From assembly GCA_039545315.1 (NCBI GenBank), contig BCIM01000001.1, positions 1,668,807 to 1,732,806 of the forward strand: DNA of 64,000 bases, in the 5' to 3' direction. Shown one piece after another: positions 1 through 64,000 of this stretch. The notes beneath the pieces were generated by a model that was not told the origin of the DNA, searched no databases, and saw only the letters and a program-made list of their open reading frames with translations. Source of the stretch: Kondoa malvinella (taxonomy: Eukaryota > Basidiomycota > Agaricostilbomycetes > Agaricostilbales > Kondoaceae). The translations under genes were made by a program, and so were the position numbers. The stretch's first letter is position 1; each line of letters starts with the position of its first letter.

Positions 1-459
1 CGCTAAATCAGGTACTGGTTGGTATTTGGGTGCTACTTTGGCCTACCCGCGGTGCAAACAAAGATGGCAAGAAAGATTCGAAGGCTCGCTTAGTTCCTGC
101 TGCTTTGCTACTTGGATCAGCAATGGTCGCAAGAGGAGAAATCGGCTTGCTCATCATCCAAGTTGGCTATTCGGAGACGGACTACCTTTCAAAGGCAGGC
201 TTCATTATCGGTATTGTGACTCTCCTACGTCTATCGCCTCGGCTGTTGACTCAATTCCCTTGATATCTGATAGTGGGCATCTTTGCTGAACACAATCATC
301 GGGCCCATCACCGTAGGATGGCTCATTCGACGCTATGGACAACAGATTGTCGACTGTACATGGGGCTACCAACCAGCTCAAGCCAATACTCCCAGTGAAA
401 AGTCCGACCCAACCCAGTCCGCGCAAGCTGAGGTTGATGACAGCTCAGTTCGCGTTTAG
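1..459 (+). CDS. Sodium(cation)/proton exchanger family protein, 3' end
   Basis: Only the C-terminal part lies in the window; the 5' end is cut off. Exons are 3-215 and 274-459, joined by a 58-nt GT-AG intron (216-273) that restores the frame. The protein shows hydrophobic stretches and the motif AMVARGEIGLLI followed by GYSETDYLSKAGF. This motif recurs in the last membrane helices of fungal monovalent cation/proton antiporters. The predicted role is exchange of Na+ or K+ for H+ across the plasma membrane or an organelle membrane. After the last helix (ASLLNTIIGPITVGWLIRR) comes a short hydrophilic tail rich in Ser, Gln and Asp ending at a TAG. The family call is fairly safe, the exact subfamily is not. 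The gene converges on the minus-strand hydrolase, with 54 bp between the two stops. Confidence 0.75.
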
Positions 460-513
460 CTGTACCGACAAGGGTCTGGGCATAGGAACGGGCTTGACAT
501 CTATACATCGTGA

Positions 514-1962
514 TTAGCGGGAAAAGAAAAGGGAGAGGTAGAACAAACCATCGAGCCAATCGCAAATCCTTTGCCATGCTAATCTCTGATGATGTGGCTT
601 GAACCAATCCAAAGTTAGACTGTCGTGAACGCCATCGGGTTCTTCACGGATCGTGACATCGACTCCGGATTTGTCCATTCGCTGCTTCAGGTCTTGTGCA
701 TCGTTAGCGAGCGTTTCAGCTTCACCCTATACAAAAATCCTTCGTCAATATTGACTACAGTGCAGACAGACCATTGCTTACATAGTAGATGAAAGTCTTT
801 GGGAAGCCTTTGAACAGATCGGCAGTAGCTGGCACTCGCTTAGAAGTGCAGGAGACATATTCCGAAGTGACAGGAACAGGATCGGCGCCTTTCAAGTGGT
901 TGTTGAGGAACATGTCTGGAGTGTAGTGCAGGCCGGTCATGCGAAGATACTATCGGCATCGTCAGCAAAGTGAAGAATAAGCTTGCTACGACACACATCA
1001 TAGTGCTTGTTGGGCCGCTCGGCAATGCTAATGTCCATATTGCTCCATGGAGAGAAGAGCAAGAGATGTCCTGGCTGAGGTAGAGCTTGGCTGTCTTTCA
1101 GGTAGCGAATCAGGTTGAGTGCAGCATGACCGCCTGCAGAGTCACCGGCCACGACGATGCGCTTAGGGTCGATACCGAGGGTGTCTACTAGATGTGCATA
1201 TCCGGCGAAAGAATCTTGTAGCTGACATGGGAAGCCTCCGCTACGACAACATTAGCGCTCGCTCAATGGGAGAGACAGGACTGACTAAGTTAAGGTGCGG
1301 TATTCAACTGAGAGAGCAGAAGAGACGCTGCTGTACTGCAAGAGCTTGCGAGGCAGGTCTGCGTGCCTGATCAGTAACGATAATATGCGACGGGAAGTCA
1401 CTGACCTGAAGTAGGTGATTTCTCTCCGGCATTAAGGACGTAGTAGCCACCTCCATGAAGGAACAGCAATACTTTGCCTTCCTTCTCGCCCAACTTAGCT
1501 CCCTTGGGCCAGGAATAGCCAGCAACTTTTGGCAAAGGCTTGTGAACAGGATGAACCAAGGCGCCAGTGATCAGCTCTGAGCGAGGTTTCTTGAGCCAGA
1601 CGAAAGAAGACTCTTTCAGCGTGTCCTCGGCGACCTTTGTAGTTCATGAGAATACGCATACGAAAGCTGGAGAAAGCATTTACCTCTTTAGCTGGATCCC
1701 TGATCTCCAATGCAATACGGCAGTGTTCAATGATGAGTTGCAATCTTCTAAGAGTCAGAATCTTGACTTGTTCAGTCAATGACCAGCCCTATCAAACGAC
1801 ATCAGCGATTGACCAAACAGCAGCGATGGGCAAGCTCACTTTTCGCTGACGTCCAAACAGAGTGTATGACAGGTACCAGTAGGGCACGGCTACAAAGTAT
1901 GTGCTGGCGAGGACATAGAAGATGTAGAAGCCCTTCAAAGGCTGAATTTCTAGCAATCCCAT
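514..1962 (-). CDS. Alpha/beta hydrolase, hormone-sensitive-lipase-like esterase
   Basis: Seven exons (514-726, 782-949, 997-1240, 1286-1358, 1406-1634, 1684-1788, 1840-1962) give 384 residues from an ATG at 1962. The order is an N-terminal hydrophobic anchor (about residues 8-32), the oxyanion-hole motif HGGGYY, the nucleophile elbow GDSAGGH, and a C-terminal GVHD with the presumed catalytic His. This is the layout of the fold-3/HSL family, which includes fungal steryl acetyl hydrolases and other carboxylesterases. The N-terminal anchor suggests an ER or other endomembrane location. The substrate cannot be read from sequence; sterol acetates or short acyl esters are family-based guesses. All six introns are 45-55 nt and every junction keeps frame, so the model is solid. 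Confidence 0.85.
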
Positions 1963-2284
1963 CTTCGCTGTTGTAAGTCTGGGAGTGAACACGTTATGAA
2001 GAGTGTCCCTGAGGTCAAGGTATCCGAAGAGATGCAGCAGCGGCCCGACGGTAATTACAAGTCGCTGTCAAAGTGCGAGAGTTGCAATTTCACATGTGCC
2101 ATTTCCCCACAGCCTTTCCGAGTCCTGCTGTTCAGGTGGCCCTGCGCAAGCTGCACACTGCAGGCTGCTTCGTGCAATACACGGTCAACGCGGCGCTCAA
2201 ATAAGGGATGACAAACTCACCTGGATCCAGCCGTATAGCTTTATCAATACTGAGCTGCTCTTGAAGCATACCACACTGCCAAAT
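1963..2284. other. Intergenic spacer, hydrolase start / NSRP1 stop
   Basis: 322 bp without a convincing gene. It must hold the promoter of the minus-strand hydrolase and the 3' end of the NSRP1-type gene. Open frames here are continuations of antisense reading across the neighbouring exons. Confidence 0.5.
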
Positions 2285-3478
2285 CTACTGATCGCCAGCC
2301 TTTGCTCTTGCCGCTCTCCGCTCCGCAGCCAACCTCTTGAGCTCCTCGACCTTAGTCTCATCATTCCGTTTGGCCAATTTCGCAACACCTTGAGCCCGCT
2401 CTTCTTCCTCCTGTTTCCGCTTCTTGTCATTCGACTCGATCATCTGAGCTTCCAATTCTCTCGACTGCCTTTCTCGCATTGCCCTCTTTCTCGCAACATC
2501 CGCTTTAGACAAGAACGCATTCGCCGGTTTCTCCTCTGTTGCCTTCTTCTCGTCCGCTTCTCGTTGAGAGATAGGTACAGCAAAGCCAGATCCAGCTGCA
2601 GGTACGGAAGGGCCTTGCACCGGTTTCTTTCTCGCTACATTCAATCCACCTTCCAGCAATTCCGTCTTGTCAACTACTCGCCCATCCTCATTGATCTCTA
2701 CCAGATTACCCGTCTTTTGCGCTGCTTCTCGAGCTAATTGAACATCTGAAACAGGTTCTTCGTCATACACTTGCGGTCGTTGGATCGCTCCTGGAGCAGC
2801 TTTGTTTGACGCAGCTTTCATAGCAGCTTCATTGCGCGCTTCATTGTTTGCTAAATAGTCTTTAAAGAAGGAAGCCATGCCTTGACCTTTCTTTGCAGCT
2901 TGAGCAGCTTCGCGTTTGGATTCCTCTTCTTCAGCTTTCCTAAGTTCTTCTTGTTGCGCAAGGTAAGCAGGCGTAACGAAAGCGTCCTTGTCTGCGAATT
3001 CAGCGCCTTCTTTCTCTCGTTCGCGTTGGGTCATGATATCTTCTGCTCTGACACGATCGTTCTTACGCTGCTCAGCAGTTTTGAGCAGCCCTTCGATATA
3101 ACGAGGCTGTACATTTAGACTGAGCTAGAGTGTAGTTTCTTAAGTAGCCAGACAAACCTTGCGCTCCTGCGACTCTTTCTTGCGATCCAACTCGACCTGT
3201 CTTTCGCCCGCTTTCATGTTATCGTACACTTCGTCGTATTCATACACGGTCGCATCCAAAGCTTCAGCGTCTTTCACGCGCTGCTTCTCTGCTCGAGATA
3301 GAGGCGCATTGACTTGTACAGCTGGTTTCGCCTTGCTACCGCTTGCAATGGGCAAATTATTGTCTTCCTCATCTGAACCTGCAGCAAAGGCAGACGGTTT
3401 GGCTGCTTTCTTGGCTGGGCCAGCTGCCCCAAGACCTTTCTTGATGGTTGGCTTCTTCAATCCACCGATAGACAACAT
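2285..3478 (-). CDS. NSRP1: NSRP1/CCDC55-type nuclear speckle splicing regulator
   Basis: Two exons (2285-3106 and 3155/3158-3478) encode about 380 residues. I place the intron at 3107-3157 (acceptor TACAG at 3107-3111), because this joins ...ERK to PRYIEGLLK, the conserved core of the family. An acceptor 18 nt earlier in transcript order would also keep frame but leaves a 33-nt intron. The N-terminal exon carries ATVYEYDEVYDNMK; downstream come EGAEFADKDAFVTPAY and long charged coiled-coil stretches, as in the DUF2040 domain of human NSRP1. Family members are nuclear proteins that influence alternative splicing. The Lys/Glu-rich C-terminus fits a nuclear protein. The start ATG at 3478 lies only 77 bp from the stop of the upstream gene, so its promoter must be very short or lie inside that gene. 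Confidence 0.8.
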
Positions 3479-3555
3479 GCTCGTTCGAACAATAGTGACG
3501 CGAAGTCGAGAAATTCGAAAGATGCATTATACAGGAGACCGCATTACTATTACTA

Positions 3556-6500
3556 TTACACATTCCCTTGACTGGCAATCCACTTTGAAAGCTCATCCCG
3601 CAACATGAAAGAATCAAAAGGCGCCAAATCCTTCTTGACGACTTGATCATGAAACTTCTCCCATCGTTGCGCACCCATCTTCTCCAATCGCTTGACATCT
3701 TGTACACCCGCTTTCCACAAGACGCTCGTACAAGTGTTTCCGAGACCTTCGTGCAGACTATCGAGAAAGTCGTGCAATCCTTTCATTGGTCCAGAAACCG
3801 CTAGAGTCGGTGGTAAAGTAGCTGAAGCGATGACGGGCGAGACCGTAGAGCGAACAGAGACGGCATCTGGTTCGGGTAATGAAGTCTTGATTTGCAGAGG
3901 AGGTGGAGAAGGACGACATTCGACGACTGGTTGAGGTGGAGATGGGCGATTAGCTGCAAGGCGAGGGTCAACAGTAGGTGTCGTCTGCCGACTGTTTGAT
4001 GGAGGTAAAGAAGATCGTTTGCCATGGGCGAGTCTGCGAACAGGAGGAGGCATAGCTTTGACTTCTTCCTTTACAGGACCGCCCAATGTCGAAAAGACAG
4101 CTGGTTGTGACAGCGGAGTCGGAGCAACAGCAGAGGTCGAAGCAACAGGTACTTCAGGCGCGGCTGTAGCAGATCGATCTGGAGCGCGATACTTGAAAGA
4201 ACCCATGCTTGCCAATAGTGCGGCTTTAGACGCAGCAGAAGGAGAGACAGGAGGAGCCGAATTGATGCGTGAGCGATCGGGAGGTGCTGGATCTCGCTTG
4301 AACGTGGCTGCTCGCTGATACACTTCCTTCGGCAATTTGGCCAGTTGTTCTTCGTCCGAACTGTCTTCGTCCGAGACTTCTGACATTGTTGCATGAGCCC
4401 CTGTTGCTCCGATGACTGGAGATGTTGGAGGTGATGTTGGAGGAGTAGTGAGGGAATGAGCAGAATGATTGTAGTTGGATTTGGCGATTCGCCAGGAGTC
4501 ATGTTTACCATCTTGCTTCAAGCTAATCAAGAACTCGTCATTTATCGATAAGAAATGTGTATTGAAGCACTCACATCACTTTCAAGGGGCAAGCATCCAC
4601 ACTGCACTTGTAAAGCTTCTTGCCTTCCTTTCGATCATCTTCAGCCAACTCCAACTTCCAACCCAAATCCCCTTCAGGTCTCAAATCTTCTACCACCTGC
4701 TCCTTAAACTCTTTGATATTCCTAAACATAGCATTCGGCGGCAAGACCCTTTTGGGTGCAGATTTGTCCTTCTCTTGCCAAGTACTTTGATCTTTGGTAA
4801 GAGCAAGTGCTTCGCCGAAAGCATCGACGAGTCGAGGTTTCGAGACTGACTTTTGTCTCTTGCCAGCGCGAGGTGCACTTTCGGGCGGAGGACGTTTCTT
4901 TGTAACAACGGGAGAAGGAGCTTTAGGAAGAGGAGAAGCAGTCGCGCTAAGAGGCTCGTCGATCGAGTCGTCTGATTCTTCTGCTGGTTCTTCCATGAGT
5001 GCATCTTCGATGGGTTCTTCAATAGGCTCTTCGATCGGCTCCTCAGTGGGCATTTCAACAGACTCGTCGAAAAGATCTGCGAGCAGGTCGGGCTCTCGCA
5101 TCACTACATCGACATGTGCGTGGCTGTAATCGACATGATTGACGACCCTAGATAAATTATTAGAAGGAAGTTGAACAGCAATGGGTCAAAACTTACCATT
5201 TGTCCAAAGTGCTATTCAAGCCGGCATGGATCTGCCATGTACAGCGCTTGGTAGGGTCAGACCAGCCTTTCGTGCCGCCATGATTGCAGCAAAGGTGCAT
5301 GTAGGTTTTGTAAGATTTCTTCTCTGGGCCGGTACTGAAGATTGCCAATTCCACATTGCGAGAGGCAGCAAATTTACGAGCTGCCTTTTCGAACTTCTCC
5401 TTGTTTTCGAATATTGACTTATCCAGAATTGCTTCAACAAGAGGTGTAGCAGGAGTTGTTGAAGTTGGACGAGCATTAGTTGCGTTAGGTAAAGCGGAAG
5501 TTGAAGCTCGAGGAGGCATGTTGGCTGGGTTCGCAGAAGCCTTGTAGACCGTTGCTATAGGAGCAACTTTCTTCTTCACCGTTTTGGGCTTGACAGCGGC
5601 AGCAGATGAACTAGTTGCTTTCTTCGGCGAGCCTTTAGGACATGAATGCTCCAAATCGCAGAGGGTGATAGTCCTGCCGTTATCGTGTCAGTGTACACTG
5701 GCGCTGTACAATCAGAACTCACCAGATGCCGTCTTGCTTCTCATTGGCATTCGCTTGATAGGTGCATCTATTGATATCAGATGAGCAAGGTTTCGGCTGC
5801 ACGTGCAACAAAGACTCACTTGTTCATAGCTGTGTTCTTTTTATTACCTAGACAACAAGCGGCAATAAGCATGCTGCAGGACCTGTCCCGTAGAGTTCTC
5901 ACCTTCAACCGCAGAGCAGTACCAAGCTGATCTTCCTGGAATCCTCTTGCCAGTTGTAGCGCTGACCGTACTATCCTTGCTCGATTCCTTCTTGAGTATT
6001 GTACCATCTTCGGCTGCCTTTGCTTGAAGAGCGACTTCGAATGCCTGTCTTGTCGGGAATTTCCCATTTTCTTTAAGTTGTGACGCGCTCATGGCCAAGC
6101 TGCTTGTGCTTTGGAATACGCTACAATGCAGGGTATATCAGTCAACTGGTCATGTCGTCGGAAATTTCAAAACATCGTTCCTTGGGAGCAAGCGACCGAC
6201 GAATTCGAGACCGACTCACTTTATCGACTTGCGCTGTGTCAATGGCAAAGGACTAGAAGCCTGTTGCTGCACAGTAGCTGACCCGGAAGGCGCTGCAAAT
6301 GCAACTGTCTTTTTCGTGGCCTGTCACAATATCGCGCATGTCAATATTCTAAAGATTGGAAGTCTTCTCAAGCACGCGTGCAGACCTTTTTCTCTCGTCC
6401 ATGTCGTGCAAGCTTGTTGACGATGTCCTGCGTCTCTCGCGAAAGCATCTGCTACAAGAGACGTATTCAACTTGAACGGCCTATGCGACAGCAACAAGAC

Positions 6501-6556
6501 ATCGCGTGACTTACTGGATGACCTGTGAAGTAGGCGGTGTTCGCTGAAGGATGCAT
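3556..6556 (-). CDS. Protein with three tandem WRKY/GCM1/FAR1-like zinc fingers
   Basis: Nine exons (3556-4522, 4575-5147, 5197-5673, 5723-5767, 5820-5847, 5903-6120, 6220-6320, 6386-6451, 6515-6556) give 838 residues; the lengths sum to 839 codons. Three related modules are visible. Module 1 has C138, C153, W167, H176 and C178; module 2 has C296, C311, W326, H335 and H337; module 3 has C507, C512, W527, H536 and H539. The spacing between the second Cys and the His is 22-23 residues in all three, with W-x8-H each time. Module 3 (C-x4-C-x23-H) closely matches the WRKY zinc-finger spacing. Each module follows a stretch of the type F..-x-eF..a, as in FAR1/MULE-derived domains. A Ser/Pro-rich linker and a C-terminal helical region (about 765-838) follow. 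I infer a nuclear DNA-binding protein, perhaps a domesticated transposase relative. No transposase core is present. An in-frame TAG sits directly before the start ATG. Confidence 0.75.
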
Positions 6557-6836
6557 CTAGCGCCTGTTATTTAGCTCTTCCAGATCTCAAAGACGGATGA
6601 CGAAGATCTACTCTGTTCTGTTCTTGTCCTCTCGAATGCTCTTGTGGGGAAATTCCAGACTTTATCAATTCTGCAAGATTTACTCATGATCAGTGCGCGG
6701 TAGGAATAGTGGCGCAGATAAACAAAAGCAAGGTTGGACTTACACGGCGAAGACTGCTCCAGTAAGAGACAGGTATCAAATCAGTACTAAACCTGTCTGC
6801 TATAGCATGACAATAGGCACAAGAAGTCAGCGCAAG
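6557..6836. other. Intergenic spacer upstream of the zinc-finger gene
   Basis: 280 bp with no supportable gene. It would contain the promoter of the minus-strand zinc-finger gene. Short open frames lack splice-consistent partners. Confidence 0.4.
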
Positions 6837-7185
6837 CTCGGGCCAACTTGCTCGACCTCGGGCCAACTCGCTCATGCTGGGCCATCTTGGTCAATGTTCG
6901 CCAATTTGCTCAGGTTCCGGCGACATTTTCAGTGCTCTGCATTTTTTCCAACGCTCTGTGGGCAGTTTGCTCAAGCTTCGGCAATTTGTAGAGCGCTCTG
7001 CGATTTTGCAAGGTTCTGGCATTTATTCAACGCTCTGCAATTTCTTCAGCGCTCTGTTAAGTACTCAAGCTTCAGTGACCTGCTCAAGCTTCGGCGAATT
7101 CTTCAACGCCCTGTGATTTTTTTTAGCGCTCTGCAACTTGATCAAGCTTCTGCAATTCCTTCAACGCTCTGTAATTCCTTCAACG
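6837..7185. repeat. Degenerate minisatellite, about 18 units of 19-20 bp
   Basis: Reading the plus strand, the stretch breaks into successive units that begin CTCTG, CTTCG or CTCGG and end CAACG or CAAG. The consensus is close to CTCTGCAATTTCTTCAACG. Eighteen or so units follow head to tail over 349 bp, with the earliest units (from 6837, CTCGGGCCAACTTGCTCGAC) the most diverged in base composition. The array lies between two minus-strand genes and carries no frame that looks coding. It looks like an old tandem array that has drifted by substitution while keeping its period. Confidence 0.75.
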
Positions 7186-7565
7186 CTATACCGCTCGCAC
7201 AAGCATTCATCGGACTACTAGCGTTCAGCGTTTGCCGAAGCATTCCCACCGATTATCCGATGGCAAGCCGAACGCTAATGGAAAGAAAACGGGCTATGGT
7301 GACGGAAAGAGAGCGGCCAGCGCTGCTGTAAGGCCTGAATAACGATACATTGGGTCATACACACGGAGATAATATTACAGAGTGATGTGCCAATAGCAGA
7401 CAGGTTCAACAGGGACGAGATGAGCCATGCTCGAGCGCGGGCGATTATTCTGATGCCCCGGCGGAGATAAGCGAGACTCGAGACTCGTCTGACTCGGTGC
7501 GAAGGCGCCTGCCCAAGTTGGCCGGGGTGAGTTTGATCAGGAGTTCTTCGATTCGACTTCTTGTT
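7186..7565. other. Intergenic spacer, no gene seen
   Basis: 380 bp between the minisatellite and the stop of the next minus-strand gene. I see nothing supportable here beyond ordinary non-coding sequence. Confidence 0.4.
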
Positions 7566-8205
7566 CTATTCTCGGTTTCTCCTGAGCGAAAAGAAGTTCA
7601 GCACGTCATCGAGCGGAAGGAAGCAGGGCTTACTATAGCATGAAAGCAGCGTCAGATTACAGTGGTGCAGCATCCCGCAGTCAATCCATCGTTGCCGATC
7701 TGGATCATCTCGCGCCGGTATGCTACCACTCTTTCAGTCACACTACGGAGAAAGAGAGGGTCACTCACAAAGTATTTGATACGACAAATTCACCAGCTAC
7801 AAAGCTTGTAGCATACACTCGTGTCCCCTTTGTTCGGACGAATCGGATGGTCGGTGCTACTAGGTAGCGTTGTGCTTGTTCAAGCTGATCGAGCAAAGAG
7901 TTAAGGATGGAGCGCGGTAGGACTCGAGATGGATCCATTTCTAGATGGCTCGCAAAAGCTTGAAGACCCTGGAGCAGCTGAAGCCTCCAGATTAGCACAC
8001 TTTGAGGAACAGGTGCGCTTGATAAGCTTACTGTAATGGCACCGCTGAGATTGTCGTCCATCGCCAGCACATAACGTGTAGTGTCCACCGAGTATAACGG
8101 TTCAGAGTTGGTCAAGACAGGCTTGTCTAATTCGACAGGCCAGTATGCCCAATAAACGAGGCTTCGGGTATCTTCTACAACTGTTGCAGGCAGGGGTATA
8201 GGCAT
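7566..8205 (-). CDS. Hypothetical protein, about 197 residues
   Basis: I do not recognise the family. Exon 1 (7769-8205) starts at an ATG reading MPIPLPATVVEDTRSLVYWA and looks well conserved in composition. It has a helical stretch with PQSVLIWRLQLLQGLQAF and a basic segment near RFVRTKGTRV. The C-terminus is less certain. A 46-nt intron (7723-7768) leads to exon 7566-7722 and 197 residues, which suits the intron sizes of this genome. A 26-nt intron would give a shorter protein stopping at 7652. No signal peptide or membrane helix is evident. The gene lies 96 bp downstream of another unrecognised minus-strand gene, and the two could be co-regulated neighbours, but nothing shows that. Confidence 0.55.
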
Positions 8206-8301
8206 TGTGGAACATGGTCATCTCTTGCTCAAACGTCACTCTGATCATCGTTGGATCAAAACAACGTCGAAGGTCAAATCTTATTTGGGCCCAGGAATCC
8301 T

Positions 8302-9200
8302 CTAGAGTAGCACGGAAGTAATTGCACCATAACCCAATCCCACAGCTGCACCAACAGCACCTGCACCCAGACCAGCAGCTCCAACAGCCCAACCCGCAGC
8401 GGCTTCGTTGACAAAGAAGATGCCTTTCTGTCGAATGAATGGATCAATCAAAAGCCGAGTCTGAGCTTGATACGAGTGAACTGACTATAGCATAGTCGAA
8501 AGCATCGTGCCATCCGTCTTCCATCACAAAGGCTTTCATGCCCAATCTGCCAGCAGCATCCACGTCAACTTTCAACTCGATACCGCGAGGACTTTGCATG
8601 GCGTCGTTGGTGTTGGACTTGGGCTGTGCATCAGACCCACCAACCTGATACACGACAGTGGTAGTGTCTGGTCGGTGGAAAGGTTTGAATGTGAAGATGC
8701 CGCTCCAGCTTCCCCATTCGCTAGTCTCGACGAGGATACTGCCGATCTGGTCTACCACAACTTCTTTGCCATCGCGAACGGCCTTGCCGGTGAATGCAAA
8801 GCGGATTCGAGCGGAAGGACCTTCTCCAGAATCGGTGACGTTCAGAGTGGACAGACCCAAAGTGCCAATCAAGCCGTCACGAATAGTGGGAGAGACGGTT
8901 TGTGGGAAGATCTTCTTCTTTTCGTCAACCTAGAGTACTCTTGTGTTAAAGTGAACCTTTCCGAGGAAACAGCAGGCTTACGCTCGTTCTTTTTGTGAGG
9001 ATGTTTGAACCGCCAGTCGCAATCCAGGTAGGCCACCAATCGCAGCCTTCAGTAGAGGGAACGATGAGTTCGACATCAGTGATGTACATAGTCACGCCCT
9101 AAAGAACGTAAGACGTCAATCTGGCTCGCTAGAGGAGAAGAGGTCCTACCTCAGGGAGACCGCGGATGTAAAGCGGCTGGTTTACTGCTCCAATACCCAT
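8302..9200 (-). CDS. Hypothetical 245-residue protein with Gly/Ala-rich C-terminal hydrophobic segment
   Basis: Four exons (8302-8427, 8486-8929, 8982-9098, 9150-9200) with introns of 51-58 nt give exactly 245 codons plus stop. The start is ATG at 9200 (MGIGAVNQPLYIRGLPE). Most of the chain looks like a beta-rich globular domain with alternating hydrophobic residues, for example GVTMYITDVELIVPSTEG. The last 40 residues form a glycine/alanine-rich hydrophobic stretch (AAAGWAVGAAGLGAGAV), which could be a membrane anchor or a packed helix of the small-xxx-small kind. There is no N-terminal signal peptide. I do not recognise the family and assign no function. Confidence 0.65.
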
Positions 9201-9481
9201 GTCGGCTTTACGTCGTTGAGAGGGGACAAGGAGAAAAAGGAAGAGATGAACGCCCAAAACATGTGGTAAACAAGCGCGTTCCAGACTCCAAGCTCCGGGG
9301 CTCAAGCTCAGGCGTCGGAAGTGCAAAATCTGGTAGAGTGGGCTTTAAGGGGGAAGGCGAACAGATGAGGAAAGAGCAGGTGCAGGGACAGATGTCAGAT
9401 AACGCGGCGGCGAGGTCGGAGTGCAATGATGACGACTTCGCTGAAGACCAGAATACACTCCCCATGCTCTGAAGCGGCTGT

Positions 9482-10223
9482 TCACGATGGCTTGGCCGCT
9501 TTCGTAGCGCTGCCAGTCTTTGCTAGTCCTTCGTCGGTATATGGCTGTTTCGCGCTAGATGAGCTATCGCAACAAGAGGAAGCGGAAAGACCAACGATCT
9601 TGTTACCATCACTGCGAGCCCGTCTTAGCTGACAGTACCAGGAGTATAAGAGCAGAACTCACCCATTATCGCCATAGTTGATAGCTTTGCCTGTCTACAA
9701 TAGGTGTGAGCAATAGAAGTAAGACCGTTTGTGCATGAGCGAACCTTATCTATCCTCTTGAAGATGTCCTCCTGTGACACGCCGATGGATCAGTGAACTG
9801 CACACGACGATAGTTCGACCTCCCACTGACATATGTAGCAGTCTTTGGCGTCACAGTGACCAGCTGAGTCTTTAGGTCAACTTCGAAGCTTCTGTAGACA
9901 AAGAGGCGTGGGACATCAGCTCTCATGCTGACAGCGCATCTCCTGCCTACGTTATCACATCTATTCAGACATCAGCTATTGCTACCAACGTGACGCACGG
10001 ACCCGCTCACCTTCAGTCTGCGCTTTCTTCAATACGCGTTCTACAGCGCCTGAGCAGCCGCTGCAGGGACGAGGCCTTTGGAATCAGCCAATGCTGAACG
10101 ACACCAAGCTTCGAACATGCCTGCAGGTCATTGTGCAGTCGAATTGGAAGGGTGCAGCCTAAACAGACGCGATAAGCACACTGTGCTCCTATTCAGCGTG
10201 AAGGGATGCTTCACTTGAGCCAT
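9482..10223 (-). CDS. ATX1: Copper metallochaperone ATX1
   Basis: Eight small exons (9482-9611, 9663-9694, 9745-9771, 9831-9891, 9951-9960, 10011-10060, 10121-10158, 10215-10223) give 118 residues. The heavy-metal-associated domain is clear: MTCSGCSGAVERVLKKA, SFEVDLKTQLVTVTP, then DIFKRIDKTGKAI. MTCSGC is the Cu(I)-binding motif. ATX1 carries cytosolic copper to the secretory-pathway ATPase CCC2. Odd features: the first coding exon is 9 nt, one internal exon is only 10 nt, and the intron after exon 2 (10061-10120) has a GC rather than GT donor (CAG^GCATGT). After the domain there is a tail of about 44 residues with a CC pair that yeast ATX1 lacks. That tail depends on a 51-nt last intron; stopping inside it would give a shorter, more typical protein. 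Confidence 0.85.
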
Positions 10224-10453
10224 ATTGAAGTTCTGTATGTGGTGCAAGACAAGGAGCGATAAAGAGAAAGGAAAGCTCGACCCTGGCCTTGACTACGGCC
10301 GTGTGAAACCAGGTTCGTAGTGCTCAAGCATAGTGGAAGGCTGTACTATGAGCAGATCATCATACAATGTAACATTTGCGCATACATTCTCCTTCAATAA
10401 CCACATAGAAGCACCACCCCCTCACAAGCCCTTCAAACAACTTGCTCTACGCT

Positions 10454-11707
10454 TCATTCATCCCCATCAGGATTATACTCGCTCTCACCCGAACTGTCCT
10501 CCTGCCTTCCTCGCACTTGCAGTCTCTTGCGTCTTTTAGTCACTTCATCAACTTCATCTTCCGCTTCTTCCTCTTCCTCCTCATCCTCAGGTGGGACAGG
10601 CGTACTGACTTTCGTAGCTGCTTTACGTCTTGCTCTTGGACTAGGTGGAAGTAGAGGTGCGGGTGGAACAGGAGCAGATTGACTTTGACGAGGTTGAGAA
10701 CCAAACATGCCCTGAATCAAAATGAATCAGGCTAGACTCGTGACACGTACGCTTTACATGACTCACATCCAGATCATCTAGCGTCACGGGACTGTTTGAC
10801 CCAAAAGAATTGTCCATCTCTTGTAAATGAGCAGCACTATGCAACCCTCTTGACGAAGGAGCCAAAGAAGTAGCTTGAACGAAAATGTCTGTTGCTGAAT
10901 TCGAAGTTGGGAGAGTGTTTCTGTCCAACTTCCGCGAGGGAGAGACTGCTTGTGGTAAGGTGAAATCTGGTGGTGCGTTAGACTGAGGTAGACCAGCGCC
11001 AGTTTGCGACATGGGGAGGCCGTGCTGATTCTGATGTTGTGCTGGCATCGGCATGTATTGCTGAGGATAGGGATACTGCTGTGATATGGAAGAGGGAATG
11101 ATCTGATGAGGTGCTTGACCATAGGGAGCATTGTACATCTGAGCGAGCTGGTGTATCGGCATACTGGTAGCAGGATGCGGTGGTTGCATCCCATTCGGTG
11201 ACGGCACTGTGCTTTGCCAGAATGCTTCATACGAATTAGGTCGAGCTGGTTGATTCGGGCCATAGCCTGGCACCATCTGTGGATAAGGACTGTGTGCTGC
11301 CTCGCCTGGCCTGGAAGATGAAGAGCGCTTGCTTGCAGCTTCATGACTATTCGAATCCCGCTGTTTCCTCTTGCCTAAAGCAACAGCACTGGGTTGAATC
11401 AAGCCTTCTCCAGCTGAGGCGACAGCTCCAGATTGCCCTAGCTGCTGTCGTCGAGCTGCGTCTGCTTGTTGCTGCTCTGCCTTTTTTGAGAAAGAGTGCA
11501 ATCGTTCGACTTCGCCAATTCTCTTGTCTGACCAGCCCTTCTCGACCTTTAGGGCAGCGTAGGATAGTCTAAGGAATAACTGTAGTACACACACAGGGGA
11601 CTTTCATGAGGACGAGCTGATATAATTAGTGCGGAGCCGACGCTTACATTCTGGTGCGCCTGATTGCGATTGATGCCATTTGAAGCAGCAGTAGCAGTAG
11701 CTTCCAT
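10454..11707 (-). CDS. Hypothetical Pro/Gln/Ser-rich protein with acidic C-terminus
   Basis: Three exons (10454-10711, 10767-11579, 11648-11707) encode 376 residues. The N-terminal 50 residues look structured (QAHQNLFLRLSYAALKVEK then DKRIGEVERLH). The middle is low-complexity, rich in Pro, Gln, Met, Tyr and Ser, with a basic patch KRKQRD that could be a nuclear localisation signal. The C-terminus has an acidic run of Glu and Asp after a Pro-rich segment, then KRRKRLQVRGRQ. This composition is typical of nuclear regulators, but I do not recognise a named domain, so the function is open. The start (ATG 11707) is 180 bp from the stop of BYE1. Confidence 0.65.
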
Positions 11708-11887
11708 TTAAAAGGGGTAGTATCTCTGCGTAGATGCAAGTCTGCAAATTTGGGCGGTGAAGAGGAACAGAGCTGGACCATCTTTTGTCCAACTTCGATC
11801 GGCAGTAATAGTCCGAGATAAGCGACAGCCATACAAAAGTATACAACTACATTTGCCATTTGCTCTATTGTTACAGTCAAGGATACT

Positions 11888-14800
11888 TCAGCGTCTTCCT
11901 CTGTTGCTCCAGCCTGTATCCCTTGAGCGACTATCAAAATCTCTGCTCCCTCTTCTGTCTGATCCCCTCCTGTTGTAATCTCTGTCTCTGCCATAATCAT
12001 CCCTTCCATAATCATCTCGCTCGTCTCTAAAGCCTCGGCTGTTTCTCCTTGGTGGAGAGCGAGAACGCGATCTGTTTCGAGGTGGGCCACGACGATCCCA
12101 ATCCGCGTTACCATAAGATTGACCATACCCTTGCGGAGGAGGTTGGAAAGAAGAGAAGCCGCTGGGTCCAGTCGGAGGGTTAGGTGGAACAGCTGCCAAC
12201 AAAGTTTGCAATAGGTTCGGATCAGAAGCGAGGTTTTGCATAATGTTGGAGTTGCTGTGCAGAGCTGGAACGAGGTTCGGGTTGTTCATTAATCCAGCTG
12301 CTGCTTGGTTGTTGGCTGCAAATAGATTTTGAAGCGCTTGAGGTTGCGAAAGAAGACCTTGCAGGGCAACTGGATCGATCAATGACAGGTCTGGGGCTGC
12401 AGATGGAGGTGGACCAGGGAAACCAGCAGGCGCAGAAGGGAATTGTTGAGGTGTCATCTGTGTCATTGGAGGTGCTTGCATTGCTTGAGGTGTTTGAACA
12501 GGCGGTGTTGGGTTTGAGGGAGGCAAGACAGCTCCAGGTTGAACAGCACCCTTGACCATGACCATCACAGCCAAAAGCAGATCCGTATCCCTTTCTCCAG
12601 ATTCACCCAGAGCATGTTGATCAAGCAATTCAATGTACTCTGGCAGCGGCTCTTTGGCGAGCAAAGGAACCACGTAGATGTCTTTGACCACCCTCTTGAG
12701 CTGATCAGAAGGTGGGCAGACACCAAAGCGCTTCCTGTTGCTGAGAAATTGGATCAAGTGGCTCTGTTTGGCCGTCCCGCTTTCGGCTGTTGGTCTGTCT
12801 GGGTGTGACGCTGTTGGGCCATCAAGATCTGGTAGAAGGGCAACGACAACAAGTTCTCTCGAGCTGGCGAAAGCACATTGCACAAGGTAATCCAGAGCGG
12901 TCTTTGACTCGATTCGACCAGCCATGAACATTGAGGTAGGTAAGATAGACTTCCAGAGTTCTTCAGCTGAGCCTAACGCTCTGCCAGCTACTTGTACAGC
13001 GACGGATGGATAGCCGCCTTCATCCGGCATGAGCACGTCTCCACGCCAGACAGGTGCAAAGGAGCGAATAAACTCTGATTTGGGAACAGCATCGAGAGGT
13101 GGGGGACTGCCAGGCGGAGTGGTGGTGACAGGTGCCTTTGTAGCGCCGCTGAGAAGCTCTTCCAGCTCCATGTCGACATCGTCCGGAGCGGACGAGCCAG
13201 GAACGTTTGCGAATGGGTCGTACTCGTCATCTCCATCCCCTGCATTTGCCTTGCCATCTTCATCACCTTCTTGTTCGATCTTTGGTGTAGCAGGTGATTG
13301 GAAAGAACCCCAGATGGAAGAAAAGTCGAACTTGGCTTTCGAAGCAGGCGATTGGCCGCCAGATTCGGTTTGAGGAGGAGTACCTTCTTTGCCGAGAGCA
13401 GGTGTCGTTTGCATCGAAGCAGGTTCCGACACGATCAGCTGGTCCAAAAGAGCATTCTCCTCGGCGCCCAAATCGGGTTCAGGAATGAAGACGGACGACT
13501 GAGAGACGCTCGGCATGCGTGGTCGTTGACTAGAGCTATTGGAGCGCTGGTGATGAGGTGATCTGTTAACATCATCTGGCGGAGGCATTGACATAGATGG
13601 AGATCTTGCGCCGTTGAAGCTTTCGTTGAGCGCTTGCGGACTTTGTGCATCAATTTGCATGGATGATGTTGAAGCTCGCATGGATTCAGGAGCAGTCTTG
13701 TCCCTTGAAACATTCTCGGTGGTGGTGGCATCGTCGATGACCTCCTCGCCTTTATGCGTTTTCCGAATACGAGGTCCGGCTTCGACTTGCTTCACGCTGT
13801 CCTTCAGACTCCTAGCACGAACGTTCTCGGCCATGGCACGCAACTCTGGAGTGAGCAGATCTTCGGGCGAAAGGTTGACGACTTGTGTTGGCTCGAGACT
13901 ACCTGAACCGATTTGCAGTCGAAGTGTCTCGTTCGTCTTGATATTGTAGATGAGCGAACGGAACTTGCCCAGGTACTTGGCCTTGGGAGCTCGGTTTCTT
14001 CCGTCCCCGTCCGCATGCTGTTCGAAGAGTTCGGCTTCAACTTCAGATGAAAAGTCAAGAGATCGCTGAGATGGTGCTGATGTGTTGGTCTGACCAGGGA
14101 AGAAGATGGGCTCTAAAATCTTGGCCAGAGTCTCGATGCAAGACTGCCTAGTTCGATCTGACTGATGGCCAGATCCGCTCGAGCTTTCTTTGCGACGGGG
14201 AGCGGGTTTCTTAAAGGAAAGACAGGTCAATCTCTGGTCAGCATAGATGAAAGAAAACTCACTCTGCTACCATGTTTCGATAGACCCAAGCGTTCTCGTT
14301 TGTCCTCGACCAATTCCGCATCGCCTTCACCATTATAGTCATCATCCTCATCTTCGCTGCTGCTTAAGCCTTCTGCCTTTTTCTGCTTCTTACGCTTCAT
14401 AGAATTCACTCGAACAGTAGTTGACTTGGGCGCTTTCCTCTTCTTCCGCTGCTCGAAAGTTTGCACTGCATCGCTGCCCGAATCTTCGTCCATGCGGGTG
14501 TTGTTGGCGTCAGATGCCCCACCGTCGCTTCTTGCTTCCTTGTAATCTGGACCAGAGTCTTCATCTTGGCCAGTGGGTTCGTAGCCTTCGGGCAAATCTG
14601 CACAAGAAAAAAAAACGATAGTCAGCTCTCTTCGTTTGAAGATACAATAGGAAGATGAGAAAAGGGGGAGAAGGCAACCATGCTACCGCTCGATTGGACG
14701 AGACAGTCATGCAAGAATGGCCCACGCAATGTGGCTCATTGGCCTTTAGAGATACAGAGGGCGCGGTCACACTCATGCACGTTCTGCCTGCTGCCTCATC

Positions 14801-15546
14801 CTATGCTGGACAGTATGACAATGCTGGACCGCTGCAGGGTGTATCGAAGCACTCCGAGTAGGCGGATCGCGAAGTACGGGCAACAGCATCTCGATCGTCC
14901 AACACAGAGCTTTCTCTTTGCAAAGACAAACGTATAGGCTTGTATTTGGCAAAGAGACAGTCTGTTCGTGCGTTGAGACCCAAACCATGGTCGTATATCC
15001 AACTCTTCTACGACTTGATTTGGAAAGGTCCATGCAAGAAGGGGCGGGAGATTCAGACAGGGCAGAGAAGAGAAAGAACAGAAGAGTAGAACAGAGCAAG
15101 AGCAAAGACTCACACTGTGTAACGCCAGCGCCGACTTCGGTGCAAATCTCGCAGTAGTAGGCTTGAATCCTTCCCGCAGCATGAGGATCCATGTCCATAC
15201 ATCTGAAATGAAACCTGCAGGCAAGCATGAGTACTGGACTAGCAAAGCAAAGCATGTAGAGCGAGAATACGTACCAATTTTCACAGCCCTCGCATTGAAT
15301 CATTGGCGTCCCATCATCCGTCCCCAAGCAAATGCAGTACAAACGATTTGCTGCCGGTCCATTATCTCCATCTGCCGCATCTGCCCTTTGCGCGTTTGAT
15401 GTCTTTGCGCTGGATGATTTCGCTTGATTGCCTTTTCTGGCTTTAGCTTTCGAGGCTGCTGGTTTCTTTGCGGGCGCAGGCGAATGCTGGTGCGAGCGTG
15501 CAATCTCAACTGCTTTCGAGGACGGCTTTCTCGCTCTGGAACTCAT
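11888..15546 (-). CDS. BYE1: BYE1-like transcription elongation factor (PHD + TFS2M + SPOC)
   Basis: Four exons (11888-14209, 14263-14597, 15114-15214, 15275-15546) sum to 1010 codons. The order is: basic N-terminus; PHD finger at about 65-118 (LYCICLGTDDG, QCEGCENWFHFRCM, YYCEIC); Lys/Glu-rich linker; TFIIS central domain from about residue 250 (RQSCIETLAKILEP, KYLGKFRSLIYNIK); SPOC domain in the second half (VWRGDVLMPDEGGYP, LDYLVQCAFASSRELVVV); and a C-terminal Arg/Ser/Gly-rich tail with RSRSRSPPRR. Yeast Bye1 binds RNA polymerase II through its TFIIS-like domain and histone H3K4me3 through its PHD. Metazoan relatives are PHF3 and DIDO. The RS/RG tail is an extra likely to contact RNA or splicing factors. 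One intron is unusually long. Confidence 0.88.
14598..15113 (-). other. 516-nt intron of BYE1
   Basis: This intron (GTGAGT donor, TTGTGCAG acceptor with a T9 tract before it) is about ten times the usual length here. It contains no long frame consistent with the flanking exons. I see no convincing snoRNA or tRNA in it, though an AGAGAA element followed about 75 nt later by ACA occurs. It is listed because its length is out of line. Confidence 0.6.
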
Positions 15547-15941
15547 AGCGGCGTTTGGCAGGAAAATTGCCTTTGCCTGACTCGGTTTTACACTATCCCG
15601 GAACAAAGCAAGTGCAAGAGTGACAGCTATAGACGACTATCGCTGTAGCCTTGTCTCAAGCCGTTAGGTACAACAGGACACTGCCTGAAATTCTGTTCGT
15701 TGATAAGAGCGGCGGGCTTCTCGGAACAAAGTTCATTAAAGTGGCAACAGGTAGGATGCCGTCACAAGCTCAAGACTGAGTTACAGCCGCTCTATCTGCT
15801 GCCATTAATACGAATATACATTGGATACAAGCATCAGCGACAACAGCTGCGCCTCGATGCATCCGAAGCACAGCAGCTCCCACGCTTAGAACGACGGAGC
15901 TATAAAGTTGTTGTAATCCTTCGAACGAGAGGGAAACACAA
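15547..15941. other. Intergenic spacer, BYE1 start / OTU gene stop
   Basis: 395 bp containing the BYE1 promoter and the OTU gene 3' end. No further gene or RNA is recognised. Confidence 0.4.
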
Positions 15942-17371
15942 TCAACCAAATGCAAAGTATGCGCTATGGGACATATCTACGATCTTTTGTCCTGTAAAAC
16001 ACATCAAATTTACTGTCAGCTTCATCAAAATGTAAGAGAGTGGGTGAGACGCACTGAGGGAATTATAGTGCTCGCCGAGCCCATACATGTGACGATGATA
16101 CCTGATCAAGGAAATCAACATGTGGTTCTGACTTTGGCCGAGCCCTGATGCCGAGAACTCACGATAATCGTAAAGGTAATGCTTTGGTGAATTGCTCGTC
16201 GCCAATCTTGACAGTCTTGGTATGCGCTTGATATATATGAATGGGTACTTTGAATGCTTTTGATGCTGCTATGATCTGTCATCGAGTCATAACGTCAATC
16301 GACATCTGCAGTCCTAGTAAAGACGCACCTCTGGCTGACCGCCCCATTCCGAAGTCTTTTCTATCTTGTCACAATACGCAGCGTATTCCTCTGTGCAAGC
16401 GAAAATTGGTAAACATCGGACATTGCGCCGAGATCGCACATGCAAACTTACCTGGTGCCATAATTCCGTCGCTACCCTCTGTCTCTGATACGAGGAAAGG
16501 CAGGAATTCATCTGGGTTCTGTCGCATGTGCTGCGCAACGCCTGTCCGGACTGTCTGATATGTTTCGAGCTGAACAGATGTGTCAGCGATGGCACAAATG
16601 CATAGAGTATGAAGGCTCACTTCTCTATTGAAGCGATGCGAGTTCATCTGATCCGCTAGAGCCGCATACAGACTGTCACAATACAGTCTGAGCCAAATTT
16701 GAGGAATCGAAAAGCATGAATGCCCACCAATGCCCGTCTGGCGAAATCTCCCTGAGCTCCGCGTGCAGGCTTTTGCATATTCTCAACATTTCTTGATGCT
16801 CCTCTTCAGCCCAATCCGTATCTTTGTTTTCTTGCAATTCACGCCTCGCAGCCAATTGCATGTCAACAAATTCCTTTTCCCGCCTGTCTTTCCTAGCTTG
16901 TTGTCTGCTCTTGGCCCTAGAAGGCGAAAAGAGGTCTTTCATGCCGTTCTTGAAAGATGACATGGAACTGCTTGATTTGTTTGAGGAGGCTGAAATGGAC
17001 ACTGCTGAATTGCTAACGCTCGATGACGAGGGCGCAACAGAGGCCGTCTCTGTTATCGTCGACGGCGCTCTCTCTACTAGCCTGGTAGCACCTTTGTCGT
17101 TCTCGTCTGGTTCTGCATTCTTGTCTCGTTCATCGAGTTGGGTTAATAGCTGATCCGCCAAATCGTCTACTTGATTATCGTCCGCTGAAGACAAAGGCTC
17201 TGCAGGTGGTGGAGAGACAGCAACACCATTAGGCCTGCTTGGAGGCGGCGTGTGCTTCTTTTTCGACTTTGCTTTCTTTCTGTTGAAGAGAGCCGAAGCG
17301 AGACTGCCTTGCGCTGAAGTTGCAGGCGTCTTGTTGGCAGCCGCAGCGCTATTAGAGACTGTTGTGGCCAT
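15942..17371 (-). CDS. OTU-domain deubiquitinase, OTUD6-like
   Basis: Seven exons (15942-15991, 16055-16101, 16163-16275, 16329-16390, 16452-16569, 16621-16672, 16728-17371) give 361 residues. The catalytic motif PDGHCLYAALADQ spans an intron, with the nucleophile Cys at about residue 215. The partner His lies in LGEHYNSL near the C-terminus, as in OTU cysteine proteases. KTSEWGGQPEI and FKVPIHIYQAHT are further core motifs. The N-terminal half is low-complexity (Ser, Ala, Lys) with a coiled coil (RRELQENKDTDWAEEEHQEM) as in OTUD6A/B and yeast OTU2. Family members remove ubiquitin and act near ribosomes and translation. The start is the ATG at 17371; the upstream in-frame TTG is not needed. 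Confidence 0.87.
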
Positions 17372-17935
17372 GTCTAGTCCTTCAGATTTTGCTGCCTCTA
17401 AAAACAAGAGAGGGTGTCTCGCCAACGGCTATTGAGTATCTGCGGAAAGGCGGGGCTACAGGCGATTGCCACACTTGCTGGCCGCGATAAAGGGCCTGAT
17501 GTGTTGTCTCTGATCTTTACACAGCCTCGCCAAATATGAGCGAGTATGGCGGATAGAGATCAACCGACAACGCATGACTTGTTCGCCAACAAGCATTTTC
17601 AATTTCCACATGTCCCCTTCGTTATAAAAGTATACTGTGCTCTCTCCTTCATCTGTTGAGCGACTCGAGACTGCTGTCTGTCTGTTCCGAAAGGTCCGAA
17701 TGCGATACGCATGACTTGCACGAATACTGCCTTTCCACTTTTTTCCCCCGCTGTTTTGTGTTCTTTCTTGTCGTGGAATGATTGTGTACGAAGGTTACTG
17801 TCAGCGTAAAATACCGGCGAAGTATCAAGCCAAGTGTTCCCTTTCGAAATCTTATCATTCCTTAAACTAGTCTGGTCCTGCTACGCATATCTCTCCTCTT
17901 ACATTCAATTCCTTTCTTCCTGTGCAAGTACAAAC
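17372..17935. promoter_or_regulatory. Divergent promoter between the OTU gene and the GH16 gene
   Basis: 564 bp separate two divergently transcribed starts. A TATAAAAG element lies at 17623-17630 on the plus strand, about 300 bp before the GH16 ATG, with pyrimidine-rich sequence between it and the ATG. That would imply a long leader for the secreted enzyme. Whether this TATA is used is a guess from position and sequence alone. Confidence 0.35.
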
Positions 17936-19169
17936 ATGAGGATCTTTGCTTTCGCTCTCCTCTTTACTGCAAGCGCGTTAGCCAAATCCAGTCACAAAGA
18001 GCTCGCGAAATTGGTAGCGCGTGCAAACTCCTACAAGCTCGTATCAGATCTTAGCGGACGAGACTTCCTCGACGCGTTTGATTTCGAAGCTGGATCTGAT
18101 CCGAATGGAGGTGCATCAGTAGTAAGTAGCTGTCATACATTGAGAAGGAATCCAACGCGTTCTGTAGTATGTCAATGAAGCACAAGCTAGGAGAAACGGA
18201 CTTGCAACTGTGCAGAATGGTGCTGTTCGATTGTCGCTCGATACTACAAGGAAGAGCGAGTTCCGGAAAAGCGTCAAGCTAGTTTCAAAAAAGGCATACA
18301 AGTGGGTTCGCACTTCGACTTTTAAACTAAAGCTGATTCTGCCAGCTCTGGTCTCTTCATCCTCGACGTGGAACATCTACCTTCTGCTCCTGGATTGTGG
18401 CCTGCGCACTGGATGGTTTCGAAAGGCAAGTGGCCAGACAATGGAGAGATCGACATCATGTGAGCACTGTCCCATCTATTGGTCTCAAGCTCATACGATG
18501 TACAGTGAATTCGTACACGACTTTACCCAGAATTCCAACTCGCTTCACACCGGTTCGGGCTGCACCATGTCACGCAAGGGCTTCACTTCCGATTTCATGC
18601 TGGACAAGCCCAACGCCAACAATTGCGCATCAGAAGAGACCAATAATCAAGGGTGTGGTCTACGCGAGACGAAAAAGGGTACAGCTGGCGCTCCTTTCAA
18701 TCGGAACAATGGAGGTGTTTGGGCAACAGAATGGACAGACGAAGCGATCTCTATTTGGTTCTTCTCTCGAGATGATATACCTTCCGATATAAGTAGGAAA
18801 AGGCCGAATCCTAATAGCTGGGGTACACCGAGTGCAAGATTTGCTGGGTTCAACATGCCGAAATGTATCCAGGATCAACATTTGATCTTCAATACTTTGG
18901 CTTGTGGAACCTGGGCTGAAGGTGCTTGGAATTCGGGTGAGCACTTCCATGGTTAGCTAGATCACAGCTGATAGTAGTGCAGTCAACAAGGCAGCTGGCC
19001 AGACTAAATCGGCAGCGCAACAGACTGGCTATGACAGCTGCCTCGCATATGTTCGCAATAACGGGCAAGACTTTGAGGACGCGTACTGGTCCATCTTATC
19101 TCTACAAATAGTAAGAGCCTTGCCTTGGGACTATATAGCTCGCGCTGATTGTTGATGCAGTACAATTGA
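17936..19169 (+). CDS. Secreted glycoside hydrolase family 16 (beta-glucanase-like)
   Basis: Six exons (17936-18121, 18168-18301, 18346-18459, 18506-18936, 18983-19110, 19161-19169) encode 333 residues; the last exon has only 9 nt (Tyr-Asn-stop). The signal peptide is MRIFAFALLFTASALAKS. The GH16 core is clear: FILDVEHLPSAPGLWPAHWM, then GEIDIIE at about 139-145. That EIDIIE is the catalytic E-x-D-x-x-E, formed across an intron. W and aromatic residues follow as expected (GGVWATEW, SIWFFSRDDIP). The group includes fungal endo-1,3(4)-beta-glucanases and wall-remodelling enzymes; in basidiomycetes many act on the cell wall. The exact bond cleaved cannot be told from sequence. The next plus-strand gene, another surface-type protein, starts 130 bp after the stop. 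Confidence 0.88.
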
Positions 19170-19298
19170 TTTGTGGTTATATCGCGCATCGCGGGCGATG
19201 TCTTCTAACATAGTGTAATCATCAGGGTAGCCTAGCATTGTACAGAATATCGATAATTGCTTAGGTGACTGTATTTTGCCTCTTGCCCTCAGACGATC

Positions 19299-20575
19299 AT
19301 GTCTGGCACGATGAACTTCACGATTGATGACTTTGACAGTCCGATTACCTACCTACCGTCCCAAGCTAGCTGGACCACGAACGAGTCAGCCTTGCAGAGC
19401 ACTTCAATGAGTCGAACGCTAACATTACGCAAAAGCCCCTCGAACACTGCTACATTCGACGACTATGCAGATTACTACGAAAACACATATCACAGTACAA
19501 CAGATACCTCGAGCGCTTTCAATTTGACCTTTACGGGAACATCGGTGTCCATCTACGGACTTTCAGGACCGAATCAAGGCACATTCTCCGTCACGCTGGA
19601 TGGTACAGCATCAAACGACACGGCTTATGCAGCAGAAGAGTCCAAAGGACAGCTGTTATTCGCAGCTAGAAACCTTACGGCTTCGTCGCATTCGCTGGTG
19701 GTCAATAATCTTGGGTCTACGAGTGATGGAGAAGGGCAGGCTTTCACGCTGGACTATATTACAGTGGAGGTAGAGATAGGCGCACCTGGGTAAGGGATCA
19801 TACGAGTTGGTTTGCCCTGCGGCTTACCTCTTCTAGGGCAACTGTAACAAACACGACTGTCGAGGATACTGATGCAAGGCTGATATACGAAGGCACATGG
19901 GGAAACAACAGTAGATCTCTCTCTCGCCCGTCTGGCTTGGGCTGACCTCTTTGTGAAGGTGACACGCGATTTAGCGGCGGGACAACAAGCTATACGAATG
20001 GCGACGGCGCTTCCGTTAGCTTGCGATTTAACGGTGAGCTCATTCCTAATGATATACCGTCTTTCAAGCTAATGTTGTTTAGGCTCCGCTATCGCTGTGT
20101 ATGGTGACAAGGTGCGCTGTACGCTAACTTCAAGACGGCCAAGCTGATGTACTCTCTAGAGCAACGACCACCAATATTTTACCGTCACATTAGATGGTCA
20201 GAATACCACTCTGAACGCTGTTGCTGGTTGCGGCGGAGACTTTGGCAAGCTTTGCGAAAAGACGCTGCCTGGTTTACAATTCTATCAAGCGTACCTGAAT
20301 TCTTCCGAGCATTTAATCTCGGTTACGAATCTTGCTGGAGTGAATGATAGCTTCTTCGGTATGCTCACGTTTTCCACTGTCGAATTTCGCTTATAGGCCA
20401 CATTATAGATCTCGATCGCTTTGTAATATACGAACCGGCTACATACCTCAGCACAGCGAATACGACAGATGCTTCAGTAGCAGCAGCGGATTCAGCAGCG
20501 TCGACTCTCGCTCCGTTACTCTGGCCTTTGATGTTACTCCTCACATTATTTAGGCTAAATCGCCGGAGCCTATAG
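19299..20575 (+). CDS. Membrane-anchored protein with two beta-sandwich repeats
   Basis: Six exons (19299-19789, 19837-19910, 19959-20033, 20083-20111, 20160-20358, 20409-20575) sum to 345 codons. Two related halves are visible: the first has FTGTSVSIYGLSGPNQGTF and VTLDG, the second has FSGGTTSYTNGDGASVS, NGSAIAVYGDKSNDHQY and again VTLDG. Many N-x-S/T sites occur. The chain ends in a hydrophobic helix (LLWPLMLLLTLF) followed by RLNRRSL, so it looks membrane-anchored and outward facing. No signal peptide is seen at the chosen ATG, and the frame upstream is closed, which is awkward for a glycoprotein. Proteins with this repeat are common in basidiomycetes; their role is not known to me. Confidence 0.7.
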
Positions 20576-20638
20576 CGTATCGGGTGCTGTAGTAATGGAT
20601 AATTTCATGCACGCTTGTAATTACATGTCACTATGATT

Positions 20639-22782
20639 TTACTCGACAGCTTCACGGCCCGTGTAGCCATTCCATGAGACATCTCGACCAGCCTTGCGAC
20701 GCGTCACAATCTGGTCGTCTATATTGCGTGTATCTAATTGATACGCCTCGTACGTCTTGTGCAGATCTGCCTCGGGTTCAGGTGCGGGTTCCTTTTGCTC
20801 GAGGTATTCCATAGCGACGAGCTCTCCGATTTTTTGGTATGCCGAATGCGCAATCGATCGATGACCTTCTGCCTGGTCGTAGCCGTCGGCGACTTCTGTA
20901 ACAATCGCCAGCTCCTTGTCTGGGTCGATCAGGCTCAAGATATCTTGTTCGGCGCACAAAGTCTTCCTGATGTCGTTGATGGCCTCAGAAGCGGCAGCTT
21001 GAGCTTCCATTGCCGTGAAGGGAAAGAAAGGTATGATTCGACTGATGCGGGATGTGACTGAAGCCTGCATCAGAGAATCAGACAGATCAGATAGGAATGG
21101 GTTAGAGCTTACTGCCCAATGATGCTGCAGAGACTTTTTTACTCGCGCCGAGATCTCATTGTAGCGCTCTAGACTGAGTGTCAGCTCAGGAGGTTACACT
21201 CGAAGCTTGCTTACCCGTCGTCAGCTCGTGTGCTATCAAAGCCTCTTCTTCCTCCTTGAAGATGACAGAGATACACTCATCCACAACATTCGTTGCCAGG
21301 ATCCAGATGACTTGTGCAATGTCTTCCTTGTTACCAGACTTGTGATTGACGTAGGTGCCTATCGATATATTCAGTTTGAGTTCTCTCGTCAAGACTTAAG
21401 CGGTACCTTCTTGCCAGTAAGTCAGAAAGACCTGTTGCAACTCTCTTCCGGTCTTCTCGAACTCGTCGAGGAAGACAATGCAAGGCTGACCACGATTGCG
21501 TGAAAGAAAGTTGCTTAGAGGTGCGCCCTTCTCGTTGCCTGCATAGCCAGTCGCAGAGCCCAGCAGCTCCCACTTCGTCGTGATGTCGTTCATGGAGACG
21601 GAAAGAAGCGGCAGATTGAGTAATTGGCCTAGAGACTGCGCAAGATGCGTCTTGCCATGTCCGGAGGGTCTACCGGAATATCAGCTTCTTGTATACGGTA
21701 CAGAAGCGATACTGACCCAGCAAAGGCTAGAACAAGAGGTTTCTTTGCACCCAACATCCGATGCGTAACCAAACTGGACGTCACCGCCCTGATACCCCAC
21801 TCTTGCCCGATAAGAAAAAAAGGAATTCGCATGAGCTCTTCCATATCGTATTCCAGCATCTTGGCTCGCATCCGTAAAGTAGGCTTGCCAAGTCGAGTAG
21901 CCAGGTCCAGTAAGTAGCGATGGGAGAAGGTAAGCTTGCTTTCCAAAAGCTGGTGGAGTTGATCAGATGCATCAGAATCGAGGCCGGTGGGACGATCTGG
22001 AGGCGTGAACAGCACCAAAGGGACGGCTGATGGTGCAGCGCCGTAGGCTAGCAGATAGCGCACAAGGTTGGGGGACTGGAACCGCAGGGTAGGCGAATCG
22101 TAATCACCGGCAATGGCAAAGACCAAAGGCGACACAGAGAGGCACAAACCATACTCGTTGACTTTGACTTGACAGGGCATGTCAGGGTCGGATCCTGCTT
22201 TGAGACAGAATTCTACGATTTTCGGATCACCGCGACGAATGGCGTAGAAGAGCATTGTGACACCCCAGCTGTCCTTCTGGTTCAAGATCAGGCGCAAGAG
22301 GTATTCCGGTAGATGACTAGAGTAGGTCGTAGTTCGGTCAACATCGATTGTGCGATCCCTCAGTAGGACGGCGAGCTCTCTCTTAGCTGTCTGATGACAT
22401 TCTTCCCATTCGTTCGGGTCCAGAACTGATATATCAATCTTGCCAGCCGATGGTCCAGAGATGCGCAGGTGAAATATCTTCTGTTCGAGGCCAGCCCGTG
22501 AGCATAGAATTCACTGGAAAGTGTACCCACCTTGCGCTGAGCTTCTTCCTCCGCCTTTTCTATAGCATCCTGCTTTTCCTCGTCCGATATGATTTGCAAT
22601 ACGTCGACTTCATCTTGTGGTGCTGCAGCGGGTTCACAGTGCATTAGTACATGCTCGAACTCTAATCGCAAAGGCTCACGCAGTGAAAGTCCTCCCCATT
22701 TGTTCTTCCGCTTCTTGGGAGCACGCTTTTTGGCTGCTTCTCCATCGGCTAAGCCATACGACGCAGTTTTTCCGCCTGTCAT
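20639..22782 (-). CDS. Ankyrin-repeat ClpB-type AAA+ ATPase
   Basis: Six exons (20639-21064, 21113-21168, 21215-21358, 21407-21669, 21717-22480, 22531-22782) give 634 residues. The N-terminus is Lys-rich with an acidic coil. Ankyrin-like units follow (SWGVTMLFYAIRRGDPKIVEFCLKAGSDP, with a second unit ending VRYLLAYGAAPS). Then comes one AAA+ module: Walker A GPSGHGKT at about 339-346, Walker B CIVFLDE ending at about 408, sensor-1 WILATN. The C-terminal lid resembles Clp D2 (RIIPFFPFTAMEA). The ankyrin plus single ClpB D2 layout recalls human CLPB (Skd3), a mitochondrial disaggregase, but I see no clear mitochondrial presequence. The 3' end converges on the plus-strand gene with 63 bp between stops. 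A (GA)n tract lies just upstream of the start. Confidence 0.82.
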
Positions 22783-22800
22783 TTGCGTAGAGAGAAAGGA

Positions 22801-22801
<1 letters not shown>

Positions 22802-22837
<36 letters not shown>
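22802..22837. repeat. (GA)n microsatellite
   Basis: About 18 uninterrupted GA dinucleotides (CT on the other strand). It sits 20 bp upstream of the ClpB-like gene's ATG, so it falls in that gene's 5' leader or core promoter. Pyrimidine tracts at this place are common in fungal leaders. Confidence 0.9.
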
Positions 22838-22842
<5 letters not shown>

Positions 22843-23048
22843 AAAGAAAATTTGCGCAAAAGTAACAGTATCAAGTGCTGCGGCACGATGCGGAAGATAG
22901 GACCTAATGCGTAACCGAAACAGAGAGGAAGCAGCGTTATGCAGACGTTATTCAGAACAGTATAGAGATAGTAAAGAGAAGGGCAGCAAGAAAGCACAAT
23001 CGCAGGTATATTGACACTCATATGTATCGAAAGCTGTTTAGTCGCAGG

Positions 23049-23399
23049 TCAGCGCTCTGTGTGGTGCCACGAACGGAAGGCTAACAAGTTCGATTTGACG
23101 TTCCGTTTGACAGACGACGCCTTGCCGTCCTCATATTCCACTGCCAGACATTAGCACGGCCTTGCCTTTCGCACCGAACAAAACTTACCTGCTGAAGCAC
23201 CACCTTCACCTGATCTTTCTTCGAGAGCTTTCATGAGCGCAGCATCCCTCTCTGCTATTGTATGCTTTCTGTCAGGCTCTTCTTCGCTCTTGTCTTGCGG
23301 CCGCGAGCTGTTTTCATTTTTTGGCTTTATTTCTTTCGCCAAGCGACAGGACTGCGACAGATTGCGCGCCAATAATCTTGATCTGACTACTTGATGCAT
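23049..23399 (-). CDS. Small basic protein, 100 residues, possibly mitochondrial
   Basis: Two exons (23049-23140 and 23189-23399) with a 48-nt intron give 100 residues. The N-terminus MHQVVRSRLLARNLSQSCRL is basic, hydroxylated and free of acidic residues, as in a mitochondrial targeting sequence. A Lys/Glu-rich central part follows, with AERDAALMKALEERSG. The family is not recognised. It shares a 134-bp divergent promoter with the 6-phosphogluconate dehydrogenase gene. Confidence 0.6.
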
Positions 23400-23533
23400 G
23401 CTGGCATGGCTCCAGCGACTGTTAACGTTGTTGATGGGGAACCTTACTTGATGGTTTATTCGGGCAAGCGCGTCATGGGGAATTCAAGGCACCTGTTGAC
23501 GCTGTACAGCGAACAAGGCAGAGCAGCGCAAAG

Positions 23534-25657
23534 ATGGAACATATCCTCATTCTCGGATCTGGCTCAAGTGCGTCGTGTTGTGCGAGTCTTATGTCCAACC
23601 TGACAGCTTCGGACAGTGGGTGGAGGCATGGCCTGTGAATCTCTATCAGCTTCAATTCGCTCAGGCTAATCAACACGATTGCGTTGCATAGCTCTCTTTG
23701 CGGAGAAAGGCAGCTCCGTCAGTCTGTTTGACAAGGACGCGAAAGCTGTGGACGCCATCATCGAGACGACGCAAAGCAATAAAAAGGTTTGAACAGCCTA
23801 TGACTGCATAATACTGCACTAATTTATGATATAGATCAAGAAGGATCAAGTCCGAGGCTTTACGGACTTGAAGGAGTTTATGAACTCGTCACCAAAAGAT
23901 CAAGCTCATAGGATCATCGTCCTCTCGCTGCCACACGGTAGTGTAGTCGACAAGCTGATTGACGAGATGGAAGGTGTGTGAAGTCCCTCTGAGCTTCTAT
24001 CTAGCTGATCGTGTGCATAGGCTTCTTTGACAAGGGCGACATTGTATTGGACTGTGGTAATGAGTGGTATCAGAACACTGAGCGTCGACAAAACAGGTGC
24101 TCCGAAGCCTCTTTCGGCAAAGGTCCAGTACACTGGATGGGAGTCGGGGTGTCGGGCGGATATCAAGCAGCTCGACGGGGCCCTTCATTCAGCCCAGGAG
24201 GCGACAAGGAGGTCTACGACAAAGTGGCTCATCTGCTCAATGCGTGGGCTGTCAATGATAAGAAGGGCAACCCTTGTGCGCAGTACATCGGTCCAAGAGG
24301 TGCTGGCCATCACGTAAAGGTAGGTTTTTGCCTTTCGCCTGTCTTTGGCAGTAGCTCATGATGGCCTAGTGTCTGCACAATGGTATCGAGCAGGCTGAGC
24401 TCTCGGCAATTTGCGAGGTTTATACTCTCCTTCGCCATACTTTGGACCTATCGAACGACGAATGCGGAGATATCTTTGAAAAATGGGGCGACAAAGGTGG
24501 TCTTTCGGGTAACTTCTTGATTGTGAGTCTGCAACTTTCTTATCAGCATGATCATTCGCTCGAGCTAACAATGCTTTCAGCAAATCGGTTCACAAATCAC
24601 CCATTTCAAGCAAGGCGATGGCATCAAGAACAACAAAGGCATTGTAGACGACATTGAGGACAAGGTGACGCAAGATGCAGACGATAGTGAAGGCACTGGT
24701 AAGCCCACGCTAGCCGTATCACGACATTGGTTTTGACGTTGCCGATGCAGGCGTATGGTCCATCTGGGAAGCGGCGACTCGACATGTAGCTGCTCCAAGT
24801 ATTGCAACTGCTCACTTCTTGCGTCTGGTGTCTGCAAATCGAGGAGAGCGAGAACAAGTCATCAAACACATGAACCTGCCGCAGCCAAGTAAAGCGCCTG
24901 CAAATCTGAACAAGGAAGAATTCATCAACAAGCTACACGAGTGAGTCTTTCGTAAAAGAGCTAAAAGAGCGCTGATGCATCTTACTCAGCGCATTACACG
25001 TCTGTATTCTCGCTGCTTTCATTCAAGGTCTCAATGTAAGTAAACAACCTTGTAGACCGCGAGCCCAAAGACCAATGCTGCTGTTTCCCAGGTCATCTCA
25101 AGAGCCTCGAAAGATGAGAAATGGGAAGTCTCGCTCGAGCGTTGCATTCAGATCTGGCGCGCAGGTATGTCTTCTTGTGGATGTATCGACGTTGCTAAAT
25201 TATCTTCAACAGGCTGTATCATTCAGTCCGACGGTATCGCCGATCTCCTCGAGCCCGTCTTCCACAAAGACCCTCATCTAATCAATGTGTTGCTGGACAA
25301 GAGCGTGTCGCAAGAAGCGGCAAAGAGCTATTCCGCCTTGAAGGATGTTGTGGCCTTGGCTATTCAAGTAGATGCGGTTGTACCTGCGCTTTCTAGCACC
25401 CTCGAATACCTCAAGTCTGTCGCTGGCAAGAGCCTGCCTACTTCTTTCGAGGAGACAGAGATGGACTACTGTTGGTCTACCTCTACCTGGGGTGTTGATT
25501 TCAGCTAATTGTATCCTGATAGTCGGACACCATAATTATGACCTCAAGTCTGAGCACGCAATGGAGCCAAAGAAGGGTGCCCATCACAGTAGGTTCTGCC
25601 TTTCTGCTTTTAAACCTAAACTCATTACTTTCATTAGCTGAATTCAAACCGGCATGA
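23534..25657 (+). CDS. 6-phosphogluconate dehydrogenase family protein
   Basis: Thirteen exons sum to 503 codons: 23534-23567, 23617-23634, 23692-23786, 23835-23973, 24021-24319, 24370-24522, 24581-24698, 24751-24940, 24990-25035, 25092-25164, 25213-25470, 25523-25588, 25638-25657. The Rossmann motif ILILGSGSMGGGMAS is assembled across two introns (exon 2 is 18 nt). GVSGGYQAARRGPSFSPGG stands where the classical enzyme has its substrate loop. HVKCLHNGIE (about 193-202) keeps the catalytic Lys and Glu. The C-terminal all-helical domain is complete. Classical enzymes oxidise 6-phosphogluconate to ribulose 5-phosphate with NADP+ in the oxidative pentose phosphate pathway. The first motif and the substrate loop differ from the usual form (GVSGGEEGAR), so this may be a divergent paralogue rather than the main housekeeping enzyme. 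Confidence 0.85.
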
Positions 25658-25778
25658 AGAGTACTCTAGCGGAACTGCCATCACTTGTCTATAGCATACA
25701 ATGTGCATATACAATCATCTACTTTCTAATCCTGAGCTGGTACAATTGGCTAATAATACAGTCTCGCTTTTACACCCT

Positions 25779-28451
25779 TCACTTCTTCGCCGATAACTCT
25801 GTCTGCCTTTCTTTCAGGCGCTCCCACGCTGGTTCATCTTCAAATGTTGCCTTTGTCTTGCCCAAGAATGATCTGAGAATACTTCGGGCTTGATATTGCC
25901 AGTCTTTCAGAACCAATTCGCCGTCTTGTTCCCTTGATCCGGTGTTTTCTAGCACATCAACGATGTCTTCGACATCTTGACAGGCCTCGAGGAACAGCTT
26001 GCGGTTACTGGCCAAATCTGAATCCTGAGCGACGCCGCAACGATAGGCTTTGAGGTGATCTTCGACGCTTCCCTTCAGATCGCCTACCCATCGCAGAAGT
26101 CGAGCATGAGCCAGGAAGATGCGCGCATTCGAAGAGAACCGAGTCAGCAGAGTCTGGTCGAATAGCTCTTGCACTCGGGCTGCCAGTCCTCTTGCATGAT
26201 CTTCAGCTACAGCAGCAGCAGCGTCCTGAGTGACAGCATCGACGAGTCTTTCCAGTACAGGGAGATCAACACAAGCATCTTGATCCTTCTCTGACCGGAG
26301 CTCTACTATCTTTCGAAGAGCGCGACAGGCTTCTGAGAATTCGCCAACGTCGATCGCAATGACCATATAGTTCTGCCAGATGCGCCACGACTCGTAGCTG
26401 TATCGAATAGCTTGTCGCAAGCATTGGAAGGCGGCACGCTTGCGAGAATGCGGCAAGGCCGGGGCATCAGACGGAAGAGCTGAAACCTTCTTCGGCGTCG
26501 GTCCGTCCTCTTCTTCATCCGAGAGCACTTCTGGCTGGGGAACTTCATCATCCTCTTTGTCGACCATGCGTAGATGCACACTGGCAAGATTGTTCCAGCT
26601 CTCGCCATCTTCATCATCCAGCGCAACGCATCTCGCAAACGCCTCTTCAGCTCCAGCCCAAGCATCCCTCTTCAGCTCACTACACCCAAGGATGAACCAA
26701 GACCGAATATGAAGCGGATAGATGGCCGTCGCTCTCCTCAAGCACTCTGACGCCTGTTCGTATCGGCCAGCAGCGAAATGATGGCCACCTAACGACCTCA
26801 TCGCTCTGCTGCTCGATTGGCCCGACACTTCCCAAGCTTTCTCATACCACTCTGGCTTCTTTTCCAAATCGCCTAGAGCACACCACAATTTCGCTTCACG
26901 AGTTTTACTCATCCGCGCACTTTGCCGACCACTTCGAGCCCGCATGACATTGTCACTCTCACTCATCCGACCTTCCAACAACTCTTTGACCACTTTGATC
27001 CCTTTATCTGCTCTTCCACCAGAAGCATAACATTGAACCACATCTTCCCACATTTCCAGTCGTTCGAAAATCTCCAACGCAGACTTGACTACGCCAATGC
27101 CCAAGAAACGTTTCGCCAATTCCTTTTCTAATTCCCATTTGGAAGGTAAAGCCAGATCATGAAAGTATTTCAAACGCTCTGAAACAGGCGCGCCAGTTTC
27201 TTTCAGACCTTCAGGAGTAGAAGAAAGTCGTAGTTGATCTACAAGAGATTGGATTTGCAAAACACCTCTTTCGACTGTTCGAGTTCGTTGTGATTCGAGT
27301 CGAGAGCGCATGAGCAGTCCCATTGAATGAACGGACCAGTTCTCTGAAGCGTCCAGGACTCTGGTGACGAATGTAGCTATTTGGTTCGTTGTTAGACCGT
27401 GCGAGGGTGAATCGTTGGCGTGGTTGAAACTGAGTGCTAGCAGGAGGGATTGATCTAGTGGATGTAAAGGTGGTTGATTGTTCAGGTCAATGGTCTTTAG
27501 TGCTGGGCGGGAGGATGATTCAGAAGAGAGGGAAGTGAAAGCTGTCTTCTCTAAAAGGGTGTCATCGTTCAGTGCGAGAGTTTCCGGATTGTCGGACGAA
27601 GCTGGTGTTGATTTCCGAGAGACGAAATCGGGTCTGTCACGACCACGAGCGAGGACGACAAGCTGGGCTTTCTCATCTTGTTGGAATTTGGTTCGCTTGC
27701 CTAGTCTTCCCGTCAATTCATACTCTAGGCCAGCTTCAGATGCAGCTTGTAAAAAGAGCAGAGCAGATTTCCGTTCGGACGAGGGCGTATTGATGGAGAT
27801 GATGCGGTGATAGTGACCTAGTAGAAGAGTCTGCGAGGCGATGTGGTCAATCTCGGTACGAGGTAGAGAGTCGCGGTATGCTTCTAAGTCTTTCAGCAGG
27901 CGTTCAGGTAGGAGGACTGGCTCATCCAAAATGCGGAGATGGAGTAGTGAAGCCTTGATTCGCCAAGAAGCGATTGAAGGGAGCGACCATTGTATTAACC
28001 GAGACATTTCGTCGAGACCAAGAAGTTGCCTAGCGAGTAACAGAAAGGTTGCATGCCTTGTCAAGTGGTATATGGGTTCGCCAGACAAGCTGAGCGCCAG
28101 AACGGCGTTTTCGTTCAATACCTCTTCTTTCACATCGGTAAAAAGCGATGCAGGTTCTTGCGAAAGTTCCGGACCAGTCCAATTGGTCTGCACGAAAGCT
28201 TGAAGCAGAGACACAGCAACAGAGAGCAAGACGAGTTGTAGATCTGGGTCATCCGCTTTGGCAGGTAAATTCATGCAAGGCGTCCCATCGTTCAACTTGA
28301 ACAGATCCAGCTCTTGAACAGTAGAGTCGGTCAACACTTCAATGAATGAGCCTTCCACTGCTAATTTGGCCAATCTCTGTCCATTTGACAAGTTTGAAGA
28401 TTTTGATGACCGCCAGTCGGAAGACAGCAACGAGAGTTCGGCGGTTTGCAT
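25779..28451 (-). CDS. EMW1: TTC27/EMW1 tetratricopeptide protein
   Basis: One uninterrupted frame of 890 codons from ATG 28451, striking in a window where almost every other gene has several introns. The C-terminal half has TPR units: WEDVVQCYASGGRADKGI, WFILGCSELKRDAWAGAEEA, then ALDDEDGESWNNLASVHLRM, and AFQCLRQAIRYSYESWRIW. The N-terminal half is helical and matches the long leader region of TTC27. Yeast EMW1 is essential and linked to cell-wall integrity; the mammalian protein has been tied to protein assembly. The gene converges on the dehydrogenase, with 121 bp between stops. Confidence 0.82.
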   Translation of the reverse strand: MQTAELSLLSSDWRSSKSSNLSNGQRLAKLAVEGSFIEVLTDSTVQELDLFKLNDGTPCMNLPAKADDPDLQLVLLSVAVSLLQAFVQTNWTGPELSQEPASLFTDVKEEVLNENAVLALSLSGEPIYHLTRHATFLLLARQLLGLDEMSRLIQWSLPSIASWRIKASLLHLRILDEPVLLPERLLKDLEAYRDSLPRTEIDHIASQTLLLGHYHRIISINTPSSERKSALLFLQAASEAGLEYELTGRLGKRTKFQQDEKAQLVVLARGRDRPDFVSRKSTPASSDNPETLALNDDTLLEKTAFTSLSSESSSRPALKTIDLNNQPPLHPLDQSLLLALSFNHANDSPSHGLTTNQIATFVTRVLDASENWSVHSMGLLMRSRLESQRTRTVERGVLQIQSLVDQLRLSSTPEGLKETGAPVSERLKYFHDLALPSKWELEKELAKRFLGIGVVKSALEIFERLEMWEDVVQCYASGGRADKGIKVVKELLEGRMSESDNVMRARSGRQSARMSKTREAKLWCALGDLEKKPEWYEKAWEVSGQSSSRAMRSLGGHHFAAGRYEQASECLRRATAIYPLHIRSWFILGCSELKRDAWAGAEEAFARCVALDDEDGESWNNLASVHLRMVDKEDDEVPQPEVLSDEEEDGPTPKKVSALPSDAPALPHSRKRAAFQCLRQAIRYSYESWRIWQNYMVIAIDVGEFSEACRALRKIVELRSEKDQDACVDLPVLERLVDAVTQDAAAAVAEDHARGLAARVQELFDQTLLTRFSSNARIFLAHARLLRWVGDLKGSVEDHLKAYRCGVAQDSDLASNRKLFLEACQDVEDIVDVLENTGSREQDGELVLKDWQYQARSILRSFLGKTKATFEDEPAWERLKERQTELSAKK

Positions 28452-29284
28452 GACCTGCGCGTATATGAGCTACGTTCATACAGCAGTGTTAGGCTGACTG
28501 ACAGCTGGGCTAGTCTCTGGTGCAGGCGACATGCTCGACTCGAAAGAAAAAGTGAATAGGTTGATCCCAAACCGTCACGATACCTTGAACTGGCTGAATG
28601 ATACCGCACAGTGCTTTGATACCCTAGAGCTTCTTCTGCAGGCACAGCAATCAAAATATCTCTTCAAATCGGCAAAGGCTTGCCTGCTCTCGCTCCACGC
28701 TTTCAACTATCTTTGAGTTTGCCATGCCGCGTTACTGCCTACCCTGGGTTCAATATCTGTCAGTTCTCTTCTTCGCCGCCGGTCACTCGTCGCGTCCTCC
28801 AACCAGGCATGCAGTGTATTCTGGTCTTTCATCGAAAACGCAAGACTTGTGAAGCATACTGAATCTGATGGCATTGTTGCAATATCAAGACAGTCCTGTT
28901 TCTCGCTTGAGAGCTGCTTGCACAGTGGAAATCCCGACATAAGGTTCAAATGCAAAATTATGTTCGATGATATCGAAACTAGCTGTGCCCAATAAGCGCT
29001 CTTCAAACTGTAAGACCGTCCGAACCTTCCATCAATAGTGCCTCTCGATTCTCGGCATGACCGGCGTGCTGGCTGTGCGCAAAAGTATCGCCTTCCGGAT
29101 AGCGGCGTCTGCTTCTGTTCGCTGAACAAGCCCTCTTGCTTTCAACCGCAACCATCTCTTGTTGCGCCCAGTCTCAATTTCGATCTCTAACCTGATATCC
29201 TACTTTCAAGCCAGTGTTGTCTGGCCTTAGTGACGTTCGTGCTTCTCTGCTGGTCATCGAATCTTTGAGCTTACCTATCGCCAG
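28452..29284. other. Spacer between EMW1 and the unknown plus-strand gene
   Basis: 833 bp. A minus-strand frame of up to 140 codons (28707-29129) exists but opens with TTG, has no proper upstream ATG and an unconvincing composition. A divergent promoter is expected here. I see nothing else I can support. Confidence 0.4.
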
Positions 29285-30055
29285 ATGAATCACTCCAATA
29301 TGCCGCCAGCAAAAACTGTATTCACCAGTTGGTCACTTTCTTGGACGTACGCGCTTTGTCATGCTTTACGATATGCCGATCGAGTCATACAGAACAAGAG
29401 TGGCAAGGTCTACGAGGGCGAAGATCGAATGAACATCTTGCTAACGAATGTTTGGCTGGTCGGAGCTCTTCCTCGTCATTTCGCTGACCGAGCAATGGAT
29501 CTCAAAGAAATTCTGTTAACCGATTCTGTACGGAAATATCTCGACGACGACCTAAAGAGAGAACATTCGGTGCAACCATCCAAATGGCTCCCCAATATGC
29601 TTGCGAGGGCTGAAAAAGAACAAGAGGTGCTTGTGTTCGGTGCTATTCCGGAATCGGCATACTTCAGCGTCTCACTTGCTACATTACTGGGACCGAATGT
29701 GTTAGGTCTGTGGCCAATGGCTGCGAACGGCTTGGCCAAGATGTTTTACTCGCGCGAATTGCCTCCCTTCATGAACAATCGCCAACGTCTATGTGCGGCA
29801 ATTTATGGCAATGAGCTAACAACTGAGCAAGTTGCACTGCGTTGGACAAGACCTGGGCCTGCATCCTCCGGCAGATTTGGTAGACCGATAAGGCAGGTCC
29901 CAGAAGTCCAGCGAAAGCAGCACGAAGCGGAGGACGTCGAGATTCGTCAACTTCTTCAACACGCCATTGAGCAATTCCGCCTCAATGGGCACATGACGGC
30001 GGTGTATTGGTCCAGCGCAGTGCTGGGCGAAATTTGCTGGAAGAAGCGGGACTGA
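29285..30055 (+). CDS. Hypothetical protein, 256 residues
   Basis: A single-exon frame from ATG 29285. The chain is mixed alpha/beta with a helical N-terminus (WSLSWTYALCHALRYADRVI) and a hydrophobic middle (SVSLATLLGPNVLGLWPM). A basic/proline stretch follows (RPGPASSGRFGRPIRQVP), then a final helix. No signal peptide or certain membrane span is seen. I do not recognise a family. Intronless structure and a full-length open frame argue that it is real, but expression evidence would be needed for the start. Confidence 0.55.
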   Translation: MNHSNMPPAKTVFTSWSLSWTYALCHALRYADRVIQNKSGKVYEGEDRMNILLTNVWLVGALPRHFADRAMDLKEILLTDSVRKYLDDDLKREHSVQPSKWLPNMLARAEKEQEVLVFGAIPESAYFSVSLATLLGPNVLGLWPMAANGLAKMFYSRELPPFMNNRQRLCAAIYGNELTTEQVALRWTRPGPASSGRFGRPIRQVPEVQRKQHEAEDVEIRQLLQHAIEQFRLNGHMTAVYWSSAVLGEICWKKRD

Positions 30056-30372
30056 CCTGGATATGCCTTGAAATGATTTCTCCTTGTACTTAGTCTTATC
30101 TACCCTTGATATGTGCCTGCTGCACTCGAAGTTGTTTCTGCATGGACTGTCAGACCATCTCAGTCACCTATAGCTTGTCACTCAGCAACCGCGATATCAC
30201 GCCTCGACACTGCAAACACTTGCAGATTATATCCACTTAGGGCTCTATACCACTCAGGCTGCTTCATAGCGCGGAAAGACGCCAAACCTATCGTTGTCGC
30301 TTTGATCTCGCGCATCTCACAGTCTCACTTCCTCCCCGGCGCTGCTAGCAGTGCTGCACGAACTCCACAACC
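30056..30372. other. Spacer and putative ARL1 leader
   Basis: 317 bp between the unknown gene's stop and the proposed split ARL1 start codon. It should hold the ARL1 promoter and 5' leader. No separate gene is seen. Confidence 0.4.
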
Positions 30373-31235
<863 letters not shown>

Positions 31236-31455
31236 CGACAAGTCTGTCTGCTGTTTATATGCATTACTTCGTGGCTCGACCCGAGACCTGAATTGCTGGC
31301 GGTTCCTGTTGCCATCTGCAGCCAATATGCAAAGCACGCGGATGCTTTTGAGCCGACTGAGGAGGAAACAGCTCAGCTTCAATAGCCGCATAGCGACAAC
31401 TTGTAGACCTAGTACTACCTATCTGAACGGAATAGCTTCTTTTACCTGCACCAGC

Positions 31456-34400
31456 ATGTCAGTTGATACCCGCTCCTCGGAGGATATCCAATCGCTCATC
31501 CACGAACTTCGCAAGCTGACTTATGATTCATTTGACGAAGATGAAGAGGTCGACAATTTGGCTGTTGACTCGAATGCGACTTCCTTGAACAAGAATGCGG
31601 AAGAGCGCAAGAGGCCTGGATTGGAGCATTCAAGCTCTCATACAGCAAATGGCCGGCCTGTGAAAGATTCAGCTGAAACGACACAGCATGACTCGAATGA
31701 CCTCAAAGTTGCTTCGACATCAGAAGGCACAGCAGAGCCAAAGAAGACATCTAAGAAGGCCGCTCTAATCCGATCGACTGACTATATCGTTCCTTCTACC
31801 TTAGGCGAAAGAGTATTGACATCCTGGCGAATGCAAGATCATGCCTATCAGAAAGATCCTTGTCCTTTTCCCACGAGAGCTCGTGGGCTGTTTACGGAAG
31901 TGTATGAAGGCCAGCCGAGGATAGTGACGAGGGGTTACGACAAGTTCTTCAATGTCGGCGAGGTTTCTTGGACAAAGGTTTGGTCTTTGTGGATGGGTTG
32001 AAATCCCGCTCATTTGTTGTGCAGTGGGAAAACATGCAAGACTTGACTGCAGCGCCTTATTATCTTACTGTGAAATCGAACGGCTGCATTATCTTCATCT
32101 CTGCGCTATCACCTACCGAGCTATTGGTCACTTCGAAGCATTCTCTGGGTCAAGTCAAAGATGCACCTGTCTCTCACGCTGAGAAGGGAGAAGAGTGGCT
32201 TGACAAGACTCTCGCCTCTGCTAGCAAGACTAGGGAGGACCTAGCTTCTGAACTTTGGTCGAATAATCTCACCGCTGTAGCAGAGGTACGCCGTTCACTG
32301 TCTGCCTCAATTCAATCTAATTACAGATCAGCTATGTGACGACTCTTTCGAAGAACACGTCCTTCCCTACTCGCCCAAAGAAACCGGTCTACACTTACAC
32401 GGCCTGAACCGCAATTCTCGCACCCTTCTTACATTACCTCCTGCATCGGTAACATCCTTTGCGCAAAAGTATGGGTTTTTGGAAACGGCTTATATTGTCC
32501 TTGATACTCTGTCGGAAGTCAAGAATTTCACCGACGAATGCGCTAAAAGCGGCATGTGGGAAGGAAAGTATGTCGAAGGGTTTGTAGTGCGCTGTCATTT
32601 CGCCCACCCTTCAGCTTCCGGATCATGTGCGTCGAGTGAGGAAGAAGCGCAAGAAATGTTCTTCTTCAAAGTCAAATTCGAGGAGCCGTATTTGCGCTGG
32701 CGGGAGTGGAGAGAAGTGACAAAGCGGATGGTCAAGTTCAACGAAGATAAGATTAAGAATGAACAAGAAGCTGAAGCAGCGCGGCAGCAGAAGGCTGCCG
32801 CTAAGGAGGCAGCGAGATTGAGAAAGAAGGAAGCTGACGAGGCCAGATTGAAAGCAGAGGGGAAAGAGTCGTCTTCACAAGAGGCTAAGGATAAGGAGGC
32901 CAAGAAAGCAGCCGGTGTAGCATATGGCGAGATGATGCAAGCCCAAAAGCGAATGCAAGCGCAAGCTGCCGAGTCTGCCGATCTGGTATATGGCATCAAG
33001 CTGAGCAAGATCCAACATCCTCAGACCAAGTCATACGTTTCCTGGGTCGCCAAAGCACTGTCAGAGCATCCAGATTGGTTTGCTGATTTCATCCAGAACA
33101 AAGGCATTGTTCGCATTCGAGATCGCTACCTCGATTACGAAACAGAGCATGGACTAATCGTACCTCAAGCTGTCAATGAAGAGAAACGACCTTTCGATCG
33201 GACGCTACTAGTCACGATCGCTGTTCCTGGCTGTGGTAAGTCTGCTGCATAGCGGCTGCAGCTCCAGCTGATCATAAGTTACAGGCAAAACACTCATGAG
33301 CGTGGCTCTGTCTCATCTCTTCGGCTTCGGACATACTCAGAGCGACGACGTAGAGGCCAAGTCTACCAAAGCGCTTTTCAAAGTCAACATTGTGACGGAG
33401 CTGTCAAAGCATGAAGTGGTCATAGCTGATAGGTAGGCTAGTCTGTTCATTGTATACTGTGCTTGCTGATGACAAGATCACGTTCACAGGAACAACCACG
33501 AAGTTGATCTGCGCGGCGACCTGGCAACACTCGTCTCCTCCAAAAAGGTCACTCAGCAGCACAGTGTTCGGCTGATCGCACTCAACTGGACGGTTGAGAA
33601 GCTGCCGGGCAACTTGCTGCATCGGCATTGTACCGACCGTATCCTTGGTCGAGGCGAGAAGCATCAATCTCTGCGGCCAGATCCAGTCAATCAGCAGCAT
33701 GAATTCATCTTCTCTCGCTTTGTGCGAGCGCATGAGCCATTCAACGAGGCGCTCAATGGCGATTCTGATGGTCATTTTGATGCGGTCGTCAACATTGATC
33801 CTTCCCTATCCAAATTCGACATGCTACGCTCCATCACTTCCGATCTTTGTCCTCTACTTTCGCTTGAAGTCCCGTCAGAGCAAGATCTTCTCGAGGCTCT
33901 GCAGAAGGCCGAACAATATGCGCCGAAGGTCTACAAAAAGCAGGAGGAATTAACTGCCAAAGTCCGGTACTACGGCATCGCACTCGAGATTGACCTGGCA
34001 TCCTTCTTGGATCGAGTCATCGACTCTTCCGGTCCAGCGAACGATTTCCTTGCCGAGCTCAAGAAGAACGGCAGAGTAGAGCAACGCCCGCATGTCACCA
34101 TAGTACACGAGAAGGAAGTCTCTGATAAGTCTCTTTCGGAAGAGCAGAGAAAGGTGTACGAGGACCTATGGTCAAGCTGCGAGAGTCTAGCGGGACAGAA
34201 GAAGGACGTCAAACTGACCCTTGGGCCGAGACTGGTCTGGGATGGCAGATGTATGAGTCTGGAAGTATCGCAGCTCAGTGAAGGGCACTGGGGCAGCGCA
34301 GAGAGGATGAAGTCGTTCCATGTCACTGTTGGCACGGCGAGGAAGGATATTAATGGTGTAGAGGGTAAATGGTTGATGACATGGCTTGAGCAAGGCAGGA

Positions 34401-34483
34401 AGAAGAGTCAAGCTGGGCAAGAGATGCAGGTGGTCGAGATCGGGCAGCATGAGGTAGAAGGCAGAGTTAAAGGTTTGATTTGA
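31456..34483 (+). CDS. TRL1: tRNA ligase TRL1
   Basis: Five exons (31456-31977, 32025-32285, 32332-33235, 33285-33432, 33490-34483) give 942 residues. The three enzymatic parts are in fungal order. The adenylyltransferase has TVKSNGCIIF, with the nucleotidyl Lys at about 191. The kinase has Walker A VPGCGKT at about 560, split by an intron. The cyclic phosphodiesterase carries the two motifs HVTIVHEKE and FHVTVGTAR near the C-terminus. The enzyme joins exon halves of intron-containing tRNAs and, in fungi, the HAC1-type mRNA of the unfolded protein response. An in-frame ATG at 31327 would add 43 residues that are basic and Ser/Thr-rich, like a mitochondrial presequence. A charged linker of about 90 residues precedes the ligase core. 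The tRNA-Asp gene in this window needs this enzyme. Confidence 0.9.
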
Positions 34484-34657
34484 GGTATATGGCATGATGA
34501 TACCCTAGCATTGTGATATGAGCATTAGAGATACACCGTCAAAGTCAACAAGGGAGCATCTCAAACAAGCAATTGTACAATTCACACGCTGGACATTCAC
34601 ATTCCACCTCACACTCAGAGACACCCTATCAAGCACCAAAAACAACCCCGACGGCTT

Positions 34658-36418
34658 TCAGTCATCTAACATCTCCTTGTCTTCTTCACCAGGCTTGTCC
34701 TCTGCTAATTCCCTCTGCGGACCGATGTAATGCAGCTGCGTCGGTATATGAATGACCGTAGAAGCTATCGGGACATTAGCCTCGAAAGTTGCAATGCATT
34801 GGAGGGACTCACCCCGACTGGACTTGCCAGTGGATTTAGACATTCCCGTGCTTCCAGATCCAGTCATGTTCGCTGTACCAGCCTTTCCTGAATCGGTTCT
34901 ACTCAAGATTGCGCGAGTCAAGAGTGTAATCGAGACGAAGAAGGAGAGGAAGGGGTAGATGCTGTAACGAATGCCGAGTACGAGACCTGTGGCGCCCACG
35001 TCGGCGACCTGGAGAAGGCATCAGACAACTGCTAGAGACAGAAAAGACAGACAAACAATTGCATCGTAGCGATAGGTCCATAGCGATACCACTATTGAGT
35101 ACGCTGCAGCTGCCAGAAGGACGAGGACCATCTCAACAGCACTGAGTTCCCATGAGCACACAACACCATGACAATATATCACACTTACATCAGATGATAT
35201 GAGTTACGAAGCCTTTGCATGTCGCGTGATCGCCGAGAAGAAGAGAATTGTAGCTCGTCCAAGCCTTTAATCTGGTCCCGCAAAGTAACTGCGTAGACGA
35301 TGCTGACGGGTACGAAGATCTACACTAGAGGTGAGATTGGATATGGTTTGAGAAACGGGACGCACCAGCACAACGGTAATCATCATTCCCAGATACGTCT
35401 GGTTTGCCATGCGGTTGTATTTCATGTAGGGTGTCCAGACGTCGAGTGCCGTTATAGCGTCCACCCAGCCAGCTGGTAACTGCTGAGTATTTTTCTGCAG
35501 CAGAAAGCCAGGGACTAACCATCAAATCTGAATTTTTGGCCTGGACGCCATGCTCTTGCAGAAACAGTGATCGCATCGGTGAGCATTCGTATTGCTCCCA
35601 TTCCTCTAGTGAAGTAGTAGCTCGAGATGGCATATGGAATGCCAATTGAGCAGATGACGATAAAGTATAGACAGCTACAGCCGGTACTTGGGTCAGCTCG
35701 ATAGAATCGGTAGAATGGCCAACTCACGCAAAGCCTATGTTAAACACCATTGCTGATCTAGCCGACCAACCGAGTAGCTTGTGTGCAGTCTGTCCGGAGC
35801 CAAGCAGAAGGAAGACACAGATTCCATGTAGCTCGGAGACAATAGCCATAATTGCTGTGAGATCTGTGAGTCCTTTGCTTTATTCGTTTCCACCTGTACT
35901 CACTCAATGGCCACTGAAAAGCGTTCAGCATCTGATACACGTCCACTCGCCCTATCCCCTTGTAGGCCAAAACCATGAAGGTATTGCTTGTAGCCGATAC
36001 GATAGCATAGGCGATAGAGATCAGGGAGAAGACATTCGTCGTGTTCGGCGTGAGTAGCGGCCCACCTTGAGATTCGGCGATCTTGAAGAACCAAAGCGAG
36101 GCATTCTTCCAGCGAATCAACAATGTGACAACGTAGCAGATGAATGAGATGAGTAGCAAGATGTTGTCAGTGTAGATGATGCCAAACCAGGCGTCGCTAA
36201 GCTGAGCAAGTCATGAGACCAAATACAGCGTATCTTCACACGTGTCGTGCTTACTTGAAAGTTCGCTCGCTCGTCTATGGCAGTACGACTGATGCCCAAT
36301 ATCAGCACAGAAGATGTAGTGTAGTGAGGCAGGAGACTGACAACCAGACATATGGGTTCTTGTCTGTGATCTTTCCTGCTTCCGATAGCAAATCTATGAC
36401 TAGTTCAGCAGCCAACAT
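34658..36418 (-). CDS. Seven-transmembrane protein of unknown family
   Basis: Ten exons (34658-34764, 34813-35008, 35057-35141, 35189-35319, 35366-35472, 35520-35674, 35728-35854, 35904-36201, 36255-36288, 36345-36418) sum to 438 codons. Seven hydrophobic helices are visible: NILLLISFICYVVTLLI; VFSLISIAYAIVS; IVSELHGICVFLLLG; CLYFIVICSIGIPYAIS; YLGMMITVVLIFVPVS; AVEMVLVLLAAAAYSIVVS; and YSIYPFLSFFVSITLLTRAIL. A short N-terminus and an acidic/Ser-rich C-terminal tail (about 70 residues) flank them. The topology would suit a receptor or a small transporter, but I recognise no family signature. It converges on TRL1, with 174 bp between stops. Confidence 0.75.
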
Positions 36419-37157
36419 GTTGCGACTGATTGTTGTCAGGACCGTCGTTGATCTTCAACGTGTGGCCAAGTCCAGAGCCAAGGCGACAGCTGAAAGACAG
36501 AAGGGAATAGAAGCAAAACACCGAGTGAACGGTCATACGATAGAAGATTCGCACGGATTAAGATGCCGCCGGAACTGAACAGAGTCACATGGAATCGTCT
36601 GATGATTCATGGGCTCGGACGTAGAGCACGCTAGAGCAGAAGAAGGTTCCGGGATGTAATGAAAGACCAGTTCGCGAGACATCTGCCTTGAGGTCTGAGA
36701 GCGAAACACAAGGGATGCTGGAGCTGAAAGGTGCTTGGAGAGTGGCCGGATGGGTCAGCCAGAATCTAAGGCCTTTGACGTCTGGCTGCCAAACATGGCG
36801 CAATTGGAGTGTTCAACATTCAGCGCTCAGCTGCGGCATCTGCAGCATCGAGTCAAACAAGTACTCTTTCCGACAGTCTGGCGAGCTTCGAAAGCACTAG
36901 AGCCAGTCTTACAGCTCTACAGCGTCAGCCAAGGCGGTTGCTCAGCATCAGGAACTCGACGTTGCGGTCAAGCGAATACCATCGAAATTCGCATCAAGCG
37001 ATATCGGCAGGTAAGGAATGCAGGGCCTTCACACACGCGCGACTGAGAGCCAAGTGAACTGAAGGTGCTATTAAATATACTGTACAAGTGAAAACATGTT
37101 ACAATCCATTCCTCAACACCCAATACTAAACTTTGTGTAATAGTCTGTTCACAATCT
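36419..37157. other. Spacer between the seven-TM gene and the histidine kinase 3' end
   Basis: 739 bp. A plus-strand frame (from an in-frame ATG near 36796 to about 37046) is rich in Ser, Gln and Arg and ends at a GTAAGG that could be a donor. I could not build a complete gene from it and leave it unassigned. Confidence 0.35.
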
Positions 37158-40100
37158 TCACTCTGGTATCGCCCCACGTAGTTGCTTTCGACCATATTGC
37201 CGCTGAAAGTCCAAGATTTGTTGGAATTGATATGGTTTCGTCTATCGGAGTATGTTAGCAAGATGTCTCCCATAGAAGAACAAAGGCACTGACCAGGCAC
37301 TTGTCCATCCCAGCGGCTATAGCAGCTTCTATCTGCTGATCTCGAGCGTTCCCTGTCACGCCGCAGACAGGTAGTCTTGGTCTGCTATGCCCGCTGGCAG
37401 CTTCCATCTCTCGCAGCTCTTTGATGGTTTCCATGCCGTCCTTTTGCGGCATCTCGACGTCAAGGAACACCGAAGAGAGGCCTGGGTTGGCAGCTATTAT
37501 AGCAAGCGCTTCCTGGACAAGGACGTCAGAACACACTCCTCGCAGTGGGTCATACATAATAAAGGCTTACAAAGCCATTTGCAGCAGTAGCAGTCCGAAA
37601 GCCCTTTTTCTCCAGTTGGCGCTTCAACAACTTACTACTTATTGCGTTGTCCTCTACCACAAGCACCAAAGGAGCTGTACTGCCTGTACTGGAACTGGTG
37701 CTTGCGCTATTGGCGGAAGACCGCCGCCGACTTGTGAGATTGCTGGGCAAGGGCGAAAGGGTTTTAGGCGATCGTTGTCGCCGTTCTAGAGCTTGCTGCC
37801 GCTTATACAGCTCCGCTTGAACATTTTCGGCATCGCCTGGAAGTACACTAATGTAGAAGGAGAATGTTGTACCTTCGCCCACTGTAGATGTCACGTTGAT
37901 CTCGCCATGCTGCAGTTGACATAGCTTCCGACATACTATGGGCAGGTATCAGCTGTCTTCCTGCTCGGATTCAGACAGACTGACGATATAACCCAAGACC
38001 TGATCCGAAGTTCTTTCTGCCACTGGTATTGAAACGTGTGAACAAGCTGTTGATGTCTTCCGGACTGGTAAAATGAAGGTATGAGATCAGTTCTCAAAGA
38101 GCAAGGTCTCGCGCACCTGATGCCAGGGCCATTGTCCTGAACATGTATGACCAACCAGATCAGACGATTATCAAGAGGCACTGGTGTCCTAGGGCCAAAG
38201 GTCGGCTTTTCCTTTTCGAGACTGACTCGTAAGAAGCAAGATCTTGGATGTCGACTGGCTTCCAAGAATCGCAGCGAATTAGAAAGGAGATTGACAATGA
38301 TTTGGTTTAGGCGAGTAGGATCAGCCTTGACGCATATATTGTCGCTAGCGGTTTCCCAGACAATGCTGAGGTTGATGTTTGACGCTCTTGCTTGAATTTC
38401 GAAGACAGACATTATGTTTTCGATTTCATAGGCGAGAGCCATGTCAATAGGCTTGATGGCGAGCAAGCCATCATGGAGCTTCGAGGTTGACAATATATCA
38501 CTGGCGATCACTGATTGATGCCTAGCGGCTAGCGAAATCGAATCTGCGACTTCCATGCATTCCTCGACTGTCGAAGGCTAAGCATTGGCATCTTACAAGA
38601 TCACGATGGGACTCACTCTCTGTTGCGCAATCGTTGAGCATACTCTGCATTTCCAGCGACTCCAATTCGTCTAGACTGTCGAGAAAGACATGCAGGCCTT
38701 GATTCATGCTTTGCAGATTCGTCAAGCAGGTATTCAGGAGCTGACCACCTTGCACGATACACGAAGTTGGACTGACATACTATCAGCTACCGTTTCTTTA
38801 GCTCATCGATGGCGCTCACTTCCTGATCTCATGCTGGACCACATCCACGAAAGCCTCTTGCTCCTTTCTCGCCCGAATAGCGACATCCGCTCGGTCCTTC
38901 TGCTCTTCTACCAGCCTCAATGAATGCCTCTGTACTTCCTTTGTGCGCTGTTGAACGAGAGACTCTAATCTTGCCAACGCTTTCTTGTCTGCTTCTTTCG
39001 ATCCAGCAGCCAGTAACGCACTATCGACCTTGCGCGCTACTGAGATGAGAAAGTCGTTATAGGGTGCTGAGCATGTGGTTCGCGGATTGAGAGCGACCAC
39101 GATGACGGAACAAGGTAAACCGCCAGTAAGGGACACGGCAACGACAGCGAAATTTCGTAACGGATCTGGCCAGCCCCTGCTTGTGTTGTATTTGGCGTGC
39201 TCTTCGTCAATGCGGACTTCTATCACTTGATTTGGAGTAGTGATGATCTGTTTGAAAGGAAACAAGCCATGCTCTTCCCTTTTCTTCATGTTCAACCAAA
39301 CTTCTGGTATCGCCAAAGAATGCTTGTCTGGCAACCCAGTAGTGCCCGATAGCTTGAGGTAGATCTCTTGCGGATCTTCTGGATTCTGTTCGACGCTATA
39401 CAGCATGACCACGGGTAAATCGAGGGGAAGTGATTCGGCTGCTGAAATAGTATGCTGCCAGACCTCAGATACGTTGTTGGCTGAGGTCGTGTTGCCTAAT
39501 TTGCGAAGCATTTCGTATCGCCTGTAGGCAAAGGCGTCTTCCGTCTTGTCTACGCAAAGATTGTGCATGCCAATGATTGCGCCATCGTCTCCAGGTATCG
39601 GCATAAAAGCCCAGTCAACGATAACTGCACCATTCATCAGCCGCCAGCCATTGCCATAAATCTCTCCTCACTTTCTCGCAGAACCGAGTCCTCGAGCGTG
39701 TCAACGCAAAAAGTCGTATCCCTCGTCAAGACCGTTCGACCTTCTTTGATGACCAGATTGCAGACTTTCGATACCGGTTCTGCGACTTCTGCCCATATTT
39801 CGGTAAAGCTCTTGCCCATTGCCCAAGTTGACTTTTTGCCCAAGATGGTGCGGTAAGCTTTATTGTGCACCATTACTGCCCCAGAGCAGTCTGTAGCTCC
39901 AGGTGGGAGGAGCCACTATTATTCAGAGACTCAGCTTCGAACAATACAGCTTTAGGCTTAGACTGACGACTGCGGCTGGCCATTCCAGCGATAAGCAGTG
40001 ATAGATTGCATTCCGTTTCGCGGGGTGCCATGATTCTAAAAGACCAAGCGCAGTCGCCGACCAATCTACGGACAAGAACTTCTCTGCTTCAGGTACTTAT

Positions 40101-40487
40101 ACAGAACCTTGTCAATTCCTGATCCAAGCCATGTGTGAAGCCGAAATTACCTTTATACCGATTCAGCAGACATTTCGCAGAGACCAATTTCGAGCGACAA
40201 AGGACAAAGAAATCCGACAGCTCTGCAGTAACTTTCCAAGTGCCTTGACTCAATTCTACAACGGTCCCAATTTTCGGTCGGTCATGCGAAAGCGCTGACC
40301 GAACATCATAGAGATCGGTCAAGGACAAGTTGATTTCAGAGTCTTGTGAAGCTTTGTTTTGCCAGACGTTGATGGAATGCAAGAGGGCTTCTTGGGTGCA
40401 TAGGACTTCTCGAGCAATCAGGATATAGCACTCTTCTAAGCGGTCGAGATAGTCGATTAAAGCGACACTTGAGGCGCTGGCGCTCAT
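37158..40487 (-). CDS. Hybrid histidine kinase
   Basis: Ten exons (37158-37241, 37294-37512, 37571-37935, 37985-38064, 38117-38567, 38617-38771, 38820-39624, 39672-39890, 39964-40083, 40151-40487) give 944 residues. The N-terminus has the motif DWSATALGLLESW, usual before a PAS-type sensor in fungal hybrid kinases, then AVMVHNKAYRTILGKK. A coiled coil leads into the phospho-acceptor VVQHEIRNP (His about 489). The ATPase has the N box NQIIVNLLSNSLRF, then VQDNGPGI and GSGLGLYL. The receiver has VLVVEDN, the phospho-Asp in VFLDVEMPQKDG (about 862) and a C-terminal TKPY. No HAMP repeats or membrane helices are seen, so it is probably cytosolic. It would feed a HOG-type phosphorelay. The first exon could be mistaken for a separate 132-codon gene; an intron at 40084-40150 joins it. 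Confidence 0.87.
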
Positions 40488-40686
40488 GAGAGCAGCGCAC
40501 CAAACAGGGTATTTTACAAGTCTAGGTATCTACGCATGGGCTGGTCGTTCCGAGTAGTCTACATCGTTTAGGTTTCGAGATTGCAAGAGGTGCCTATAGC
40601 GTAAGCAGCATTGTTTGTTTACAGACCGAAAGTCAGCGAAAAGGGTCAGGTTACAATAGCCTTTATACAGAGTAGTACATCTTCCA

Positions 40687-41874
40687 TCAAGCCCTCGCTC
40701 GTTTCAAAGCAGGCCCATAACGTTCTCTCGATTCACCCATCTCGCGCCTGCGCTTCCTCTCCTGATCTTCCTTCATCAGCTGCTCAACAGCCGTAAGCGA
40801 ATGCTGAGTCGGCTTCTTTTCCGCTGCTGGTGCTTTAGGTGCTTTGAGTGGATTGGCTTTGAGAGGATTGGCCTTCTTGAAAGCGTTCAATTTGATCGGA
40901 GCTGGTGCGACGGTTGGAGCAGGAAGAGCAGAGGTCGATGCGACTGGCTCAGCTGATGCTTCGACAGGCTGTGGTGTTTCAACTTCGGTAGGTGGAGAAG
41001 CAGGTTTGGATGGAAGAGGAGGAGAGTCCTTCTTGATGCTTCCGATAGAAATGCTGATTGGAGCTCCAATAGAAATGCTGATTGGACCAGTCGGTTTCCT
41101 TTCCTCGCTACCGGACTTGTTCTCCTCCTCTGAACCGCTCTTCTCCTGAGTCTTTGCAGCCTTCTCCTCTTCCAAGATCCTCGCACGCTCAATCTGTTCC
41201 GCAATATGCTTTCGCTGCCTTTGCTCGTCATCCACATCTGCCCGTTCCTTGACCTGGTTGGAAGCTTGTTTCGACAAAGCTTGAGGCGAATTGTCAATCC
41301 AAGAAACAAAGAAGCCCTTTTCAGTCTCATCTACGTGCACGATACCAGCTCGTCCGAGGTGTTTGATGAATTCAGTCAATGAGACCCAGCGGGTAGACTA
41401 GACAGGAATCAGCCAGGTAACGGAAGTAAGGAAGAGTAGCTCACATTCATATGCAAATGGTCCTTGTCCTGAATGTACTCTTGATAGACTTGATTTGCGC
41501 GAACACGCTTGGTGCCCCATCTGCTCGCCGAAGTCAGTGTCTCGTGAATGACTAACGCTTATGGGACTCACCGCCTCGACAGCAAGATGAGAAACTCTCT
41601 CTGGAAACTACTGCTATAGTCACTAATGTGCTTGCCCGCACTCTCGCCGACGACCAGCATTTGCCTAAGATGCGATTCCGACATCTACAAGCACCGTGTC
41701 AGCCCTTTAGACTTCAGGACAAGAGAGACGCAGACGAACCATGTGGCATTTGAAGCCGTTGTCATCTCGACACTGCTTCTCGCATACTTGACAGTACCAT
41801 TTAAGCTTTTGTAAGCCTTTCGACTTCATTTTGTTGGCCAAATGTTTGGCTGAACCCTTTTCAGCTTTCGGCAT
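40687..41874 (-). CDS. KIN17: KIN17 DNA/RNA-binding protein
   Basis: Four exons (40687-41397, 41445-41520, 41572-41684, 41740-41874) encode 344 residues. The N-terminal C2H2-type finger LKWYCQVCEKQCRDDNGFKCH is followed by SESHLRQM, then the winged-helix-like core (KRVRANQVYQEYIQDKDHLHMN, TRWVSLTEFIKHLGRAG, GFFVSWIDNSP). This is diagnostic for Kin17, a nuclear protein that associates with DNA-repair, replication and spliceosomal complexes. The C-terminal part differs from metazoan proteins: it is low-complexity with two small internal duplications (PISISIG twice, KANPL twice). It ends in a basic ERYGPALKRARA. Confidence 0.9.
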
Positions 41875-43284
41875 CTTGTTCTAATGTGTCTCGTTGTTGT
41901 TGTAAAAGGGCCTAGCTGAGGATTGAGTTGGTGGACGAGAGACAAGCCAGAATTCGACTTCGCGCGCAGGTTGGTTAGCATTTGCCACTTTGCTGTCTAT
42001 CTTGTACAAGATGCTCCAGATCTGGTCGTATTGGACTGCTGCGCACGACGCTCAGACTCGCAAAGTAATCAATTGGCACTTCTTTCACGTCGAGGTCCCC
42101 AACTTGGGCAAGTGACCAAAGTCCTTCATGATCCAGCCAATAACCGTGACATGCATAGGTCAAGCACCTCTCAAACCAAATCAAGCACGAAGCATATGCA
42201 AGGTCTAACCAAAAATGCCAATGGACACTATCAAGGCAAGCGCTTGTAGTCCTACTGAAGCATTTGAACACGGTCGAATGTTGCCATGTTATCCCTGCCC
42301 GAGACCTCCTCGAGTCTGAAATACCATCGTCTGCACTGCATGTCCAGTGAAACAAGATGACAACTTGGCTTTGTGCCTTTGGCGTTCCATCCCGAGCTCA
42401 ATGAACTGGCGCACGAGCTTGCTTTTACCTGAGACCTGCACATCAGCCTTACAAACACTTCATTCCACAAGCTCAAGGACGATATGCATCTTGGTTTCTA
42501 TCCCGCGCTCGAGTTGTTCAAAGACTTCATATGCATCGAGGTAGCTCAGTTGGCAACACCGAGGAGCGGCTATTTCTACCACGAATCTTGTCCCTTCGCC
42601 GCTTAGATTGTTGCAATCGCATTGTACTCTCTCTTGCTCAAACCAGTTCGTTCACGTTTTCTTGGGCTGTCAAGCTGGTCTGCCGATGACCACAACGGAC
42701 ATACTGATCAACCTTTTCGCATAACCAGACCTATGCTTGACCTCATACTATCGATCTGCCAGCGTTCCCGAGTGTTAAGCTGCTCATCCATCCCAATATC
42801 GCAGCTGAGCACTTCCCAGCTTACATGGCTTGTTGGCCTCTTCTACCCTGTACACCTGCGCAATCGGACGTCCTTCTTGATAGCCTGAATTCCTCCTTTA
42901 TTGATAACTATTGCTGCAGAACATTGTATCTCTGCTGGCTTGCCAATACTTTGGCTGGCTACGCGTTTCAATTGCACGGCATTGAAACGAACGACGAGTC
43001 AAACGGTCTGAACAGTAGGCATAATAGTCTGGGGCGCAGCGCAGCGAAGATGGGGCATGGCCGTCTCTTGTCGGTGCCGTGAGGGTTCCATGTGTTTCAC
43101 CATGCGCTCATGAAAACCGCGGCTTGCCGTTTGCTTGGGCATAATGTTAGACTCGAGTTTTGTACCGTAACAGCATCAGCGACTGACTACTAGCTCAGGA
43201 GTTCTCAATACGCGTCTTATCCACCTCGCCGCCAGACGATTTCCGTATCCCCTTGCGCATTCCAACCTCTGTGTCACCAGCGAA
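41875..43284. other. 1.4-kb spacer upstream of pyruvate decarboxylase
   Basis: The longest gap without a sure gene. It must contain the divergent promoters of KIN17 and pyruvate decarboxylase. On the minus strand an open stretch at 42460-42651 (63 codons, no ATG) reads like protein (RFVVEIAAPRC, then YLDAYEVFEQLERGI) and could be a last exon. I found no upstream exon that joins it cleanly. Confidence 0.4.
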
Positions 43285-45773
<2,489 letters not shown>

Positions 45774-46843
45774 TTTGCGTCTGAGCAGACCGACCACCTT
45801 TGTAAATCCGTGCAATCTCTGTCCATCGGTTGATACCCAGATCGGGAGTCAATACCAATGCTATTCTGCATTGCGTCGTGCGAGTAGCATACCGCCAGCA
45901 ATGTGTTCCTTGCCTCTGCATTCGAATCACCTTGTCTCTTGTTAGGTTCATCATCTCAATACCTTCGATCTATCACATGACCGGTCGTACTCATTATGCC
46001 TGTTCGAGGGCTCATTCTTGCCTCTACCCCGCTTGGGGACAAACGCTTGTCTGCTCCTTTCAACGACATGCTGCGAGTTATAACTCTCAGCAAAACTATT
46101 TCACGATAGTCTTTTTTCTGTCTATGCTATAGCGACTGTCTTCGCTGGCCCACGAAGCGGTCTCGATCTCTCAGGAAACGTCTGTGACTCCCGCTCCCTC
46201 ATCTACTCCGTAACAAGTCGTTTGTTCTCGTCCATCTAAACCAGTCCATGCTCTTAGCTAGTTTCCTATGTCGCAATTAAGTCATTGCCTATCTTTGGTT
46301 CGCCGTCATACAAACGTCTCTTCTCATTGCTTGTCGTGCTTCGTCATGCTGTCGTAGGCAGGTGCATCGGCTGGTCCCCGCTCAAAAGGTTATTTGGTTG
46401 GTGCCAAAAAAATGATCGGTTTCGCCTGATCGACCACTGCAGGAACGTCAAATCGCTCCGCCTCAATCTCCTAGAAGTGCAAAGAAACAAAGGCTTGGAG
46501 CTGATGTATGAAGTCGAGGTCTTGCCGCTCAACGTTCATCTCGTCCCTCGCGTCAAGTTGTATCTGCTGGTCAACAATCAACCAGAGCTATGGCTGTTGA
46601 TGAAGCGGGATCTGACTCTGATTCAGACTTCGTTGCATGAGGATTTGGTCTTTATTGCATGAGGATGATGGGGTTGCTAGCTGATGGGCGTAGAANTTGT
46701 AGGAAACATCTGCTCTGATCTATGTATTAACAGACTTGAATCCGCCAATGGAAGATTTACTCTGCTGCTGCTGCTGTGACAGCGTATGGATCCGCCTCGG
46801 TTATTTGGAGAGCAAAAAAGTGAGTGGGCAGAAAGCNCAAAGC
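45774..46843. other. Spacer downstream of pyruvate decarboxylase
   Basis: About 1.07 kb. A plus-strand frame ending at 46662 lacks an ATG except for a short C-terminal piece (from LMYEVEVLPLNVHLVPRVK), so I do not call it. The sequence contains ambiguous bases from 46694 on. Confidence 0.4.
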
Positions 46844-46851
46844 AAAAAAAA
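46844..46851 (-). terminator. RNA polymerase III terminator (T8)
   Basis: On the minus strand eight consecutive T lie 14 nt after the tRNA-Asp 3' end. This is the standard polymerase III stop signal and supports transcription of the tRNA gene. Confidence 0.75.
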
Positions 46852-46865
46852 CCCAGAACGGAAGA

Positions 46866-47000
46866 CTCTCTGGCCGGGAATTGAACTGTCATGANCGTTT
46901 TTGAGTTGGGAACAAATGATGATCGGAATATTACATACCCCGGGTCGCCCGCGCTTCATTGAATGACAAGCGGGTATACTAGCCACTATACTACCAAAGA
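46866..47000 (-). tRNA. tRNA-Asp(GTC) with a 37/38 intron and a 53-nt insertion in the T arm
   Basis: Reading the minus strand from 47000: acceptor TCTTTGG pairs with CCAGAGA; the discriminator is G (46866), the Asp identity base. The D arm is GTAT-AGTGGCTA-GTAT. The anticodon stem CCCGC/GCGGG closes the loop TTGTCA-C with anticodon GTC (46965-46967). A 10-nt intron (TTCAATGAAG, 46954-46963) sits at the standard 37/38 place. The T stem CCGGG (46939-46943) and its partner CCCGG (46874-46878) pair fully, with loop TTCAATT. Between base 53 and 54 lies a 53-nt insertion (46886-46938) starting GTATGT and ending GACAG. Without both inserts the molecule is a perfect 72-nt tRNA. The insertion splits the internal B box. 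A T8 terminator follows. One N falls inside the insertion. Confidence 0.85.
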
Positions 47001-47659
47001 TGGGATCAACTTTTGATTGATATATGCCGACTCACCCAAACTGATTTGTCCAACATATCGGTTTTTTGTAAGAAAAAGAATCGAAAACACCAAAAACCTC
47101 AGCGAAGTTGCAAGCTGGGCACAACCCCAGTCAGAGTCATGCTACCTCGTCAGCGCCGCCTGCGGCTAGGTACTGCAAAGTATACGGATGCTGTAGAATC
47201 GGTTGTGATTGGGCCGGGGCGGGATTCTGATCTTGTACCGAAGCACCTCGCTATATGCTTGGAGCGATGCCAATCGAGAATATCGTTCATTCATTCATTC
47301 GGTGTCTAGAAGAGCCCAGCTAGAAGGGCTGTACAGCTGCAATTGGCAAGCATCAATGCACTTTGACTCGTAACCCACGAGTCAGATAAAAAGTTCTGCT
47401 TCTTCCTTCACGACCACGATCAGATAACACGTATACCTCGAATATCTATACCACTCCATCTGGGCTTATACCCTGCATATACTACATACAATTGCAAGAA
47501 CTCTGCTTGCCATGAAGCGTGAACAGATGATTCTGGACGATGCTCCAGCACAGAGGCATATCTCGTGGATTGGACTAGTATGCAATGACTGTATGTAAGC
47601 TAGCATGACCTCAAGACTAAAGTGTGCTTCCTGACACCCTACACAGGCTGAAAGCGTGC

Positions 47660-48240
47660 CAACATGTTGAAGATTATTCAACACGTTGACCAAAGTTCAA
47701 TACTGCTCCTTGGCTGGTCGCTCTGATGAACAAAAGCTCTCAAAGGCGTCAAGCGCACTGATGCTCTCGGTGTCAAGTCACATCTGAACGTCGAGTACCT
47801 GTAAAGAAGGTCGCTAAAAGCAATCTTGTCAAAGCTGATACTACATGCGCTCTCGTTGGACCTGAAGAGGAGGCTGAGCAGCATGATGAGATCAAGGTGT
47901 GCATGTCTTGAAGAGATTCAGGTGCTTTCGCTGTTCTTATTCTTGGACATTGCTCATCTGTACATTCAGCTACAAACTGCCTGATCCGCAATACATGGCT
48001 CGCCAGATCGATTTGACAAGGCGGATGACATTGTGCGACTGGCTCGTTGATGTTCATAGGCTTGNTTCTGTCCATTTTCTATCGCATCTAGGCTGACTTG
48101 TCTTTGCAGCAAATTCCGCTCCTTTCCTGAAGCCATCTTCCTCGCCATCAGCATCATTGACCGCTTCCTCTCTATACGCACTGTATCCTTCCAGCTTGGT
48201 GGTATCACTGCACTTTCCATTGCTGCAAAGTACAGACTGG
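47660..48240 (+). pseudogene. Decayed partial copy of the B-type cyclin gene
   Basis: This plus-strand stretch resembles exons 4 to 6 of the cyclin at 51087-52956. Shared landmarks include the nucleotide run AAGCTCTCAAAGGCGTCAAG and the protein traces VKADT...ALV-PEEE, then DPQYMARQIDLT, CDWLVDVH, and finally IIDRFLSIRTVSFQLGG. The intron between the last two is still recognisable but now starts with GC instead of GT and ends TTTGCAG. Retention of the intron shows a DNA-level duplication, not a retrocopy. The frame is broken several times, the 5' end (start, first exons) and the whole C-terminal half are missing, and a stop lies soon after the homology ends. It cannot make a cyclin. An ambiguous base occurs at 48065. 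Confidence 0.8.
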
Positions 48241-48488
48241 TACTGTGCGCATCAATGGATGTCGGGTCGCAGAGTGAATGGGCTAGGCGGGAAAAGATCA
48301 GGATAATGTGAGATAAAGGCGCTATGAAGCTAGTGCATTGTGCAAAGGTCGATCACATTGAACCGAGTTCTTTCCCATCACACCTCTAACCCTTTTGCAC
48401 CTCAAGCTCTTGCTAGCATGCAACGACAAAGCAAATNTGTAAANCATCCCACTCTCTCTCTCTTGCTCCTTCTCCTCTCCCTCCCTAT

Positions 48489-48738
48489 TCAAACTCGCTC
48501 CTTCAACAAAGCCACCGCTTTCCTNGTCCACTCCTTGTTCAAATCAAACACTTCAACCGCTCCCTTGTAGCTCGTGTACATCCAGTCAATGTCCCCGTTT
48601 GGTAGAGCAGCTGGAGCTTTCAAGTGAAGACGAGTTGAGAACAATGCTGGTGAATCGAGCTCAACTCTGTGCAATCAATTGATCAGTATTCATATCAACC
48701 CTTATTGCTGACTTACTGTAACGAGCGCGCATTANATC
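48489..48738 (-). pseudogene. Orphan C-terminal coding fragment
   Basis: A minus-strand frame, 48489-48666, reads VELDSPALFSTRLHLKAPAA, then LPNGDIDWMYTSYKGAVEV and ends EWxRKAVALLKERV-stop. It has ordinary coding character. A possible 50-nt intron joins a 22-nt exon (48717-48738) ending NARSLQ. Further upstream the reading fails and Ns intervene, so the 5' part of the gene is missing, decayed or misread. I do not recognise the family. It may be the surviving end of a gene lost in the same disturbed region as the cyclin copy. Two Ns lie within or next to it. Confidence 0.4.
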
Positions 48739-49328
48739 CTACAAAGGTAGAAGAAGGCAAAACTGAGGTAGGCGTGAAAGACCATTCCGAGACCGTTCGG
48801 CATGCTTCAATCCTTTAAGGTAGACTTCTGTAAAGAGGCAGCGTAGATGACGCTTTTNAAGTGCCAGCTTCATAGCGCGAGCCAAAGTCTCTTGTCATTG
48901 GACGCAAGATGATGATGAAGAGTAATTAGTTCAGCAGGAGCAGCCCTTTGGAACATGTGTAGAGAATGGAAAGAGAAAATGCGCTACCGGCAGAGTCGAT
49001 AAGCGAAGCGAATCTGAGACCGCGCATCGTTCTTATGAGCACGATGGAACCAAAGAGACAGTCTCGAGAGTACTGCGTGTTTGTGACCGGCGGTCACAAC
49101 GGGAGCGAAAGTGGATCGTGTTGGTCGAATAGCAAAGCGCAGACGACGAAGACAGAGACAGAGTTTGAAAGCTGGTGCAGGATACTGATGGTCTGAAACA
49201 AGACCCACGGGGCTACAATGACAGATGGAAGTACAATTATGAACAAAGCCCCTCACAGTCTGAACACGGTAGCGTAAGTAAGCATCAGGTGAGAGAGGCA
49301 AGTTCGCAAGCGCTTACCGATCAAGCCT
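48739..49328. other. Spacer with ambiguous bases, no gene seen
   Basis: About 590 bp between the orphan fragment and the stop of the exonuclease gene. No supportable gene; it probably contains decayed coding sequence. Confidence 0.35.
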
Positions 49329-50708
49329 CTAAGCCTCTATCGGATCTGTCGACTGCTTCAATGCTAACGAGGGTGCTTTGTACTTCTTGAAAGCGAAAAG
49401 ATCCTTGCGCCAGGCAGCTTCCAGCGCATTCATCTGTTCCGTCGTCAAGCCTTTCGCTGATGCGGGAACTCTGAGCAGAGCGTCCAGCAGATGCTGCAAT
49501 ACCTGTCAGAGCCCCGCGAAGTTATGATAGCAGCAACTTACATTCAACACCGAAGTAGGCTTGATGTCCATCTGCTTTGCTGCTGCTTCGATATCCCAAG
49601 ACCACTCATCAGAGTCTGTGTCTGACCTAGGAAAGACGCGAAACCAGGCCTCTACTTGTTTGGGCGTAAAGCTAATTGATTGCCTGACAGCTTTCGTGAA
49701 AGCCACATGAGCGAAATCTCTAGGCAAAAGAATGAAGCAACATACCAGGTGGTAGTCCGCCAACTAAAGCGCCACTGACATTGTATGCCCTGAGGTAATC
49801 TTCAAGTTTGGCACCCGCATCACAAGCTAAAAGCCTCTGCAGACCATCTTCAGCCATTGCAAACAGCGTAGTGTGCAGACTTACCTTGTAAAGGACATTA
49901 TATAGGTCCACGGTTGATAGTACGTCTCCAGCGGCGTCTGAATCATAGGATGAGTACCATCATAGCAGTCTATCTACTCAGACTGACATTGCAACACTTT
50001 GGGTGGCATATATTTCGACTGTTGCACTTTGTCAGCACTACCAACGAAGTGCATCGCATTGACCGACCTCCCAATTCGAATTTGTGCGTTCTTCGCCTTT
50101 GGACAAATGCCTTTCCAAATAATGCGCTACCAGATTCTGCAACGAGATGATCCTCCCTTGCTGACTTTGCCATCGCTCAGGATCTATCCGACGTGCAATA
50201 TCCGACAGTTCCAAGAGACCAGCGAAAGAGAATTCCTCGTTTGGCCAATCGCGATTGAGCTTGCCCGTGTCGCCAGTGATGTGCACGCCCATCTTGATAT
50301 GCGCAGGAGATTCGAGGTATTGCTTCAGAGAAGAAGGTAGTCTGTCCGTCTCCCCGCGAGGCACGCTGTATAGTAGAAGACCAGCTTCTGGATGTGCAAC
50401 CTGAATCAGGCCAACTCTGCGCTGAGGTCCACGTCGCATGTCTTCACCAAGCTATGAGCCATACACAGGGAGGGGTATAGCGTAATACACTCACTCCATT
50501 CCATATCGAAAGCGCTGGCTGGTTCTTTCGCGTCCAACACTCGTTTCATGAAATCGTTGACGTCCGAGGCATACAGCGTCAAGCGCAGGGCAGATGCGGG
50601 AGGCAGAGTGTACGGAGGCAGCGCCAGGATAGCATCAGGGATAGGTTTTGCAGATTTCGACCCGGCGAGCTGATAAGCTGTCGTACGAATGAAGCGCTTG
50701 CATTGCAT
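49329..50708 (-). CDS. WRN-like DnaQ-family 3'-5' exonuclease
   Basis: Seven exons (49329-49502, 49542-49690, 49746-49836, 49885-49937, 49988-50018, 50068-50441, 50495-50708) give 361 residues. The exonuclease motifs are in order: FDMEW with D68 and E70 (motif I); KMGVHITGDTGKL with the second Asp (motif II); and LQYAAGDVLSTVDLY with Tyr and Asp (motif III), assembled across two introns. This is the signature of the RNase D/WRN exonuclease group, which trims DNA or RNA 3' ends with two metal ions. The C-terminal third (ISFTPKQVEAWFRVFPRS, IEAAAKQMDIKPTSVLN) is helical and may bind nucleic acid. The short basic N-terminus MQCKRFIRTTAYQLAGSKSA could target mitochondria. Confidence 0.83.
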
Positions 50709-51086
50709 CTAGCGAAATTTGACAGGGCGTGTGTTGTTGTAAAGAGGCTGCTGCATGGTCCACTAGCCTTGTCCTGCAACGCACGAGCCTGATGCTGGAG
50801 GAAAGGGTCAGTGCTTGCCTTCGGAAAACGTGTGAAGCCGAAACGAGACGAACAAGTCGAAAGGGAAGGATGGACAAATCAATGCTATGAATGCAAATGT
50901 GTGAAAGATATAAAGCAACAATACGAAGCGCTGAATGAGTGATGTTTCCCAGTTTTGATTCTGGTTTCCCCTGCCTTTTGATTCAAGACCCAGTCTTCTC
51001 CTGGCATCTTCCCGCTCGTTATACACATGTAAATGAGGTCGTTAGTAGGTCGTGCTGTCTGTGCTGTGCTGAAAGTCGTAAGTTGA
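50709..51086. other. Spacer, exonuclease start / cyclin stop
   Basis: 378 bp containing the exonuclease promoter and the cyclin 3' end. Nothing else recognised. Confidence 0.4.
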
Positions 51087-52956
51087 TCAATACTTTGACC
51101 ATTCGTCGAGTCGTGGAACCATCTTGGTTGAAGCTCCATCAGAGCCAGATGCTTCATCATCTTGTGAGCTTGAGGTAGCTGCAACTAGCTTTGACGAATC
51201 TTCAAAGTAGTTGTCCTGGATGAAGGCTTCTACCAGTGATGCTGACTTGACAAACTTTCTGCTCGAGTACTTCTTGTTGAAGTTGGCATCTGATATGATA
51301 TGTAAGTTGAAGCTAGAAGACAGATGTAGAGAAAGCTTACAAGTTGGCTCGCCGTTATTGATGTCTCGAGCGACAAAGTTGAGCATTTGTTGGGCACAAG
51401 GCAAAATCTCTTCTTCAGAGTAGGTAGACTGATTGTTAGAAGAGTCAGCTTCAATATGCGATCAATGAGATAGAAACTCACGTAGTGCACGAGATTGCAG
51501 TCCCATTCACCGCGATCTAGGACTTTTCTCGACAACCAGCACGCGGCAGCAGCCAATATGGACGGCGGGTATTGCATGAAGCGACGGTCTACGCAAGCCA
51601 TCTCCATAAAGTACTTGGCGACGGTTCGGCTGTTTACATCATATTGGTCGGCCTTGCTGATTCGACGAAGGAAGTTGATTGGATTCGGGTAGGACAGGTC
51701 GTAGCCGATCATCTGGAGCATGTATCTTTCCGCTTTGAGAATCTCTTCATCGGTGTAGCCGCCATCGGTCATGTATAGAAAGCTGGAGATCGAAGGGCAG
51801 ACAATCTCTTCATACTTGGCAGCGATAAACAGAGCAGTGACGCCGACAAGCTGGAACTTGACTAAAGAGACAGTGCGGATGGAAAGAAAGCGGTCGACAA
51901 TGTTGGTAGCGAGGAAGATGGTTTCTGGCAAGAGTCGGAATTTGCTATCGCACGAGATCAGGTCAACACAATGACAGACGAGAACAGGCATACCTGTGAA
52001 CATCGACAAGCCAATCGCACAATATGCCTCGCATGCGCCAAGTGAGCTCGGTCTGGCGAGCCATGTATTGAGAGTCAGGCATGGTTTGGAGCTGTGATCG
52101 AATGAGCACAGTGTAGAGAGAAAAGCGCAAACGGCTCACTTCCAGCTCCTTGAGGTATTCGTAGACTTCCTCGACATATTCGGTCACCATCATTGGATCA
52201 TCCTCATCTCCTTCGTCCAGATCCTGCCAGCCAGCGTCCTTTGCAACACGTGCACGCTTGCTTCGAGCAGCCTTGACCTCATCATCTTGTTCAGTCTCTT
52301 CTTCGGGATCGACGAGTGCGCGTTTCGTATCAGCCTTGACACGCTTGCCCGCAGCGGACTTCTTTGCAGGTACAAGAGGTGCAGCTTTGACGACATTAGC
52401 AGACTTGACACCAAGAGCACCAGTGCGCTTGACGCCTTTGAGAGCTTTTATGGGTCGGTCAGCAATGTCTTCAACATTGGATTCAGCCATCTTGACATCG
52501 TTATCCGCTGCCGCTGATGAGCGTGTCCTTGGCTTGTTTGGCTTGACATCGCCTGGCAATCAAGGATCAAACCTTGATCTTGACAGTATGCAGCAGTCAA
52601 AACACACCTTTGGCTAGAGGACCAGCTGCCGAGACAGTCTTGTTGACTGCTTTTGTACCCAGAGCTCCGGTAGTGCCCTATGATAAGTCAAAGAGCGACA
52701 TCAGCAAGACTTCTACAAGATGGCGAGGCAGTAGACTGACCTTGGTAGCTAGAGAAGCTTTGGTAGTCCGCGCCTTCGCTGCGGGTTCTTTGGCTGCGAG
52801 ACCAGACTTGGTCGACGTGGCTTTTGTAGCAGCAGGTTGCACAGCATTCTCGTTGCCCAAACGACGTGTTGTTCTACGAGTGGCCTGCGACAGAGAGGAA
52901 GCGAGGTTCTGATAAACAAAGCCGTTCGTTTGTTTGTGATGACAACTTACAGCCAT
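51087..52956 (-). CDS. G2/mitotic B-type cyclin
   Basis: Eight exons (51087-51289, 51341-51428, 51482-51944, 51994-52091, 52140-52552, 52608-52677, 52741-52884, 52951-52956) encode 494 residues. The first coding exon is only ATG GCT. The N-terminal 200 residues are Lys/Ala-rich and disordered, as in mitotic cyclins whose N-terminus carries degradation signals. Two cyclin boxes follow: TWRMRGILCDWLVDVHSKF and NIVDRFLSIRTVSLVKFQLVG, then YEEIVCPSISSFLYMTDGGY and MIGYDLSYPNPINFLRRISK. These are B-type hallmarks. The protein would activate Cdk1 for entry into mitosis. A broken partial copy lies at 47660-48240 on the other strand. The Ser/Asp-rich tail ends DEWSKY. Confidence 0.92.
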
Positions 52957-53548
52957 TGTTTTTCAAAGTGTATAGGAAAGATGCGCGGGAAATGTGAAGC
53001 GCAAAGGAGAAGAGGTATAGAGTCTGAACGTTGGCACAAAGCAGAAAAAGGAATGAATCAAGGGGTCAACAACAACAACTTTGAAACAACATCAGCTTTG
53101 GTGCGAGGGCAGAGCTGGCAGTGAAGCCACTTACCGTTCGATGTATCGGTGCGTGTGTTGCGTGAGGCAGTAGGACAAATCAAGTAGCAATGGAATCTGC
53201 TGCGGTTCAAGAGAAGAGGTGAAGTGGGTAAGGGACCTTTCGGCCCGGACCCCGACTGTTTTGAACTGAGGCTTTCGCGCTGGGTGTTGTTCTAAGCAGC
53301 TCAATGGCGTCGTATGCTCTCTCGCGGGCTCTCTAAAGACCATTGACGCGTTAAACATGATTCATTGAGCCCTTTCAGGTCGCGAAGAAGCCAACTCTAA
53401 ACACAGCGAGCAAGTAGATACTTCTGACTCAGGATACTGATTGCAATAATTAGTATAGAGCTATGCACACCATCCTATCCTTTTGTAGCCTTTTCAATTT
53501 GACCCCAAGTGCTTTCAATTGCCCATGCAGTAATGTTTTCCTCTCTCT
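52957..53548. other. Spacer, cyclin start / glycogen synthase stop
   Basis: 592 bp. Promoter of the cyclin gene is expected here. Short frames look random; I see no RNA gene. Confidence 0.4.
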
Positions 53549-56362
53549 CTATTGCCCCCCTCCTCGAACCCAAGCGTCGGTAGTGCCTGTGCACACAGGT
53601 CAGCCAAGAGACAGTATCAAGCGATTCGACTTACGGGAGCTCAAAGCAGCATCAGCTTTTGCCAAATCCCTCTCGCTCAACACTTTGGTTGCTTTCCCGT
53701 TGACTGAGCCTCCTGCGCCTCCACCAGGAGTAATTTGCCCACTTGATGCGCCAGACTTCTTCTTGAGTACGAGCGGGAAGTAGCCAGAGTCTGCTTCATC
53801 CTCATCGGGCTTATTTTGTGCTCCCCAGTAGTCTGATGTTCCAAGACCCTCTGCTCAAATGGTCAGTCTGCGCCTGACAGAGTAAAAAAGGACGCATACC
53901 CATATCTTCAGTCAAGGTGCCCAAATCACCAGGCGTCATCATGCCGCTGCGCAACCTTGGACTGCCTGGAGCAGACAAAGGTCGAGAAATCTTGACATGG
54001 CCTTCGTCAAAGTCAAAGTCGTCTTCGAACTCGTCTGGGTACGCTCTTCTCAAAGCAAGCTGTCTCGCCTTGGCGTATTCCAGACCCATGCGCTTCCAGT
54101 CGAGCAGATCTGACAGACGTTCGGTTCGGTTACGTTGGTTGATACGTTGACGACGTGTCTTGGTAGCAAAGCTGAACATTTGGTCGGTGAGTTGGTTAAC
54201 AGAATCTTCGACTGATTTCATGCGGCGGTCAACAATGTAGATACCGTAGTCTTGCGAGTTTTCGATAAGTTCATCCATAAAGCAGCCGAAACCAGACAGG
54301 TTGGTTGTGATCGAAGGAACACCCATGACTGTGCATTCTGCTGGAGTGTACTGCAAGGTCATATGAATCAGAGCTGGACTTTTCGATGGATCAATGTAAA
54401 CTTACACCCCAAGGCTCGTAGTACGACGGGAAGACACCCAAGTGACAACCTCGAACAAACTCTTCATAGTCGAGACCCAAGATTGGGTTGTTCGAGTTGA
54501 GGAATTCTGGATGGAAGATGACCTTGACTCGATCACTCGATCTGTTGAAGAGCTGGACACGGCGGATCTGGTTGAGAATAGGATCTGAGCTGTCGTCCGC
54601 CATGTTGTGGGTCGTGACCGGCGGAAGAGAGTTTCGTCTGAGGGCAAACACGCGACGTTTCAATAGAATCTTGTCTTCCGCTGAGAGCAGTAGATCTGCG
54701 TCTGGTACTTCTGATCCAGGTTGTCTACAGAGCCCGTCAGCCCGACTCCCTGTACTAGAACCGAAGACCTACCCATTGAAACGAGCCGTCCTTTCAAAGA
54801 GCCTTTGGCCGATTCTATGCTGGATCTCGGTGACTGTGTCACGCAGCTGTTTGGTTACTGCTTGACCCTTGAGGGCTTCTATAGTGTAAGAGTGAGTTGC
54901 AGCCGGCATGATGATAAATGCGACCACAGTGACATTGCTGCCAGCTTCCTTGAGGCGGTAGTTGAGTCCTGGGGTTCAAGTAATTAGCTTAGAACAGTTA
55001 AGCTGCGAGAGGGAAAGCGTACGGGCAAGAGACTCGATGAACATGTCTACACCCTTATTTCTGTACTCGTATCGACCGGCAGTGAAGAAGTATAGAGTGT
55101 TGTCTAAATCAAAGTCCTGTTTGGATGTCAGCTAGAGCTCTTGAAGGGAAGAGCATACTCACGTAGTGGCCATAGAAATGTCCTCGAATAAAGTCGTTAA
55201 TTTTGCCCTTTGCCAGCGCATGCAGATTTTGGAACTCGTGCATAGCCGAGAACTTGACTACATTGAGACCATTCGGCAGGACACCATCTGTGGAGGTAGA
55301 GTAAGCAACAGACTCTCGACACCCAGGAAGCTTCGCGTACCAGGCTTTCGCTTGAGCAAATGTTCCGACTCATAGGCAGTGATATGTGAGACGGTAGTAA
55401 ATACATCAGCCGAGTGAGTAGCAGATCTCTCAATGCAGTATCTGTGGTAGATGCCGCGCTTGCCAGCCTCGTGGTCCACATCGAAGTATTGCAAGTTGTT
55501 GTAAAAGTCGACTGAACCAGCGCATAGGTATCGACCGAGCAGAGTAGCGTGAGTGGTGAAAATGGTGGTGACATCAATCTTGCGCTTGCGACAGCTATCA
55601 TCTCCAGATCAGCACAAGCAGAAAAGAAACAAGAGGAACGCACAGAGGCACAGCAAGACCGGCCAACCATTCGTGGAAATGGGCTACAATAGCTCGTTTG
55701 GTCTCACGAGCTGCAAATTCGCCCAAAAACCATGCGACGAGATAACCGAAGACCACAGTCTCGTTGGTTTCTTGGTCGTTGCCTGGTGTGGGAATGCCAG
55801 CAACGCTCCATAGATCAGATTTCCACTCGTCCAAACGGTTGAAGCAAGATCCAGTGTCGAAGAGCAGGACTCGTGGGCCACCCTCAATGAGCCAGCGACC
55901 ATACAAATACTTGACACCGCGGTCTCTCATCGATTTGAGCGAGTCTGCGAGCTCTGATGTTTCGGGTTCGACGGATTCTACTTCCATGGGAGCGGATTTG
56001 TATGAAAGCGGCCCAATAAGGCAGTAGCGGTCGCCATATTCTTGCACAGTGACTGGCGCTTTCGTCTTGATGACGGTGTAGATGCCGCCCACTGTGCGTC
56101 ACCGAAGGCAACCTTGTAAATCACAATGAAAGCTCTGCGCCGAGCTCGGCATACCTTTGTTGGCGACTATTGTGCGCAAATACAATCTCGTGAGCCCCAA
56201 AAATTGCGAGAAGCGGAGACTCGAGCGAACCTTCCCACGCAATTTCAAACAGCAAGTGATTGTGCACATCTCTAATTGAGACAGATGGCCTCAGCTATCT
56301 GCACTTCACATTTCAATGAATTTAGCTGTCCACGCTTACCTCGAGGTGCCGTTTTGGGACAT
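53549..56362 (-). CDS. GSY1: Glycogen synthase
   Basis: Twelve exons sum to 739 codons: 53549-53586, 53635-53850, 53900-54350, 54406-54724, 54773-54968, 55023-55116, 55163-55287, 55341-55594, 55644-56091, 56155-56166, 56231-56271, 56340-56362. Exon 3 has 12 nt and adds the residues between WE and [10 protein letters not shown], the UDP-glucose loop. The body is that of family GT3: [13 protein letters not shown], then [47 protein letters not shown] and the E-x7-E pair in YYEPWGYTPAE. After the catalytic part the C-terminus is Ser/Pro-rich ([14 protein letters not shown]), like the phosphorylated tail that controls yeast Gsy. The enzyme extends glycogen with glucose from UDP-glucose on a glycogenin primer. 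The final exon adds [11 protein letters not shown]. Confidence 0.93.
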
Positions 56363-56625
56363 GTTTGCGAAGAAAGGTGGGGAAGAGGGCGTTGACGAGA
56401 GCAAGGAGTGAACAGAAAAGGTCTAGAGGGCAGAAGCGTGCGTGTATATAATCAGAAGAGGACCTGACACAGCTTCTCGACAAGTCAAGAAGTGTCAAGA
56501 TTCGATGAAATCATCTCGAGTCGGGGTGCGGACCGGCAAAACCAGCCTTGGTGCTCCAGACGAGCTCTCACGCTCTACAACGATCGTTCGAACAGGCATA
56601 CTGTACAGCTCTATCGTTGGCTACC

Positions 56626-59600
56626 TCATGCTGCGCTTTGATCCCACTTTGCAATCAATCCTTTGAGACCCGCCGACGAGTGACCGTGTGATGAAGTCTT
56701 CTGCTGGGCAAGCACACTAGGTGCAGACATGGCTGGGAACTTGGCCAATGTTGTATTGAGATATGCGGGAGCCGATAGACCCTTGTTGAAATCTGGTCTT
56801 CCAAATGATGTGCGTTTTCCAGCTCGAGCAGCGCCATCCTTGTTTGGCTTGGTCTGAGTTGAGGTTAGCAGAGGTAGAGTTGTATCCTCTTTAGACTTCA
56901 GTACGGGCGCGTCTTGAGCCATCAAATCCCGAAGTGCTCTCAAGTTGACACGAGCACCTGCACTTTCTGGCGACGTCGGGCGAAGAGCAGCTGAAGTGTT
57001 GTGCGGATTAATGAGCAGCGCTTGTGGCCTATTAGAGCTGCTCAGCTTGATACCAGGAATGACGTGGTCTGCTCACTTTGCATTTGGCAACTTTGGTACG
57101 GGCACCTTTGAAGCTTCTTCCGATGCAATCTTTCCGCTCCATAGTCCAGCTACACTTGTCACTACACCACCTCGACCACCTCGGGCTGACTTGACATCGT
57201 ACTTTGGCTTGTCAGTTTCGTCATCTTCGCGCAACGAAGTTCGTCTTTGGCCTAAAAGTGTTTTGGCGGCCGGTTGATCTTTGCCAGCGCTGACAGCCTT
57301 AGTAAGATCAGGAAGCTTCTGGCTGGACAGTGCAGCAGCTCGTTGCGATTTGCGTGCCAACACTGAATCGTTGAGACCGATGTTGGACCTGCTGGCATCG
57401 GGCGGAGAGGGAGGCGGAGTCAGTTCGTAGAGAGGTAGACTGAGGACCGTCGTTGTGGGAACAGTTGCGACGCGAGTCTTGGTAGGGTGTGGCAGCTTGG
57501 AAAGGGTAAAAGTAGTTGGCACTGCAGGTAGAGAAATAGAATGTTTAGGCCCAGACATGCGGGCTGGCTTGTCTGGCAGAGAAAGAAGCTTGTCTTGCAA
57601 GATTGCCCTCGATTCTATTGGCAGACTGATCTGATGCTTCGGCTGACTTCGAGGTTTGACGATTTGCGAAATGCTATCGTTGACACTGATGGCATCAGGG
57701 CTTGTAGATCGAGCTAGCAACAGATACGAGACCGCATCTGGCACTGGCGAAGCTGTATCGCTTGAGCGATCTAACCATTTGGTAACTCTATCCAGGGAGG
57801 GCTCTTTGACTGGCGGTGTGAGCGTCGATATAGCTGGCATGGTTCGAGGCCTTTCTGTGTTACTGGCAGGCTTCGTTGGCTGGTCGACAGGTGACGAAAG
57901 GTCGAAATGCTCCTTAAGGGATATCGAGCTACTTTTGGCACGTAAAGCGCCCGCTGAGACAGGCTTGATCTTCCTTGGTAATGCAGGTGGTCTTTGACTG
58001 GGAGTGATTTCTGTCAGAGGCGAAGTAGGTCGGGTAAGCCGCTGTTCAAGTGATGCTAAGCCAGCCTCTGATTTGCTCTTGGGAATCAAAGGTCGCGCTT
58101 TCTGTACTGGCTCCAAGGTGGATCTGGTATCAAGCGACAGCCGTCTCCCCTGCCTGGTCTTCTGCTGGTCTTCATCAGCAGCAGCTTGCGGAGCAAGGGT
58201 GTTCATGGTCGTATTGATCATCTCACTCGGTGCGTCTACTGCTGTCTCTGCTCGAGGAAAGATGTCCATAGCCGCAGGAACTGTGGTTAGAGTTGTCGGT
58301 TTGGTTCGAGCACTTGGCACCGGCGGAAGCTCGGAAGACTCTTGCTCCTCTAACTTGAAGTCAGGCTGCTCGACTAATTCTTCTAGATTTGCAGCGCTTG
58401 ATCCTCTTATAAGCGCAGGTCGCGAGGCTTGACATGACTGAATTTCTGGCATCGGTGGTGCATCCTCCCGTAGTAGAGCAGCTAACGCAGCAGGATTTCG
58501 CAGCGTTCCAGCTTGACTCTCCCCGTCTTCACCAATGGTGTCCAACAAGCTGGGCGAGTCTGTCTGTCGCGGTTCACCTTCGGGTGGAAGGAATCTAGAA
58601 GACGGCGAAGGAGGCGGAGGGGTTGTTCTGCTTGCTGTTTCGCCGAGTTGAGGTGCTGACATCCTTCTCACTTTCATGGAATCCCTCAATTGCTCACGCG
58701 TCATATTGGCCCGAACGACTCCAGAATATCGCAGCGGCTCGACATTGGCTTGTATTTGCTGGCGCTCCAAATCTGTGAGACCTTCGAATTCTGGCAAAGC
58801 TGTTGCAGCGCGGCTTGGACTACGTTCGTGTTCTGGTGCAGAAACACAGCGATCGCCACGAGCAGAAGTCGGTCGGTCTGGTATGCTGAAATCTGCCTGG
58901 GTAGATGTTTCTAAGAAGGGTATTGTAGATGGTCGATGATGCGCCTGCGGAACTGGTTTATGATATGCTGCTGGCGGAGTCGGTGCCGCACTCCAAGATC
59001 TGGACAGACCTGGATCCGCAGACATAGGTATAGACGGAAAGTAGGGATTCTCTTGCGGACGTGAGATTGCGTAGTCCTGATTGACGAAATTCGGTGGCGA
59101 AGCGATAGGACGTGCGGCATCCAAGTCGATATACTGCGGCTGTGTCCACGGGTGTAAAGGTTTTTGGAAGCGCCAATCCGGTGGGTGATGAACCGGAGAT
59201 TGGTTGTACATTGCTGGAGATGAAGCGGAATATGGCAGAGAAAAGCCTTGCTGAGGCGAGACTGTCGAAAAGGCAGGTTGGTATGAGGGCTGTTGGTATG
59301 TTAGGATGTTTGGTGTTACTGCATGCTGGGTCCATGGTGAAGGGGAATAGTTTACGAAGACAGGGTCAACACCATTAGGTGAAAAATGCTGAGGCAACAA
59401 AGGTGCATAGGCTGACTGAGGTGGAGCCTGCATTGGAGAGAGTGCGCGTGGGTGTGCTGAATGCGGTCGAGTGGATGGACTTCTTAGAGGAGCTGTGTTC
59501 TGAGGAGCTAAGAGTTGAAGGCTATAGTCGATAGCCTCTCTAGGCATAGAGGCGGGATGAAACAGCCAGACCGGTAGTTCGACGGCCAGTTCCTTGCTAC

Positions 59601-60748
59601 CCAATCCAGTTGGACTGCCGATCTTGAGAATTACTCGCAGTATTGTGTTGACGTCGAAGAGCTTTGTTCCTCGAGTGCAGAAGAGATTGGAGGGAATCTG
59701 ATATTCGACAGCTGTCTGCTTGCAGCATCCAGTTGGAAAGTCGTACTCCTTGCCCCGGAACTCGTCATCGACTGCGAGCTCGGTGACTTGAGGAGCAGGC
59801 AGAGCACCAGGGGGTAATTCAACTGATGCAGAGGGAATTTGTAAGCGGCGGACAACTTGGATTTTCAAGTCGCTCAGCTACATATATTCATGAGCATATG
59901 TATACATAGCCTGAAAGGTTACTTACATGTTTCTTTGTCGAGTTGCGGACTGTCACTTGTATAGGCAACACACCTCGAGCGCTAGAAGCCATCTGATCTA
60001 GAGGGTCATGCTTCCAAAAGATTGAAGGATATAGGGATGCTTCTACAGAAACACTGCCGCTGCTTTGCCGATCGCTTGCTTCCGCTCTAGCTACTTGCCA
60101 GTACCGATCATCTTGCCAGTCCGCCAACTTTTCGAGCACGTTTACGTCGACCTTTCGCATGACATTGCTGCGTTCACTGTTGTATTGCACTTGCGCACAT
60201 GCCTTGAGAGTGTACCTCAGCTGAGCGTTGCCAGCGAAAGAACATGACGACGGTAGAGTGTCTACCCAACGTCTGCTAAGCAGCCGTCGCAACGAGGGTT
60301 CTATATACGTACCTGGAAGCTTGAAGCTGAACTGGAACCTAGTCTTGCCTTGCCTGGCGACCCAATATCTTGCAAGACAAGGCTGATCTGCATCCACTGC
60401 ATTGCTTGGAGGTGTATGTCGCGATTGAAAGTAGACGTGAGCCTTGTGGAATGTCTGCGTGGCCGTGTGATCCAGCGAAGTAAGTTCTGCAAACGCGAGA
60501 GACAGCGTCAACCAAGTTGTCAACAAACATAAGATTTGGAGACAGGGCAGACCTTCGTGTCCTACGAGTTCCAAGCTGAGATCGGCTAGCCTTAGCTTTG
60601 ACGAGCTGCAAGCTAATTCTACAATCCCGTGAACAGCCTGGCCTGCGACAAACAGCGTCGACGAGGGCAATACCGCAATCTGGAGGTGCTGATGATGAGC
60701 AGTGCCAGTCTCGGCTCTTTCTGGAACGCGTCTAGGGCCTGCAGGCAT
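56626..60748 (-). CDS. Alpha-arrestin-like protein with very long disordered tail
   Basis: Five exons (56626-57028, 57077-59877, 59927-60261, 60313-60486, 60553-60748) give 1302 residues. The first 390 form an arrestin fold: FVAGQAVHGIVELACSSSKL and DLSLELVGHE, then FQFSFKLPG, LRYTLKACAQVQ and GVLPIQVTVRN. The second lobe follows with ELAVDDEFRGKEYDFP, FDVNTILRVILKI and KELAVELPVWLFHP. About 900 residues of Pro/Ser/Thr/Gln-rich sequence follow. Fungal alpha-arrestins link nutrient transporters and other cargo to the ubiquitin ligase Rsp5. A perfect PPxY motif is not seen in the tail; LPLYELTPPP is the nearest variant. The last intron has two in-frame acceptors; I prefer 57029-57076, the 48-nt form. 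Confidence 0.78.
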
Positions 60749-61061
60749 TGCTGGTAATCTAATGATGGTGGTATCTTATGCGAAAGGTATAATCCGGCAA
60801 AGCCTCGCGATAGGAGGTCATGGAAGAAGCATGTCGACCTTCTCGAAGAAGGAAAACCGAGAAGGTAGCTCGCCGAACACTTGCAGTAACAGCAGACATA
60901 CAAATGCCTACAGTACCAGCTGAGCGAGCTGTTTTTCGAAGTTCCGACCTGACATTGCCAATAGTGCTCAGGCTACACGAGACACTGATGCAAGCGGACC
61001 GGAAGACTCACCAAAGCTGACACGTCCCAATATGTAATAGCACAATGCAGCCATGCTGGGT
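60749..61061. other. Spacer, arrestin start / BolA stop
   Basis: 313 bp, promoter region of the arrestin gene. No further gene recognised. Confidence 0.4.
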
Positions 61062-61554
61062 TTATTGAGCTTGGGGTTGTGCTGGTACTTCCATTCCCGC
61101 TTCTTTCGGTGTATACGTCTTCAGAACCAGCGCATGTAGACCTTGATCAAGCTCTTCCTTTAGTGCTGCATAGATCATTCGATGCCGCTGCATCTGCCTC
61201 TGTCGCACATGTCAAGTAAACGATCCGTTCAACCCATCGAAGTGCAAGCTTACCTTGCCTTCAAACTCCTTGCTGACAATATTACATGTAAAGTGCGTCT
61301 CTCCGGTAAAGGCGCCTGGGACTTTCATTGGTGCATGATGTGAATGAGCAGCAGAGTCATTGGAAATTTGTAGATTGAGCGGTTGTAATAATTCGGTCAG
61401 CTGCCAAGGAACAATAGCTTAGCTACTTGCTCGCATAAAGGGGCAGTACTATCCAATCGGCATTGACGGCCAAGAGGAGAGCGCATAGGACATCAGAGAA
61501 GCAAGTGATGTTGGAAGAAGGAAGCCGCAATAGACAAAGCCGTGACAGACGCAT
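61062..61554 (-). CDS. BolA family protein
   Basis: Three exons (61062-61199, 61254-61400, 61450-61554) encode 129 residues. The BolA domain is complete: LTELLQPLNLQISNDSAAH with HSHHAP, GETHFTCNIVSKEFEGK, then RQMQRHRMIYAALKEEL and HALVLKTYTPKEAG. BolA proteins partner monothiol glutaredoxins in iron-sulfur cluster trafficking. The N-terminal 35 residues (MRLSRLCLLRLPSSNITCF...) are basic and hydrophobic, consistent with mitochondrial import as for BOL1/BOL3. That exon is the least certain part, though the 49-nt intron fits well. The invariant His of the RHR motif is present. Confidence 0.85.
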
Positions 61555-62094
61555 GCGGAGAGCGCAAAGCTGCGGATTGCGGATAGCGATAGACACACAT
61601 GTCACGCATCAAGCACAACGCTGGGCTGCAGTATCAGACTCAGCGCTTCATGCCAGCCAGAAGGTCCCTTTCGGGCACGATTCAGGAGCAATACGGGAGA
61701 ATCCGCAAGCTGAAAAGAGACTGCAATTTTTGTAAAGATGTACCTTTGTGCGAATGCTTTCCTCCATTGGACCTTCTGGCTGCGGTGAATTCGACATGAG
61801 GCTTCGGCGAACCCAATGACTGCTTGCTGAGGATATGGGGTACTGTGGCACACGAAATGCACTGCTGCTTATCAGGCGAAACCGTTGGCAGCTGGCTTGC
61901 ATGGATCGTTGGTCGCTCAAGGCAGTGAGACCTTCACTCGAAGGCGAAGCTCGAGGGGGGCGTCACATGATGCTGTCAGATTGAGCTGCAATGCTGATAA
62001 ATGCCCTATTATTGATATTACAATATAGTTCCCTCGCGTTCTCAAAACTTGATCGAATGGCTCTGCATCGCTGTCGAAAAGGCATTAGATCGCA
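61555..62094. other. Spacer, BolA start / SRP40 stop
   Basis: 540 bp holding the BolA promoter and the SRP40 3' end. Open frames here are short and lack matching exons. Confidence 0.4.
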
Positions 62095-63574
62095 TCAGCA
62101 GCCAGAGCAGAGGCACATACTGATCTCGCCTCCTCTGTAGCTCCCGCGTTTCTTCTTGTTCTTCTCCTATGGTGACAAAATGCGTCAGCCATGTACCAGC
62201 AAGTCGAGTCAGACCGACCTTGCGGAAGCCATCACCTCGGGTAACAATCAAATCATTATGTGCTCGAGCTCCATAATCATTCATTCCCCCGCCCTGGAAG
62301 AGCCTCAGCAAACAAATTTTCTGTGAAAGAAGCTGACTCACCCTAGCCTCAAACCCATTATGCCTCAAACGCTCGTCATGAAACTGCACATCTTCTTCCT
62401 TGACTCTTCTGAACGGCTGATTCTGAGTCCTTTCCTTGCCCTTCTTGTTCTTGGGCTGAATCGCAAATGGTTCCTGTATGATTGTGACCTTTTCTTCCTT
62501 GATCTCGATGGTAGCAGGTGCGTCGATAGCGATAGTAGCAGGTCCAGAGATAGTTTCGGTCTTTGTTTCGATCTCGGCTTTAGGTTTGTCAGTTTTGGCT
62601 TTTTTGGCAGCTGGAGCAGCTTTAGCTGGAACTTCTTCTTCATCTGAGCTGTCCGAGCCTGATGAGGACGAGCTTGGCGCCGCTTTCCGCTTGATACCGC
62701 CATGCACAAGTGATACTTTCTCCTTTTTAGCGGGGGCTTCATCTTCGGATGATGACGAAGAAGAGGATGAAGAGCTAGCAGTCCCTTTTTGAGCAGGCTT
62801 AGAGGGGGCTGCTTTTATTGATGCAGCTTTTGCCGGCGAGACCTTTGCTGGTGCTTCATCATCGGACGAACTTGACGAGGACGAGGAACTGGAAGCAGGC
62901 TTTGATACTGCTTTAGCGGGCGCAGAGACGGCCTTGGCTGGCTGATCATCCTCAGATGAACTCGAGGAGGAGGACGAAGAGCTAGCAACAGGTTTGCTAG
63001 AGGCTTTCGCTGAAGCTGGGACAGGTTTTGTTGGCTCCTCATCTTCGGAACTCGAAGATTCCTCGCTCGAAGACGCAGCCTTCGCCTTGACTACTGCTTT
63101 GGCTTTGCCATTCGTCTTTGGGGCTGCTACAGCTGGTTTTTCGTCCTCAGATGAGCTGCTGGACGAGCTGGAACTGGTAGCTTTCACAGGCGAGATCTTC
63201 TTGTTATTTGTTTTGGAGGTACTAGCCACAGGCTTCTTGATGACAGCTGCCTCTTCTTCCGAGCTGGACTCTTCCGAGCTAGACGATTCAACCTTGACAT
63301 TTCTACAGCCTCTAGTCAACGACCCGACATGGATGTCATCGACAGATATGCTCACGCTGCTTGAGCACTGATCAGAGATTGAATGGAATAGTCTAGAGTC
63401 TTGTAAGCAGCAGGGTCGAACTTTGCTTCCTTGACCAAAGCCTTTGCAGATTTTGGATAGGCAATTTGAAGAAACTGATAGACCAGCTGCAGGGCGGCTG
63501 AGAGGCAATCAGCAAGGCGTAGCAGCTATGAGAGGATCTATGAGCTCACTCGCAGTCTCTGGAGAGTTCGTCAT
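62095..63574 (-). CDS. SRP40: SRP40/Nopp140 nucleolar phosphoprotein
   Basis: Five exons (62095-62166, 62219-62293, 62342-63302, 63356-63497, 63550-63574) sum to 425 codons. A LisH-like N-terminus (LQLVYQFLQIAYPKSAKAL) is followed by about seven acidic serine blocks of the type SSSSSSSSEDE. These alternate with Lys/Ala/Pro-rich basic segments. The conserved C-terminal domain is QPFRRVKEEDVQFHDERL, then GMNDYGARAHNDLIVTRG and EKNKKKRGSYRGGEI. This order is diagnostic. Nopp140 proteins are casein kinase 2 targets and shuttle between nucleolus and Cajal bodies as chaperones of box H/ACA and C/D snoRNPs. The serine blocks form an imperfect tandem repeat at DNA level (about 62740-63290). Confidence 0.92.
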
Positions 63575-63735
63575 GTCGCTGTACGTGACAAGAGAAAATT
63601 TATGCATGACAGCGCTCGAGGGCCAAAAGAGGGCGAAAAGGGAGGGGAAGGCCATATAAATAATACATCATTCGATAACAGGTTGAGACAATAGCTCTAC
63701 TTCAATATTGACAAATACCTCGCTTGCATGTTCCC

Positions 63736-64000
63736 TCACATTTCATCATAACGCTGTCGCTTGCCTCCCGAGAAACCTTGTCCATCTGGCATATCTCTTT
63801 TATTGTTGACATTCAGCTGGCCAGAATCAACCTGTGGTCGTCCTGGTATTGGTTGCTCCATGTTTCCATTGACCAAAGCAGCAAGCATGTGAACGTAGTC
63901 GTACTGTGAAGGCTCGTTAGCACGAAGAAAGCTGCGACAGCCGAGTCACACACATCAGCATCGTTGACCATATCGGCAAATGGATTGTTGGCAGATGGAT
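63736..64000 (-). CDS. C-terminal end of an unidentified protein, 5' part outside the window
   Basis: Last exon 63736-63903 and the start of the previous one (63954 to beyond 64000), with a 50-nt intron. The end reads NPFADMVNDAD-YDYVHMLAAL, then polar sequence and KRQRYDEM-stop. The basic KRQR near the end could be a nuclear localisation signal. Too little is visible for a family call. Confidence 0.6.

What the first reader, a model, noticed from the sequence alone, without database searches (positions are those of the whole stretch)
46866..47000. tRNA-Asp gene with a spliceosomal-looking intron in the T arm
All four stems of a tRNA-Asp(GTC) pair once two inserts are removed. One insert (10 nt) is at 37/38, the only usual place in fungal nuclear tRNAs. 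The other is 53 nt and lies between bases 53 and 54, splitting the T loop and the polymerase III B box. It begins GTATGT, has CTCAA about 19-20 nt before its end, and ends GACAG. Its length matches the 45-60 nt mRNA introns of this window. Fungal tRNA introns outside 37/38 are not something I know of; ectopic tRNA introns are known in archaea and a red alga. A T8 terminator suggests the gene is live. Either a spliceosomal intron has entered a tRNA gene, or the tRNA endonuclease accepts a new site, or the copy is a fresh pseudogene. The position is ambiguous by one G.
Basis: partly seen in the sequence, partly recalled or inferred. Interest (0 to 1): 0.88.

Follow-up and report, generated by a model that had tools for sequence, protein, structure and literature searches.

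The report
Spliceosomal introns inside fungal tRNA genes
In this fungus a dozen of the tRNA genes examined, including the only aspartate tRNA gene found, carry what look like ordinary messenger-RNA introns in the middle of the tRNA, which suggests that the mRNA splicing machine also has to make tRNAs there.

Summary
The minus-strand gene at 47000-46866 is a tRNA-Asp(GTC) with a 10-nt insert at 37/38 and a 53-nt GTATGT...GACAG insert at 53/54. It is the only tRNA-Asp my searches found in the 19.09-Mb assembly. Of 41 complete tRNA genes that I read there, 12 (11 anticodons) carry a 48-54-nt insert outside 37/38, at eight places. Removing it gives a cloverleaf in all 12. Of the 11 distinct inserts, 10 are GT-AG (one is GA-AG), 11 have G at +5, and 10 have a CTNAY branch-like motif (3.3 expected). 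In length and signals they match mRNA introns called in the same genome from codon usage. The 37/38 introns of other genes do not (0 of 17 GT-AG). Best reading: U2-type spliceosomal introns have entered nuclear tRNA genes and are removed by the spliceosome, while the tRNA endonuclease removes the 37/38 intron of the same transcript. U6 and U3 RNAs are precedents among small structured RNAs; I found none for tRNA. No RNA data were available, so splicing is inferred. The window's own Asp insert is the one of 11 that lacks the CTNAY motif.

The parts
46866..47000 (-). tRNA-Asp(GTC) gene, 135 nt with both inserts; 72 nt spliced
46964..47000 (-). exon 1, positions 1-37 (acceptor 5' strand, D arm, anticodon GTC)
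46954..46963 (-). 10-nt insert at 37/38 (ordinary tRNA intron place)
46939..46953 (-). exon 2, positions 38-53 (15 nt, 4-nt variable loop)
46886..46938 (-). 53-nt GTATGT...GACAG insert at 53/54, spliceosomal-type intron; N at 46895
46901..46905 (-). NTCAT at 46895-46891 could fit, depending on the N
46866..46885 (-). exon 3, positions 54-73 (T loop, T stem 3' strand, acceptor 3' strand)
46983..46993 (-). A box region, uninterrupted in DNA, 10 of 11 consensus letters
46877..46887 (-). B box: the insert's last AG stands where GG would be, so 10 of 11 consensus letters stay together in DNA
46844..46851 (-). T8, RNA polymerase III terminator-like run

Best explanation
The 53-nt insert is a U2-type spliceosomal intron sitting between bases 53 and 54 of a working, and probably the only, nuclear tRNA-Asp gene. 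It belongs to a set: at least 12 tRNA genes of this Pucciniomycotina fungus carry such an intron in the D arm, at its foot, in the anticodon loop or in the T arm. The likely path: the gene is transcribed whole (A and B boxes mostly kept, T-run terminator); the spliceosome removes the GT-AG intron by the lariat route, restoring the T arm; the tRNA endonuclease and ligase remove the 37/38 intron; end trimming and CCA addition follow. Shown here: sequence, cloverleaf restoration, splice signals, recurrence, no other tRNA-Asp found. Inferred: transcription by RNA polymerase III, removal by the spliceosome, order of steps, function of the tRNA.
For: Removal restores a cloverleaf in 12 of 12 genes. 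ARAGORN, on the genes with made-up flanks, finds 12 of 12 after removal (11 with the right anticodon; Asp is called Phe) and 3 of 12 before, all three with wrong anticodons. With all 40-65-nt deletions allowed and no end rule, GT..AG lies among the deletions within 1.0 of the best score for 10 of 11 distinct inserts (1-14 such deletions per gene); chance 6.5e-17 under uniform dinucleotides. +5 is G in 11 of 11, which the parser did not ask for; -3 is C/T in 10 of 11; lengths 48-54 nt; CTNAY in the branch region 10 of 11 against 3.3 expected, none of 2000 shuffles reaching it (one of five patterns tried). In 244 kb (window plus 18 loci of 10 kb) codon usage with GT and AG as the only splice rule gave 109 mRNA introns (7 in the reversed control), 70 with well-coding exons on both sides (1 in the control); 46 of the 70 are 40-65 nt, with +5 G 74% and CTNAY 27 of 46 against 9.8. 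37/38 introns of 28 other genes: 17 present, 6-33 nt, 0 GT-AG. Asp: BLASTN of the spliced tRNA finds this locus only; of 11 D-arm pattern hits at up to 3 mismatches the one exact hit is this gene and the three 1-mismatch hits are tRNA-Glu. Stem mismatches are no commoner in interrupted genes (5 of 12 genes) than in the 28 others (18 of 28). The interrupted tRNA-Asn (L038) has no mismatch, the uninterrupted copy (L001) has T6.T67. A T-run of 4 or more follows all 12 genes (11, Leu-CAG). Precedent: spliced U6 in fission yeast (PMC10484740, passages), spliceosomal introns in fungal U3 (PMC5832005, passages).
Against: No RNA evidence of any kind. The Asp insert is the one of 11 without CTNAY, and it holds an N. 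The two Ala-AGC genes share a GA-AG insert, not GT-AG, and have two stem mismatches each. The Ile-TAT insert contains T5 and three others T4, which could stop polymerase III. The Ala, Arg-TCG and Leu-CAG inserts split the B box and the Arg-TCT and Ile-TAT inserts split the A box. The tRNA census is incomplete (no His, Met, complete Tyr, Lys-TTT, Glu-TTC, Pro-TGG or Val-TAC gene read), so 'only tRNA-Asp gene' is as good, and 'only Trp' as good as the pattern.
Confidence: 0.85

Rival explanations
1. The tRNA splicing endonuclease of this fungus accepts extra sites, as in archaea and Cyanidioschyzon, and removes these inserts without the spliceosome.
For: Off-site introns removed in this way are known in archaea and a red alga, and off-site introns of unknown splicing route in nucleomorphs (PMC4090602, PMC3978253, passages). 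My central-helix test did not exclude it: 1 of 12 off-site against 4 of 23 at 37/38 and 13% at random, so the test has no power.
Against: It does not predict GT-AG ends, G at +5 in 11 of 11, a CTNAY motif starting 15-19 nt before the end in 9 of 11, or a length of 48-54 nt like the mRNA introns; the GT-AG ends and this length are not seen among 17 introns at 37/38.
Confidence: 0.06
2. The interrupted copies are dead genes, or the inserts are recent and never removed.
For: Insertions in the D or T arms of eukaryotic tRNA genes are supposed to be mostly pseudogenes (PMC4090602, passage). Half genes do occur here (L065, L066, L068, L042). The two Ala-AGC genes have two mismatches each.
Against: Apart from pair 13-22, mismatches occur in 3 of 12 interrupted genes and 7 of 28 others (a fourth, Trp, by my own reading of its anticodon stem). 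For 10 anticodons only interrupted copies were found, among them Asp and Trp, the sole anticodons of their amino acids. T-runs follow all 12.
Confidence: 0.05
3. The inserts are spliceosomal introns, but some or all of these tRNAs come from RNA polymerase II transcripts, so ordinary co-transcriptional mRNA splicing removes them. (This differs from the best explanation only in the polymerase; its odds lie within the 0.85.)
For: Some inserts split the A or B box or hold T4-T5.
Against: Only short ORFs (76-108 aa, stop to stop) overlap the Asp gene; it keeps 10 of 11 letters of both boxes together and is followed by T8; uninterrupted genes have the same T-runs.
Confidence: 0.1
4. Assembly or sequencing artefact.
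For: Nine Ns in the window, one inside the insert.
Against: Twelve genes on eight contigs with the same signals (places).
Confidence: 0.01

Closest known systems
mRNA-type intron of U6 snRNA in fission yeast and other fungi
   Same: Spliceosomal intron in a short structured RNA made by polymerase III (PMC10484740, abstract start and passages).
   Different: U6 is part of the spliceosome, and its intron is thought to come from reverse splicing near its catalytic bases; tRNA is not. The one U6 gene found in this genome has no intron. Here there are 12 genes and eight sites.
Spliceosomal introns of fungal U3 snoRNA genes
   Same: GT-AG introns in a small structured RNA, broadly present in Basidiomycota (PMC5832005, passages); that 2017 paper calls U3 and U6 the only small structured RNAs known to be often interrupted by an intron.
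   Different: Different RNA; U3 introns cluster at a few sites in its 5' half.
Off-site tRNA introns of Cyanidioschyzon, Guillardia nucleomorph and archaea
   Same: Introns in D and T arms, including 53/54 and 25/26 in archaea (PMC4090602, passages).
   Different: Archaeal and Cyanidioschyzon ones are removed by the splicing endonuclease at BHB-type folds; the nucleomorph ones are 3-24 nt with the route unknown. No GT-AG or branch signals are described in the passages read.
Canonical 37/38 eukaryotic tRNA introns
   Same: Present in the same Asp gene (10 nt) and in 11 of the 12 interrupted genes.
   Different: Another place; in 28 other genes 6-33 nt and never GT-AG.

Membership tests
U2-type spliceosomal intron | GT...AG ends | tested here: met
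   Asp met; 10 of 11 distinct inserts; Ala is GA-AG
U2-type spliceosomal intron | 5' splice site like the host's mRNA introns beyond GT (+5 G) | tested here: met
   11 of 11; PWM mean 2.52 against 1.33 for mRNA introns and -1.20 at random
U2-type spliceosomal intron | branch-point motif near the 3' end | tested here: inconclusive
   CTNAY in 10 of 11 inserts, but not in the window's Asp insert
U2-type spliceosomal intron | length within the host's mRNA intron range | tested here: met
   48-54 nt; 29 of 70 mRNA introns are 47-55 nt
U2-type spliceosomal intron | removed by the spliceosome as a lariat | not testable with these tools
   no RNA data
Functional nuclear tRNA-Asp(GTC) | cloverleaf with all four stems and conserved T-loop bases after removal | tested here: met
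   no stem mismatch
Functional nuclear tRNA-Asp(GTC) | internal A and B boxes and T-run terminator | tested here: met
   10 of 11 letters for each box in the unspliced gene; T8
Functional nuclear tRNA-Asp(GTC) | mature tRNA exists and is charged | not testable with these tools
   no RNA data
BHB-type off-site tRNA intron | bulge-helix-bulge fold at both junctions | tested here: inconclusive
   1 of 12 (Leu-CAG) has a 4-pair central helix; positive control 4 of 23; random 13%

The most novel reading that the evidence does not exclude
Spliceosomal introns have spread through the nuclear tRNA gene set of a fungus, so that two unrelated splicing systems act on the same transcripts and translation of aspartate and tryptophan codons depends directly on the spliceosome.
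Probability: 0.72. Interest if true: 0.95.

Novelty: new variant of a known kind. Interest (0 to 1): 0.9.

Why it matters
Eukaryotic tRNA introns are held to be the business of the tRNA endonuclease and ligase. A set of tRNAs spliced by the spliceosome would show that the spliceosome can work on short, folded, presumably uncapped transcripts at many sites, would tie translation directly to splicing, and would be a clean test bed for intron gain, since the target sequence of a tRNA gene is known base by base and paralogues with and without the intron (Asn) exist. It also means that standard tRNA finders can miss essential genes: ARAGORN finds 3 of the 12 interrupted genes, each with a wrong anticodon.

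Tried and rejected
BHB test: a first version used a wrong geometry; the corrected one with a 37/38 control has no power, so I draw nothing from it. U6 as a second polymerase III gene with an intron: one gene found (47 of 1232 candidates scored), no intron. 5S rRNA: no match at E up to 1 (47 of 754 candidates scored), left open. A covariance model of the genome's own tRNAs was not accepted for the whole genome; on 27 held sources (250 kb, some overlapping) it gave 25 matches, all at genes already known. Human and yeast tRNA queries found only Val. The Asp insert with its flanks has no copy elsewhere, so there is no sign of a mobile family from that insert; the others were not searched alone.

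Dropped before the count of 41: L061 (looks like coding sequence, chance pattern hit), L065+L067 (Tyr-like 5' half, no 3' half seen within about 345 nt), L066 (truncated Ala-TGC), L068+L071 (Arg-TCT-like 5' half with a 52-nt GTGAGC...GCAG insert at 24/25, no 3' half in the next 186 nt), L039/L042 (Gln 3' piece), L069 and L070 (no tRNA seen by eye). A second Ser-TGA copy (C2:494802) is known from a pattern only and was not read. Most other pattern hits were not fetched; the backward-pattern controls there gave similar totals (12 for 11 hits, 15 for 24, 5 for 8, 21 for 18), so most weak hits are chance.

Full report
What is there. The minus strand from 47000 to 46866 encodes a tRNA-Asp(GTC) of 72 nt in three exons, with a 10-nt insert at 37/38 and a 53-nt insert between bases 53 and 54 that starts GTATGT and ends GACAG. 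Rfam's tRNA model scores it 27.0 bits with a long gap in the T loop, under the 29-bit cut-off, and neither ARAGORN nor the default Rfam search lists it in the window. With the 53 nt removed, my cloverleaf score is 29.9, within the range of 28 tRNA genes without such an insert (27.3-30.7); shuffling the part from the 5' splice site on 150 times gives at most 18.4.

The host. The window lies in a 19.09-Mb, 20-contig assembly. A window protein (890 aa) is 97% identical to one unnamed protein and 54-56% to four more unnamed ones; its best named relative is Mixia osmundae at 51%, followed among named hits by Microbotryomycetes and Rhodotorula (best 120 of 1430 listed). So the host is an unidentified Pucciniomycotina. 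No relative's genome was on hand; all comparison below is within the genome.

It is one of a set. I read 41 complete tRNA genes: 28 at L001-L028, Val-AAC at L041, and 12 with an insert outside 37/38. The 12 are Asp-GTC (53/54, 53 nt), Gly-TCC (51/52, 52 nt), Thr-CGT (32/33, 49 nt), Arg-TCG (52/53, 48 nt), two Ala-AGC genes with the same 50-nt insert (57/58), Arg-TCT (15/16, 49 nt), Ile-TAT (15/16, 51 nt), a second Asn-GTT (51/52, 51 nt), Trp-CCA (25/26, 54 nt), Leu-CAA (32/33, 49 nt) and Leu-CAG (62/63, 50 nt). The exact base is ambiguous by one or a few in most of them; I give the GT-AG register (GA-AG for Ala). Eleven of the 12 also have a 37/38 insert, only 4 nt in Thr-CGT. Apart from Asp, which was given, they came in through tRNA similarity, not through splice sites. 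After removal ARAGORN finds 12 of 12, 11 with the right anticodon; before it, 3 of 12, all with wrong anticodons.

The inserts look like this genome's mRNA introns. I called mRNA introns in 244 kb by codon usage, with GT and AG as the only splice rule: 109, of which 70 have well-coding exons on both sides, against 7 and 1 in the reversed control. Forty-six of the 70 are 40-65 nt; their +5 base is G in 74% and they carry CTNAY near the 3' end in 27 of 46 against 9.8 expected. The 11 distinct tRNA inserts are 48-54 nt; +5 is G in 11 of 11, +6 is T in 8, the base before AG is C or T in 10; CTNAY occurs in 10 of 11 against 3.3 expected, with no shuffle of 2000 reaching that, and in 9 of the 11 a copy starts 15-19 nt before the end (narrower patterns gave 4-8 of 11, p 0.004 to 0.0005). 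With deletions of any 40-65 nt allowed, GT..AG is within 1.0 of the best cloverleaf for 10 of 11. The 37/38 introns of 28 other genes (17 present, 6-33 nt) never have GT..AG ends. The exceptions: the Asp insert itself has CTCAA and NTCAT but no CTNAY; the Ala insert begins GA.

Is the gene needed. BLASTN of the spliced tRNA-Asp against the whole assembly returns this locus only. A pattern for its D arm with up to 3 mismatches gives 11 hits (12 for the backward control): one exact, here; the three 1-mismatch hits are tRNA-Glu. Ten anticodons, Asp and Trp among them, were found only in interrupted form. The census is incomplete, as several tRNAs that must exist (His, both Met, Tyr) were not found; an insert in the D arm would hide them from the searches I could make, but that is a guess. 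The interrupted genes are not decayed: 5 of 12 have a stem mismatch against 18 of 28 others, and apart from pair 13-22 it is 3 of 12 against 7 of 28 (for Trp the parser chose a 16-nt variable loop without mismatch, while I read a normal loop with an A.C at 31-39). For Asn, where both kinds exist, the interrupted copy has no mismatch and the uninterrupted one has T6.T67.

How it would work. Only short ORFs overlap the Asp gene; it is followed by T8 and keeps 10 of 11 letters of the A and B boxes, because the insert's last AG replaces GG of the B box. The simplest path is transcription by polymerase III, removal of the 53 nt by the spliceosome and of the 10 nt by the endonuclease. Against this, the Ile-TAT insert holds T5 and three others T4, and the A box (Arg-TCT, Ile-TAT) or B box (Ala, Arg-TCG, Leu-CAG) is split in some genes; polymerase II transcription of some of them is possible. 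The endonuclease alternative could not be tested by structure: the central-helix test gives 1 of 12, with 4 of 23 at 37/38 and 13% at random.

What is known. A review of tRNA introns says that eukaryotic introns are mostly at 37/38, that D- and T-arm insertions are mostly in one of many synonymous genes and supposed to be pseudogenes, and that exceptions are nucleomorphs and a red alga (PMC4090602, passages; also PMC3978253, passages). [quoted passage not shown] in the passages I read it names only archaeal-type introns for nuclear tRNA (PMC11782384, abstract start and passages). Ten searches of the open-access library listed no paper on spliceosomal introns in nuclear tRNA genes, judged from titles and abstract starts; several lists were capped (30 of 45, 20 of 1,439, 15 of 85), and subscription papers are mostly not held.

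Verdict. What is missing is RNA.

Noticed in passing
G000: C5:938830-/940953+, C5:932028-/958717+, C13:119662+/135899-, C2:2276644-/2287409+, C2:2568367-/2573232+, C2:489892+/494802-: Neighbouring duplicate tRNA genes (2-27 kb apart) are in inverted orientation in all six pairs noticed, three of them with identical flanks where printed (the last partner is a pattern hit only).
   Followed up: no
L034 and L037: The two Ala-AGC genes share an identical 50-nt T-loop insert (GA-AG) but have different 37/38 introns of 12 and 23 nt.
   Followed up: partly
L068/L071 (C2:1741341-1741620): An Arg-TCT-like 5' half with a 52-nt GTGAGC...GCAG insert at 24/25 and no 3' half in the next 186 nt, about 0.6 kb upstream of the complete Arg-TCT gene.
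   Followed up: partly
L062 and L063: Leu-CAA, and Trp-CCA by my reading of its 3' stem (not by the parser), would have an A.C mismatch at 31-39 beside the 37/38 intron.
   Followed up: no
G000: No 5S rRNA match at E up to 1 among 47 scored of 754 candidates; rDNA may be missing from the assembly, or 5S may be interrupted.
   Followed up: no
L064, end of the 62/63 insert: The end of the Leu-CAG insert plus exon gives GGTTCAGCGCC, 10 of 11 letters of a B box, though the true B box is split.
   Followed up: no
L065/L067 (C1:1144821-1145260): A tRNA-Tyr-like 5' half (acceptor strand, D arm, CTGTAA) without a 3' half seen within about 345 nt.
   Followed up: partly
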